From contig OZ004583.1 in NCBI GenBank assembly GCA_963924555.1, forward strand, positions 8,570,582 through 8,634,581: a DNA stretch of 64,000 nt, read 5' to 3'. The notes beneath the pieces were generated by a model. It made no database searches and was not told where the DNA came from. It worked only from the letters and a program-made list of their open reading frames with translations. The stretch is from Crambe crambe. Taxonomy: Eukaryota > Porifera > Demospongiae > Poecilosclerida > Crambeidae. Position 1 is the first letter of the stretch; each line of letters begins with the position of its first letter. The translations under genes were made by a program, and so were the position numbers. Below are positions 1 to 64,000 of the stretch, piece after piece.

Positions 1-1330
1 TCTGATCAAAAGGCATGTAAACTTTAGCTACATGGAATAGTAATGCTAGTTTTTGTATTAGCTGACGTATATTGTCTCTAGCATTTGCAAGTGGTGTTAA
101 AACTGTAATCCCTCTCCCAAGAAATAGATTAACAATATTGCAACTGTATTAGTAGTTTCAGGGAAAGGATAGAACAGTAAATGGAATTGGTGCATTCGTT
201 TTCTATACAATAGTCATCCTATGGAGATGGCAAGCTTACTATATTTCCTCCCTAATATCCATAGGGTCCACAGGACAGCTGACTGAGCCGAATTCTTGAG
301 ATGGATGATGTCAAAATCCAACAGCCAAAAGCTGGAAGTATTGCAATAATGCTGATGAGGGAAAACTGAGCAGAAACTGGCGGATAACTTTGGGGCAAAA
401 TTATCTAGCTATAATAATAATGAATTTATGTCTAATTTTAATACCAAAAGTCATTCTGACCTTTCTTTCAAATCAATCACATAAAATTAATGTATAATGA
501 GCAATGATAGGTACTCATAGTTATAATTACAAGGAAAAAAGTTATGAATAATTAATAACTTCCTTCCTCAGACTCTCCAACTTCAACTCTCTGACTCTTC
601 ACTTCTTCAATACCTTCCCCTTAGCTTACTTGTACTATTCTGTGAGCTGTAGGGGCAGAACATCACTTTAACTGCCTTGAAAGGAGTGAATATTGATCTC
701 CTTTCATGGCCATTAATGCTGCATGCACGTGCGCATCTGTCAACGCGCCTCGGTTGTGCAGTTTATTGGGCGTTTCCAATCCCGCAAAACCTCTTATATC
801 TATGGTTTAACTAAATGAACTAGTGCATCCAAAAACATCTGGTAGTACTTTAAAATAGCTAACTACGAGGCCTCCAATTTCTTTATAGCGAACCATATTT
901 CAGAACAGTGGATGGATCTGGTGGATCTCATTTACATCAGTGACACTATGTTCTCCTTGTTTGCTGCCATGGAAGTAGAGTTGAGGTCCCTTCCTCCCAT
1001 TTCTACATGCAAACAGGTCATGTATAGCTTACATGTATCCACTATTTATAGGACTCTTTAAAGAGCCTGTGCTTATTCTGGTTATTAATTCAATAGAGTA
1101 TTGATTTAGCTATTAAATGGTTCCAATAATTTTTAGTCAACTTATATATTTTATGAAATGGACCCCCACAAAAACTACTACATTATAAAACTCTAAAAGG
1201 TTATTCTAGGAAGTGTCTTTATCATAAATTTCTCACAAACCAGCTATTGCAGTAAAGCACCATTCTCTACACCTTTTCATGTTCTTACCTATTCTCAAAA
1301 CCCGACAGAAAGTCTGGCACAGCCCCACAA
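1..1330. other. Intergenic region upstream of gene 1, no supported gene
   Basis: AT-rich sequence in which I see no convincing gene. A short open stretch on the plus strand near 911-1070 (about 50 codons from an ATG) could be an exon remnant, but it has no recognisable domain and no clear splice context. A GC-richer, CpG-containing patch lies near 725-795. Confidence 0.5.
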
Positions 1331-1339
1331 GGTAATTAC

Positions 1340-1506
1340 AACAAGGATGGCACGCGCGGAAAAGTATTAGTTCATGCGCGTGACGTCATCAGTCTCCAAT
1401 CCTGTTCCGTACGGCCGTGTCTATATCTATGGTATAAGCTTCGCTCGCCAACAATTTCAATGAGTCATGACCTGAGACTCAGCTCGCTCGCGTCTATACG
1501 AGAGAG
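1340..1506 (+). promoter_or_regulatory. Putative promoter of gene 1 with a CRE-like site
   Basis: This stretch directly upstream of the gene 1 start codon is locally rich in CpG (GCACGCGCGG, ATGCGCGTGACGTCATC). It holds a perfect CRE/ATF palindrome, TGACGTCA, at 1381-1388. The CpG content and position suggest the core promoter and 5' UTR. Factor binding is inferred only from the motif. Confidence 0.45.
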
Positions 1507-1861
1507 ATGACATATTTAATACTTCTAATATTTCTCTGGAAACTATCGGAGTCAACAGTACTAGAATGTTCCAGCACTAAGTCTTGTCCTGATGAGTTTC
1601 GCTGTGAATGTCAAGCTCCTAATGTTCTGAGGTGGGAAGTTAGGCTCCCTAATGGCACAACGTGTAAGATATCCCATCCTGATGATGCTAATACTATAGG
1701 TACTAGAGAGTCTTTAGGCACTTGCCAAGCAAGTGTAATACTCTCTGGCCTAACTAATTTCATGTACACTTCAAGCCTATATATAAACTTAACGAATCAG
1801 ACAACTATAAGTTGTCAAGGTAGCCGTGGTGGAATTGAGAGACTGACTCTAAATGCAACAA
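1507..1861 (+). other. Gene 1 exon 1: signal peptide and Ig-like domain
   Basis: It opens with MTYLILLIFLWKLSEST, a typical signal peptide, followed by an Ig-like domain whose Cys/Trp layout (CPDEFRCEC, then LRWEV, then TTISCQG) parallels the DCPGD Ig exons of the minus-strand genes. It ends at a strong GTAAGT donor in phase 1. Several N-glycosylation sequons are present. Confidence 0.8.
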
Positions 1862-4800
1862 GTAAGTGAACCTTACTGTACAGCTATAGTTTTTCACTGA
1901 GTTATTTTTGGAGAGTGATTCAATTAGCTAACTGCACAACATTAGTAGCTAGCTACTAAGCACAGCTGCACTGTTCTAGCTATTATAGCTATCTATAAAA
2001 ATGGCACAGATAACACAGCATATTAAATCACACTAATTCACTGATCTGTCAGCCTGGGGGGAAAGGTGTCTAGCTAGTTAACCAAGGTTCCACTGCCATA
2101 CAGGCTCCCCTTCACCTCCAATGAACTTGAACTTCAGTGTATTAATTGGTACAAGTGTAAGACTGCAATGGAACCCTCCCCTGGACAATGGTGGAGTACC
2201 AATCACTGGTTATCAGATCTTCATCAACTCATCTGAAGACTCATTTGAAGATGTATTGGTCAGTAATGACACTGAAGTGACCATTATCCTGAATTCCACT
2301 GGAGAATACTTCATACAAATAAGAGCCATCAATTGCATTGGTGTCAGTTCAAATTTATCAGACTCAATCAGTATCATAGGTATACTGCATAGCCAAATTT
2401 GAAGTGAATAGCCATGGAGTTAATTTTATACTATAGATCCTTGTGCATTCAACAGTTCCCTCCCCACTGGACTTCACATTGTGTCTGAGGAAAGAGATCT
2501 CTTAGTTTTCCAATGTGAAGATGGACTAGTCCCACAGAAGACAGTGATGGCGACATGTCAACCAGATGGGACCTGGAACCCTGACCCTCTTAACTATTCC
2601 TGTGACATTCATACTACTACTGAAGATATTGGAACTAATCATACTACAACAATAACTTTGTGTGAGTAAAGGACTGAAAGTAGCTATTTCACCTGTAGCA
2701 TTGTCTAAAAAATCTTTATTTAGTTAACAATAATACTTCAACATTATCAGTACCATCAAATCGCTTGAAGACATGGCAGATCATTGTCATAGCAGTTTGT
2801 TGCTTTGCTGTTGTGATATTCTGCTTTGCCATTGGAGTGACACTAGCAGCAATTGGAAGAAAATCAGGTATTAATTAATGTCATTGTAATGTTAGAAGCT
2901 AGCTTCATGCATGCAACATTATATTTTATTTTAGTCAAAAATAAAAACTTCAAAAGAGATAATGGGTACGTTTATATTCTATTTTTATATATAACTCTTA
3001 CTCTTATTTTATTAATTCATGACAGATTATCACAGGTAAGCCAGGTCAAATTATCAATAAGCAACATTAACAGAACTGCAATGTAGAGTGGAGATGGAGA
3101 GTATAATCACATTACATTTGATATTCCTCAACAGAATAACCAACCACATGTAAGTTAAGGATATTTTGATGCAGTGGAGTAGCTATATTAGTAATTTATA
3201 GGGAAGTAATGCAGCATTGGACACATCAAGTGAATACAGTATTCTTCGAGCAGAAGATATAAGCAATGGTTCACGGGTAATTAATTTATTAGCTAATATA
3301 ATCATTCAAATAACTTTAACTACTCTTCTCAGCCACCACGACGGATTACTGATTATGACTACTGCACAGTTCCAAATCAACTGACAAGCAATAACAATGA
3401 AGTGAGTTAGAGAGCGAGAGTCACTTTTATCACGGTCAAGGCAGTATTATTCTAATCTTTCAGCTATCATTGAGGTATGCCGAAGTAAAGTCTAATTCAT
3501 CAAAAAAAGAGAAAGAAACAACTTTCTCTGCCAGTGTATCTCGAGCACCAGTTGAATATGCAGCTGTGATAACTAAAAAACGTCCATCAGGAAATCAAGT
3601 ATCTCAAGCACCAGTTGATGCAGCTGAAAAAAAGACTAAAAAGCATCCATCAGGTAATCAAGTATCTGAAGCACCAGTCGAATATGCAGCTGTAAAGAAA
3701 GATAAAAAGCATCCATCAGGTATACCCCATGGACCATGGCCCATGCATGCTTGTATACAATGTGTCATAATACATGTATATTGACTGCAATGATCATTGC
3801 ATTTATAGATTTGCTGCTCAACTTGGATACCATTTTAATTCAGCTCCGTGACATCTCTTCCAAGTGGCTTGAACTGGGCACTGCATTTGAATTATCACAT
3901 GATCTCCTCCATTCCATTAGGACAAAGTGTGATGGGAAGGATTTTGACTGCTTGATTGAAGTCTGTGAAGCATGGCTGAGGAGTTTTCATGCTAGCCAGT
4001 CCCACCCAACATGGAAGGCAGTGAGCAAAGCACTCGACAGGATAGGCTGTAATCAATTGTCCAAGGAACTAAGCGAGATTTATATTACAGGTATTAGTGA
4101 TATTATAACTAATGGTTTGCTTTCAATAACACACAATTGCACAGCCACATCAGAAACATGTTTCTCAACTGTACCCGTCAGCTATGCAGTTTATGAATAT
4201 GTATATATGACAACAAAAGATACATGTTTCTAGGTTCAGTCAGGGTTATTATAAACATGGGTTTTTGATTACAATAAATAGCTCCTTATTCTAAACACCC
4301 AAAATAATCTCTGATTCAGAATTAGCGTAAACATTATGTAGTGTGTGTACCAGTGGGAGATTGTAAGAGGGGGAAGGCTACATTATAATAGTTATCCAAA
4401 GTTTGGGTAAATGGGGACAGACTCCAAAGTAGCTAGCTAATGATTATGATGACTAACATTAGCTTTAATGCCCAGACTCTGAATGCAGAGTTGAAGCCTC
4501 AGAGTTTTGGGAATGTGGCACTTTACTGCCTTTGATATAGCTAGTCTTCGATTTCTTCTCTGCATGAATTTTGCTTTAGCTACCATAATAATTTGACAAG
4601 ACTAGCTATATGATTGGTATACAGAGATCACCAGCCCTCCCCTTTAACATAATTATTAGGGTGTGATTTACAACAAATGCTATGAAAATGTTAAGCTATA
4701 ATAGCTTATGTTTTTGGTAGCACAGTTGACATTCACTGTGTTTTGTTCATGCAGGTGAGCTTCCACAGCGAAAGTGTGATGTTGTGGAAGGCCCAGGTAC

Positions 4801-4900
4801 CACTTACGATGATATTCTACTAGTCGGTGCTACAGTCAATAATGACGAGTCACTGCCTCCTCCTATACCTCCAAAATTATTTGATTATGATGACTCATAG
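1507..4900 (+). CDS. Gene 1: Ig-FN3-CCP single-pass receptor with ITIM/ITSM-like tail and Death domain (643 aa)
   Basis: Model: exons 1507-1861, 2104-2379, 2437-2661, 2724-2867, 2935-2965, 3026-3035, 3087-3149, 3202-3276, 3333-3401, 3464-3719, 3809-4090, 4755-4900. The total is 1,932 nt, an exact open frame. Residues 1-17 are a hydrophobic signal peptide; then come one Ig-like domain (to about 118), FN3 (119-211), CCP (212-286, four Cys and a Trp) and a membrane segment (about 305-330). The tail carries tyrosine motifs at Y380, Y421, Y448, Y490 and Y613, a Death domain (about 506-590) and a PPIPPK SH3-type ligand (631-636). ITIM and ITSM motifs recruit SH2 phosphatases or adaptors, and Death domains assemble signalling complexes in animals; combining both in this receptor is inference. 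Ectodomain and membrane introns are phase 1; the tyrosine exons are small phase 0 exons. The 10-nt exon is the least certain part. Confidence 0.82.
2104..2379 (+). other. Gene 1 exon 2: FN3 domain
   Basis: This is a 92-codon exon with FN3 landmarks: a proline-rich start, LQWNPP, GGVPITGYQIF, and YFIQIRAINCIG near the end. Both introns are phase 1. The NC-[IA]-G motif after strand F is shared with the minus-strand FN3 exons. Confidence 0.85.
2437..2661 (+). other. Gene 1 exon 3: CCP/sushi domain plus stalk
   Basis: Four cysteines are spaced as in CCP modules (DPC, FQC, ATC, YSC), with the usual Trp between the third and fourth. A Thr-rich stretch follows and leads to the membrane segment, probably an O-glycosylated stalk. 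It is bounded by phase 1 introns. Confidence 0.83.
2724..2867 (+). other. Gene 1 exon 4: transmembrane segment
   Basis: A continuous run of about 25 hydrophobic residues (beginning WQIIVIAVCCFAVVIF) is followed by a basic GRK stop-transfer signal. This gives a type I single-pass topology with the triplet outside and the tyrosine/Death-domain tail inside. Confidence 0.85.
2935..3401 (+). other. Gene 1 exons 5-9: small cytoplasmic tyrosine exons
   Basis: There are five short exons: 2935-2965, 3026-3035, 3087-3149, 3202-3276 and 3333-3401. The 10-nt exon (acceptor GACAG, donor GTAAGC) is needed to join phase 2 to phase 0. The last three are 63, 75 and 69 nt in phase 0, each carrying tyrosines: EYNHI (Y353), SEYSIL (Y380, a match to the ITIM consensus) and YDYCTV (Y401, Y403). 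Being symmetric, each can be skipped without shifting the frame. Confidence 0.65.
3464..3719 (+). repeat. Gene 1 exon 10: ITIM motif plus threefold 21-residue tyrosine repeat
   Basis: The exon encodes an LRYAEV motif (Y421), then three copies of a repeat of about 21 residues with the core APVEYAAV followed by KKHPSG. Copies 1 and 3 keep the tyrosine in VEYAAV (Y448, Y490), which fits the ITIM consensus. Copy 2 reads APVDAAEKK and has lost it. The exon runs from phase 0 to phase 1 and ends before GTATAC; read-through would stop soon after. Confidence 0.75.
3809..4090 (+). other. Gene 1 exon 11: Death domain
   Basis: This 94-codon exon carries the Death-fold signature: a helix 1 start of DTILIQLRDIS, then KWLELG, LLHSIRTKC, CLIEVCEAWLR, HPTWKAVSKALDRIG and LSKELSEI. 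The W-x-x-LG early motif and the PTW-x-x-V-x-x-AL segment are characteristic of Death domains. It could be a divergent DED or CARD, but the PTW motif favours Death. Phase 1 at both ends makes it a mobile unit. Confidence 0.82.
4755..4900 (+). other. Gene 1 exon 12: C-terminal tail with ITSM-like and SH3-ligand motifs
   Basis: The last coding exon lies after a 664-bp intron and ends in TAG at 4898-4900. It encodes TTYDDI (Y613), which fits the T-x-Y-x-x-[VI] ITSM pattern, and LPPPIPPKL, which contains a PxxPxK class II SH3 ligand. The acidic end reads FDYDDS. Confidence 0.72.
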
Positions 4901-6776
4901 ACTTCATTCTAAGAGAATGAAGCAACCATAAAAATTAATAATAATTAATGATTCGTTTTTATATAGCTAACCAGCTATTCAGTTCTTTTATGATAATAAT
5001 TGTTATCCTTATGTCTATAATACAGCAAGCAACCTAGTCTAACTGCCATAATAACTTAATTAGAGGTTGTGGTGTGGATCATTAAGCCTTAATAAACTAT
5101 GGTCTGCTTAATATATCCCACACTTACATACATAGGATGTATGTGATATATAACAGGAACACATGCAACATCATGCACTACACGTTTTTTGCAGCAACCT
5201 CCTAATACACTCTTTAGCCATAGCTACTAATCATTGAATAACCAATCCATAAGTTATAATTATAGTCATTAATTTTTACTGCCATAATAATCATAATTAT
5301 TTATAACAGCATAGACATTTTGGTTTCGATATGGGATCTTTCATAATAATAATAATGCACTTTGGGAGACTTTGAAAACACAAAACTTTAAACTAACCCT
5401 CTATAGTGTTTCTGTCTTTATACATGAATTAGAAAAATCTACTGTTGCATTCAAATTATCAAGTTACTGGCTGGTAATTTGTTATTAGCTAACATTATTA
5501 CTGGTGCTGCACAGTATACCAAGCTATAGAATTTTTAAAGTCATGAGGTGATTGTTAGTTTTTGTATAATAAAATAATCATAACTTTTCTGCCATCAATT
5601 CTATATAGAGCACAATTATAGAGCTCATGCAAGTTATACCATAACGCCTTATATGGGTATCACCTAGTATGATATATATAAGTTTCCCTATTGGGGTCTC
5701 ATTGACTGTTGAGGTTCACAAGTTGGTTATACACTCCATTATTATAGCTAATACATAAATGTAAATAAGGAAATGTCTGTCTCATTGCTAAACAATAGCA
5801 CCATGTGTTGTGTACATCTTAATTATATTGAGTGCATGTAATAACCTCTCATTCAATATGCTCTTCCATATAGAGGAAGAACCATAATAATTATATAACA
5901 GTGTAGATTAACTAAATCAACTATCTCACCAAAAAGGATATGGGGTATATAGTGCTTGTTGTTATAACATGCTTTGACTGCTGTCCATTAAAGGGATGTA
6001 GCATGACAATGAGTCTGAAAGGAGTTCCTTATCATTGTGTATAGAGTAATAATGACCTGCTAGATAGGCAGGAAATGTTATTTTTTAGATATCTAGCAGT
6101 TGAATGTCAACAAGCTCTGTGTAGTTTTCTCAGAGTGCGTAGGTAATGAACAAACTTTGATCTGCTATTAGAGTCAAAAAAATTCCAGGTGTGCATTCTT
6201 TTAAAGATTTCATTATTCCACGAAATGAAGTTAATGAATGTGCTAACTTTTACACCCCCCCACCCCTTAAAAATTCTTTGTGAAGAATAATTTGATGTAA
6301 AACCCTTACATCCTAGTTGGTTCTTGAGATGAGATAAATTAAGGTCAGATTCATACTGTAATACCCATAGAAAAGTACCCTATTCTTGATTATGCTGACT
6401 GGTTGTAGTTATGATTACTAATTAGAGTGATTTCCCATGCTGGTTATCCCATCATAAGGTAGTCAGGTAAATGCATGTACGGATAAGAATTATGAAAACC
6501 TGTTTTGAGAAACTAAATCTGTTTACAAAATTAGTTGATCCTGAATGAAGATGGTGACATAACAGTATGACATAACTGTGTACTAGCGAATATTGGCATA
6601 AAGCATACTGCTGTGGATTGAGGATTCTGCCTACCTGGGTAGATGGCCACCATGCCATGGATCTGGATCTCCCTTATACTAACTTTCAAATAGAAGAACA
6701 TTTTATGCTATAATTGAGGAAAAATATGGTTTGTATTGGGGTAAAAATTTGGTATCATAAAAATATTATTAGGTTC
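4901..6776. other. Convergent intergenic region between gene 1 and gene A
   Basis: These 1.9 kb separate the 3' ends of two converging genes and must hold both 3' UTRs. The sequence is AT-rich with simple runs (for example the C-rich run near 6255-6265). I see no coding exon with domain content; the 68-codon minus-strand open frame near 6452-6658 has no splice or domain support. Confidence 0.5.
5091..5096 (+). terminator. Candidate polyadenylation signal of gene 1
   Basis: A canonical AATAAA lies about 190 bases after the gene 1 stop codon in AT-rich sequence. It is the nearest perfect hexamer I found downstream. Confidence 0.4.
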
Positions 6777-7327
6777 TTATAGGTTTGAGTCACTGTCTAC
6801 CATTTTAAAGCCCCATTTTGATGATACTTCCCAGACTTTGCTCCTTGATGACTCAATACCTCCTTTAGAACTACTTTCAGTAATTGCCGATGATCTTGAG
6901 GACTTTTGAGATAAAATCTCCTTACTGCTTCTTGATGATCCAAGCACAGAGGCAATGTTGCTTCCAGGTTTAGCTCCAAGAATGCTTAACATCCTGTTAT
7001 CGAGACTTAATTTTTGTCCATCAGATGGTGGTACATTGCTTCTACTGCTTGATATGTTTAATGCATCATCGATTGAAAGTAGGCTGGCTTCTCCATCAGC
7101 TCCAATTATCCTTATTGTGCTAGGATCAAGACAAAACTCACGTCCAATAGACTCCACTGGCTTATAACGCTTTATTAATTTTTTTTTCCGAGAGGTTCGG
7201 TCTTGGAAGTTAAAAAAAATCAGCAATAGCACGAATATTGTTATAGTTAATAAACCAATTAAAGCCAGCAAGGATGACAGGAGTGAAGTTACTGTTATGA
7301 AACTTATCCCTAGGCTAATAAATGTTG
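6777..7327 (-). other. Gene A last exon: transmembrane segment and Ser-rich tail
   Basis: It begins after a TTGCAG acceptor. A hydrophobic helix (around LLALIGLLTITIFVLLLIFF) is followed by a stop-transfer cluster, RKKKLIKRYK. The tail of about 135 residues is rich in serine (SSRSS repeats) and has no recognised domain. Near the C-terminus SSKWGF resembles SSWGF in the gene C tail. The stop is TAA at 6777-6779. Confidence 0.85.
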
Positions 7328-10300
7328 CTGCAAGGAAAGATTTATTTTTTAAAGGCAGGTATATATTTTTATGATTGTTAATTAGCTAACATTTATCAGA
7401 GCTAAACTATTTTATTTTATCCCCCCTCCCTTTCCCTCTTCTACATACGGTCTGCTGTGCAGTGATATCTCTCAGGTGCTGGATCCCATGACCCAGTATC
7501 ATTACAGATTGCTCTGACTTCAGAGGTAGGAAGAAAGCCCATGTCACACTTGAACACCACTTCAGCTCCCTTTGTAGTTCTTGAGTAGTCTCCAAGACTA
7601 CCATTAGTGGGAGGTATAGGATCACCACAATTGACTAAAATTAAATGAATTATAATTAATATGTATTCCCACTCTACAATATTCAATCAAATTATAATTA
7701 GGGTAGATCTTGCTTAGTATGAGCTTAGCATTCCACATTTACACACCAACCTCAGGCTCCCTGTAGTGAGCTTGTATTTTACTCAGCTAGTACAAATTAT
7801 CACTCACTGAATTCAATGTCTCTTAATACAACTGGACTGCTTTCTCCTTCACAGTTTACTGAAATTATGGTTGCCATATATTCCACATTATATCTCAATG
7901 TCACATTCCAAGCTGTGGAATGAACTATGTTGGAACTCGGATGAGAAATAGGTTTAGGAGTGAGAGCAATCTTGTAGCTGTGCACAATGACTTCAGTGCC
8001 ACTCCCCTCTGGTGGATTCCATTCAAAAGTTACTATGATGTTGAATTTGTTCTCATATGTATCCGTGTGATTGAAATTGGTGGGCATTAGGGGAGCTGCA
8101 AGAAGAAGTAGAGGTTGTGTTATGGCAACCTTTACCAATTAGAAGAGCATGAGAGCATGCATGCATAATAAAAGCTATAAACATGTTATTTGATAGCTAC
8201 CCTAATTAAAAGGATTATACCTGATCTGTTAACAGCAACGATCATACTGTCATTAGCAAGCTGTGGGGTAATGCTACATTCCACTTTAGTGCCATTCATT
8301 GTGACATTCTTTAACAGCTTAAGTAGTAGAGTAGACTGTAAGGTGTCCTCATCAATAGTGCCTATTAGTACTGCACTGATATTCATATTCAGATTATCTA
8401 CACTATCAGGAACTGATAGGAGATCATATGTGATCTGAAGAGGCGCAAGTCCTGGAAAACTGACAGTCCATATTAAATGTAAATCCTCATTGTTCGAGTT
8501 TATAACACATTTGTACAATATGGTGTCTCCTGGACAGTCAATATCATTAAAAGTCGAATTATGCTTAAGAACTGTTAGCACTGCAGTTGCTGAATAATAA
8601 TAATACACGCAACAGTGAAGTGTATATATAGTGACTCAATTATTATTATGATTATACCTTCAATATGAGTACAGTTATGTGACTCAGGTGCTGGTACCCA
8701 TTCTCCACGCATGCTACAGTTGGCAGTCATCACATCAGAAGGAGTAAAACCCTCATTACACTGGAATGTAACGAAATCTCCAACTTTACTACCAGTATAG
8801 TTGCCAAGATAACCATTAGTAGGAGGACTAGGTATACCACAATCAACTACATCAAGATTAATGATACCAATTATATTATTTGTTTGGTAAGAGCTAACAA
8901 GAATAGCCCTTGCTAGCAGTGGTTAGTATGATGTACATAGCTAATTAAATTATGTGGATTAAAAAACTCACGGAATTCAATTTTCTCTAGTGTGACAGGC
9001 CCACTGACTCCAGCACAGTTCTCAGTGGTTATTATGGCTGTATATATGGAGTTGTAATTCAGTGTCACGTTCCAAGATGTTGTGCTGATCACATTGGATA
9101 CAGGAGCAGACAGGGGTTTAGGCATGATTGTTACCATGTATGTGTCTATGATGATATTTGGACCACTTCCTTGGGGAGGATCCCATCCGAATGTGATTGT
9201 GATGTTTGATATTTCATGATGTTCTCTTATAATTGAAAAGTTTGCTGGTGGACAGGGAACTGTAGAAGGAACTAGGTGTATAGAAACTCCAACTTCTGAA
9301 GATATAACATACCTGATGTGTTAACAAGGATTATTGTAGAATCACTATCAAGGTTTGGAGCAATGCTACATTCCAATATAGTTCCATTCATTGTAAAGTT
9401 TTTAAGAACAGTCAAAGTAATTTCAGATCCTATATATTGATCCTCTTGATATTTAGTTAGATTAACAGTAATGTTCCTATCAAAACGAGCCAATGAAGAA
9501 GTGCCATCATATGTGATATTGATGGGCATGTATCCAGGAAAAGTGATATGCCATATCAGATGAATCACCTCACTGTTTGACAGTATGTTGCAGTTGTAAA
9601 TAATAGTGTCTCCTGGACAGTCAATGAGTGTTGAGTCCTCATTTATTGCCGTGAGCACTAAACTTACTGATGCTAAGAAATATGATCATAAAGATTACTC
9701 ATAATGTCATTGTGGTTACCTTCAACAAAGGTGCAGTTATGTGCATCTGGTATGGGATGCCATCTTGCATCTGGTGAACAAGTACTGTTGACCTCAGCAG
9801 AAGGTCGAAAGCCCTCATTACACTTGAAGATAACAGTATTTCCCAATTTTGAATCAGAGTAGCTTACAATGATACCATTAATAGGAGGAAGAGGGATACC
9901 ACAGTCCACTGTACGTACATACATAAATAGTGGATTTCTAACTCTAGTATAATTAGCTATCATAATCATACTCACAAAATTCAATGTTATGTAATGTGAT
10001 TGGCATGCTTGCTCCAGCACAATTCTCTGCAGTTATAGTGGCTGTGTACTCCATGTTATAGTTCAGTGTCACATTCCATGATAAGGTACTAATCACATTC
10101 GAAATTGGATGAGACAAGGATCTAGGCATTATTGATACTTCATAAGTATCTACAATGACTGCAGGACCACTGCCTTGAGGAGGGATCCATTCAAATGTGA
10201 CAGTTATATTTGAAGTTCTGTGGTATTCTCTTGTAATATTGAAATCAACAGGTGAAAATGGTACTACAGGAAAGTACATTTAAACAAAGTTTTGCTTCGT

Positions 10301-13300
10301 CTTGTCATTATCACTTACCTGATGTATTAACAGACATTATCATTGAATCGCTATCCAGATTTGGATCAATGCTACATTTCACTAGAGTCCCATTCATGAC
10401 ATTCTTCAGTAATGTTAGAGAAATTATAGACTCAATGTACACGTCCGATATATATTTAGTCAGACTTGAACTGATGTTGAAATTCAAGTCATCAGTGGTA
10501 TTGAGGGTTGAGGTCTCGCTATATGTGATGTTTAGTTCAGGATCATCGATATGCCACGTTAGATGCACATCTTCACTGTTTGACAGAATACTGCAATTAT
10601 AAACTGTTCTATCTCCAGGGCAGTCAATATCAGGTGATGCTCGATTTACTTCAAGCAAGGATAAGGAAACATAAGCTAAGAAGAAGCAAAATAACTTGTT
10701 AGATAGATGAACAATAGTATGTAATTACAAACCATAAATGAATGTGCAGTTGTGTCTTTCTGGAATGGGGTCCCACATTGAATCCAATCTGCATGTGCCA
10801 CTGATTACAGCAGAAGGACGATACCCCTCATCACACTTAAATGTGACACTGTTTCCCACTTTAGTGCCATTGTAACTGATAATGCTGCCATTTATTGGAG
10901 GTATAGGGATACCACAGTCAACTAAATTTAAAATATTAATTATTAGCATCTTCAATGCAATTATGAAACTCACGGAACTTGACGTTCCCCAGTGTGGCAG
11001 GTCTGCTTATTCCAGCACAATTCTCAGCTGTTACTATTGCTATATACATTGTGTTATAATTCAGTGTCATATTCCAAGATGTAGAAGAGATTTTTCTAGA
11101 TGCAGGAGGAAGGGATGAAGACATAGGCATAATCGTTACTTCATAAATCTCAATGATGACTTCTGGACCATTGCCTTGAGGTGCATCCCATTCAAACGTG
11201 ACAGTAACATTTGATACAGTGTGATTTTCTCTTGTAATTCTTAAATTAATCGGTGGGAGAGGAACTGTACAACAATAAAGTTGCACATTTATAAGATTTG
11301 TTTCATATGTAGTAGGTACAGAGTACATACCAGATGTGTTAACAAGGATAATAGCAACATCACTATCAAGGGAAGGAGCAATACTACATTCCAATACAGT
11401 TCCATTCATTGTAATGTTTTTAAGAATTGTTAATATGATCTCTGATTCAATGTAACGATCTGCTTCATATCGTGTTAAGTTAACGCTGATATTCATATCC
11501 AAATTGTCCATAGTAGAAGAGTTATCATATGTGATGTTTATGGGCATATGTCCAGGAAAAGTGATATGCCATGTCAGATGAACCATTTCACTGTTAGACA
11601 CTATACCACAAGTGTAGATTATGGTGTCTCCTGGACAGTCGATGAGCGTTGAGCTTTTATTCGCCTCAAGAGGCATTAAGAGTACTGATGCTGAAAAATA
11701 GATGATTATTCCATAATGGAGACATCATACGTAGTTACAATATGCCACCAGGCACTGTGTCAGTACATGTTTATGGTAAACTACCTTCAATGAAAGTGCA
11801 ATTGTGCATTCCTGGTGTAGGATGCCACATTGCATCTGATCTGCAAGTACCATTCACCTCAACAGAAGGTCGAAAACCCTCATCACACTTGAAGGTGACA
11901 GTATTTCCTAGTTTGGTTCCGGAGTAGTTTACAACGGAGCCATTAATAGGAGGAGTAGGGATACCACAGTCCACTATATGAATTGTTCAAGATATTTCTT
12001 CCATAATCACATAATCACAATAATAATACTTACAGTATTCAATGTTATGTAGTGTGAATGGTATGCTCACTCCAGCACAATTTACTGCAGTTATAGTGGC
12101 TGTGTACTCCATGTTGTAGTTTAGTGTCACATTCCATGATAAACCATCGATCACATTTGAAACTGGATGGGACAGAGGTCTAGACATTATTGATATTTCA
12201 TAATTCTCTACAATGACCGCAGGACCACTGCCTTGAGGTGGATCCCATTCAAATGTGACAGTGATATTCAAAATTCTGTGTAATTCACTTATTATATTGA
12301 AGTTGATTGGAGGATAAGGAACTGAAAATAATAGAAAATGATTACGTAATGACCTTTCTTGAAATTGATATTACCTGATGTATTAGCAATCAAAAATATG
12401 AAGTCGCTATCAAGACTTGGAGCAACACTACACTCCAAGTGTGTTCCATTCATTGTAACATTTCTTAGCAAAGTAAACATTATTACAGATTCAATGTACT
12501 GATTTTCTTCATAGCGTAGTAAAGTAGCACTGACATTCATACCCAAATGATCTGGGACATTAATCAAAGAAGTATTTCCATAGGTGATATTCATTGGCAA
12601 GAGACCAGGAAAAGTGACATGCCATGTTAGATGAACCATTTCACTGTTAGATATTACACTACAATTATAGATTATGGTGTCCCCTGGGCAATCTATGAAA
12701 GCAGACGTTTCATTCCTTTCCAAAAGTAGTAGACTGACATTTGCTATGAAGATTAATAGGCAATATAATTGCACACCCACAGGAAAAGAGCTACAATATG
12801 TACCTTTAATCAGTGTACAATTATGTTCATGTGGTGCTGGCTGCCACCTTGCATCCATTGTACAAGTACCACTCATCTCATGGGAAGGACGAAACCCATC
12901 ATGACACTTGTAGATGACACTGTCACCTACTTTAGTACCAGAATAGTTGACTATGCTGCCATTAATAGTTGGTAAAGGGTTTCCACAGTCGACTACATTA
13001 GATTCAGCATGATATTCAAACTAACATGATCATTCAGTAGCTACGTATGAACTTACTGAATTCAATGTTCTGAAATGTATAAGGCTTCCCTGCCCCAGCA
13101 CAGTTGATTGAAGTAATGGTGGCTACATATACCGTGTTGAAATTAAGAGTTGCATTCCATACTGTGGAATTGATGGTGATAGGAGTAGAATGAAAGAGAG
13201 GGTTAGGAGTGACTGATATTACATAGCTGTCAACAATGACTTCTGGACCACTGCCTTGAGGTGGATCCCATTCGAATGTTACAGTGATATTCGATGTGGT

Positions 13301-16300
13301 GTGATATTCTCTTATGATTGAAAAATTAGCTGGTGGAAGTGGAACTGAAAGAAGGAATTAGGTAGCAATGCAGCATAAAGATCCTGTATGTAATTATCCT
13401 AGACTAATTACCAGATGTATTAACGAGGACAATGATAGTATCACAATCCAGATTAGGTCCAATGCTACATTCCAACACAGTTCCATTCAGTGTAACATTT
13501 TTTAGCACTGTCAATGTAATTTCTGATTCAATATATTCATCTTCTTCATACTGTGTTAAATTAACACTGGTATTCATATCCAAGTAATAATTCATAGGAG
13601 ACATGTCATCGTAAAATGTGTAGTTGATGGGTACATGGCCAGGAAAAGTAACATGCCATGTTAGATGAATCATCTCACTGTTTGATTGCATGCCACAAGA
13701 ATAGATAAAAGTGTCTCCTGGACAGTTGATGAGTGTTGAAGCTCCATTTATCTCCAAAAGCACTAAATTTACAGATGCTAGGAGAAATCAATAAATAGAT
13801 TCATCCATACATCACTTCAGACAAAGTCTACAACCTGGTCTAATATGCATTTTAAATAATTCCTCCAACCAGCCAAAATACCCATAGAATCGTAATTATG
13901 ATAATATGTCAGGAACTCTAAGCTGTACCTTCAATCAATGTGCAGTTGTATCTATTGGGTGCGGGATGCCACCTGGCATCTGATCCACAAGTACTATTCA
14001 CCTCAGCAGAAGGTCGAAAACCCTCATTACATTTGAAAATAACTGTATTTCCTAATTTTGCTCCAGAGAAGTCGACAATGGAGCCATTGACAGGAGGAGT
14101 AGGGATACCACAGTCCACTACAAGTAAAATAATGAATTAATCAACATTTAAATTCTTATAGATTAGCACTACTATTATATGCTCACAGAATTCGATAGCA
14201 TGTAGGGTGAATGGTAAGCTCACTCCAGCACAATTCTCTGCAGTTATAGTGGCTGTGTACTCCACATTATAGTTCAGTGTCACATTCCATGATAAACCAT
14301 CAATCACATTTGAAATGGGATGAGAAAGGGAATGAGAAATTATTGATACTTCATAAGTATCAATAATAATTGCAGGACCACTGCCTTGAGGAGGATCCCA
14401 TTCAAATATGACAGTAATATTAGAAACTCCATGTAATTCATTCGTAATATTAAAGTTGATTGGAGGAAAAGGAACTGAATAATGAGACACAAAATTAATG
14501 TATATTTACTTGACATTACAATAGTATTTACCTGATGTATTAATGAGCACAAGTATAAAGTCACTATCTAGTCTTGGGGCAACACTGCACTCCAATAGTG
14601 TTCCATTCATTGTGATGTTATTCAGCAATGTAAGCATTATTACAGATTCAATGTACTGATCTTCTTCATAGTGTAGTAAGGTAGCACTGACATTCATATC
14701 CAAAAGATCGGGAACATTGATCAAAGAAGTATTTCCATAGGTGATATTTATCAGCATGAGTCCAGGAAAAGTAACCTGCCATGTTAGATGAACCATCTCA
14801 CTATTGGAGAGTACACTACAATTATAAATAATGGTGTCCCCTGGACAGTCTATGAGAGCAGATGTTTCATTCCTTTCCTGAAGTTGTAAAATGACATTTG
14901 CTATAGTAATAAATAGTAATAAAAGCAGAAAAATATATTTCTATTTGTACCTGTAATCAGTGTACAATTATGTTCATGTGGTGCTGGCTGCCACCTTGCA
15001 TCCATTGTACAAGTGCCACTCATCTCATAGGAAGGACGAAATCCATCATGACATTTATAGATGATACTATCTCCCACTTCAGTGCCAGAGTAGCTGACTA
15101 TACTTCCATTAGAAGGTGGTAAAGGGATTCCACAGTTAACTACACACATACATTATCACAAAGATGACAAAGACACTATATATTTACAACCAGCTAATTA
15201 TAATGGAAACTTACTAAATTCTATGTTCTGTAATGTTAAAGGCTTCCCTGCACCAGCACAGTTAATTGAAATAATAGTAGCAACATATACTATGTTGAAA
15301 TTAAGAGTTGCATTCCATATTGTGGAATTGATGGTGATAGGATTAGAATGAGAGAGAGGGCTAGGAGTAACTGATATTTCATAGCTATCAACAATGACTT
15401 CTGGACCACTGCCTTGAGGTGGATCCCATTCGAATGTTACAGTGACATTTGGGGTGGTGTGATATTCTCTTGTGATTGAAAAATTAGCTGGTGGAAGTGG
15501 AACTGAGAGAAAAAATGTTGCAGCATAAAAATTTGGTATGTAAATATTCTGCACTAATTACCAGATGTATTGATGAGGATGATCGAAGTATCACGATCCA
15601 GATTAGGTGCAATACTACATTCCAACACAGTTCCATTCAGTGTAACATTTTTTAGCACTGTCAATGTAATTTCTGATTCAATATATTCATCTTCTTCATA
15701 CTGTGTTAAATTAACACTGGTATTCATATCCAAGTTATAATTCGTAGGAGACATGTCATCGTAAAATGTGTAGTTGATGGGTACATGGCCAGGAAAAGTA
15801 ACATGCCATGTCAGATGAATCATCTCACTGTTCGATTGTATGCCACAAGAATAGATAAGAGTGTCTCCTGGACAGTTGATGAGTGTTGATGCTTCATTTA
15901 TTTCTGAAAGCCCTAAATTCACTGATGCTGAGGAAAAATTAAATCATAGAGTTGATGAAAAAATAATGAATCGATGGATCATGTTATACCTCTGATTAAG
16001 GTGCAGTTGTGTCCATTCGATGTAGGATACAACCTAGCATTTGATCTGCAAGTACCATTAACTTCAGCAGAAGGTCGAAAGCCCTCATTACATTTGAAGA
16101 CAACTATATCTCCTAATTTGGTTCCAGAGTAGTTCATAATGGATCCATTAACAGGAGGAGTAGGGATACCACAGTCCACTAAAAGGAATTAATAATTATT
16201 CTTATTGTAGATTAACACTACCATCATACACTCACAGAATTCAATATCTTGTAGGGTGAATGGTAAGCTCACTCCAGCACAATTCTCTGCAGTTATAGTG

Positions 16301-19300
16301 GCTGTGTATTCCACGTTATATTCAAGTGTTACGTTCCATGATAAACCATCAATCATATTTGAAACTGGATGAGACAAAGGTCGAGGAATTATCGATACTT
16401 CATAAGTATCTATGATGACTGCAGGACCAGATTCTTGAGGTGGATCCCACTCAAATGTGACAGTGATATTAGAAACTCTGTGTAATTCATCAGTAATATT
16501 GAAGTTGATTGGAGGAAAAGGAACTGAAAAAGAACAATGTAACATTCAGTAACTTCACTAAATTACTTTTACCTGATGTGTTTACGAGCACAAACATGTT
16601 ATCACTATCCAAACTTGGGGCAACACTGCACTCCAACAGTGTTCCATTCAGCGTAACATTTTTCAGTAATGTAAACATTATTACAGATTCAATGTATTGT
16701 TCTGCTTCGTAGCGTATTAAAGTAGCACTGACATTCATACCCAAATGAGTGGAGACATTGATCAACGAATAATTTCCATAGGTAATATTGATCGGTGTGA
16801 GTCCAGGAAAAGTGACGTGCCACGTTAAATGAACCATCTCACTGTTGGAGAGTACACTACAATTATAAATAATGGTGTCCCCTGGACAGTCTATGAGAGC
16901 AGACATTTCATTCCTTTCCAAAAGTTGTAATCTGACATTAGCTATGGAAAATTAATAGTTATATAAAGGAGACGTCCAGCTACATCATAAAGCTTTTCGT
17001 ACCTTTAATTAGCGTACAATTATGTTCATGTGGTGCTGGCTGCCACCTTGCATCCATTGTACAAGTACCACTCATCTCATGAGAAGGACGAAACCCACCA
17101 TGACATTTATAGATGACACTGTCCCCCACTTTAGTCCCAGAGTAGTTCACTATACTTCCATTAGCAGGTGGTAAAGGGATTCCACAGTCAACTACATACA
17201 TACATACATTATCATAGAGATCAATATTTACAATCGTAATAGGAACTTACTGAATTCAATGTTCTGTAATGTTAAAGGCTTCCCTGCCCCAGCACAGTTG
17301 ATCGAAATAATAGTGGCTACATATGCTATGTTGAAATTAAGAGTTGTATTCCATATTGTGGAATTGATGGTGATAGGAGTAGAATGAGAGAGAGGGCTAG
17401 GAGTAACTGATATTTCATAGCTATCAACAGTGACTTCTGGACCATTGCCTTGAGGTGGATCCCATTCAAATGTTACGGTGATATTCGACGCAGTGTGATA
17501 TTCTCTTATGATTGTAAAATTACCTGGTGGTAGTGGAACTGAAGGAAAAAAAGCCAGCAAAGCAGCATAAAGATCCTGCATGTAATATTATCCTAGACTA
17601 ATTACCAGATGTATTAATGAAGACAATGATAGTATCACGATCCAGATTAGGTGCAATACTACATTCCAACACAGTTCCATTCAGTGTAACATTTTTTAGC
17701 ACTGTTAATGTAATTTCTGATTCAATATATTCATCTTCTTCATACTGTGTTAAATTAACACTGGTATTCATATCCAAGTTATAATTCGTAGGAGACATGT
17801 CATCATAAAATGTGTAGTTGATGGGCATGTGGGCAGGAAAAGTAACATGCCATGTCAGATGAATCATCTCACTGTTTGATTTTATGCTACAAGAATAGAT
17901 AAAAGTGTCTCCTGGACAGTCGATGAGTGTTGATGCTTCATTTATTTCTGTAAGCCCTAAATTCACTGATGCTGAAGAAAAATTAAATAGAGTTGATGAA
18001 AAAATAAAGATCATGTTATACCTCTGATCAAGGTGCAGTTGTGTCCATTCGATGTAGGATACCACCTAGCATTCAATCTGCAAGTACCATTTACTTCAGC
18101 AGAAGGACGAAAACCCTCATTACATTTGAAGACAACTATATCTCCTAATTTGGTTCCAGAGTAGTTCATAATGGATCCATTAACAGGAGGAGTAGGGATA
18201 CCACAGTCCACTAAAAGGAATTAATAATTATTCTTATTGTAGATTAACACTACAATCATATACTCACAGAATTCAATATCTTGTAGGGTGAATGGTAAGC
18301 TCACTCCAGCACAATTCTCTGCAGTTATAGTGGCTGTGTACTCCGCGTTATATTCAAGTGTTACATTCCATGATAAACCATCGATCGCATTTGAAATCGG
18401 ATGAGACAATGGTCGAGGAATTATTGATACTTCATAAGTATCTATGATGACTGCTGGACCAGATTCTTGAGGTGGATCCCACTCAAATGTGACAGTGATA
18501 TTAGAAACTCTATGTATTTCATCAGTAACATTAAAGTTGATTGGAGGAAAAGGAACTGAGAAAGAAGCCATATTAGAATTCATAACAAGAATTCAACTTC
18601 ACTAAATCATTATAGGCATTTTACCTGATGTGTTTACAAGCACGAACATGTTATCACTATCCAAACTCGGGGCAACACTGCACTCCAACAGTGTTCCATT
18701 CAGCGTAACATTTTTCAGTAATGTAAACATTATTACAGATTCAATGTATTGATCTGCTTCGTAGCGTATTAAAGTAGCACTGACATTCATGCCCAAATGA
18801 CTGGAAACATTGATCAATGAATCATTTCCATAGGTAATATTGATTGGTGTGAGTCCAGGAAAAGTGACGTGCCACGTTAAATGAACCATCTCGCTGTTGG
18901 AGAGTACACTACAATTATAAATAATGGTGTCCCCTGGACAATCTATGAGAGCAGACATTTCATTCCTTTCCAATAGTTGTAATCTGACATTTGCTATGAA
19001 AAATTATATAAAGAAGACATCTAGCTAATCATAATACTATTAATGAGCTACATTTCTATTTGTACCTTTTATTAATGTACAATTATGTTCATGTGGTGCT
19101 GGCTGCCACCTTGCATCCATTGTACAAGTACCACTCATCTCATAGGAAGGACGAAACCCATCATGACACTTATAGATGACACTGTCCCCCACTTTAGTGC
19201 CAGAGTAGCTGACTATACTTCCATTAGCAGGTGGTAAAGGGATTCCACAGTCAACTGCATACATACATTATCATAAAGACACATGCAATATCATAATAGG

Positions 19301-22300
19301 ACTTACTGAATTCAATGTTCTGTAATGATAATGGCTTCCCTGCCCCAGCACAGTTAATTGAAATAATAGTGGCTACATATGCTATGTTGAAATTAAGAGT
19401 TGTATTCCATGTTGTGGAATTGATGGTGACAGGAGTAGAATAAGAAAGAGGGCTAGGAGTAACTGATATTTCATAGCTATCAACAATGACTTCTGGACCA
19501 CTTCCTTGAGGTGGATCCCATTCGAATGTTACTGTGATATCTGAAACGGTGTGATATTCTCTTGTGATTATAAAATTAGCTGGTGGAAGTGGAACTGAAA
19601 GAAGGAATAAATAAATGTAGCAATGCAGCATTAAGATCCTGCATGTATTTGTTCTAGACTAATTACCAGATGTATTGACGAGAACAATTGTAGTATCACG
19701 ATCCAGATTAGGTGCAATGCTACATTCCAACACAGTTCCATTCAGTGTAACATTTTTTAGCACTGTTAATGTGATTTGTGATTCAATATATTCATCTTCT
19801 TCATACTGTGTTAAATTAACACTGGCATTCATATCCAAGTTATAATTCGTAGGAGACATGTCATCATAAAATGTGTAGTTGATGGACACGTGGGAAGGAA
19901 AAGTAACATGCCATGTCAGATGAATCATCTCACTGTTCGATTGTATGCCACAAGAATAGATAAAAGTGTCTCCTGGACAGTCAATGGGTGTCGTTGCTTC
20001 ATTTATCATTGAAAGACCTAAATTCACTGATGCTAAGGAAAAATTAATTATAGAGTTGATGAAAAATGAGTAAATATTATACCTCTGATTAAGGTGCAGT
20101 TGTGTCCATTCGATGTAGGATACCACCTAGCATTAGATCTGCAAGTACCATTTACCTCAGCAGAAGGTCGGAAGCCCTCATTACATTTGAAGACAACTAT
20201 ATCTCCTAATTTGGTTCCAGAGTAGTTCACAATGGATCCATTAACAGGAGGAGTAGGGATACCACAGTCCACTATAAGGAATTATTATTCTTATTTAGAT
20301 TGTAGATTAACATTACTATGATACACTCACAGAATTCAATAGCATATAGGGTGAATGGTACGCTCACTCCAGCACAATTCTCTGCAGTTATAGTGGCTGT
20401 GTACTCCACGTTATATTCGAGTGTTACATTCCATAATAAACCATTAATCTCATTTGAAATTGGATGAGACAATGGTCGAGGAATTACTGATACTTCATAA
20501 GTATCTACGATGACTGCAGGACCAGATTCTTGAGGTGGATCCCACTCAAATGTGACAGTGATATTAGAAACTCTATGTAATTCATCAGTAACATTGAAGT
20601 TGATTGGAGGAAAAGGAACTGAGAAAGAACAGAGATAGCTAAATATAGGAATTTCATTAATCATAATAGGTACTTTTACCTGATGTGTTTACAAGCACAA
20701 ACATGTTATCACTATCCAAACTTGGGGCAACACTGCACTCCAACAGTGTTCCATTTAGTGTAACATTTTTCAGCAATGTAAACATTATTACAGATTCAAT
20801 GTATTGATCTGCTTCATAGCGCATTAAAGTAGCACTGACATTCATACCCAAATGACTGGAAATATTGATCGACGAATCATTTCCATAAGTAATATTGATC
20901 GGTGTGAGTCCAGGAAAAGTGACGTACCACGTTAAATGAACCATCTCACTGTTGGAGAGTACACTACAATTATAAATAATGGTGTCCCCTGGACAGTCTA
21001 TGAGAGCAGACATTTCATTCCTTTCCAAAAGTTGTAATCTGACATTAGCTATGGAAAATTAAGTTATATACAAAATAAAGGAGATGTCTAGCTTCATCAT
21101 AAAGCTATCTGTACCTTTGATCAATGTACAATTATGTTCATGTGGTGCTGGCTGCCACCTTGCATCCATTGTACAAGTACCACTCATCTCATGAGAAGGA
21201 CGAAACCCACCATGACATTTATAGATGACACTGTCCCCCACTTTAGTCCCAGAGTAGTTCACTATACTTCCATTAGCAGGTGGTAAAGGGATTCCACAGT
21301 CAACTACATACATACATACATTATCACAGAGATCAATAATTTATAACCTGCTAACTTACTGAATTCAATGTTCTGTAATGTTAATGGCTTCCCTGCCCCC
21401 GCACAGTTAATTGAAATAATAGTGGCTACATATACTGTGTTGAAATTAAGAGTTGCATTCCATACTGTGGAATTGATGGTGATAGGAGTAGAATGAAAAA
21501 GAGGGCTAGGAGTAACTGATATTTCATAGCTATCAACGGTGACTTCTGGACCATTGCCTTGTGGTGGATCCCATTCGAATGTTACGGTGATATTTGACGT
21601 GGTGTGATATTCTCTTGTGATTGTAAAATTAGCTGGTGGAAGTGGAACTGAGGAGAAAAAAAGCCAGCAAAGCAGCATAAAGATCCTGAATGTAATATCA
21701 TCCTAGACTAATTACCAGATGTATTAACGAGGACAATGATAGTATCACGATCCAGATTAGGTGCAATGCTACATTCCAACACAGTTCCATTCAGTGTAAC
21801 ATTTTTTAGCACTGTTAATGTAATTTCTGATTCAATATATTGATCGTCTTCATACTGTGTTAAATTAACACTGGTATTCATATCCAAGTTATAATTTGTA
21901 GGAGACATGTCATCGTAAAATGTGTAGTTGATGGGCATGTGGCCAGGAAAAGTAATATGCCATGTCAGATGAATCATCTCACTGTTCGATTGTATGCTAC
22001 AAGAATAGATAAAAGTGTCTCCTGGACAGTCGATGAGTGTTGATGCTTCATTTATTTCTGAAAGCCCTAAATTCACTGATGCTGAGGAAAAATAAAATCA
22101 TAAAGTTGATGAAAAAATAATGAATCGATGGATCATGTTATACCTCTGATTAAGGTGCAGTTGTGTCCATTTGATGTAGGATACCACCTAGCATTCGATC
22201 TGCAAGTACCATTAACTTCAGCAGAAGGTCGAAAGCCCTCATTACATTTGAAGACAACTATATCTCCTAATTTGGTTCCAGAGTAGTTCACAATGGATCC

Positions 22301-25300
22301 ATTATCAGGAGGAGTAGGGATACCACAGTCCACTATAAGGAATTATTATTCTTATTAATTTTAGCTTGTAGATGATACACTTACAGAATTCGATAGCATG
22401 TAGGGTGAATGGTAAGCTCACTCCAGCACAATTCTCTGCAGTTATAGTGGCTGTGTACTCCGTGTTATATTCAAGTGTTACATTCCATGATAAACCATCG
22501 ATCGCATTTGAAATCGGATGAGACAATGGTTGAGGAATTATCGATACTTCATAAGTATCTACGATGACTGCAGAACCAGATTCTTGAGGTGGATCCCATT
22601 CAAATGTGACAGTGATATTAGAAACTCTGTGTAATTCATCAGTAACATTAAAGTTGATTGGAGGAAAAGGAACTGAGAAAGAACAGACATGATAAACGTA
22701 ACATTCAGAAACTTCACTAAATTATTATAGAAACTTTTACCTGATGTGTTTACAAGCACAAACATGAAGTCACTATCTAAACTTGGGGCAATACTACACT
22801 CCAACAGTGTTCCATTCAGTGTAACATTTTTCAGCAATGTGAACTTTATTACAGATTCAATGTATTGATCTGCTTCATAGCATATTAAAGTAGCACTGAC
22901 ATTCATACCCATATCAGTGGAGACATTAATCAACGAATCATTTCCATAAGTAATATTGACTGGTGTGAATCCAGGAAAAGTCACATGCCAGGTTAAATGA
23001 ACCATCTCACTGTTGGAGAGTACACTACAATTATAAATAATAGTGTCCCCTGGACAATCTATGAGAGCAGACATTTCATTCCTTTCCAATAGTTGTAATC
23101 TGACATTTGCTATGAAAAATTATATAAAGAAGACATCTAGCTAATCATAATACTATTAATGAGCTACATTTCTATTTGTACCTTTTATTAATGTACAATT
23201 ATGTTCATGTGGTGCTGGTTGCCACCTTGCATCCATTGTACAAGTACCACTCATCTCATTGGAAGGACGAAACCCATCATGACACTTATAGACGACACTG
23301 TTTCCCACTTTAGTACCAGAATAGTCGACTATGCTGCCATTAGTCGGTGGTAGAGGGATTCCACAGTCAACTGTATTATCACTATATTTTCAACAATAAT
23401 ATTATTGTTATCAACTTACTGAATTCAATGTTCTGAAGTATAAAGGACATCCCTGCCCCAACACAGTTAATTGAAGTAATAGTGGCTACATATGCCGTGT
23501 TGAAATTAAGAGTCATATTCCATATTGTGGAATTGATAGTGATAGGATTAGAATGAGAGAGAGGACTAGGAGTGACTGATATTTCATAGCTATCAACAAT
23601 GACTTCTGGTCCATTGCCTTGAGGTGGATACCAATCAAATGTTACGGTGACATTAGATGTGGTGTGATATTCTCTTGTGATTGAAAAATTGGCCGGTGGA
23701 AGTGGAACTGAGAAGGGAAAATATCTCAACATAAAGACCCTTCATTTATAGATTCTAGACTAATAACCTGATGCATTGAGAAGGACAATTGTAGTGTCAC
23801 GATCGAGATTAGGTCCAATGCTACATTCCAACACAGTTCCATTCAGTGTAACATTTTTTAGTACTGTTAATGTAATTTCTGATTCAATATATTGATCTTC
23901 TTCATACTGTGTTAAATTAACACTGGTATTCATATCCAAGTTATAATTTGCAGGAGACATGTCATCATAAAATGTGTAGTTGATGGGCATGTAGCCGGGA
24001 AAAGTAACATGCCATGTCAGATGAATCATCTCACTGTTAGATTGTATGCCACAAGAATAGATAAAAGTGTCTCCTGGACAGTTGATGAGTATCGATGCAC
24101 TATTTTTCTCTGAAATCACTAAATTCACTGAAGCTAGGGTTAAATTTATTATTGATAAGATAATATTCTGCAATGAATTATATACCTCCAATATGTGTAC
24201 AGTTATGATTATTTGGTGCAGGATGCCACCTTGCATCTGATCCACAAGAACCATTTAACTCAGAAGAAGGTCTAAAACCCTCAATACATTTGAAGACAAC
24301 CATATCTCCTAATTTGGTTCCAGAGTAGTTTACAATGGAACCATTAATAGGAGGAGTAGGGATACCACAGTCCACTATAATGAAGATGAAAATTCAACAG
24401 ACTAGCCACAACCATAAAATATACTTACAAAATTCTATGTTATGTAGTGTGAACGGTATGCTCACTCCAGCACAATTCTCAGCAGTAACAGTGGCTGTGT
24501 ACTCCATGTTATAATTTAATGTCACATTTAATGATAATGTACTGATTACACTTGAAATTTGATGAGAGAAGGGTATGGTCATTACTGATACTTCATAAAT
24601 GTCTACAGTGACTGCAGGACCACTGCCTTGAGGAGGATCCCATTCAAATGTGACAGTTATATTCGAAACTCTGTGGTATTCTCTTGTAATGTTGAAGTGA
24701 ACAGGTGAAAATGGTACTATATTGGGAGTTTGAAATTACTATTGCTCACATTCCAGTCACCATGAATACTATGATTATTAAAATAATATATTTTGCTTAC
24801 CTGATGTATTAACAGGCATAATGATTGAAGCACTATCCAGGTCAGGATCAATATTACATTCTACAAGCGTTCCATTCATAGTGACATTCTTGAGTAGTGT
24901 CAGAAAAATTGTAGATTCAATGTACATATCTGGCCTATACATCGTCAAAGTTGTACTGATGTTGAAATCCAAGACATTGATGACATTGATAGTAGATGTG
25001 CCATCATATGTGATGTTTAAAGGTGAAAGATCAGGAATACTGATGTGCCATGTTAGATGCACCTCTTCACTATTTGACTGAATACTGCAATTGTAAGCTA
25101 TTCTATCACCAGGGCAGTCAATATCAGGTGAAGTTCTGTTACTTTCAAGTAAGGTTAAGGAGACAGAGGCTGGTTGAAGAAAGAAAATTTATTTTGTATA
25201 GATGCATTTTTTTAATTCGTACTTACCATAAATTAATGTGCAATTATATATTTCTGGTGATGGATCCCACATTGAATCCATTTGACATGTCCCATTGATC

Positions 25301-28300
25301 TTAGCAGAAGGACGGTATCCCTCATCACACTCAAATGTGACTATATCTCCCACTTTAGTGCCAGAGTAATTAATGATAGTGCTATTCATTGGAGCTCTAG
25401 GAATACCACAATCAACTATACAGAATACATAAATGAGCTGGTTAGTCATAAATTATACTCAAGGCAAGTAGCATTTTGGTGTCTAGATAAATTGTTGCTA
25501 TAGCTACATAAATAATAACTATAATTATGGTAGCTATATAAAAACTCACTGAATCTGATGTTGCCTAGTGTGACTTTTCCACTTACTCCAGCACAGTTCT
25601 CAGCTGTTATGACTGCTGTATACATTGTATTGTAATTCAGTGTCATATTCCAAGATGTAGAAGTGACTGTACTAGTTATAGATGAAGACATTTGCATAAT
25701 TGTTATATCATAGCTCTCAACAATGATCTCTGGACCGTTGCCTTGTGGTGGATTCCATTCAAATGTGACAGTAAGATTTGAAAGAGCATGATATTCTCTT
25801 GTAATACTAAAATTTGTTGGTGGGATAGGAACTATAAAGAAGTAATATACATGTCAGTATAAATTTTATTAACAGTGTATCTACATACCAGATGTGTTAA
25901 CGAAGATAATAGCAACATCACTATCAAGGGAAGGAGCAATACTACATTCCAATACAGTTCCATTCATTGTAATGTTTTTAAGAACTGTTAATGTGATCTC
26001 TGATTCAATGTAACGATCTGCTTCATATTGTGTTAAGTTAACGCTGATATTCATATCCAAATTGTCCATAGTAGAAGAGTTGTCATATGTGATGTTTATG
26101 GGCATGTGTCCAGGAAAAGTGATATGCCATGTCAGATGAACCATTTCACTGTTAGACACTATACCACAAGTGTAGATTATGGTGTCTCCTGGACAGTCGA
26201 GTGCTGAACTTGTATTCACCTCAAGTGGCATTAGAATCACAGATGCTAAAAAGTTATGAAGCAATTAAGAATCATAGCTTCCCACATTTCTGTGATAATA
26301 AATTTATCATACCTTCAATAAGAGTGCAGTTGTGTGACTCTGATGCAGGATTCCACATTGCATTGGACATACAAGTACCATTCACCTCACCAGATGGTCG
26401 AAAACCCTCATTACAATTAAATATGACAAAATCTCCCAATTTTGTGCCAGAGTACTTCAAAATGCTGCCATTGTTTGGTGGAATAGGGATACCACAGTCC
26501 ACTATATTATGCAGGAAAAGATTGAAAACTAATAATAAGACAGAGCATCCACATCAAATCTGAAGCTACTAATTTGGACTACTGTATTCATATATATTAT
26601 CATACTCACAGTATTTGATGTTGTATAAAGTTATTGAGCTTCCTTTTCCAGCACAGTTGATAGAAGAAATAGTAGCCATATATTCCAGATTATAAGCGAG
26701 AGTTACATTCCATATTGAGGAATTGGAATAAATAGTGGTAGGATGAGACAAAGGATTAAGCATGACTATTATTTCATAACTATCGATAATGAACTCAAGA
26801 TCTATCCCTTGTGGTGGATCCCATTCGAATGTGATGGTAATGTTTGATGTAGTGTGATATTCTCTTGTGATTGTGAAGTTGGTTGGTGGGATAGGAACTA
26901 CATGATTATAATAATAATCATTAAGTTCTGTGTAAACCCTAGCTTATGGCAGTATAGACACTTGTACCTGATGTGTTCACCACAGTTATCATGGCACTTG
27001 CTAGTCCTCGTATGCTGCATCCAACTTCAATTTTATCAGTATTATTATCAAGCACAGTTATGGTAATAATGGATTCAATGTATTCATTAGCCATGTAGTC
27101 GGTCATAACAGCACTGATCCCCATGCCAAAGTAGCTGATATTATTAAGAATAGTGTTGCCATCATGTGTAATGATAATTGGCACATATCCAGGATAAGTA
27201 ACATTCCACTCCAGATGATGAATGGTCTCACTATTAGATTTGATGCTACAATTGTAAGATAACCTGTCTCCGGGACAGTCAATATCAGGTCTGCTTGCAT
27301 TCCGCTCATAAAATGATATTGCCACAAATGCTGAAAAATCAATGAGTCATCTCATACATAAGTCATCAATTTATTTTACTTCAAATACCTTGAACTATGT
27401 CACAGTTTTGCTCCGCTGGTGGTGGGATCCATCTTCTTTCATTTGTACATGTTGTTGTCATCACAGCAGAAGGAACCAAATCAGCATCACATTGAAAGGT
27501 CACATCAGTCCCCTGAATAGTAGTTTGATAGCCACCCAAGCTTCCATTGGTTGGTGGGGATGGACGACCGCAGCCAACTAGAATAACAGGAGATAGGTTA
27601 CACAGTGCAGATAGTAAGTGCACTCACTGAATTCCATAGTTGACAAAGCATTTGGTATACTATCCCCAGCACAATTTACTGCAACAAGTGAAACATTGTA
27701 TTTTACATTGTGAGCAAGACTTAAGTTGTAAGGAGGGTAATTTCTTGGAATTCTATTTTGATTCATTATAGTTTTAGGTGTAACTATGATAGCGAAGTGA
27801 TCCACAATTCCACTGGTTAGACTCCAAGAAAGTGTTAATACTTTTTGTAATATCATGTCGAACTCCTGCATGATGTTGAAATTTGGTGGTTTACCAGGAA
27901 CTACAAAAAAAACAAAAAACAAAACAAAAAAATAAAACCAAAATAGATAGACAGCATATTTTTTTAAAAAACCTGGACAAGCATTTTTATCTTACCTAGT
28001 GAGTTAACTGATACTTGCTCTCTATCACTAGTATATCCAGTATGGTTGCACTCTAGTATTGCTCCATTCATATTTATATTTCTCAAAAGGGTCAACACGA
28101 CAACAGATTCAATGTATTCACCAGGTCTTAATTTTGTCAAAGTGGTACTGATATTCATATCAAGAAGATCCATAGTACCACGAACAGAATTGACATCATA
28201 AGTGTGCATTATGGGAGACAGTCCAGGGAAGGTGACAACCCATGTTAGTTGTAAATCGATGGCATTAGTTACAATACTGCAGTTGTATGATATGGTATCT

Positions 28301-30963
28301 CCAGGACATTCGATATTAGCTTTAGAATTTTGTCGTGAGATAAAAGTTAAACTCACAGAGGCTACATTAAATTTATCAAGGAAGTTAAAGTTACAAATAT
28401 TGTACTATCCTAGAATACCTTCAAGTTTTATGCATAGACTGCCTGGATCTGGTTCCCAACCATACATAAAGTTACTATAATTGCATGTGATATTCATTGG
28501 ATTGATTGGAGCATATCCTTCATGACACTGAATAGCCACAGTAGCATTAGTTGTGGTCTTCAGGATATCTTGAACAGCAGATGCATTCCTGAGTTGTGGG
28601 AGTGGATCAAGACAGTCCACTATAAATAAAATAAGAACGAGTGAATCCCAAAATTAATGAATCATAATAATAATTTGTACCTATTATTTCTAACTGTAAG
28701 CTTGTTGTGACATTGGTAGCATTAATAAAAAGATTAACTTGTCTTGATATCATAATTTGATAGTGTCCATTATCATAAAGATTTAAATTCTCAATAATCA
28801 AAAGAGTGTTTCCTTCTTGTAAAGTGAAATTTTCTCCCGCAGTAATGATCATGCCATCAGAATCATACCAGAAGATCTCATCAGGTATTACAGGAGGATT
28901 TCCAGCAGCATATATTTTGAGGGATACATTGCCACCATTAGGAGCCAGATAATGTTTTCTCTCTGGCTGAACTGCTAAGGGACCTGTATGATGTAATAAC
29001 AGTCACAATTCAATGGAAGTGGAATGTAGCTATGTATGATACAAACCTCCAGTGATATTGATTGATATCTCATCACCACTCAACATATCTCTGCAGATAT
29101 ATATATCTAAATCTGTAAGATCCACTGAAGACATGTTGAGTACTATTCCATTATCCACAGAATAAGTTGGAAATCTTTGTGTGCCATTCTCTCTTTCCCA
29201 CACCAAAGAATCACTCCTGTTTAAGCTTTGGCACTCAAAAGAATGACTCACATTTTGACCTTCTAGATCAAGTTCACCTTCCAGATCCAGTGCAGCTACG
29301 ACCTCTATTTGTTCACGTGTCATGCCTTCCATACTTGTTCTGATGTAGTAAAGAGAGAGTGGTGCTGCATGGAGTTAACAAGGAAACTGAATTCTGATTC
29401 CTTATAATTATTCAGGTGCTTATGTCCTTGTCATCCAATCAGGATGTAAATAATAATGTTGTAATTATATTTTCTGTCTTGTGTATCTTATTATTGATCG
29501 CCCCATAATCATCACTAGCTATGTGCTCTTTCACTTAAAAAAATTTTTCTAAGTCTGATGGAACGAAAAAATAAGACTCGGCCTATAGCTTACAACAGTA
29601 TAATAAGTAATGTATCAGGAGGTGGTGCATGAGGAACTAATAAAATAGTTACCACTAGGGTATGTTCATGTAATATTTTCAATTGGCGAGCAAACTTCTT
29701 AGGCTAAGATATTGCTGTCAGGATGAAGTGGTGGTGGCAGCTCCATACACAGGAGGGGAGGCTGTATAATGCTTATCACAAGCACTTAGAAAGCCTAGCC
29801 CTCTATGATAAAATGCTGTGGAAAGCTGCTCTAGCTGTGTTGTTGGCACGTTTCATTTGTGGGGTTAAAGGTCAAACAAACATATGCGCATGCATATCAA
29901 ATGTCACAGTGATGTACATATCGAAATCTCATGCAAATTGAATAGGGGAGGCTCGCTTGCCTACTACTACTATTATCTCTAAAGCCATGTTTACATACAT
30001 GCATGCCCAACCCGGGTTGAGATTCGATCTGGATTCCAACCCACCTAATTGATGTGGGTTGGGCTACCCGGATTGGAATTGTTCACATGCAAAGCAAATC
30101 CGGGTTGAATCCGGGTTAGAACCCCCATGTAAACGGGGCTTAAGATATCTGGTAGCTCACTCCACAAATTAGAAGGAAAGGTGGTCTTAGCAGACTATTA
30201 ATCAAAGCCTTACCTAAAGATCGAACATTAATAGCAATTGAATGTCCTTGTGTTGTGCAGGTTACTATTGCTCCACCAGATATTCCATCTTTGATAATAT
30301 CCATGGCATTAACAAATATTAGAACTTCATTAATCTTTTGAATATCTGCCCTTGAAGCATCCTGTACAACTATACGAGAAGAATCATGTCTGTCCACATA
30401 CCACATAGTACCCGAGTCTACGATTTCATCATTTCTCACACATTGAAAGCAAATTTTTGAGTGAGTATCCACCAAAAAAACTTCATTATCTCGTGTAACA
30501 TTGTGAAGTACATCACAGTCCTGGGCATCACCTATAGAATAAAATAATGTAGGGGGATGATAGGGGAGCTGGTTGTCAAATTGCAAGTAGATGTATAGTA
30601 TGACATGATTATAATATTTTGAGTGGTGTCTGTCTGTCTGGGATGGGTCACATAGTCTACATGTTAGCTATAAATTGTAACTAGCTACATACAGATACAC
30701 TACTTGTCATTCCATGACCCTTGGCTAGGCCTGTTCATTAGCTATAGGCACAGGAAGTGTGGGTCATGAATTGATACTCGAGCTGAATCTGTAACTACCA
30801 GCCTGATAGCCTCTAGCTCTAGATAGCTACAAATAGCTACCTGTTAACTAGCCGCTAAGTTTATGGGTTTAATTAGAAGAGATAGCTACCTACTTGGTTG
30901 TAATATAATGATCAATTCCAAATAGAATGTCAACATCAACAAGGAATTTCTTCTAACGTCCAT
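6777..30963 (-). CDS. Gene A: giant Ig/FN3/CCP single-pass receptor with 20 triplets (6,196 aa)
   Basis: There are 66 exons totalling 18,591 nt. They are: signal peptide (30963-30894), three Ig exons (30531-30214, 29364-29047, 28983-28681), a CCP exon (28619-28419), twenty Ig-FN3-CCP triplets (28361-7449) and the membrane/tail exon (7327-6777). The count is 23 Ig-like, 21 CCP and 20 FN3 domains, then one membrane helix and a Ser-rich tail of about 135 residues. All 65 introns are GT-AG and phase 1, and every internal exon is a multiple of 3, so the frame closes exactly on TAA at 6777-6779. N-glycosylation sequons are very dense. The role is inferred as surface recognition or adhesion; I know no named family with this architecture. 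The main uncertainty is whether transcripts use every cassette. Confidence 0.85.
7449..8589 (-). other. Gene A triplet 20 (membrane-proximal)
   Basis: Ig 8589-8221, FN3 8095-7808, CCP 7634-7449. The Ig exon resembles the gene C Ig exon at 62676-62308 (shared NDIDCPGDT, QSTLLL, LANDS/T) more than its neighbours in gene A. The CCP starts VNCGDP and is close to the three tandem gene C CCPs. A block of common origin therefore sits next to the membrane in both genes. Confidence 0.85.
8658..9672 (-). other. Gene A triplet 19
   Basis: Ig 9672-9313, FN3 9259-8972, CCP 8846-8658. The FN3 begins VPCPP with an extra cysteine. The CCP contains YTGSKVGDF and TPSDVMTANCSM, nearly matching the gene C CCP at 62921-62733. 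The CCP frame lacks an early ATG but is fully open between its splice sites. Confidence 0.85.
9720..10675 (-). other. Gene A triplet 18
   Basis: Ig 10675-10319 (119 codons), FN3 10263-9976 starting VPFSPV, CCP 9908-9720. Ig and FN3 closely resemble triplet 4 (25169-24186), suggesting that triplets 17-18 and 3-4 descend from one two-triplet block. Confidence 0.85.
10733..11690 (-). other. Gene A triplet 17
   Basis: Ig 11690-11331, FN3 11264-10974 (97 codons), CCP 10921-10733. The Ig exon is almost identical in sequence to triplet 3's Ig (26245-25889), although 14 kb apart, including MVHLTWHITFPGHMPINITY and NSSTMDNLDMNISVNLT. Confidence 0.85.
11785..12743 (-). other. Gene A triplet 16 (type b)
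   Basis: Ig 12743-12375 (MSAFIDCPGD is replaced here by TSAFIDCPGD), FN3 12321-12034, CCP 11973-11785. This is the last copy of the array; its CCP has drifted toward the flanking type (KCDEGFRPS, TFIEG). Confidence 0.85.
12804..13777 (-). other. Gene A triplet 15 (type a)
   Basis: Ig 13777-13412, FN3 13344-13057, CCP 12992-12804. The gap to triplet 14 upstream is longer (about 150 bases) than elsewhere in the array, which makes this period 2,150 rather than about 2,050. Confidence 0.85.
13929..14900 (-). other. Gene A triplet 14 (type b)
   Basis: Ig 14900-14532, FN3 14474-14187 (donor GTGAGC), CCP 14117-13929. The exon lengths 369, 288 and 189 match the other type b copies. Confidence 0.85.
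14951..15927 (-). other. Gene A triplet 13 (type a)
   Basis: Ig 15927-15562, FN3 15502-15215, CCP 15139-14951. The exon lengths 366, 288 and 189 match the other type a copies, and the sequence is close to triplets 7, 9 and 11. Confidence 0.85.
15990..16941 (-). other. Gene A triplet 12 (type b)
   Basis: Ig 16941-16573, FN3 16523-16236 with PPQESGPAV (Glu replaces the usual Gly, a change shared by triplets 8, 10 and 12 and marking them as recent copies), CCP 16178-15990. Confidence 0.85.
17003..17971 (-). other. Gene A triplet 11 (type a)
   Basis: Ig 17971-17606, FN3 17538-17251, CCP 17191-17003. The CCP reads KCHGGFRPSHE, shared with triplet 7, rather than KCHDGFRPS as in triplet 9, so copies two periods apart share variants. 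Confidence 0.85.
18022..18993 (-). other. Gene A triplet 10 (type b)
   Basis: Ig 18993-18625, FN3 18555-18268, CCP 18210-18022. It is nearly identical to triplet 12, including the CCP reading YPTSNGHNC. Confidence 0.85.
19066..20032 (-). other. Gene A triplet 9 (type a)
   Basis: Ig 20032-19667, FN3 19594-19307, CCP 19254-19066. The standard phase 1 exons keep the 366, 288 and 189 nt lengths. Confidence 0.85.
20083..21048 (-). other. Gene A triplet 8 (type b)
   Basis: Ig 21048-20680, FN3 20618-20331 (PPQESGPAV), CCP 20271-20083. One visible change is HLTWYVTFPG in place of HLTWHVTFPG. Confidence 0.85.
21115..22081 (-). other. Gene A triplet 7 (type a)
   Basis: Ig 22081-21716, FN3 21647-21360, CCP 21303-21115 with the KCHGGFRPSHE variant also seen in triplet 11. 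Confidence 0.85.
22144..23109 (-). other. Gene A triplet 6 (type b)
   Basis: Ig 23109-22741, FN3 22672-22385 (here PPQESGSAV), CCP 22332-22144. The Ig carries NVSTDMGMNVSA where other copies have SHLGMNVSA. Confidence 0.85.
23182..24133 (-). other. Gene A triplet 5 (type a, first of the array)
   Basis: Ig 24133-23768 (donor GTTATT, weaker than its sisters), FN3 23707-23420, CCP 23370-23182. The CCP has no internal ATG and was found only from splice sites and homology (IPLPPTNGSIVDY). Confidence 0.83.
24186..25169 (-). other. Gene A triplet 4
   Basis: Ig 25169-24801 (SPDIDCPGD), FN3 24716-24429 (VPFSPV), CCP 24374-24186. It resembles triplet 18 on the far side of the array. Confidence 0.85.
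25227..26245 (-). other. Gene A triplet 3
   Basis: Ig 26245-25889 (119 codons), FN3 25831-25550 (94 codons), CCP 25415-25227. The Ig is nearly identical to triplet 17's Ig. Confidence 0.85.
26313..27330 (-). other. Gene A triplet 2
   Basis: Ig 27330-26968 (divergent: HHLEWNVTYPG and a last strand EVGCSIRG), FN3 26897-26610, CCP 26501-26313. Confidence 0.83.
27389..28361 (-). other. Gene A triplet 1
   Basis: Ig 28361-27996, FN3 27900-27628 (91 codons, degenerate: LSWSLTSG in place of EWDPPQGSG), CCP 27577-27389 (VGCGRPSPP). The Ig (ASVSLTF, LQLTWVVTFPG) is closest to the fifth exon of the gene B cassettes. An A-rich run fills the FN3-Ig intron near 27903-27940. Confidence 0.8.
28419..30531 (-). 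other. Gene A N-terminal exons: three Ig-like and one CCP
   Basis: Ig 30531-30214 (106 codons), Ig 29364-29047 (106 codons, with MTREQIEVV and LVWERENGTQRFPT), Ig 28983-28681 (101 codons, PDEIFWYDSDG), CCP 28619-28419 (67 codons, VDCLDPLPQ). Together with triplet 1's Ig and FN3 they match the Ig-Ig-Ig-CCP-Ig-FN3 cassette repeated five times in gene B, so gene A holds one copy of it. Confidence 0.8.
29983..30140. mobile_element. MITE-like element in a gene A intron
   Basis: This 158-bp insert has imperfect terminal inverted repeats (AGCCATGTTTACAT at the left, AGCCCCGTTTACAT read inward from the right; 12 of 14 match). It is flanked by TAA on both sides (29980-29982 and 30141-30143). Inside are further inverted repeats around CCCGGGTT and CAACCC. 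A TAA target duplication is typical of Tourist/PIF-Harbinger-type MITEs; the family assignment is inference. No transposase is present. Confidence 0.6.
30894..30963 (-). other. Gene A exon 1: start codon and signal peptide
   Basis: The ATG at 30963-30961 opens a 70-nt exon encoding MDVRRNSLLMLTFYLELIII and LQP, ending in phase 1 before GTAGGT. It has a basic n-region and a hydrophobic core typical of a signal peptide. It is the only ATG-plus-hydrophobic exon found upstream of the first Ig exon, and its phase matches. Confidence 0.75.
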
Positions 30964-31080
30964 CTTGCTGTAGCTAGGCAATGTCAATCTGCGAGCTTAA
31001 ACGAGCATGCGCAATTAATGATGTCAGCATAACTGTGCGCATGCGCAATCGTTGTGGTGTGGCCAAAATTGAGCCAAATA
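30964..31080 (-). promoter_or_regulatory. Putative promoter of gene A with an NRF1-like palindrome
   Basis: Just upstream of the gene A start, TGCGCATGCGCA lies at 31036-31047, a match to the NRF1 consensus. A partial copy, GCATGCGCAAT, lies near 31004-31014. CpG-rich sequence here contrasts with the AT-rich surroundings. The regulatory role is inferred from motif and position. Confidence 0.45.
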
Positions 31081-31832
31081 TTAAGTAGCTACAGTATGTC
31101 CTCTCTAACCAGACCCCTTAGATGGCACACTTCACATTCTGTGCATGCATACGTATGATCATAAGCCATACCACTAATAATAGCTGGGTGCAGCCCTGGT
31201 AAGAGTGTCACAATGTCTGAATAGCTGACACAGCTGTACAACAGTCAACTGTATTATTGATCATAAATGAGCAAACTCCTCCATCTTGCAGACATAGTTG
31301 ACTATGTAGATATCCAAGACCTATTTGCACATGTGAGTATCAAAGGTGCAGTGCACAGGTACTGGCAATGCTACCAGAAGATTCATCAGTTCGGAGATCT
31401 CAGACTTGTCATCCCAAGCTTGTTCCAAAAGAACGAGAAGGGGATGACGAGTAATGTGACTGATAGGATTTGAAAAAAAAATTAAAATCTGTGCTTACTT
31501 ACTACTTTCTATGGTGCTCTGCTACATGATTATTACTCAGCATCCCAAAGTTATGGGGATAATGACAGAAGTCGAGTATTTCATTGTGTCTGGGATATCT
31601 GTGGCACTATGGCTGGTATCGTATCATTGGTATGTACCCACTTTTTGCTTGTTCCTATTGTGAAACTCCAGTTATCTACAGCTATCTAGACTCGCCCCAA
31701 TGTTTACTGATAGTTGCAGGCATGCAGCAGGGAAAACTGTAGCTACACATACATTACATCAAAATTAATATTACTTAACACTCACCCTCTTGTCAGGGTT
31801 ATAATTAAACAGTTTTATATACAGTAAATATT
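31081..31832. other. Intergenic region between gene B and gene A
   Basis: About 0.75 kb holds the gene B 3' UTR and gene A upstream DNA. A plus-strand open frame at 31267-31473 (68 codons, beginning MSKLLHLADIVDYVD) and an open stretch near 31515-31630 with a possible GTATGT donor might be an exon fragment. I recognise no domain in either. Confidence 0.35.
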
Positions 31833-32194
31833 CTAGTAAATTCTAGGGCTATTGGACCTACTAATTTGTAATAAATCTGATGACATTTGCATCACATTCC
31901 GACTAGCTCGACTGTGTTCTGAATCTGCAGAATCTGTATCGATGTATCCGATAAATGGCAATCCATGGGCATTTGTTACTTCACAATCGTATCCCACAGA
32001 TATTGCTGTTAGTGTCCTCACTGAACTTTTTCTATCATGATCTTCATATACAGCCAGACGTAGACGTCGACTATTTTTATACATCATATAGAAGAACACA
32101 GTAGATATCACAGTAACGGATAATAAACCAAGTAGAGCAAATATCACAGTAAGTACACTGGGTGCTAGTGTGATGTTTGTTTTGAATGCAATTA
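31833..32194 (-). other. Gene B last exon: transmembrane segment and short tail
   Basis: An extracellular stub is followed by a membrane helix around VIFALLGLLSVTVISTVFFY, a basic NSRRLRL stop-transfer and a tail of about 80 residues. The tail has two tyrosines in acidic settings (AVYEDHD, IGYIDTD). It ends SPRIY, compared with GRRVY in gene C. The stop is TAG at 31833-31835. Confidence 0.83.
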
Positions 32195-35100
32195 CTGCAA
32201 GGGTATAATAGAAAAAGGTAATCTTTGTTGCTGAAGTGATATTTTTCACTTACGGTCATGAATACAATACCCTTTTGGATCTGGAATCCATGAACCATTA
32301 CCAGTACAAGTAGTGATCAATTCACCTAAAGGAAGAAAGAGGTCATTACATTTGAAAGTAACTCTTGCTCCTTCTGTTGTTCTAGAGTAGCTAAAGAAAT
32401 ATCCATTTCTAGGAGCTTTTGGTGGACCACAGTCAACTACAAAGAAAGTGAAGCCATTTCAAATTCATGAGGTGTTGATAAACGAATGCACTCACTGAAT
32501 GTAAAATTACTCAACAGCAGTGGACTGCTCTCTCCTTCACAGTTCACTGTAGTTAAGACAGCTGAGTATATTATATTATAATCCAGAGTCACATTCCAAG
32601 AGGTGGAGTACACTATAATTGGGTTCGGATGTGAAAGAGATTCAGGTGTGATAACCATCTCATAGTTGTGGACAATGACCTCTGGACCAGTTCCCTGAGG
32701 TGGATCCCATCCAAGAGTAACGGTGATGTTAGAAGTAGTCTCATATTCATCTTCAATCATTAAATTGGTGGCTGATAGAGGCACTATAATGGTTAAAATT
32801 TATTGTAAGGACAGAAGTAGGCCATCCAGTGGTACAACATGTATGTACATGTACGTACCTGATGTATTGACATCAAAGCTCAATGTACTGCTAGCAAGGT
32901 TTGGAGAAATGCTACATGTCACTTTCGTTCCATTCATTGAAGCATTTTTGATCAGTTTGAATACTATGTCAGATGCTATTGTACCCTGGTATGTATAATT
33001 TGTCAATACAGTTTTGATACCCATATCATCATGATCCACTGCTTCATGAAGTACAGATGATTCATCATACGTGATATTGATGGGTATGAGTCCAGGGAAA
33101 TTGACGGTCCATGTTAGATGTATAGTCTCACTGTTGGATGTTATAGAGCAATGGTAGGCTATGGTGTCTCCCGGACAGTCAATATTATCAACAGACTCAT
33201 TTCGTTCCACAAGTTTTAGTGAGGCAGAGGCTAAAGGGATCATTGATAGCTTAAAGTTATGATATTATTATAACAATATGCCATACCTATAACCAGAGTG
33301 CAAATATGCTCATGTGGTATTGGATTCCATATTCCTCTACCACTTTCATTCATACAGATTGCATTCACCACTGTTGATGGAATATAGCCACTATTACATT
33401 GAATGTTGACAGTGTCTCCTGTTTTACTCCCAGTCCAATTTCTCAGGTAGCCATTGACAGGGGATATGGGAATGCCACAATCGACTATACAATTAAAGAA
33501 AAAGGGTTTTAAAAACATCATGTCTGCACAGAGTGAGTTAACTGAGTTTCTCTTCTTCAGGAGTGCAATTAGGGATTAATTGCACGCGAACTAATGAGGG
33601 AAATGTATTAGTAAAATATTAACCATATGATTAGTGACTAAATAACTTACAGGTTACTACTGAATAGCCATATTAGCTATTTATGCTCACACAAAAATTA
33701 TGTTTGCAGCATACTATAATTAGCTATGGCACTTAATGTTATTCTTATGATTGTACGTAGTATCTTGCTTACTATATTCAATGTTATACAAAGTGAAGGG
33801 TGGACTCTCTCCAGCACAATTTTCTGCAATGATGATAGCTGTGTACTTCTTGTTGTAACTTAGAGTTACATTCCATGGTGGAGAGTTGATTACATTTAAC
33901 CCCGGGTGAGAGAGTGGATCAGGGGATATTGAGATTCTGTAGTAGTCAATGACAGCCTTTGGACCAGAGCCTGATGGAGGAAAATCCCAACCAAATATCA
34001 CACTGATATTTGATACCGATGAATAGTATTCTTTTGTGATATTAAACCCAGAAGGAGAAAGAGGAGCTGAACAATAATTTGGGATGTATAATCAATTTCA
34101 AACTATGCAGTTATAATATGATACCTGAAATATTAACGAGGACCTTCACAGCTGCACTCTCAAGATCTGAAGAGCTACATTGAAGTTCAGTTCCATTAAT
34201 GCTAATATTCTTCAATATGGTGAAGGTAATAAGAGACTCTATAGACTGATGACGCATATATTTTGTTAAAGTTGCATCGATATAGATATCCAGTTGATCT
34301 CTATTATTGAGCAAAGAGGTGTCATTGTATATGATAGACATGGGCACGAGTTCATCAGGTGATGTGATTTCCCAAGTTAACTCTACAGATTCACTATTGG
34401 ATTCTATACTGCAATTGAATGAAATGGTATCACCAGGACAGTCGATATCTGGACGTAGTGTAGTTCGCTCATGAATGTTTAATTTCACTGTAGCTGGATG
34501 ATGATAAAAACTTTTTAATACCAGCTATAATGTACCTTCATAGGCAACCAAATCTACGGAAGAGAATATATTACCTTGGATAAATGTGCAGTTGTGTCTC
34601 TCTGGTAATGGACTCCATCTAGAATCTGATGACATACAAGTAGCATTCATAGCAGGTGAGGGACGGAAGCCCTCATTGCACTTGTACGTGACATAGTCCC
34701 CTGGCTTGGTACCAGAATAATGCAGCACACTGCCATTGATCGGGGATAAAGGGATCCCACAGTCCACTATTAGAGGATAAAGGGGCATGAGCATAGATTT
34801 AAACTATTATCATTACCTGCTTACAGTATTCAATATCACGTATGACAGTTTCACTGCTAATTCCAGCACAATTTTCAGCAATAACTGTAGCAGTGTACTC
34901 CACATTATAATTCAATGTCACATTCAAGAATCTGGATGTGACCACAGAAACTATAGGATGAGATACTGGCCTTGGTGTAATGGAGATGGTATAATTGTTG
35001 ACAACTCTCTCTGGACCACTGCCTTGAGGTGGATCCCATTCAAATGCCACAGTGGTGTTCAATACTTCATCATATCTTTCAACGATATTGAAATTTGAGG

Positions 35101-38100
35101 GTGCAAGAAGGACTGAAAGGGGAGATTCAGTATCCAGCTGATCATACCTAGCAAGGCAAATCACTTACCTGGTGTGTTAACAGGCACAATAACTGAAGAG
35201 CTATCCAGATCTGGATCAATACTACATTTTACCAATGTTCCATTCATAGAGAAATTCTTCAGCAGTGTCAATATTATTATCGACTCAATATACCTATCTG
35301 ATCTATACTCTGTCAAAGTTACACTGACATTGAAATCCAAGTAAACTGCATTGTTGGGCACAGAATTGCCATCAAAGGTTAAATTTATGGGTATTAGATC
35401 AGGAAAATTGATGCTCCATGTCAGATGTACAGTTTCACTATTTGATAGTATGCTGCAGTTATAGATTATAGTATCCCCAGGGCAATCAATGTCAAGTGAA
35501 ATCTCATTTCTTTCAAGTAAGCTCACAGCAACAGATGCTAATAAAGAAAAATAGGATACTTAAAAGTTTTTAAACAGTTTGGATACCTGTTACAAGTGTG
35601 CAATTATGTCTTTCTGGCAGTGGATCCCACAGTGAATTCATTCCGCATGTTCCATTCATCTCAGCAGAAGGACGATACCCTTCATTGCATTTATATGTGA
35701 CAATGTCCCCCACTTTAGTGCCAGAGAAATTCACAATGCTGCCATTCATCGGAGGTCCAGGGATGCCACAGTCCACTAATAAAGTTATTATTGAGTAATT
35801 ACAGATAGCTAAAAGTGATGCATGGTGTATCAAAACTTACGGAATTCAATATTCCCTAAAGTGACTGGCACACTTACACCAGCACAGTTCTCAGCTATTA
35901 TCATTGCAGTGTATATCGAGTTGTAACTCAGTGTCACATTCCAAGATGTTACTCTAATGATATTTGATACAGGAGAAGATAGAGGTTTGGGCATGATTGT
36001 AACTTTGTATGCATCTACAATGGTATTCGGACCACTTCCCTGGGGAGGAATCCACTCCAATGTGATTGTGATATTGTGTACTTTATGATATTCTCTTGAG
36101 ATTGAAAAATTGGTTGGTGGGTTAGGAACTATATTAATTGTAATGTTAGAAAATAGAAATTTCATAATAAAAATCATACTGTCCATACCTGCTGTATTAA
36201 CTGGGATATTTGCTGAATCGTTACCAAGATAAGGTGCTATTCCACATTCTAGTGATATCGTTCCATTCATTGTAACATTTTTCAGCAGTGTGATAGTAAT
36301 CACTGATTCGATATATTGATCAGCTCTGTATTGTGTTAAAATAACACTGGTATTCAAATCCAATACGTCCATCGTAGAAGAATTGTCATAATATGTGATG
36401 TTAATGGGTACATGCCCAGGAAAAGTGATGTACCATGTCAGATGGATCATCTCACTATTTGACTGTATGCTACAGTTATAGATTATGCTGTCTTCTGGAC
36501 AGTCAATGACAGTCGAATTACGATTTCTTTCCAAACGTGATAAACTTACTGATGCTGCATAGCACAATCATTTTATATCAGAGCAGTTGGTTACATGGCT
36601 AGTGAGACATAGTGGCATACCTATAATAAATGTGCAATTATGTCTTTCTGGTGCTGGATCCCACATTGCATCCATCGTACATGTGCCATTCATCTCTGCA
36701 GAAGGACGATATCCCTCATTGCACTTATATGTGACAGTATCTCCCACTTTAGTTCCAGAGAAATTCACAATGCTTCCACTTATTAGAGGTCCAGGGATGC
36801 CACAGTCAACTATGGTCAGAGAAAAAAAAAGAATGAATTGAGTAACTCATTGGATAATTAGGCAGCTCAAAAAGCTATAGCTAGTTTTCTTTGTGTATCA
36901 AAACTTACGGAATTCAATATTCCCTAAAGTGACTGGCACACTTACACCAGCACAGTTCTCAGCTATTATCATTGCAGTGTATATTGAATTGTAACTCAGT
37001 GTCACATTCCAAGATGTTACTCTAACGATATTGGATACAGGAGAAGATAGAGGGTTGGGCATGATTGTTACTTTGTATGCATCTACAATGGTATTTGGAC
37101 CACTTCCCTGGGGAGGAATCCACTCCAATGTGATTGTGATATTTAATACCTCATGATATTCTTTTGAGATTGAAAAGTTGGTTGGTGGATTAGGAACTAT
37201 AAAATCACAATGTCGCAATGTTAGAAAGTAGAAATTTTATAATATTATTACTGTCCATACCTGCTATATTAACTGGGATATTTGCTGAATCATTACCAAG
37301 ATAAGGTGCTATTCCACATTCTAGTGATATTGTTCCATTCATTGTAACATTCTTCAGCAATGTGATAGTAATCACTGATTCGATATATTGATCAGCTCTG
37401 TATTGTGTTAAAATAACACTGGTATTCAAATCCAATACGTCCATCGTAGAAGAATTGTCATAATATGTGATGTTAATGGGCATGTGTCCAGGAAAAGTGA
37501 TGTACCATGTCAGATGGATCATCTCACTATTTGACTGTATGCTACAGTTATAGATTATGCCGTCTTCTGGACAGTCAATGACAGTCGAATTACGATTTCT
37601 TTCCAAACGTGACAAACTTACTGATGCTACATTTTATATCAGAGCAGTTGATTACATGGCTAGTGAGACGTAGTAGCATACCTGTAATAAATGTGCAATT
37701 ATGTCTTTCTGGTGCTGGATCCCACATTACATCCATCGTACATGTGCCCTTCATCTCTGTAGAAGGACGATATCCCTCATTGCACTTGTATGTGACTATA
37801 TCCCCCACTTTAGTTCCAATGTACTGCACAATATTGCCATTTATAGGAGGTCTAGGAATACCACAATCCACTACATCAAACAGAGCATAATATATATGAT
37901 AACCTATTCCTATGTGTGACACTAACTTACAGAATTCAATATTGCCTAAAGTGACAGACGAGCTTACTCCAGCACAATTCTCAGCTGCTATTACTGCTGT
38001 GTATATCAAGTTGTAATTCAGTGTCACATTCCAAGATGTTGCACTGATTATGTTGGATACGGGGCCAGATAGAGGCTCGGGTGTGACTGTTATCTCATAG

Positions 38101-41100
38101 GTGTCCACGATGATACTTGGTCCACTTCCCTGAGGAGGAACCCATTCCAATGTGACTGTGATGTTCAACACTTCGTGATATTCTCTTGCAATTGAGAAAT
38201 TGGTTGGTGGGAGGGGAACTGTGTAAGTTAGACAGATCAAATAAATTGGATGGCCATGTGACAGTTAGTATCATACCAGATGTATTCACAATGATAGCAG
38301 CTGTATCATTGCCAAGGTGAGGCGCAATACCACATTCTAACAGTATAGTTCCATTCATGGAAATCTTTTTCAGCAATCTAAAAGTAATCACTGATTCAAT
38401 GTATTGATCTGCTTCATATTGTAGTAAGATAACACTGGTATTCCTATCCAAAGTGTCCATGACATTTATTGAAGAGGTGCTGTCATATGTGATATTTATC
38501 GGCATGACTCCAGGAAAAGTGACATGCCATGTCAGATGAACCATCTCACTGTTGGATAGTATGCTACAATTGTAGATTATAGTATCTCCTGGACAGTTGA
38601 TGATCGTAGACATTTCATTTCTCTCCAAAAGATGCAAATTTACTGATGCTAATTTTGAGGAAAGAAAGTAATATCATTTAAATCAGTCATTTTTACCTTC
38701 AATAAATGTGCAATTGTGTCTATTCGGTGCTGGATTCCATCTTGCATCAGATCCACAAGTACCATTCACCTCAGCAGAAGGTCGAAAACCCTCATCACAC
38801 TTAAAAGTAGCAATATTTCCCAACTTAGTACCAGAGTAGCTTACAATGGAACCATTTATAGGAGGAATAGGTATACCACAGTCCACTACAATATGTACTT
38901 GAACATGAAAATAATATTAATTTTAGTTAGTTATTATACTCACAAAATGTAATGTTATGTAGCATGACTGGTCTGCTCATTTCAATACAATTTTCAGCAG
39001 TTATAGTTGCTGTGTACTCCACATTATAGTTCAGTGTCACATTCCACGACAAGCTACTGATTGCATTTGAACTTGGATGAGATAACGGTCTAGGCATTAT
39101 TGATATTTCATAAGAATTAACAACACCAGTAGGACCACTGCCTTGAGGTGGATGCCATTGAAAAGTGATAGTGATATTCGTGACTCCATGTAATTCCGTC
39201 ACTATTCTGAAGTTTGTTGGAGGTGAAGGAACTATATATAATATAAACCTGAACTTCAACCAAGTTATATACATAGGATGGTAGGGCTACTTCTGAAAGA
39301 CATCTGACTTGTTTAGCATGTATCCTTTGAAAGCATGTTTCACCACCAAAAATAAGAAAAACTGAAATAGCTAAAATAGCTTATCAGGGTTTAGGTGCAG
39401 CGTACATAACAAAACAGACTTCATCATGGATGCAATCTTAAGCACCAAAGTATCTCGATTTGATCATAGCTAGACCACTGCCTAGTACCTACCTATTAGC
39501 TACTGATCACTGATAATATTTTACCTGATGTATGCCAAATTGTGAATTCACTAGCCAGGTTTGGGCCAATACTACATTTCAACAATGTTCCATTCATTGT
39601 AGCATCTTTCAGTTCAAACGTTATAAAAGCTTCGACTATTCCAGGATTCAAATAGCTCCACAACATAGCAGTGACATTCATACCCAAACTATAATTAATG
39701 CCAAGTAAAGAAGCATTGTAATATGTGATATTCATTGGCGTGAGCCCAGGAAAAGTGATCTGCCATGTTAGATGAAGCATCTCACTATTTGAGCTCACGA
39801 AACAAAAGTAAACTACGTTGTCTCCTGGACAATGAAGTATATTTCCTGCAGCTGGAATTAAAGTTATATTTGCTACAAAAAAAATACATTAGAATAATGA
39901 CTGAAAGTTGTTTGGGGACATTGTTATCATACCTGTAATCAATGTACAAACGTGCTGAGTCAGTATTGGTTGCCACATTGCAAACATTGTACAAGTACTT
40001 TTAATCTCATGGGAAGGGCGAAACCCATCACTACACCTATACATGACACTGTCTCCAACTTTAGTACCAGAATAGTTGATTACAGTTCTGTTCGCAGGTA
40101 GTAAAGGTATGCCACAGTCAACTATTCATTTTAAAATTGATAATAACACACTAATCGATTTAACAGTTTTTTAATTATGCACACTCACTGAATCGAATGT
40201 TGTATAATGTAGTTGATCTCCCTAACCCAGCACAGTTCACTGGGGTAACAGTGATATCATATGGCACATTGAAATGAAGAGTTACATTCCAAAATGAGGT
40301 GGTGATGTTATTGAAAGTAGGATGAGACAAGGGGGTAGGCACAATTGTTATCTCATAATGATCAATAATAACATCTAGACCACTGCCTTGTGGAGGCATC
40401 CATTCCAATGTCATAGTGATATTTGATGCAGTATGATATTCCCTTGTGATGTCGAAGTTGGTGGGTGAACGAGGAACTACAGCTAATAATGAAAATGATG
40501 AGTGAATCTAGAATTCTACTCATCATACTGTACAGATCCTACTGCAGACTCAATAATAATTATTATCATAACAATGTCAACATTAGCTATCTTACCTGGT
40601 GAGTAAACTGAAACATTTCCTGTATCATTAGTGAGTCCAGCGAAGTTGCACTCAAGCATGGTTTTATTCGCATATACATCACTCAAAAATGTCAATGTAA
40701 TTACAGATTCTATATAATTTCTGGCTCTAAATTCTGTCAATGTAGAGCTGACATTCATACCGAGAAGATCGACAGTATCACGAACGGAGTCAGCATTATA
40801 TGTAATTGTGATAGGGGGTTGTCCAAGGAAGATGACAACCCATGTTAGTCGCAAATTATAAGCATTGGATGCAATACTGCAAATGTATGATATTGTATCC
40901 CCAGGACAGTCCATATCAGGTTGAAAATTCCTTCGTTCTTTGAAGGTCAAGCTTACAGAAGCTAAGTAAGAGAAAACAAATATATAGCTAAGTAAATCCA
41001 AAATGTGCTTATTATAAAATGTACATACCTCTAAGTTGAGTGCAAAAAGATGTCGGATCTGGAACCCACCTATATCTAAGAAATCTTCTTATTATCTGGC

Positions 41101-44100
41101 ATGTGATATTTATTGGATCGATTGGTGTGTATCCAGAACGACACTGAACAAGCCAAGTAGAATTTGTTAGAGTACTTTGAACGGGTCCTAAAGAAGTTGC
41201 GAATCTAGTTAGGCCAGCCGGGTTCCGACAGTCCCCTAAAAAAATTAACATCAATTATGGTAAGTATAATAGTACAGGTCACTGGTTCATATATACCATA
41301 ATTATATTTGCTGTAACCACTATTGTTAATATGTATACGAGTGCCATGCTTATATTGTATAGCTAGTCTAATAGCAATTACCTATTGTAGCTATGTATAT
41401 AGCTGCAGTAGCACTAGCAGGAAGAGATGTCCTGGTTACAACTGCGCTAATTAAGCCATCATGTTGAGGATTCACTACTGGAATGTCTACACGAGTGTTG
41501 CCCTCTCTATAAACTTCTCCAAGATTAAATCGACCGATCCCGAGACGATTGCCTGAGGGTAAGAACCACTGGATCTCATCAGGTCTCACAGGAGGTCGCC
41601 CATATGTGTGTACTTTAAGTGACGTATTAGCATGCAAGAATTCAGTAAAATAATGTTTTTCTGGCCAAATTCCTATGGGACCTAAGAATAAGTATCATAT
41701 AACAATAACACTAGATTGTGCATCACACAGACCTCCATCAATATAGATTGAAATGTTGTCACCTCTTACAGTATCTCTACAAGTGAAAAAACCCAGATCT
41801 GAACTTTCCACCGGAGGTGATATACTCAACAATCGTCCATCAGTCACAAGATGTGTTGGAAGTCTCTGTGGACCTTCTTCTCTTTCCCATACCAAATTAT
41901 CGCCTCCATAGAAGCTCAGGCATTCAAAAGAATGATTTGCAGCTTGGCCTCGTAAATCCAGTGCAACCACATTTTCTATCTGCTCACGTGTGGATCCCCC
42001 TATGATTGTTCTTATATAGAAAAGGATGAGTGATGCTGCATAATTCAATTGGTGATAACATTAACATTAATGAATAAGAACTATTATTCTATAGCTCTCT
42101 AAAATGAGACAATTTGATTGGTCCATGTGACATGTGATAAATACTCGTATTATATGTCTGCACATGCACGTGGTAAGCATTTATAGCTTTCTATGTATGG
42201 AGCTTCCTGGTTGGAACCACCAATTACATGACTCTTGTCTCTGATAATACTGGAGCTAATAGGCTACTTTAATTAGTTGCTCTGTCAAATGCTATAGTAG
42301 TAGTCGTGGAAGGCTCTAGGGTTATCTAAGTGCTTTGTTACATATAAACTCAGCAGCAAAATCTTCTAAAAAGTTGAAGCACTATATATTAATTATTCTC
42401 CTTTTAATTAAACAAGTTGTCTGTCTCATTTTAAAGACCTACGTATTTATTGCACCCTTCAGTATTATGGAATACCATGATTTATTACACATGAGGTGGG
42501 CAATATTTCCCAAGGCCACAAAGGGTGTAATAATTATTAATTACATAAGACTGGCATGCCTCGAATGATTGGGCATCAATTTCTTATGGTTCAGTTATTA
42601 CATGAACCAGTAGGTAGGGCCAGATAAAGAGATTGCACAAAGAGATCCTATAGTGACAGCTATAGGACCTTTTAACTGTTCAAGCCTGAAACTCAGAAGA
42701 ATCTGGATAAAATCTCTTCATCTGGCACTGGACCTAGCACGAAAGACAACTGCAATTGATGTCAATGAGGCATGGATTTTCCACTTTAGCAGTCAAGTTC
42801 CTGGGTGGCATTCTAGAACATCTCAGTTGTAGAGTAAAAACATCTATGTAGATGTCAAGCTACACTTAACTGCTTCCTAATTGCTCTAGATACTGGGTTT
42901 TCAAGAATTCTAATCATTATTGTATTACAAATTAACTTACGATCAATAGTTAGAACTATCTCAGCAACTCCAAAACCATGATCACTTTGAATTACACATG
43001 CAAAGCGACCAGTGCTATCTTCACGGATCACTCTCCTCAATACCAATGAAGCTGATCTGTTACTGGTGGTTGATATTATGAATCTTGTATCATTTGGATC
43101 AAGAGGAGATCCACGAAACATCCAGTAAACTGTGGCATTAATAGAACCAAGATTGTAGTTGCAAGAGAGCGAGACATTGCTACCAATACGAGTGGACACC
43201 AAACTTTGTGAAGCCGAGACTTGATGGTAATGATCTATTATATTAATAACGGAATAATTGTTAAATTCTATGCAGGGTTGTCCATTGGAATATTTAATTC
43301 TGCACAATACACTCACAGGATTGTAATTGTTGGAACATGGGTCCATGGAGATTAAACATTGTTTCCATGGATGACGGGCAATATGACTCATAATGACCGT
43401 CTTTCATGATGACGGGCATTATGGTTTAACCATACCGCGGCCTTTGATCTCACCCATGCATGGAATGTAAGTGTGGGTATAGTGCAATCCTAGCCTAATT
43501 CACAATGTGCTTTCCCAGTGTCACACAAACTATCAAGTATTATGTACTTACTGATTTGAATGTTGTTTAATGAATATGACCTCCCTGACCCATGACAGTT
43601 GACTGGAGTGACAGTGATATCATATAGCAGACTGTACTCAACAGTTACATTCCAAATCAAGGCAGTGACAGTATTTGAAGTAGGATGAGACAAGGGAGTA
43701 GGCACAATTGTTATCTCATAATGATCAATGATAACATCTGGACCACTGCCTTGTGGAGGATTCCATTCCAATATTAGAGTGATATTTAATGGAGTATGAT
43801 ATTCCCTTGTGATGCTGAAGTTGGTGAGTGGATGAGGCACTATAGCTATAATAATTAAAAATCAGACACATAATCCTACAGAATCCATAATTATTATCAC
43901 AGAATGACTATATCACTATCGTATCTTACCTGGTGAATAAATTGAAAGATTTTCTGCATCATTAGTGAGTCCAGCAAAGTTGCACTCAAGCATGGTTTTA
44001 TTCACATATGATACATCACTCAAAAATGTTAATGTAATTACAGATTCTATATAATTTCTGGCTCTAAATTCCGTCAATGTAGAGCTGACATTCATACCAA

Positions 44101-47100
44101 GAAAATTGACAGTATCACGAACGGAGTCAGCATCATATGTAATTGTAATGGGGGGTTGTCCAAGGAAGATGACAACCCATGTTAGTCGCAAATTGTAAGC
44201 ATTAGATGCAATACTGCAAATGTATGATATTGTATCCCCAGGACAGTCCATATCAGGTTGAAAATTTCTTCGTTCTTTGAAGGTCAAGCTTACAGAAGCT
44301 ACGTAAGTAAGAGAAAACAAATATATAGCTAAGTAAATTCCAAAATGTGCTTATTATCATACCTCTAAGTTGAGTGCAAAAAGATGTTGGATCTGGAACC
44401 CACCTATATCCAAAAAATCTTCTTATAAACGTGCATGTGATATTTATTGGATCGATTGGAGTGTATCCAGACTGACACTGAACAAGCCAAGTAGAGTTTG
44501 TTACAGTACTTTGAACAGGTTCTAAAGAAGTTGCGAATCTAGTAAGGCCAGCCGGCTGCAGACAGTCGGCTAAAAAATTAAACATCAATTATTGTAAGTA
44601 TAATAGTACAGGTCACTGGTTGAGAACTTGAGATACCATAATTATTCGCTGTAACCACTATTGCATACGAGTGCAATGCTTATATTGTATAGCTAGTCTA
44701 ATAGCAATTACCTATTGTAGCTATGTATATAGCTGCAGTAGCACTAGCAGGAGGAGATGTCCTGGTTACAACTGCTCTGATGAAACCATCATGAGGAGGA
44801 AGCACTTGTGGAATGTCTACACGAGTGTTGCCCTCTCTATAAACTTCTCCCCAATTCCGTTGACCAATACGTGTGCCTGAAGGTAAAAACCACTGGATCT
44901 CATCAGGTCTCACAGGAGGTCGCCCATATGTGTGTACTTTAAGTGATACAGGTTCAAACAAGATTATAGTAAAATAATGTTTTTCTGGCCGAATCCCTAT
45001 GGGACCTAAGAATAAAAATCATTAATGACAATAACACTAGATTGTGCATCACACAGACCTCCATCAATATAGATTGAAATGTTGTCACCTCTTACAGTAT
45101 CTCTACAAGTGAAAAAACCCAGATCTGAACTTTCCACCAGAGGTGATATACTCAACAATCGTCCATCAGTCACAAGATGTGTTGGAAGTCTCTGTGGACC
45201 TTCTTCTCTTTCCCATACCAAATTATCACCTCCATAGAAGCTCAGGCATTCCAAAGAATAGTTTGCAGCTTGACCTCCTAGATCCAGTGCAACCACATTT
45301 TCTATCTGCTCACGTGTAGATCCCCCTATGATCATTCTTATATAGTAAAGGATGAGTGATGCTGCATAAGGAATATTAACCATTAATATTAAGGAATAAG
45401 AACTATTACATAAGAATAACATGCCTCAAATGATTGGGCGTCAATTTTAGGTTATTCTTATTACATGAACCAGTAGGCAGGGCCAGATAAAGAGATTTTG
45501 CAAAGAGATCCTATAGTGACAGCTATGGGACCTTTTGCTCTATCTAATGCCTGAAATGTCTGGACAATATCTCTTCATCTGACACTGGACCTAGCACAAA
45601 GAGAGTCAACACAAGGCTGCAATTGATGTCTATGAGGCATGGATTTGCCGCTTTAGCGGTCAAGTTCCTGGGTGGTGTCTTGCTGCTTTCACTTAGCATC
45701 TAGATGTCTAGCTACATTTAACTGCTTCCTGTCAAGTCTAATTGCTCTAGATACTGGGCTGACACAATTTTCCAAGAATCCTAATCATTATTGTACTACA
45801 AATTAACTTACGATCAATAGTTAGAACTATCTCAGCAACTCCAAAGCCACGATCACTTTGAATTACACATGCAAAGCGACCAGTGCTATCTTCACGGGTC
45901 ACTCTCCTCAATACCAATGAAGCTGATCTGTTACTGGTTGATATTATGAATCTTGTATCATTTGGATCAAGAGGAGATCCACGAAACATCCAGTAAACTG
46001 TGGCATTAATAGAACCAAGATTGTAGTTGCAAGAGAGTGAGACATTGCTACCAATACGAGTGGACACCAAACTTTGTGAAGCCGAGACTTGATGGTAATG
46101 ATCTATTATTATATTAATAACGGAATAATTGTATGCAGGGCTGTCCATTAGAATTTAATTCTGCACAATACACTCACAGGATTGTAATTGTTGGAACATG
46201 GGTCCATGGAGATTAAACATTGTTTCCATGGATGACGGGCAATATGACTCATAATGACCGTCTTTCATGATGACAGGCATTATGGCTTAACACACCGCGG
46301 CCTTTGATCTCACCCATGCATGGGATGTAAGTGTGGGTATAGTGCAATCCTAGCCTAATTCACAATGTGCTTTCCCAGTGTCACACAAACTATCAAGTAT
46401 TATGTACTTACTGATTTGAATGTTGTTTAATGAATATGACCTCCCTGGCCCATGACAGTTGACTGGAGTGACAGTGATATCATATAGCAGACTGTATTCA
46501 ACAGTTACATTCCAAATCAAGGCAGTGACAGTATTTGAAGTAGGATGAGACAAGGGAGTAGGCACAATTGTTATCTCATAATGATCAATAATAACATCTG
46601 GACCACTGCCTTGTGGAGGATTCCATTCCAATGTTAGAGTGATATTAAATAGAGTATGATATTCCCTTGTGATGCTGAAGTTGGTGGGTGGACGAGGCAC
46701 TATAGCTATAATAATTAAAAATCAGACACATAATCCTACAGAATCCATAGTTATTATCACAGAATGATCATGTCTTACCTGGTGAATAAACTGAAAAATT
46801 TTCTGTATCATTAGTGAGTCCAGCAAAGTTGCACTCAAGCATGGTTTTATTCGCATATACATCACTCAAAAATGTCAATGTAATTACAGATTCTATATTA
46901 TTTCTGGCTCTAAATTCCATCAATGTAGAGCTGACATTCATACCAAGAAGATCAACAGTATCACGAACGGAGTCAGCATCATATGTAATTGTGATAGGGG
47001 GTTGTCCAAGGAAGATGACAACCCATGTTAGTCGCAAATTGTAAGCATTGGATGCAATACTGCAAATGTATGATATTGTATCCCCAGGACAGTCTATATC

Positions 47101-50100
47101 TGGTTGAAAATTCCTTCGTTCTTTGAAGGTCAAGCTTACAGAAGCTAAGTAAGAGAAAGCAAATATATAGCTAAGTCAATTCCAAACTATGCTTATTATA
47201 AAATGTACATACCTCTAAGTTGAGTGCAAAAAGATGTTGGATCTGGAACCCACCTATATCCAAAAAATCTTCTTATAAACGTGCATGTGATATTTATTGG
47301 ATCGATTGGAGTGTATCCAGACTGACACTGAACAAGCCAAGTAGAATTTGTTACAGTACTTTGAACAGGTCCTAAAGAAGTTGCGAATCTAGTTAGGCCA
47401 GCCGGCTGCAGACAGTCGGCTAAAAAATTAAACATCAATTATTGTAAGTATAATAGTACAGGTCACTGGTTGAGAACTTGAGATACCATAATTATTCGCT
47501 GTAACCACTATTGCATACGAGTGCAATGCTTATATTGTATAGCTAGTCTAATAGCAATTACCTATTGTAGCTATGTATATAGCTGCAGTAGCACTAGCAG
47601 GAGGAGATGTCCTGGTTACAACTGCTCTGATGAAACCATCATGAGGAGGAAGCACTTGTGGAATGTCTACACGAGTGTTGCCCTCTCTATAAACTTCTCC
47701 CCAATTCCGTTGACCAATACGTGTGCCTGAAGGTAAAAACCACTGGATCTCATCAGGTCTCACAGGAGGTCGCCCATATGTGTGTACTTTAAGTGATACA
47801 GGTTCAAACAAGATTATAGTAAAATAATGTTTTTCTGGCCGAATCCCTATGGGACCTAAGAATAAAAATCATTAATGACAATAACACTAGATTGTGCATC
47901 ACACAGACCTCCATCAATATAGATTGAAATGTTGTCACCTCTTACAGTATCTCTACAAGTGAAAAAACCCAGATCTGAACTTTCCACCAGAGGTGATATA
48001 CTCAACAATCGTCCATCAGTCACAAGATGTGTTGGAAGTCTCTGTGGACCTTCTTCTCTTTCCCATACCAAATTATCACCTCCATAGAAGCTCAGGCATT
48101 CCAAAGAATAGTTTGCAGCTTGACCTCCTAGATCCAGTGCAACCACATTTTCTATCTGCTCACGTGTAGATCCCCCTATGATCATTCTTATATAGTAAAG
48201 GATGAGTGATGCTGCATAATTAAATTGGGAATATGTCTTGTATTAACCATGAATAAGAACTATTACATAAGAATAACATGCCTCGAATGATTGGGCGTCA
48301 AATTCTTATTACATGAACCAGTAGGCAGGGCCAGATAAAGAGATTTTGCAAAGAGATCCTATAGTGACAGCTATGGGACCTTTTGCTCTATCTAATGCCT
48401 GAAACGTCTGGATAATATCTCTTCATCTGGCACTGGACCTAGCACAAAGACAGTCAACACAAGGCTGCAATTGATGTCTATGAGGCATGGATTTGCCGCT
48501 TTAGCGGTCAAGTTCCTGGGTGGTGTCTTGCTGCTTTCACTTAGCATCTAGATGTCTAGCTACATTTAACTGCTTCCTGTCAAGTCTAATTGCTCTAGAT
48601 ACTGGGCTGACAGAATTTTCCAAGAATTCTAATCATTATTGTACTACAAATTAACTTACGATCAATAGTTAGAACTATCTCAGCAACTCCAAAGCCACGA
48701 TCACTTTGAATTACACATGCAAAGTGACCAGTGCTATCTTCACGGGTCACTCTCCTCAATACCAATGAAGCTAATCTGTTACTGGTTGATATCATGAATC
48801 TTGTATCATTTGGATCAAGAGGAGATCCACGAAATAACCAGTAAATTGTGGCATTAATAGAACCGAGATTGTAGTTGCAAGAGAGCGAGACACTGCTACC
48901 AATACGAGTGGACACCAAACTTTGTGAAGTCGAGACTTGATGGTAATAATCTATTATATTAATAACGGAATAATTGTATGCAGGGTTGTCCATTGGAATC
49001 TAATTCTGCACAGTACACTCACAGGATTGTAATAGTTAGCATTGTTTCCATGGATGATGGGCAATATGACTCATAATGCCCAACGGGCATGATATAAGTG
49101 TGGGTATAGTGCAATCCTAGCCTAATTCACAATGTGCTTTCTCAGTGTCACACAAACTATCAAGTATTATGCACTCACTGAATTGAATGTCGTTTAATGA
49201 ATATGACCTCCCTGACCCATGACAGTTGACTGGAGTGACAGTGATATCATATAGCAGACTGTACTCAACAGTTACATTCCAAATCAAGGCAGTGACAGTA
49301 TTTGAAGTAGGATGAGACAAGGGAGTAGGCACAATTGTTATCTCATAATGATCAATAATAACATCTGGACCACTGCCTTGTGGAGGATTCCATTCCAATG
49401 TTAGAGTGATATTTAATGGAGTATGATATTCCCTTGTGATGCTGAAGTTGGTGAGTGGACGAGGCACTATAGCTATAATAATTAAAAATCAGGAATGATG
49501 AATGGGATAAAACAAAATCTTATAGAGTCCATAATTATTATCACAGAATGACTATAATTACTATCGTATCTTACCTGGTGAATAAACTGAAAAATTTTCT
49601 GCATCTTTAGTGCGTCCAGCAAAGTTGCACTCAAGCATGGTTTTATTCACATATGATACATCACTCAAAAATGTCAATGTAATTACAGATTCTATATAAT
49701 CACTAGTTCTAAGTTCTGTCAATGTAGAGCTGACATTCATACCGAGGAGATTGACAGTATCACGAACGGAGTCAGCATCATATGTAATTGTAATGGGGGG
49801 TTGTCCAAGGAAGATGACAACCCATGTTAGTCGCAAATTGTAAGCATTGGATACGATGCTGCAATTGTATAATATTGTATCCCCAAGACAATCAATACCA
49901 GGTTGCATGCTCCTTTTCTCGACTAAAGTTAAGTTTACAGAAGCTAAGTGGGTGGAAATACAATTCCAATAAATATAATGTTCTTAGCTATTATTATTAC
50001 AAACCTCTAAGTTTAACGCATACAGATCTTGGATTTGGATGCCACCGATAGAAAAAAACTTGATAACCATACTGGCATGTGATATTTATTGGATTGATAG

Positions 50101-53100
50101 GAGTGTATCCAGAGTCACACTGAACAAGCCAAGTAGAATTTGTTACAGTACTTCGAACAGGTTCTAAAGGAGTTGCTAATCTAGTGAGATAACTGGTTGG
50201 ATTCCCGCAGTCCACTAAAAAGGATTATAAAAATTGATAAAATGGATAGTACAGGTCAATGCTTTACATTAATTTTTTAAAAAATTAGAGTATAGCTGTA
50301 GCATTACTTTTGACTTGTTCGTACAAGTGATTCTTATAAGCCATGCAAGTGTAATAAGTGATATATAGCCACATAATGACAATGTGTATAGCTACTCAGA
50401 TAATGGTCACATGCACTGTGAAATAACTGAAAAATGAAAATTTTATAAGGGGGACTGTTAGTGGGAGTGGCTTATAGTCTAACAATAGTAATACCTATTA
50501 CAGTCATGAATATAGCTGCAGTGGCATTAGCTGGAGGAGATGTCCTGGTTATGACTGCTCTGAAATAGCCAGTATCAGCAGGATCTGCAGACGTAATGTA
50601 TAAACGAGTGCTGTTCTCTCCCAAGTATATTCTTAGTCTTTGATGGACATAAATAATATAGCCAGTTGGACGATACCACTGGATCTCATCAGGTCTCACA
50701 GGAGGTTCCCCATATGTGTGCACTTTAAATGATAAAGCATCATGTTCGTGTGCAACATGATAATTCTTTTCTGGCCAAATCGCTATGGAACCTATGAAAA
50801 AGTCATGCATATATGATAACACCTGATTTAAAAGAGATAGCTAATGCATCACACAGACCTCCATCGATATAGATTGAAATGTTGTCACCTCTTACAGTAT
50901 CTCTACAAATAAATAAACCCAAATCTGAACTTTCCACTAGTTGTGGTATAATTAACAATCGTCCATCAGTCACAGAATGTGTTGGAAATCTTTGTGGACC
51001 GTCTTCTCTTTCCCATACCAAATTATCACCTCCATAGAAGCTCAGGCATTCAAAAGAATGATTTGCAACTTGACCTCCTAGATCCAGTGCAACCACATTT
51101 TGTATATATGTGCGCATGATGTGTCCCCCTATGACTCTTTTGATGTGGTAAAGGGTGAGTGATGCTACATAATTCAATTGGGCATAGAATCACAATAATG
51201 ATTATCTGTCTCGTGTTGAAAATAAGCAAGCTATAGTAAAACAATTCAATAAGACTGTGAATATGGGTAGGTAAATAAGAGATTTTGTAGTCTGTGCCCA
51301 GGCTTCATATAGCCAGACTGGTAATGAGGCCGAATCATTCTTTCCTTTAATATGCAGGTAGTAATCAACCTTAAAGCCTACTTGTGGTTAAGATCAAAGT
51401 ACCACGCTACCACATACAGCAGACTTGTTGTTTACACAACAAGGGAGGAGGCGAGGTACTATTCATATTACCTAGGATGCGGTTGGGGCAATATCATTTA
51501 AAACAGTTAAACCATGCCTCGCCCTCATGCTGTACTGTACAGGATATTATTGCCTTCGCCCTCGGGTGTCAGGCAATATATCCTGTACAGCCCTCATAGG
51601 CATGGTTTAACTATTACTGATCATTAGTGCTACTAACCACTGTCTAATTGCTCTATACTATAGATACAGCTAGGTATACTACATTCAAGCAAACACACAC
51701 AAACATTAAATATAACTAAAGCCATTGTCTAGTGGATAAATGTTAGACATGGCAAACAGTTGGCACTTAAAGTGGAAGAGTTAACTTAGATATGTTTTAC
51801 ATATCACAACCTTACATTTTTGTGTGATGTATGTACCGAGAATCATATCTGTGCCACACTACAACTTACGATCAATTATTAAAGTTATCTTAGCAGTTCC
51901 AAGACCAAGATCACTTTGAATTACACATGCAAAGCGACCAGTACTATCTTCACGGATCACTCTCCTCAATACCAATGAAGCTAGTCTGTTACTGGTTGAT
52001 ATTATGAATCTTGTATCATTTGGATTAAGAGGAGATCCACGAAACATCCAGTAAATTGTGGCATTAATAGAACCAAGATTGTAGTTGCAAATGAGTGAGG
52101 TACTGCTACCAATAAGAACGTGCACCATTGGTGTAGTTGTGACTTTATGGTAATCATCTATAAAGAATAATTTTGGCCTGTTATAATATGCAGGGATGTC
52201 TATTGGCATTAGCTACATATACAGTACCTTGTACCTATGCAGGGTACATGCAAATTAAATTTTATACATAGATTATTATATGCTATTCAAAATTCAAGAT
52301 TAAATTTCTGAGCTTTCCTATCAGTACACTGCACACTCACAGGATTTTAAGTAAGTGAATTTAATCATACCATCATACCAACTATCAAGTATTGTGCACT
52401 CACTGATTACAATGTTGTTTAATGCAACTGATCTTCCCGAACCAACACAATTCATTGAAGCAATAGTGACATTATATAACACGTTGATATCAAGAGTCAC
52501 ATTGAATTTCCAGATTGAGGAGTTGATGATGTTGGAAGAAGGATGAGATAGGGGACTAGGCACAAATACTATCTCAAAACTATCAATCACCTCTTGACCA
52601 CGTACACCACTTTGAGGAGGATCCCATTCATATGTTACCGTGGCATTTAACAGAGTCCGATGTGCCCTTGTAATGTTGAAGTTGGTGGGTGGAGGAGGAA
52701 CTATAACAATTATTTTACATACAGGACTTGAATGTAATAAAAAAATTAGTGTATTAAATCTTACCAGGTGAATCAACTGAAATTAATTCTCCAATTGCAA
52801 TATGTCCCAAATTGCACTGAACAACGGATCCATCTGCATTAATACCTTTTGATAACGTTAAAACAATTACAGATTCTATATAATTTCTGGCTCTAAATTT
52901 CGTCAATGTTGTGCTGATATTCCTATCTAGAAGATCTGTAGTATTAAGACTGGAGTGGGCATTATATGTAATTGAAACAGGGGGTAGTCCAAGGAAGGTG
53001 ACAACCCATGTTAGTTGCAAATAGTTAGTATTGGATATGATGCCACATTTGTATGATATTGTATCTCCAGGACATTCAATATCAGGTCGAAAATTCCTTC

Positions 53101-56100
53101 GTTCAATCAAAGTTAGGTTTGCAGAAGCTGAGTAAGAGAAAATAAATAACAGCAGCTCCAAAATGTGCTTATAATTGAAATATAGCTACATACCTCTGAG
53201 TGGAGTGCAAAAAGAATATGGATCTGGAACCCACCAATATGAAAGACGGCTTCTTATAAACCGGCATGTGATATTTATTGGATCAACTGGAGTGTATCCA
53301 GAGCGACACTGAACAAGCCAAGTATCATTTGTTAGAGTACTTCGAACAGGTTCTAAAGAAGTTGCGAATCTAGTTAGGCCAGCCGGGTGCTGACAGTCCC
53401 CTAAAAAATTAAACATCAAGTATAATGGTACAGGTCACTGGTTGAGATAATTATTCGCTGTAGCCACTATTATAAATATGTATATGAGTGCAAAGCTTAT
53501 AGCTATTGTATAGCTAGTCTAATAGCAATTACATATTGTAGCTATGTATATAGCTGTAGTAGCATTAGCAAGAGGAGATAGCCTGTTTACAACTACTCTG
53601 ATGTAGCCATCATGTCGAGGAGCCACGAATTTAATGTCTACACGAGTGTTGCCCTCTCTATAAACTTCTCCAAAAGCCTCTTGACCAATACGTGAACCTG
53701 AGGATACAAACCAATGGATCTCATAGAGTCTCACAGGAGGTCGCCCATATGTGTATACTTTAAGTGATATACTAGCATGCAAGAATTCAGTAAAATAATG
53801 TTTTTCTGGCCGAATTCCTATGGGACCTAAGAATAAAAAATCATTAATAACAATAACACTAGATTGTGCATCACACAGACCTCCATCAATATAGATTGAA
53901 ATGTTGTCACCTCTTACAGTATCTCTACAAGTGAAAAAACCCAAATCTGAACTTTCCACCAGAGGTGATATACTTAACAATCGTCCATCAGTCACAAGAT
54001 GTGTTGGAAGTCTCTGTGGACCTTCTTCTCTTTCCCATACCAAATTATCGCCACCATGGAAGCTCAGGCATTCAAAAGAATGATTTGCAGCTTGACCTCG
54101 TAAATCCAGTGCAACCACATTTTCTATCTGCTCACGAGTATAACTTATCGATCCTGCTATTCTTCTTGTGTAATAAAGGGTGAGTAATGCTGTAAAAATT
54201 AATGAGATCACTATAACTGAAGTTTGATATACTAAACTAGCTACAAATTTAACTTACGCAAAATCATGATAGATATCTCAACTCTTATAGGATCAGCAGA
54301 ATTATTGAACACGCATGCATAGGGGCCAGTGACATCTCCAAGACTTACTCTCCTCAATGTTAATTGAGTACTATTAATACTATTGTTGGTAGATATTGAT
54401 AATCTTGCATTTGGACTAAGAATTAATCCATTGTATGCCCAGTAAATTGAGTGAATGGGACAGTAATTACAAGATAGCACGACAGTACCACCTATACGAA
54501 CTTCCTCCAAATTTTGTGTAGATGAGATATTAGAGTCACCTATGTATTAAAATGTAGTGCTCTGTTAAACTATCTGAAGGCAGAGTTCAGGAGGGCAGGG
54601 CAGTGGCTGAGTTCTGTTTTTATGCCACATTTTTAGGCAAGGTACTCACTACTGCACCTATCCATGCATATGTGTGAGCACAATCAATGAGCAGGCAGGC
54701 TGTTTAACTAGTACAAACATCCTAAATCTGTATTCAACTTACACACAATGACTTCAAAAAAAGATGAATATAGTATATTCCCATCAGTAAAGCGAAGTCT
54801 GCATCGATAAAATCCTGCATCACTCCTGCTAATTCTAAAAACACCATTATGTGTTAGTTGATTCCCATTAAAATCAAGAAACTCTCTTCCAAGTATAAAC
54901 TCTCTAGCAATATTAATATCAGCACAGCGCACTGTAACAGTAGAATTTCCATATACTAGTTTTGGTGTATTTCCCTCTATATATGGAGGCCACTGAACTG
55001 CAGTAAAGAACATAATCAATCTTTGATTCATTGATATATACACACCTAGCCTCGTCCCCAGGCCCTCTTTTTAAAATTATTATTATGATCGTAAATTTCA
55101 TAGAAACCATAGAAACCCATAGCGTGGGTGTGTCCAAGGAATCGCATATGTCACCATGACAAATTAGTGCTATGACCATGCATGCACGAGCACATGGCCA
55201 GCCAGGCCTAAGAAAAGAAGAGGCGTTGACTTCCCATGCCCAATTAGACCAATTAGACAGTTCCTCCCCAGGCCCTCCACAATCATAGCATACAATAATA
55301 TAGCCTCGAACCCCACGCAAGCAGTGGCAGAGACACCAATTTGAAAGGGGGGGCAAAGATCTTACCAGAAAACATAACACTATAATTCTGACTTCTGAGT
55401 TAAACCCAGAAGCAGCTGTATATAATCCTAGCTGTCAAAGTGGCATGTACATACGTAAAATGCTTTTATATAAAAACCAACTGATATAACTTCAGGGGTA
55501 AAAAGTGTGGGGGGGGGGGGGCGCGACTGTGTTTCTGCCACTGTAGAGAACCTAGTCACGTGACTCAACAGGAGAAGTCACAGAATACTCAAGGGGGAGA
55601 GTGCATGAAGTAGGGATAGTTACCTAGTTGGCTAATATGTGTAATTAGGAGCCATTAGCTACTAGCTACTTGTCTTTCTTTTCTTCTTCTTAATTCTTCT
55701 TTTTTATTCCTACGATTCTGCTACAGTATTTCAGTTTATAATGGGGTGCTATTCTTCAATATCTACTATATCATGGATATTTTACTTACCAGTAACATAG
55801 AGAAGTGGGAGAGTAACGGACATAGCTGAGTGACTGAATGTGGCAGAGTAGTTTCCAGAGGTGGCATAAGTCAAGTTTGCAATAGTAAGTGTGAAATTGA
55901 AATGATATCGTGCACTAGAGTCAGCACATGGGTCTGAGATAGAAAAAGTCGTGTCATTCATTATGGCAGTTCCATTCAGAGACCATTGTACAAAAGGACA
56001 GGGGTCAGAGTCCAATGTAGCTATGATCATCTGGTTGATGGTGCCAGAGGGACGAACAATGATAGTTCCCAATAGTACGTCATTAGCAGTTGAAGGGTTG

Positions 56101-59100
56101 GATTGGTTGAGTGGTAGGACAGTATTAATATCTACATGGAACAGCAGCAATCAAATAAACATAGGGGAAATCTAGCAATAGCTACGTAGCTATATCTCAT
56201 AGTATCATTGAGCTGTATAAGCTCAATGCTGGAATTAAATTAGGCAAGCTCAATGTTGGAATAAATTAAGCAAAAGATTGATGCATGTGAGACTTCAAAG
56301 GATATTAGTAGCTACTTGTGTAAAGCATGGAGCTAAGATTGAGTACTCACATGGTAACCTGACTTCCAAGATCCATGTTCTTGAATCTGTTCCAACATTA
56401 TTACTGACAAAGCACTGGTATATCCCAGAATGAGATATTTGGGGGTAGAAGATGGTCAATTGCTGATTCTTGTATGCACCCATCACATTGGCTCCTATGG
56501 GAAGTCTACCTCCATTGTAGTACCAGGTCACTGTGGGGGTAGGGATACCCCCATGCACAGGACATATATAGTTGACCCTCCCTCGACCCAAAAGTTTTCC
56601 CCGATCAACCTCAGTAGAAGATGTAGTATTTGCTCGTCCTGCATGATGTGATTTATGATATATACACACAAGTCCATCAATAATAATTTTTAAGCTTACC
56701 TTGTACTATGACTGTTCCATATCTATATACACCCGATGGAAATATTTGACACCTGATGGTGATTCTTGTATTTCCTTTTGGTGCAGGCACATTAAAGGTA
56801 GCCAGATAACGATGAAAGACTGCAACAATCACATTAATATAATCTGGAAGTATACAATCCAAGAATACAACTTGAAATCTGGAATTAATACGGTGACTTG
56901 CAGCATATACAAAGACAACATCTTCACCTACTTGACCTGTTATTTCTCCCAACTGCGTAATATACTCAATAAAAAAATTTGGTGATGGAAGTGTTCCATT
57001 CAGTATGTATCTTGTAGGGGCTACCTCTGGTTCTGTTCGGCCACTAATCATTACTTCACAATGGTACTCTTGCATCAACTGATCTGTCGTTAGTATTCTT
57101 ATGAATAGATAGCGACCTCCTTCCACATATAAAATTCGGCCAAAATCAGTAATTGGATCGATTTTATTGCCAGTTTCATTAAACCACCCTATCGAACTGA
57201 TTGTGGGGGGAGGGATAGTGTTATGTAAAAAATCACACTCCAGTGCGAGTGGTTGACCCTCAAATGCAGGCAGTCGCACCACCTGCGAAACTGTGTTGCG
57301 GAACCCACCAAAGTCTATGATAAATTATACAGCAAAACAACAGCAATATAACAATAATAAATAGGATAGCAATAATAGTATGGTTAGTATAATATACTAG
57401 TACTCATTAAGTTCAAGTGCAATCCCTAGTTGCACTTGTACCTACTTTTACAGGCATTCCTGAAGATGATATAATAGTCAAGAAGCTCAATTGATACCTA
57501 TACTGTAGATGCTATACTGTTCATAGCAGGTTGGTTGTCAGGAAGGTTCTAGGAATAGGTGGGTCCTATGGTTTACAAACTATTATTATATAGAGCATGA
57601 AAGGATCAGGTCTTTGTAAGCCACTACCTATTTCTCATTCCTTCCTGATAACCATCCTGAAATCTACAGTAGGTGGATTGTTGGTCTAGTAGGCTGTTAG
57701 GCCTATCTAATTTGTATCCTACATGCAGCTGCCTGGCTGGAATCAATCAGTCCATTACAATTACAATTACATTACTCAATAGGTATTTTGAGCCTCATTA
57801 TTTAGCAAGCACTTACAAGAATATGACACACGGACATTCCTGCTCCTGAGAGTGGCAGTTGAGTTATTAGCTCCAAAGACGTTGGTGGCTTCACAATGAA
57901 GGAGGACACCAGTCCTAAAAGCCATGTCATTATAAGGCACAACAGCTACTAATGTTCCATTAGTAGTCACAGTGAAGTTGCCAGTCAATTCCCTCCCTTC
58001 TCGGAACCACTTTACAGTGGGAGTAGGAGTCCCAGTCACTTCACATGGAATGATCAAGTTGCCTCTCTGATCACCAAGACTCTCAAGCATATCAGAAATT
58101 ATTGCTCTATCAGGTGGTTCCATCGTAAAGGTAGGGGGGGTCCCAATGAAATCAGCTGTTGGGGAAGAAGGCCCAGAACATGGCTAATAACTAACTATAG
58201 ACCCCTTGCAGTAGGCATGGCATGGGCAGGGCTTATCACAGTGCAAATGCAGACTAGCTTTGCCAAATTGGCAATAGCTATGATAAAACCTGCAATAGAC
58301 TAGTTGCTACGTACATGAAAATAGCACTACCTAGATAAACTGCTAAGCAGCAGCAGGAGTCTGAAGTGGAAACTAGCTACAGTATAAGAAATTGATATTG
58401 ACAAGACATGCTGTCTCCACAAAGTATAGTTTGTCCTAGCATTTAGCTAATTGAACGTTGCATCAGTGTGCATTTTGACCAGTACTATTGTCCTGACAAA
58501 CAAAGACATAGCTATGCCAATATTGGCCAGAAAATGTCAGGTGTCAGACTGTTATCATTAGCTCTGAAACTAATACCTATACCTTGTTCACCAACATAGT
58601 GGAATAGCTATGCGGACTACCTTGAAATTTATAGAAATGCTGAGTCAACTGCAAGGGGTCTATCATACGTAGTACTCTCTAAGTAGGGATGGCATGAATT
58701 ACCCCATTAGACTAATAGCTATTTAGTACTTTCTTCCAGAATACTTGTCAGCAACTCCTAACTTGAAGACGGAACACTTTCAATGTGCTAGGACTCAAGT
58801 ATGAAGAGCAGAAGACAAAGCAGTATCATTTTACAGCTTCTAAAATTGCTGTTTTTTATCATCAGAGAGTAGCTATGTAGGGATGGCACAGATTCCCCCA
58901 TTGGACTAATACTTAACATAACTCCAGAATACTTCTCCTACAGCCAGCAACTCCTAACTTGAAATTAGAACACCTTCAATGTGCTAGGACTCAAGTATAA
59001 TGAGCAGAAAATAAAGAAGGATCATTTTACAGTGACACCTTATTACAGAAATGGTTCATTCATTTTTATACCACACTACTCAAAATCGACTGCGCTATAA

Positions 59101-59465
59101 TCCTTTACCTTTAACTCGACAAGTTCAAAAATAGCATGTCATATTCCAACTTGCTAGTTTTCAACCTAGCTACAATGTGGTGACATTAATTTTTTATGCC
59201 CCACCCTCATACACGTGATTCTTGGACCTATACTTTCCTCTTTTTTCCTTGTAGCTATGAGATGCACACTGAGAAAAGAGTGTGCATCTCAGTTCCAGCT
59301 GCTTCCAGAACTGTATTTCCATATAGCTACTTCTTATTATGGTGCATTGAAAACGTAGCTATGCATATTGAACTCACTCAGGTGTATGGTCAAGGATGGT
59401 CCTATCAATAAGGACACCAGTATAATTCGGCAAATACACTGCTCATAGAATTCTTGCTGGGTCAT
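31833..59465 (-). CDS. Gene B: giant Ig/CCP/FN3 single-pass receptor with five N-terminal cassettes and seven triplets (5,719 aa)
   Basis: There are 59 exons totalling 17,160 nt, an exact open frame. In order: signal peptide 59465-59378; Ig exons 58155-57817, 57314-56700 (two Ig), 56638-56351, 56131-55790 and 54997-54743; five six-exon cassettes (54539-40189); CCP 40121-39933; seven triplets (39872-32254); membrane/tail 32194-31833. The count is 33 Ig-like, 12 FN3 and 13 CCP domains. All introns are phase 1 GT-AG. The absence of any internal signal peptide or membrane exon argues for one gene, but an unseen gene boundary cannot be excluded without transcripts. It is probably a surface recognition or adhesion receptor paralogous to gene A, inferred from shared cassettes. 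Its short tail differs from those of genes A and C. Confidence 0.8.
32254..33230 (-). other. Gene B triplet 7 (membrane-proximal)
   Basis: Ig 33230-32859 (124 codons), FN3 32783-32496, CCP 32436-32254 (61 codons, VDCGPPKAPRNG; found from splice sites because it has no early ATG). The last donor, C|GTAAGT, matches gene A's final CCP donor context. Confidence 0.83.
33287..34493 (-). other. Gene B triplet 6
   Basis: Ig 34493-34125, FN3 34066-33773 (98 codons, APLSPSGFNI), CCP 33484-33287 (66 codons). Ig and FN3 match the gene C pair at 63688-62977 (IDCPGDTIS, QRDQLDIY, SPDPLSHPGLNV) better than other gene B triplets. The FN3-CCP intron is unusually long (288 bases). Confidence 0.83.
34575..35537 (-). 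other. Gene B triplet 5
   Basis: Ig 35537-35169, FN3 35112-34825, CCP 34766-34575 (64 codons, one residue longer than usual at MSSDSRW). Confidence 0.84.
35587..36554 (-). other. Gene B triplet 4
   Basis: Ig 36554-36189 with CPED in place of the family CPGD motif, FN3 36128-35841, CCP 35775-35587. It is almost identical to triplet 3, a recent duplication of about 1.07 kb. Confidence 0.84.
36621..37626 (-). other. Gene B triplet 3
   Basis: Ig 37626-37261 (also CPED), FN3 37196-36909, CCP 36809-36621 (IPGPLISGSI). It is the sister copy of triplet 4; ectodomain residues differ at only a few positions. Confidence 0.84.
37682..38648 (-). other. Gene B triplet 2
   Basis: Ig 38648-38277 (124 codons), FN3 38218-37931 (VPLPPTNFSI), CCP 37870-37682. 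The Ig resembles gene A type b exons (ERNEMST, CPGDTIIYNCS). Confidence 0.84.
38697..39872 (-). other. Gene B triplet 1
   Basis: Ig 39872-39525 (116 codons, the shortest; HCPGDNVVYFC), FN3 39231-38944, CCP 38885-38697. The Ig-FN3 intron is long (293 bases). The first part of the Ig shows only in the spliced frame. Confidence 0.8.
39933..40121 (-). other. Gene B single CCP linking cassettes to triplets
   Basis: This 63-codon CCP exon (VDCGIPLLPANR, DGFRPSHEIKSTC) follows the FN3 of cassette 5, completing an Ig-FN3-CCP triplet at the end of the cassette array. It has no early ATG; splice sites and four cysteines support it. Confidence 0.82.
40189..43234 (-). other. Gene B cassette 5
   Basis: Ig 43234-42941 (98 codons), Ig 42035-41733, Ig 41681-41382, CCP 41235-41029, Ig 40961-40596, FN3 40476-40189. 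The first Ig has an extra codon (STTSNRS) relative to cassettes 3 and 4. The 905-base intron after it carries repeated noncoding DNA shared with cassettes 3 and 4. Confidence 0.83.
43552..46102 (-). other. Gene B cassette 4
   Basis: Ig 46102-45812, Ig 45361-45059, Ig 45005-44712, CCP 44569-44363 (ADCLQPAG), Ig 44298-43930 (123 codons), FN3 43839-43552. Bases 44545-45369 are identical to 47395-48219 in cassette 3. Confidence 0.84.
46412..48950 (-). other. Gene B cassette 3
   Basis: Ig 48950-48660, Ig 48211-47909, Ig 47855-47562, CCP 47419-47213, Ig 47144-46779, FN3 46699-46412. It is the near twin of cassette 4 at an offset of 2,850 bases. Confidence 0.84.
49179..52157 (-). other. Gene B cassette 2
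   Basis: Ig 52157-51870, Ig 51164-50859 (the usual TREQIEN is replaced by MRTYIQN), Ig 50791-50495, CCP 50214-50005 (70 codons), Ig 49943-49575 (CLGD instead of CPGD), FN3 49466-49179. It is more divergent than cassettes 3-5, and its first long intron holds a fold-back element. Confidence 0.82.
51505..51612. mobile_element. Fold-back (MITE-like) element in a gene B intron
   Basis: A 15-base perfect inverted repeat (AGTTAAACCATGCCT at 51505-51519 and its complement at 51598-51612) encloses a second stem: 51537-51555 against 51571-51588, with one bulged base. The whole 108-bp unit could fold into a long hairpin. No clear target duplication was seen, so it might be a fold-back element or a structured intronic repeat. 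Confidence 0.55.
52404..54539 (-). other. Gene B cassette 1
   Basis: Ig 54539-54258 (94 codons, divergent), Ig 54189-53881 (103 codons), Ig 53826-53533 (donor T|GTAATT), CCP 53400-53194, Ig 53127-52765, FN3 52700-52404 (99 codons, with a PPQSGVRGQEV insertion). It is the most diverged copy at its 5' end. Confidence 0.8.
54743..58155 (-). other. Gene B N-terminal Ig exons
   Basis: There are five exons: 58155-57817 (a textbook I-set Ig: IPCEVTGTPTPTVKW, LLHCEATNVFG), 57314-56700 (615 nt, two Ig-like domains in one exon), 56638-56351 (I-set: YICPVHGG, SGIYQCFVSNN), 56131-55790 and 54997-54743 (V-like: TVTVRCAD, SDAGFYRCRL). These lack the DCPGD hallmark and look like Ig domains of neural or adhesion receptors. 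The intron at 54998-55789 is AT-poor in places, with a poly-G run near 55509-55521. Confidence 0.78.
58683..59032. repeat. Diverged direct repeat in gene B intron 1
   Basis: Two copies of about 155 bases (58683-58837 and 58877-59032) share blocks such as GTAGGGATGGCA, CAGCAACTCCTAACTTGAA and CAATGTGCTAGGACTCAAGT. Each encodes a short signal-peptide-like frame on the minus strand that ends in TAG without a usable donor, so these are unlikely to be coding. Confidence 0.6.
59259..59290. other. Perfect hairpin in gene B intron 1
   Basis: GAGATGCACACT at 59259-59270 pairs perfectly with 59279-59290 around an 8-base loop. It lies about 80 bases inside the first intron. I see nothing else that explains it. 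Confidence 0.55.
59378..59465 (-). other. Gene B exon 1: start codon and signal peptide
   Basis: The ATG at 59465-59463 opens an 88-nt exon beginning MTQQEFYEQC, followed by a hydrophobic core (IILVSLLIGPSLTIHL). It ends in phase 1 at a strong A|GTGAGT donor, the phase required by the Ig exon at 58155. It sits directly below a CpG-rich patch. A start elsewhere is possible, but no better candidate was found. Confidence 0.6.
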
Positions 59466-59600
59466 TTCTCACTAATGTAGTTTAGCTTTATTACTTTTAA
59501 AAATTATTTTGACTGAAGTATGGTAACTAGCGTAACGCGCCCAAGCTGGCCCGAGGCGCGGCTGTAGCCTGTAGCATCGCAAGCGCGATCGGCCAGCTAG
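59466..59600 (-). promoter_or_regulatory. Putative promoter of gene B
   Basis: A short GC- and CpG-rich patch at 59530-59600 (TAACGCGCCC, GAGGCGCGGC, CAAGCGCGATCGG) lies just upstream of the predicted gene B start in otherwise AT-rich DNA, as in front of genes A and 1. Confidence 0.4.
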
Positions 59601-59992
59601 CTAGATGATTGAGGATTCACAAACTCTTCTTCTTAGCACACTGGTCCATCATCAGGGACAAATGCAGACAACAACTAATGCTCCCAGATGGACCTGTCCA
59701 AGAATACTTAGACATAAACAATTAAAGCAGCTTGGCGTGACAGATCATTATCTATGCAGTGACGGATGATTATGAAGGCAGCGTAATTTTGTCACATCAG
59801 TCACACTTCTTTCACTAGTGTTCTGGCCCCTTCCTCTGAGGTGCAGCCCTCGGGGTGGTCACACATGCTGTACTCTGAGCTCTGAGTGGCAGATCTGTGG
59901 TCTGCACACGGCTTGGATTTTCTTCAAAATAATGGTAGAATGTTAATCATCCTTCTGATTTCCTCACAATGATAAGTTTGGCCTGCTTATAG

Positions 59993-60199
59993 CTCTTGCA
60001 GGAAACGAAATTCGATGTTTGTTCACAGAAACTGTTATAGGTAGTAGTACAGACTAACCCTACATTGCCTTTTATTAAGCGTATATTTAATTAATTCCTC
60101 TTGCAGGAAACGAAATTCGATGTTTGTTCACAGAAACTGTTATAGGTAGTAGTACAGACTAACCCTACATTGCCTTTTATTAAGCGTATATTTAATTAT
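59993..60199. repeat. Near-perfect 105-bp tandem duplication between genes C and B
   Basis: The sequence starting CTCTTGCAGGAAACGAAATT at 59993 is repeated from 60098 at a period of 105, with at most one mismatch over about 102 bases. It lies between the gene C 3' end and the gene B promoter. It could be a recent duplication of a regulatory or untranslated segment. Confidence 0.8.
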
Positions 60200-60347
60200 T
60201 TTCCCCCAAAGCTAACATTATGATGAGCCCCTGAAGGACCCCCAGCCTATTACTTGGAAAAATAGGTATAGCTAATAGGATGTATTCCATTTTAATAAGA
60301 AAAGAAAGCGAAGAAAAGAAACACAGAATAACCTGCTATTTCATGTC

Positions 60348-60353
60348 TTTAAT
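60348..60353 (-). terminator. Possible polyadenylation signal of gene C
   Basis: An ATTAAA variant hexamer lies on the minus strand about 17 bases after the gene C stop codon. It is close to the stop, so a later signal is also possible. Confidence 0.25.
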
Positions 60354-60369
60354 AGTGATAAAGTATAAA

Positions 60370-63300
60370 CTAATAAACCCTACGTCCACGACCAAGAAAT
60401 CCCCATGATGATGTCATCATATCAATGTTCCCCCCAGTCTCATTGCTCCCACTTCTTGATGGGTTTCTACTTGTAAATTCTGTAAATCTAGTACTGGTTA
60501 TAGCTGATAATGTTGAAATGTCTTCTGCATCTCCAATTGATAGATTAAGCATATCTATATTTTGTGATGAAGTTGCCTCCAATCGTGAGGAAAGCCTGTT
60601 GATTTGAAATTCAAGTCCTATGATGCCTTGGCTTATATCCTCTTCTATATAATCTTGAATTTTATCCTGTTTTCTCTGCCATTTGTTTCTCCGAGAGTAT
60701 AAATACATGAGCAGTGACGTTACAACAATTGCATATAATATGCCAATAAAGATCAATAAGGCAGTCAGAAGTGTTGGCAGTGTAGTGATATCAATTATTG
60801 TGTTGAGATATTCTATCACTGTAAAGGAGAGAAAAGAATAACTACCAATCATGTAAGCCTTTCTTGGGACCAAAAATGAAATACATACCTAAACCTATAT
60901 ATGTAGCTAGAAGTTCATAATCACGGTAACAATAATGTGTGAGTTTCTACAGCTGTATATAGCTAGCATGCACATATCAACAATTTGGACTTGTGTCATC
61001 TCTTATCAATCATAGTATAGCAGCCATTAGCTATAATGACTACAGTTTATCATAGTTTCAACATAAAGTCAATTGTGTCACATACATAGGCACTGGTGAT
61101 TTTCTGGAGCTGGATTCCATGATCCAGTATCATTACAGATAGATCTGACTTTAGAAGTAGGAACAAACCCCAAGTCACACATGAACATCACTTCAGCACC
61201 CTTTGTGGTTCTCGAGTAGTTTCCAAGACTACCATTAATGGGAGGTATAGGATCACCACAATTGACTAAAATTGAAGGAATTTAGGAATAATAGGGTTAA
61301 TCTTGCTTAGCATAATGCACACAAATAATATTATAGCTAATAATTATTGACAGGTATAGCTAGTACATACTCTCTGCTGTGCAGTGGTGTCTCTCAAGTG
61401 CTGGATCCCATGACCCAGTATCATTACAGATAGCTCTGACTTCAGAGGTAGGAACAAACCCCAAGTCACACATGAACATCACTTCAGCACCCTTTGTGGT
61501 TTTTGAGTAGTTTCCAAGACTACCATTAATGGGAGGTATAGGATCACCACAATTGACTAAAATTGAAGGAATTTAGGAATTAATAGGGTTAATCTTGCTT
61601 AGCATAATGCACACAAAAATATAGCTAATAAGTATAGCTAGTACTTACTCTCTGCTGTGCAGTGGTGTCTCTCAGGTGCTGGATCCCATGATCCAGTATC
61701 ATTACAGATAGCTCTGACTTCAGAAGTAGGAACAAACCCCAAGTCACACATGAACATCACTTCAGCACCCTTTGTGGTTCTTGAGTAGTTTCCAAGACTA
61801 CCATTGGTGGGAGACCTTGGGTTACCACAGTTTACTGAATATATAGATTTAAAGAATGAATTCAACTTAAACCCACTAGGGACTAACATCTTAACACTCA
61901 CACTCAGCACTCCAGACCAAACAGAAAAACACTTGATGAGCTAATAATAGTTTGACTTACTGAACTCAATATCTCTTAAAACAACTGGACTACTCTCCCC
62001 TTCACAGTTCACTGCAATAATGGTTGCTTCATATTGTACATTATAATTCAGAGTTACATTCCAGGTGGTAGAATATATTATTGTGCTGGAACTTTGATAT
62101 GAAACTGGTTTGGGTACAATTATAATCTCATAGCCGTGAATAATAACCTCTGGGCCACTTCCCTCTGGTGGATTCCATTCAAAAGTTACTGTGATGTTGA
62201 ATTCATTCTCATATGCATTTGTGAAATTGAAACTTGTGGGAGCATTGGGTACTGCATGAGAAGGAATAATTCCATAACTGACATCAGACTGGGCCACTTA
62301 AACATACCTGATGTATTGATAAAAACAGTCACAGTATCATTAGCAAGGACTGGGGCAATACTACACTGCACTTCAGTACTGTTCATTGGAATTTTATTCA
62401 ACTGCGTTAGTAGAAGAGTTGACTGCATTATATCTTGATACATAAAATCTGTCAGCTTCACACTGATGTTCATATCCAAATAATCCACATCACCAGGAAT
62501 TGATGTGCTGTTGTATGTGATCTCAATTGGCACAAAACCAGGGAACTTGATGGTCCATGTTAAATGTATATTCTCACTGTTTGACTCTATAGAGCAATTG
62601 TACAATGTGGTATCCCCTGGGCAGTCTATATCATTATAGGTCGAATTTTTTTCAATGATTGATAGAGTCACAAATGCTAAGAAAATAACAGAAGTTGACA
62701 ATTTCAGTCCTACTATACTTATATATACCCACCTTCAACAAGAGTGCAGTTATGTGTCTCAGGTGCTGGTACCCATTCTCCATGCATGCTACAGTTGGCA
62801 GTCATCACATCAGAAGGAGTAAAACCCCCATTACACTGGAATGTAATGAAATCTCCAACTTTACTACCAGTATAGTTGCCAAGAGAACCATTAGTAGGAG
62901 GACTAGGTATACTGCAATCAACTATAATCTATTTATTACTTTTGCTCTTTTATCTTTTTTGAATATTAATTCTTACTAAATTCAAAGTAGGATAAAATAG
63001 TAGGCTCACTCTCTCCAGCACAATTTTCTGCAATGATGATAGCTGTATATTCCGTATTATAAAGTAGAGTTGCATTCCATGGTGGAGAGTTGACTACATT
63101 TAACCCAGGGTGAGAGAGTGGATCAGGTGATAAAGAAATGCTGTAGTGGTCAACTACTGCCTCTGGACCAGTGCCTGATGGAGGATCCCAACCAAATGTG
63201 ACTGTGATATTTGTAACTAATGAATCATACTCCTTTATGATGTGAAATCCACTGGGAGAAAGAGGCACTGTTCAAATAATTCGAGAAATATTTAAATGCC

Positions 63301-63956
63301 AACTTGAAAAAAAAATTACCTGTAATATTTGCAAAGACTTCCACTATTACACTATCAAGATCAGAAGACCTACACTGTAGCTCAGTTCCATTTATGTCGA
63401 CATCCTCAAACAGGGTGAAGGTAATGAGAGTCTCTATATATTGATCATGTGTGTACTCCGTCAAAGTTGAATTAACATAGATATCCAACTGATCTCTTTG
63501 ATCGAGCAAAGAGGTGCTATTGTATGTGATATTGATAGGAGCAAATTCGTTAGGTAAAGTGATAATCCAAGTTAGCTCTACAGTCTCGCTATTGGACTCA
63601 ACGCTACAGTTGTATGATATGGTATCACCAGGACAGTCTATATCTGATCGTTGTGTGATCCGTTCATGAAGGGTTAGATCCACTACAGCTGGATGGATAA
63701 CAATTAAGAGATATATCATATCATACTAGCCATTATAGCTATAGCATTAATAACTAGCTAACTATACCTTCAACAAAAGTGCAATTATGTTGATCTGGTG
63801 CTGGATACCACTTCCCTTCTTGTGTGCAATTTCCTCTGACATCACGTGATGGACGAAATCCTTTGCTGCAATTGAAGATGACGAAATCTCCTACTTTAGT
63901 TCCAGAATAGTTTACTATGTGTCCATCCATGGGGGGAGCTGGAACATAACAGTCAA
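60370..63956 (-). CDS. Gene C (3' part): Ig/FN3/CCP single-pass receptor, 5' end outside the window
   Basis: Exons seen: CCP 63956-63768, Ig 63688-63320, FN3 63267-62977, CCP 62921-62733, Ig 62676-62308, FN3 62251-61961, CCP 61834-61649, CCP 61556-61371, CCP 61265-61086, and membrane/tail 60818-60370 (stop TAG at 60370-60372). All introns are phase 1. The membrane helix (around LLTALLIFIGILYAIVVTSLLMYL) is followed by RRNKWQRK and a tail of about 105 residues with a heptad-like ISQGIIGLEFQINRLSSRLE stretch, possibly a coiled coil. It ends SSWGFLGRGRRVY. It is a paralogue of genes A and B, and the role is inferred as in them. Confidence 0.83.
61086..61834 (-). repeat. Three tandem near-identical CCP exons in gene C
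   Basis: CCP exons at 61834-61649, 61556-61371 and 61265-61086 repeat at 278 and 291 bases together with their introns (shared AATTGACTAAAATTGAAGGA and TTAATCTTGCTTAGCATAAT). All read SRTTKGAEVMFMCDLGFVPTS. The third is shorter (60 codons) and ends before the usual CTAE segment. Gene A has only one such CCP at this place. Confidence 0.85.
62308..63956 (-). other. Gene C Ig-FN3-CCP blocks
   Basis: The exons at 63956-63768, 63688-63320, 63267-62977, 62921-62733 and 62676-62308 give the order CCP-Ig-FN3-CCP-Ig. The first Ig-FN3 pair resembles gene B triplet 6. The CCP at 62921 and the Ig at 62676 resemble gene A 8846-8221. So gene C is a mosaic of types found at the membrane-proximal ends of both neighbours. 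Confidence 0.83.
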
Positions 63957-64000
63957 CTGCAATTTAGTTCATGAAAGTGGAGAGCAAGTACATTTACACA

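Follow-up and report, generated by a model that had tools for sequence, protein, structure and literature searches.

Can a single sponge receptor carry both tyrosine motifs of the SH2-binding type, such as silence immune cells, and a Death domain, such as launches cell death or inflammation? The question is raised by a predicted gene in a 64,000-nucleotide stretch of the Crambe crambe genome (contig OZ004583.1, positions 8,570,582 to 8,634,581), which we refer to as the window. An earlier note, made from the letters alone, had proposed such a receptor, and our analysis upholds this combination and finds the same architecture on two other chromosomes, C3 and C13.

Gene model and domain composition

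The predicted receptor gene occupies window positions 1507–4900 on the forward strand, as the earlier note had proposed. Its 12 exons form a closed model with a single open frame of 643 aa, running from an ATG at 1507 to a stop at 4900, in which all exons follow the GT-AG rule and are consistent in phase.

1507–1861, + strand: exon 1, beginning like a signal peptide and continuing into a Cys-rich N-terminal domain that sits where an Ig domain would, the Ig label being unconfirmed (gene model)
2104–2379, + strand: exon 2, fibronectin type III domain (Pfam fn3, E 1.1e-7, over cut-off)
2437–2661, + strand: exon 3, CCP/Sushi domain (Pfam Sushi, E 3.1e-4, over cut-off)
2724–2867, + strand: exon 4, stalk and single transmembrane segment at about 2774–2842 (hydropathy)
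2935–2965, 3026–3035 and 3087–3149, + strand: exons 5–7, juxtamembrane tail with EYNHITF (Y353; gene model)
3202–3276, + strand: exon 8, SEYSIL with Y380 at 3235–3237, of ITIM form (gene model and motif test)
3333–3401, + strand: exon 9, DYDYCTV (Y401, Y403; gene model)
3464–3719, + strand: exon 10, LRYAEV (Y421, 3476–3478), VEYAAV (Y448, 3557–3559) and VEYAAV (Y490, 3683–3685), with a Lys-rich repeat between
3809–4090, + strand: exon 11, predicted Death domain with HPTW (hhalign to the genome's Death profile; borders and phase as in the relatives L064 and L063)
4755–4900, + strand: exon 12, GELP start, TTYDDI (Y613, 4805–4807), PPPIPPK (4856–4876) and stop (gene model)

The 10-base exon 6 (3026–3035) is the least certain piece of the model. 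Numbering of the tyrosines from the model (Y380, Y421, Y448, Y490 and Y613) agrees with that given in the earlier note.

Two of the three ectodomain assignments were substantiated by Pfam, with fn3 at aa 122–207 (32.5 bits, cut-off 25) and Sushi/CCP at aa 230–260 (21.5 bits, cut-off 20.7). A single membrane segment, also claimed before, is supported by a hydropathy peak of 3.17 at aa 305–323, with the 12 most hydrophobic 19-residue windows all beginning at aa 300–312. The N-terminal Ig label could not be confirmed: the exon 1 domain gave zero matches in Pfam and only an unrelated chain in a PDB profile search (E 0.9), and its AF2 model consists of beta strands only, at pLDDT 41. Its C13 counterpart matched Ig_3 at E 0.013, which is under the cut-off. 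Profile comparison of C5 N-terminal exons (C5 being the chromosome of the window gene) with those of the giant genes and of C3/C13 gave probabilities of 0.8 and 0.6, respectively (maxima of 60 shuffles each, 1.1 and 5.7), and C3/C13 against giant-gene exons gave 12.7, a value without a shuffle control. In the same eight paralogous genes, pN/pS was 0.81 (0.56–1.13) for exon 1, 0.35 (0.24–0.51) for FN3 and 0.40 (0.22–0.64) for CCP, in sets restricted to matches with E values up to 1e-6, which leaves out more diverged N-terminal exons, and after 16 matches (5 FN3, 2 CCP, 3 CCP2 and 6 TM) had been dropped for stops or shortness. Because the exon 1 value does not exceed 1, relaxed constraint fits it equally well as diversification.

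A Death domain in exon 11

The earlier note had read 3809–4090 as a Death domain with the PTW signature, to be checked by HMM search against Death, DED and CARD. Pfam was silent on this exon, and three paralogous Death exons scored 13.4, 14.5 and 17.6 bits, below the gathering score of 22.6. A Death profile built from the genome's own accepted Death exons (11 of 30 fetched loci) did recognise it, with an hhalign probability of 94 (E 1.4e-7) for the window exon alone and 96.7 for the exon together with its paralogs. Shuffled Death exons reached at most 15.3 (100 shuffles for the exon alone, 200 overall). The match was specific, with the window exon scoring 1.9 against a DED profile (6 of 29 matches) and 0.2 against a CARD profile (8 of 22 matches), and with both profiles staying below 6 across comparisons. 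The profile match confirms exon 11, which also holds the HPTW motif, as encoding a predicted Death domain.

The single exon matched nothing in the PDB by sequence, and a five-sequence Death profile gave ten PDB matches, all unrelated (best E 0.07). Modelled alone by AF2, the exon folds into five helices at pLDDT 60; a Foldseek search with this model found no match at E <= 0.001; its 20 rows, two of them Fas/FADD entries, were at chance level, and we give the search no weight. A phage collection searched with the exon gave no match.

Tyrosine motifs and the proline-rich end

All tail motifs named earlier (SEYSIL, LRYAEV, VEYAAV twice and TTYDDI) are present in the gene model, as is the C-terminal PxxPxK motif, in the form of PPPIPPK. 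Seven of the nine tail tyrosines outside the Death domain read Yxx[ILV] (20,000 shuffles: mean 1.39, P 5e-5), and the ITIM form [SIVL]xYxx[ILV] occurs four times, beyond chance (shuffle mean 0.36, P 1.5e-4), with one further motif of ITSM form (P 0.048, shuffles). ITAM spacing (two YxxL/I motifs 6–12 residues apart) was not found, the ITIM-form tyrosines lying 41, 27 and 42 residues apart. In the C13 tail, the strict ITIM form is seen in only two of six Yxx[ILV] motifs (P 0.046); the C3 and C13 pieces were selected by hand from the surroundings of motifs and homologous exons rather than taken from full gene models, and since a motif scan guided part of that choice, the P values obtained from them are biased in favour of the claim.

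These counts also bear on a different reading, in which the main job of the Yxx[ILV] motifs is endocytic sorting: clathrin uptake would set how much of this Death-domain receptor stands at the cell surface, and phosphatase signalling would play no part. Yxx[ILV] overlaps the endocytic sorting consensus, so that seven of the nine tyrosines would suit this role, and most C13 motifs lack the ITIM residue at position -2. Against it, the tail of the window protein has four ITIM motifs of strict form, tails in each of the three clusters bear several tyrosine motifs, and the residues that follow the tyrosine in YDDI and YAEV (YEEV in short tails) resemble SH2 sites. We consider sorting as the main role unlikely and treat the motifs as candidate SH2 docking sites.

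Long-tailed relatives on two other chromosomes

Sequence comparison places the gene as a long-tailed member of a multigene receptor family in three chromosomal clusters, on C5, C3 and C13. Each holds short receptors with two conserved tyrosines alongside long ones, in which a number of Yxx[ILV] motifs are combined with a Death domain and a C-terminus rich in proline. The order of membrane segment, Yxx[ILV] motifs, Death exon and PPPxPP[KR] is repeated on C3 and C13, where the counterparts of exon 12 read GDLP...PPPIPPR and GDLP...PPPLPPK, an indication that the architecture belongs to a family and is no accident of gene prediction. In the two relatives read, L064 and L063, the borders and phase of the Death and C-terminal exons are identical to those in the window. 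Between these two, dN and dS are 0.21 and 1.12 for the Death exon, 0.30 and 1.42 for the tyrosine exon, and 0.29 and 1.15 for the C-terminal exon; judged by these rates, the tail, Death and proline exons are under purifying selection.

Several copies are broken. In the C3 long copies L064 and L065 the neighbouring FN3 exon is broken in frame; L062 changes frame within CCP2 and carries a stop in one of its tail exons; and nothing matching the C3 tail lies within about 6.7 kb upstream of L066 and L067. The unbroken long genes seen here are thus the window gene and one on C13, which has ectodomain exons of its own. As the genome searches scored best candidates only (the best 69 of 391 in one and the best 150 of 965 in another), absence from those searches is not proof.

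Short-tailed receptors and paired organisation

Short-tailed receptors ending after two conserved tyrosines occur in all three clusters. On C5 they lie 0.12–0.64 Mb from the window gene, with 15 open, near full-length short-tail exons among 25 matches. By eye, both tyrosines are kept in all 15 extracted tails; a pattern script counts 15 and 14, the exception reading NAAYGPV. Short tails of the same pattern are found on C3 and C13. The FN3 domain of the window protein is 75–91% identical to those of six C5 short forms (6 of the 15 other C5 FN3 exons being compared), and 24% and 28% identical to those of one C3 and one C13 long form (with X for six residues at the C3 frame break). Ectodomains hence group by cluster and tails by type, and the cluster-mates, with their alike ectodomains and unlike tails, have the predicted organisation of paired receptors. 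Among the short-form membrane segments read, those of C5 and C13 are without a charged residue for an adaptor, and that of C3 has an Arg near its inner edge.

The giant minus-strand neighbours, which the earlier note had taken as sharing the ectodomain modules, were rejected as matching ectodomain partners, their FN3 domains being 26–36% identical, versus 75–91% for the C5 short forms.

In one or more clusters, the two tail types might instead arise as alternative isoforms. The C3 arrangement at L064 and L065 would allow this: immediately upstream of a long-tail unit that has lost frame in its own FN3 exon stands a short-tail receptor, whose intact exons might be joined by splicing to one tail or the other. 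The window gene, by contrast, has an intact ectodomain of its own and no short tail, with the closest short-tail exons more than 0.1 Mb away, and the C13 long gene likewise carries its own ectodomain. Isoforms in place of separate paired genes appear improbable to us.

We also weighed a developmental or adhesion dependence receptor of the UNC5 or p75NTR kind, which would signal survival when bound to ligand and give Death output without it, and would have no self/non-self role. The joining of FN3 to a Death-domain tail, and the proline-rich end, would fit such a receptor. Large clusters of short and long tails, cluster-specific ectodomains and a faster-changing N-terminal domain fit recognition families better, and fn3 and Sushi are the only above-cut-off Pfam matches in the protein, with neither TNFR cysteine-rich repeats nor the ZU5/UPA that adjoins the Death domain in UNC5. 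A dependence receptor therefore seems a poor prospect.

A proposed mechanism

Two loci elsewhere in the genome could read the receptor tail. Matches in the order SH2-SH2-PTP at C18:6539084-6540942 suggest, from their three positions, an SHP-like phosphatase, and at L069 a tandem-DED ORF is followed by a caspase ORF.

We put at about an even chance the reading in which the window gene supplies the long-tailed effector in a recognition family resembling paired receptors, its one tail serving both for SH2 docking and for assembly through the Death domain. In such a receptor the N-terminal domain would bind a ligand and a Src-type kinase would phosphorylate the tail; the ITIM-like tyrosines may then recruit an SH2 protein such as the SHP-like phosphatase, TTYDDI and PPPIPPK may recruit SH2/SH3 adaptors, and the Death domain would build a Death-domain complex that acts through caspase or NF-kB. 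The short-tailed relatives, nearly identical in their ectodomains, would engage ligands of the same sort but give no Death signal, and we therefore propose that the ratio of short to long receptors, along with phosphatase recruitment, sets the threshold of the Death signal. The system would thus behave like a paired immune or self/non-self receptor. Function, ligand, expression, SH2 recruitment and an immune or allorecognition role are what we infer here from sequence.

A wider reading, which we regard as rather unlikely, is that of a sponge self/non-self system with three paired-receptor clusters, whose long partner joins an ITIM-type phosphatase switch to a Death effector. If true, the same molecule would both restrain and execute rejection or cell death, and paired-receptor logic would be placed at the base of animals.

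Comparison with known systems

The ectodomain of Fas consists of TNFR repeats, in contrast to the FN3/CCP ectodomain described here, and SHP-1 binding of death receptors was reportedly found by Daigle in 2002. The Fas tyrosine is part of the Death domain itself, whereas the motifs of the window protein are in separate exons before and after that domain. Fas/CD95 does combine, in one cytoplasmic tail, a Death domain with a tyrosine motif of ITAM/ITIM-like form at Tyr291 (PMC4572867).

In the clusters of vertebrate paired receptors (KIR, LILR, FcR-like; see also PMC2413239), too, ectodomains that are nearly identical sit on long, ITIM-like tails in some members and on short tails in others; unlike them, the sponge short forms keep two tail tyrosines and the long form has a Death domain. 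Known sponge innate receptors (Ig-TIR receptors and Death/CARD NLRs) use TIR or death-fold domains (PMC6040629, PMC7308585, PMC9505182); in the sections seen, they have TIR rather than Death, or are NACHT proteins, and are described without a tyrosine-motif tail. Within the literature covered by title and the start of the abstract, a scope outside which most subscription papers fall, we recognised no invertebrate receptor joining ITIM-type motifs to a Death domain. For sponges, cnidarians and ascidians, a 2025 review states that the proteins proposed for allorecognition lack conservation and that the mechanisms are not understood (PMC12065747).

The same source describes, in the part seen, FcoR of Botryllus schlosseri as clustered type I receptors of a multigene allorecognition locus, with V-type Ig, sushi and ITIM/hemITAM, core Yxx[ILV] tails (PMC12065747). 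The likeness would be one of mode: clustered receptors with sushi domains and Yxx[ILV] tails. The FcoR set (V-Ig, sushi, two C2 Ig domains, membrane segment, ITIM/hemITAM) was not found here, and description sets the two apart, FcoR having two C2 Ig domains and the window protein FN3, one CCP and a Death domain; the term 'death domain' has 0 occurrences in the text on FcoR of PMC12065747. Hydractinia Alr, likewise, form a multigene family of Ig-type recognition receptors in an invertebrate, with motifs of ITIM/ITAM type; in the portions seen they are described, unlike the window protein, without a Death domain (PMC12065747, PMC11999971). By analogy, FcoR and Alr would be the closest published counterparts, and a clustered sponge family in which a tyrosine logic like that of Botryllus and Hydractinia is wired directly to a Death domain offers concrete, testable candidates, suggesting that one receptor of an early animal could unite tyrosine-switch and death-fold signalling.

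Gene model and ectodomain of the receptor

The window lies within a 143-Mb genome of 119 contigs, at C5:8570582-8634581. Splice-consistent modelling gave a gene of 12 exons, running from an ATG at 1507 to a stop at 4900 and encoding 643 amino acids, in which every phase closes; the weakest link in this model is exon 6, of 10 bases. The model reproduces the span and the tyrosine numbering of an earlier note on this DNA and bears out the FN3 and CCP modules proposed there, since fn3 and Sushi both exceed their Pfam cut-offs, along with the single membrane segment, as the 12 most hydrophobic windows of the receptor all fall inside the membrane segment of exon 4. The Ig label fared less well: the position of the N-terminal domain and its C...W...C pattern are compatible with Ig, but Ig identity itself is unproven.

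In the same eight genes, pN/pS was 0.81 for exon 1 (bootstrap 0.56-1.13) versus 0.35 for FN3 and 0.40 for CCP, and pN exceeded pS in three of nine sliding windows of exon 1:

Exon 1, codons 21-40: pN 0.27, pS 0.23
Exon 1, codons 31-50: pN 0.34, pS 0.25
Exon 1, codons 81-100: pN 0.08, pS 0.03

This substitution pattern fits a recognition surface, and does not prove positive selection.

Giant genes in which Ig-like, FN3 and CCP exons recur lie on the minus strand of the window (6777-62900). The one that ends at 6777-7385 combines a membrane segment with a Ser-rich tail and belongs to another signalling class than the receptor.

A Death domain and ITIM-form tyrosines in one tail

Pfam detected no Death domain in exon 11 of the window gene, and its paralogs on contigs C3 and C13 covered nearly the whole PF00531 model at E values of 0.084, 0.041 and 0.0042, below the gathering score. 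A Death profile built from 11 exons of the same genome that exceed the Death cut-off matched the exon 11 family with a probability of 96.7 (E 3.6e-10) and the window exon alone with 94 (E 1.4e-7). The corresponding values were 5.6 and 1.9 for DED and 0.7 and 0.2 for CARD, with maxima of 7.3 and 15.3 in two sets of 100 shuffles (family and window exon, respectively) and 0.1 for an alignment of N-terminal exons that served as unrelated control. We regard the Death assignment made in the earlier note as settled at the level of sequence, though not of fold.

The ITIM/ITSM-like motifs described there likewise held: outside the Death domain, Yxx[ILV] fits 7/9 tail tyrosines (against a shuffle mean of 1.39, P 5e-5), including four ITIM forms (P 1.5e-4) and one ITSM form (P 0.048). 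Tyrosine spacings in this tail are unsuitable for an ITAM, and none is formed.

Long-tail relatives on C3 and C13

Among the best 69 of 391 tblastn candidates for the receptor, tail residues 333-501 and 596-643 were matched only at the window locus, while Death-exon relatives (26-39% identity) scored highest on C13 and C3. With a C3 Death exon as query, the matches listed included three near-full exons and one fragment on each of these contigs. The C3 Death exons and one C13 locus are flanked by CCP, membrane and tyrosine exons and an exon encoding PPPIPPR or PPPLPPK. In the window gene, L064 (C3) and L063 (C13), both borders of the Death exon are in phase 1; it opens with an Asp codon and precedes a G[DE]LP exon.

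Tail motifs are AEYSTI, VEYNTL, LIYADL and VVYSDI on C3, and LVYADL and VVYSDI on C13, where motif scanning rather than full exon modelling adds EEYSTL, EEYSEI, EQYSVL and EQYSVI. Yxx[ILV] accounts for 4/4 tyrosines in the tail pieces from C3 (P 0.00135; three ITIMs, P 0.001) and 6/7 in those from C13 (P 0.00025; only two strict ITIMs, P 0.046), P values that are generous because the pieces were partly selected for their motifs.

Comparison of L064 with L063 gave a dN of 0.21 against a dS of 1.12 for the Death exon, 0.30 against 1.42 for the tyrosine exon and 0.29 against 1.15 for the C-terminal exon, and judging by these values all three are constrained at the protein level. Counter-evidence comes from the C3 long copies, which have frame-broken adjacent ectodomain exons or a stop inside a tail exon; additionally, for two of three C13 Death copies no tail match was found in ~6.7 kb upstream.

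Short-tailed partners

Short tails on C5, C3 and C13 terminate without a Death domain. C5 at 7.93-8.45 Mb holds 15 open, near-full-length short-tail exons among 25 matches, ending in PEYEEV...NVSYGPV forms; both tyrosines are kept in all 15 extracted tails as printed (pattern count 15 and 14). Similarly, two genes and two further exons on C3 end in P(L/F)YEAI...NVAYGH, and three exons on C13 in PLYED(V/I)...NVAYGHL. The FN3 domain of the window gene shares 75-91% identity with six C5 short forms, versus 24% and 28% with one long form each from C3 and C13, and the C3 long-form FN3 matches two C3 short forms at 96% and 93%. On these identities and tail endings, ectodomain likeness tracks the cluster and tail likeness the type, which is a paired-receptor signature, arising by exon exchange or concerted evolution.

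At L064 and L065 (both C3), the long-tail Death unit has a frame break in its own FN3 exon and a short-tail receptor immediately upstream, a hint that the two C3 tails may be alternative splice products.

Candidate signalling machinery in the genome

At C18:6539084-6540942, two SH2 matches precede the genome's best tyrosine-phosphatase match, the order of SHP in a putative gene defined by match positions. All 150 Death matches scored (the best 150 of 965 candidates) exceed the cut-off, and one locus (L069) has a tandem-DED ORF followed by a caspase ORF.

Elsewhere, a dense SH2 exon array (C5:1417826-1656255), many of its exons paired a few hundred bases apart, is possibly an expansion of tandem-SH2 proteins, and large arrays of tyrosine-phosphatase matches on C12, C9 and C13 suggest that phosphatases expanded alongside the receptor family. 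CARD matches within the stretch of C5 that carries the receptor cluster (C5:8038532 and C5:8198119) and Death exons above cut-off nearby (C5:8708366 and 9013085-9049994) may represent other death-fold proteins there. Serial Death matches at C15:1393400-2122533 lie in unusually long open frames, up to ~2,500 aa. A probe search also matched two cathepsin/silicatein-like exons, one (L087, GDCGSSYAF) with Ser in the catalytic place, the silicatein hallmark, and a better match (L086, GQCGSCYAF) with Cys. The Ser-bearing exon points to a siliceous sponge, short of proof of the phylum.

Proposed mechanism and comparison with known systems

For this receptor family, we propose that ligand would drive phosphorylation of the tail, that SH2 docking there could tune a Death-domain complex, and that short-tailed partners might compete with the long-tailed receptor. 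In searches of the open-licence literature, we recognised no invertebrate receptor joining ITIM-type motifs to a Death domain. Among the systems compared, the Botryllus FcoR receptors, with Ig, sushi and ITIM/hemITAM (PMC12065747), are nearest in working principle, and Fas (PMC4572867) is the nearest precedent for an ITIM-like tyrosine together with a Death domain; neither defines the family of the window receptor, because its FN3 and separate Death exon set it apart from both.
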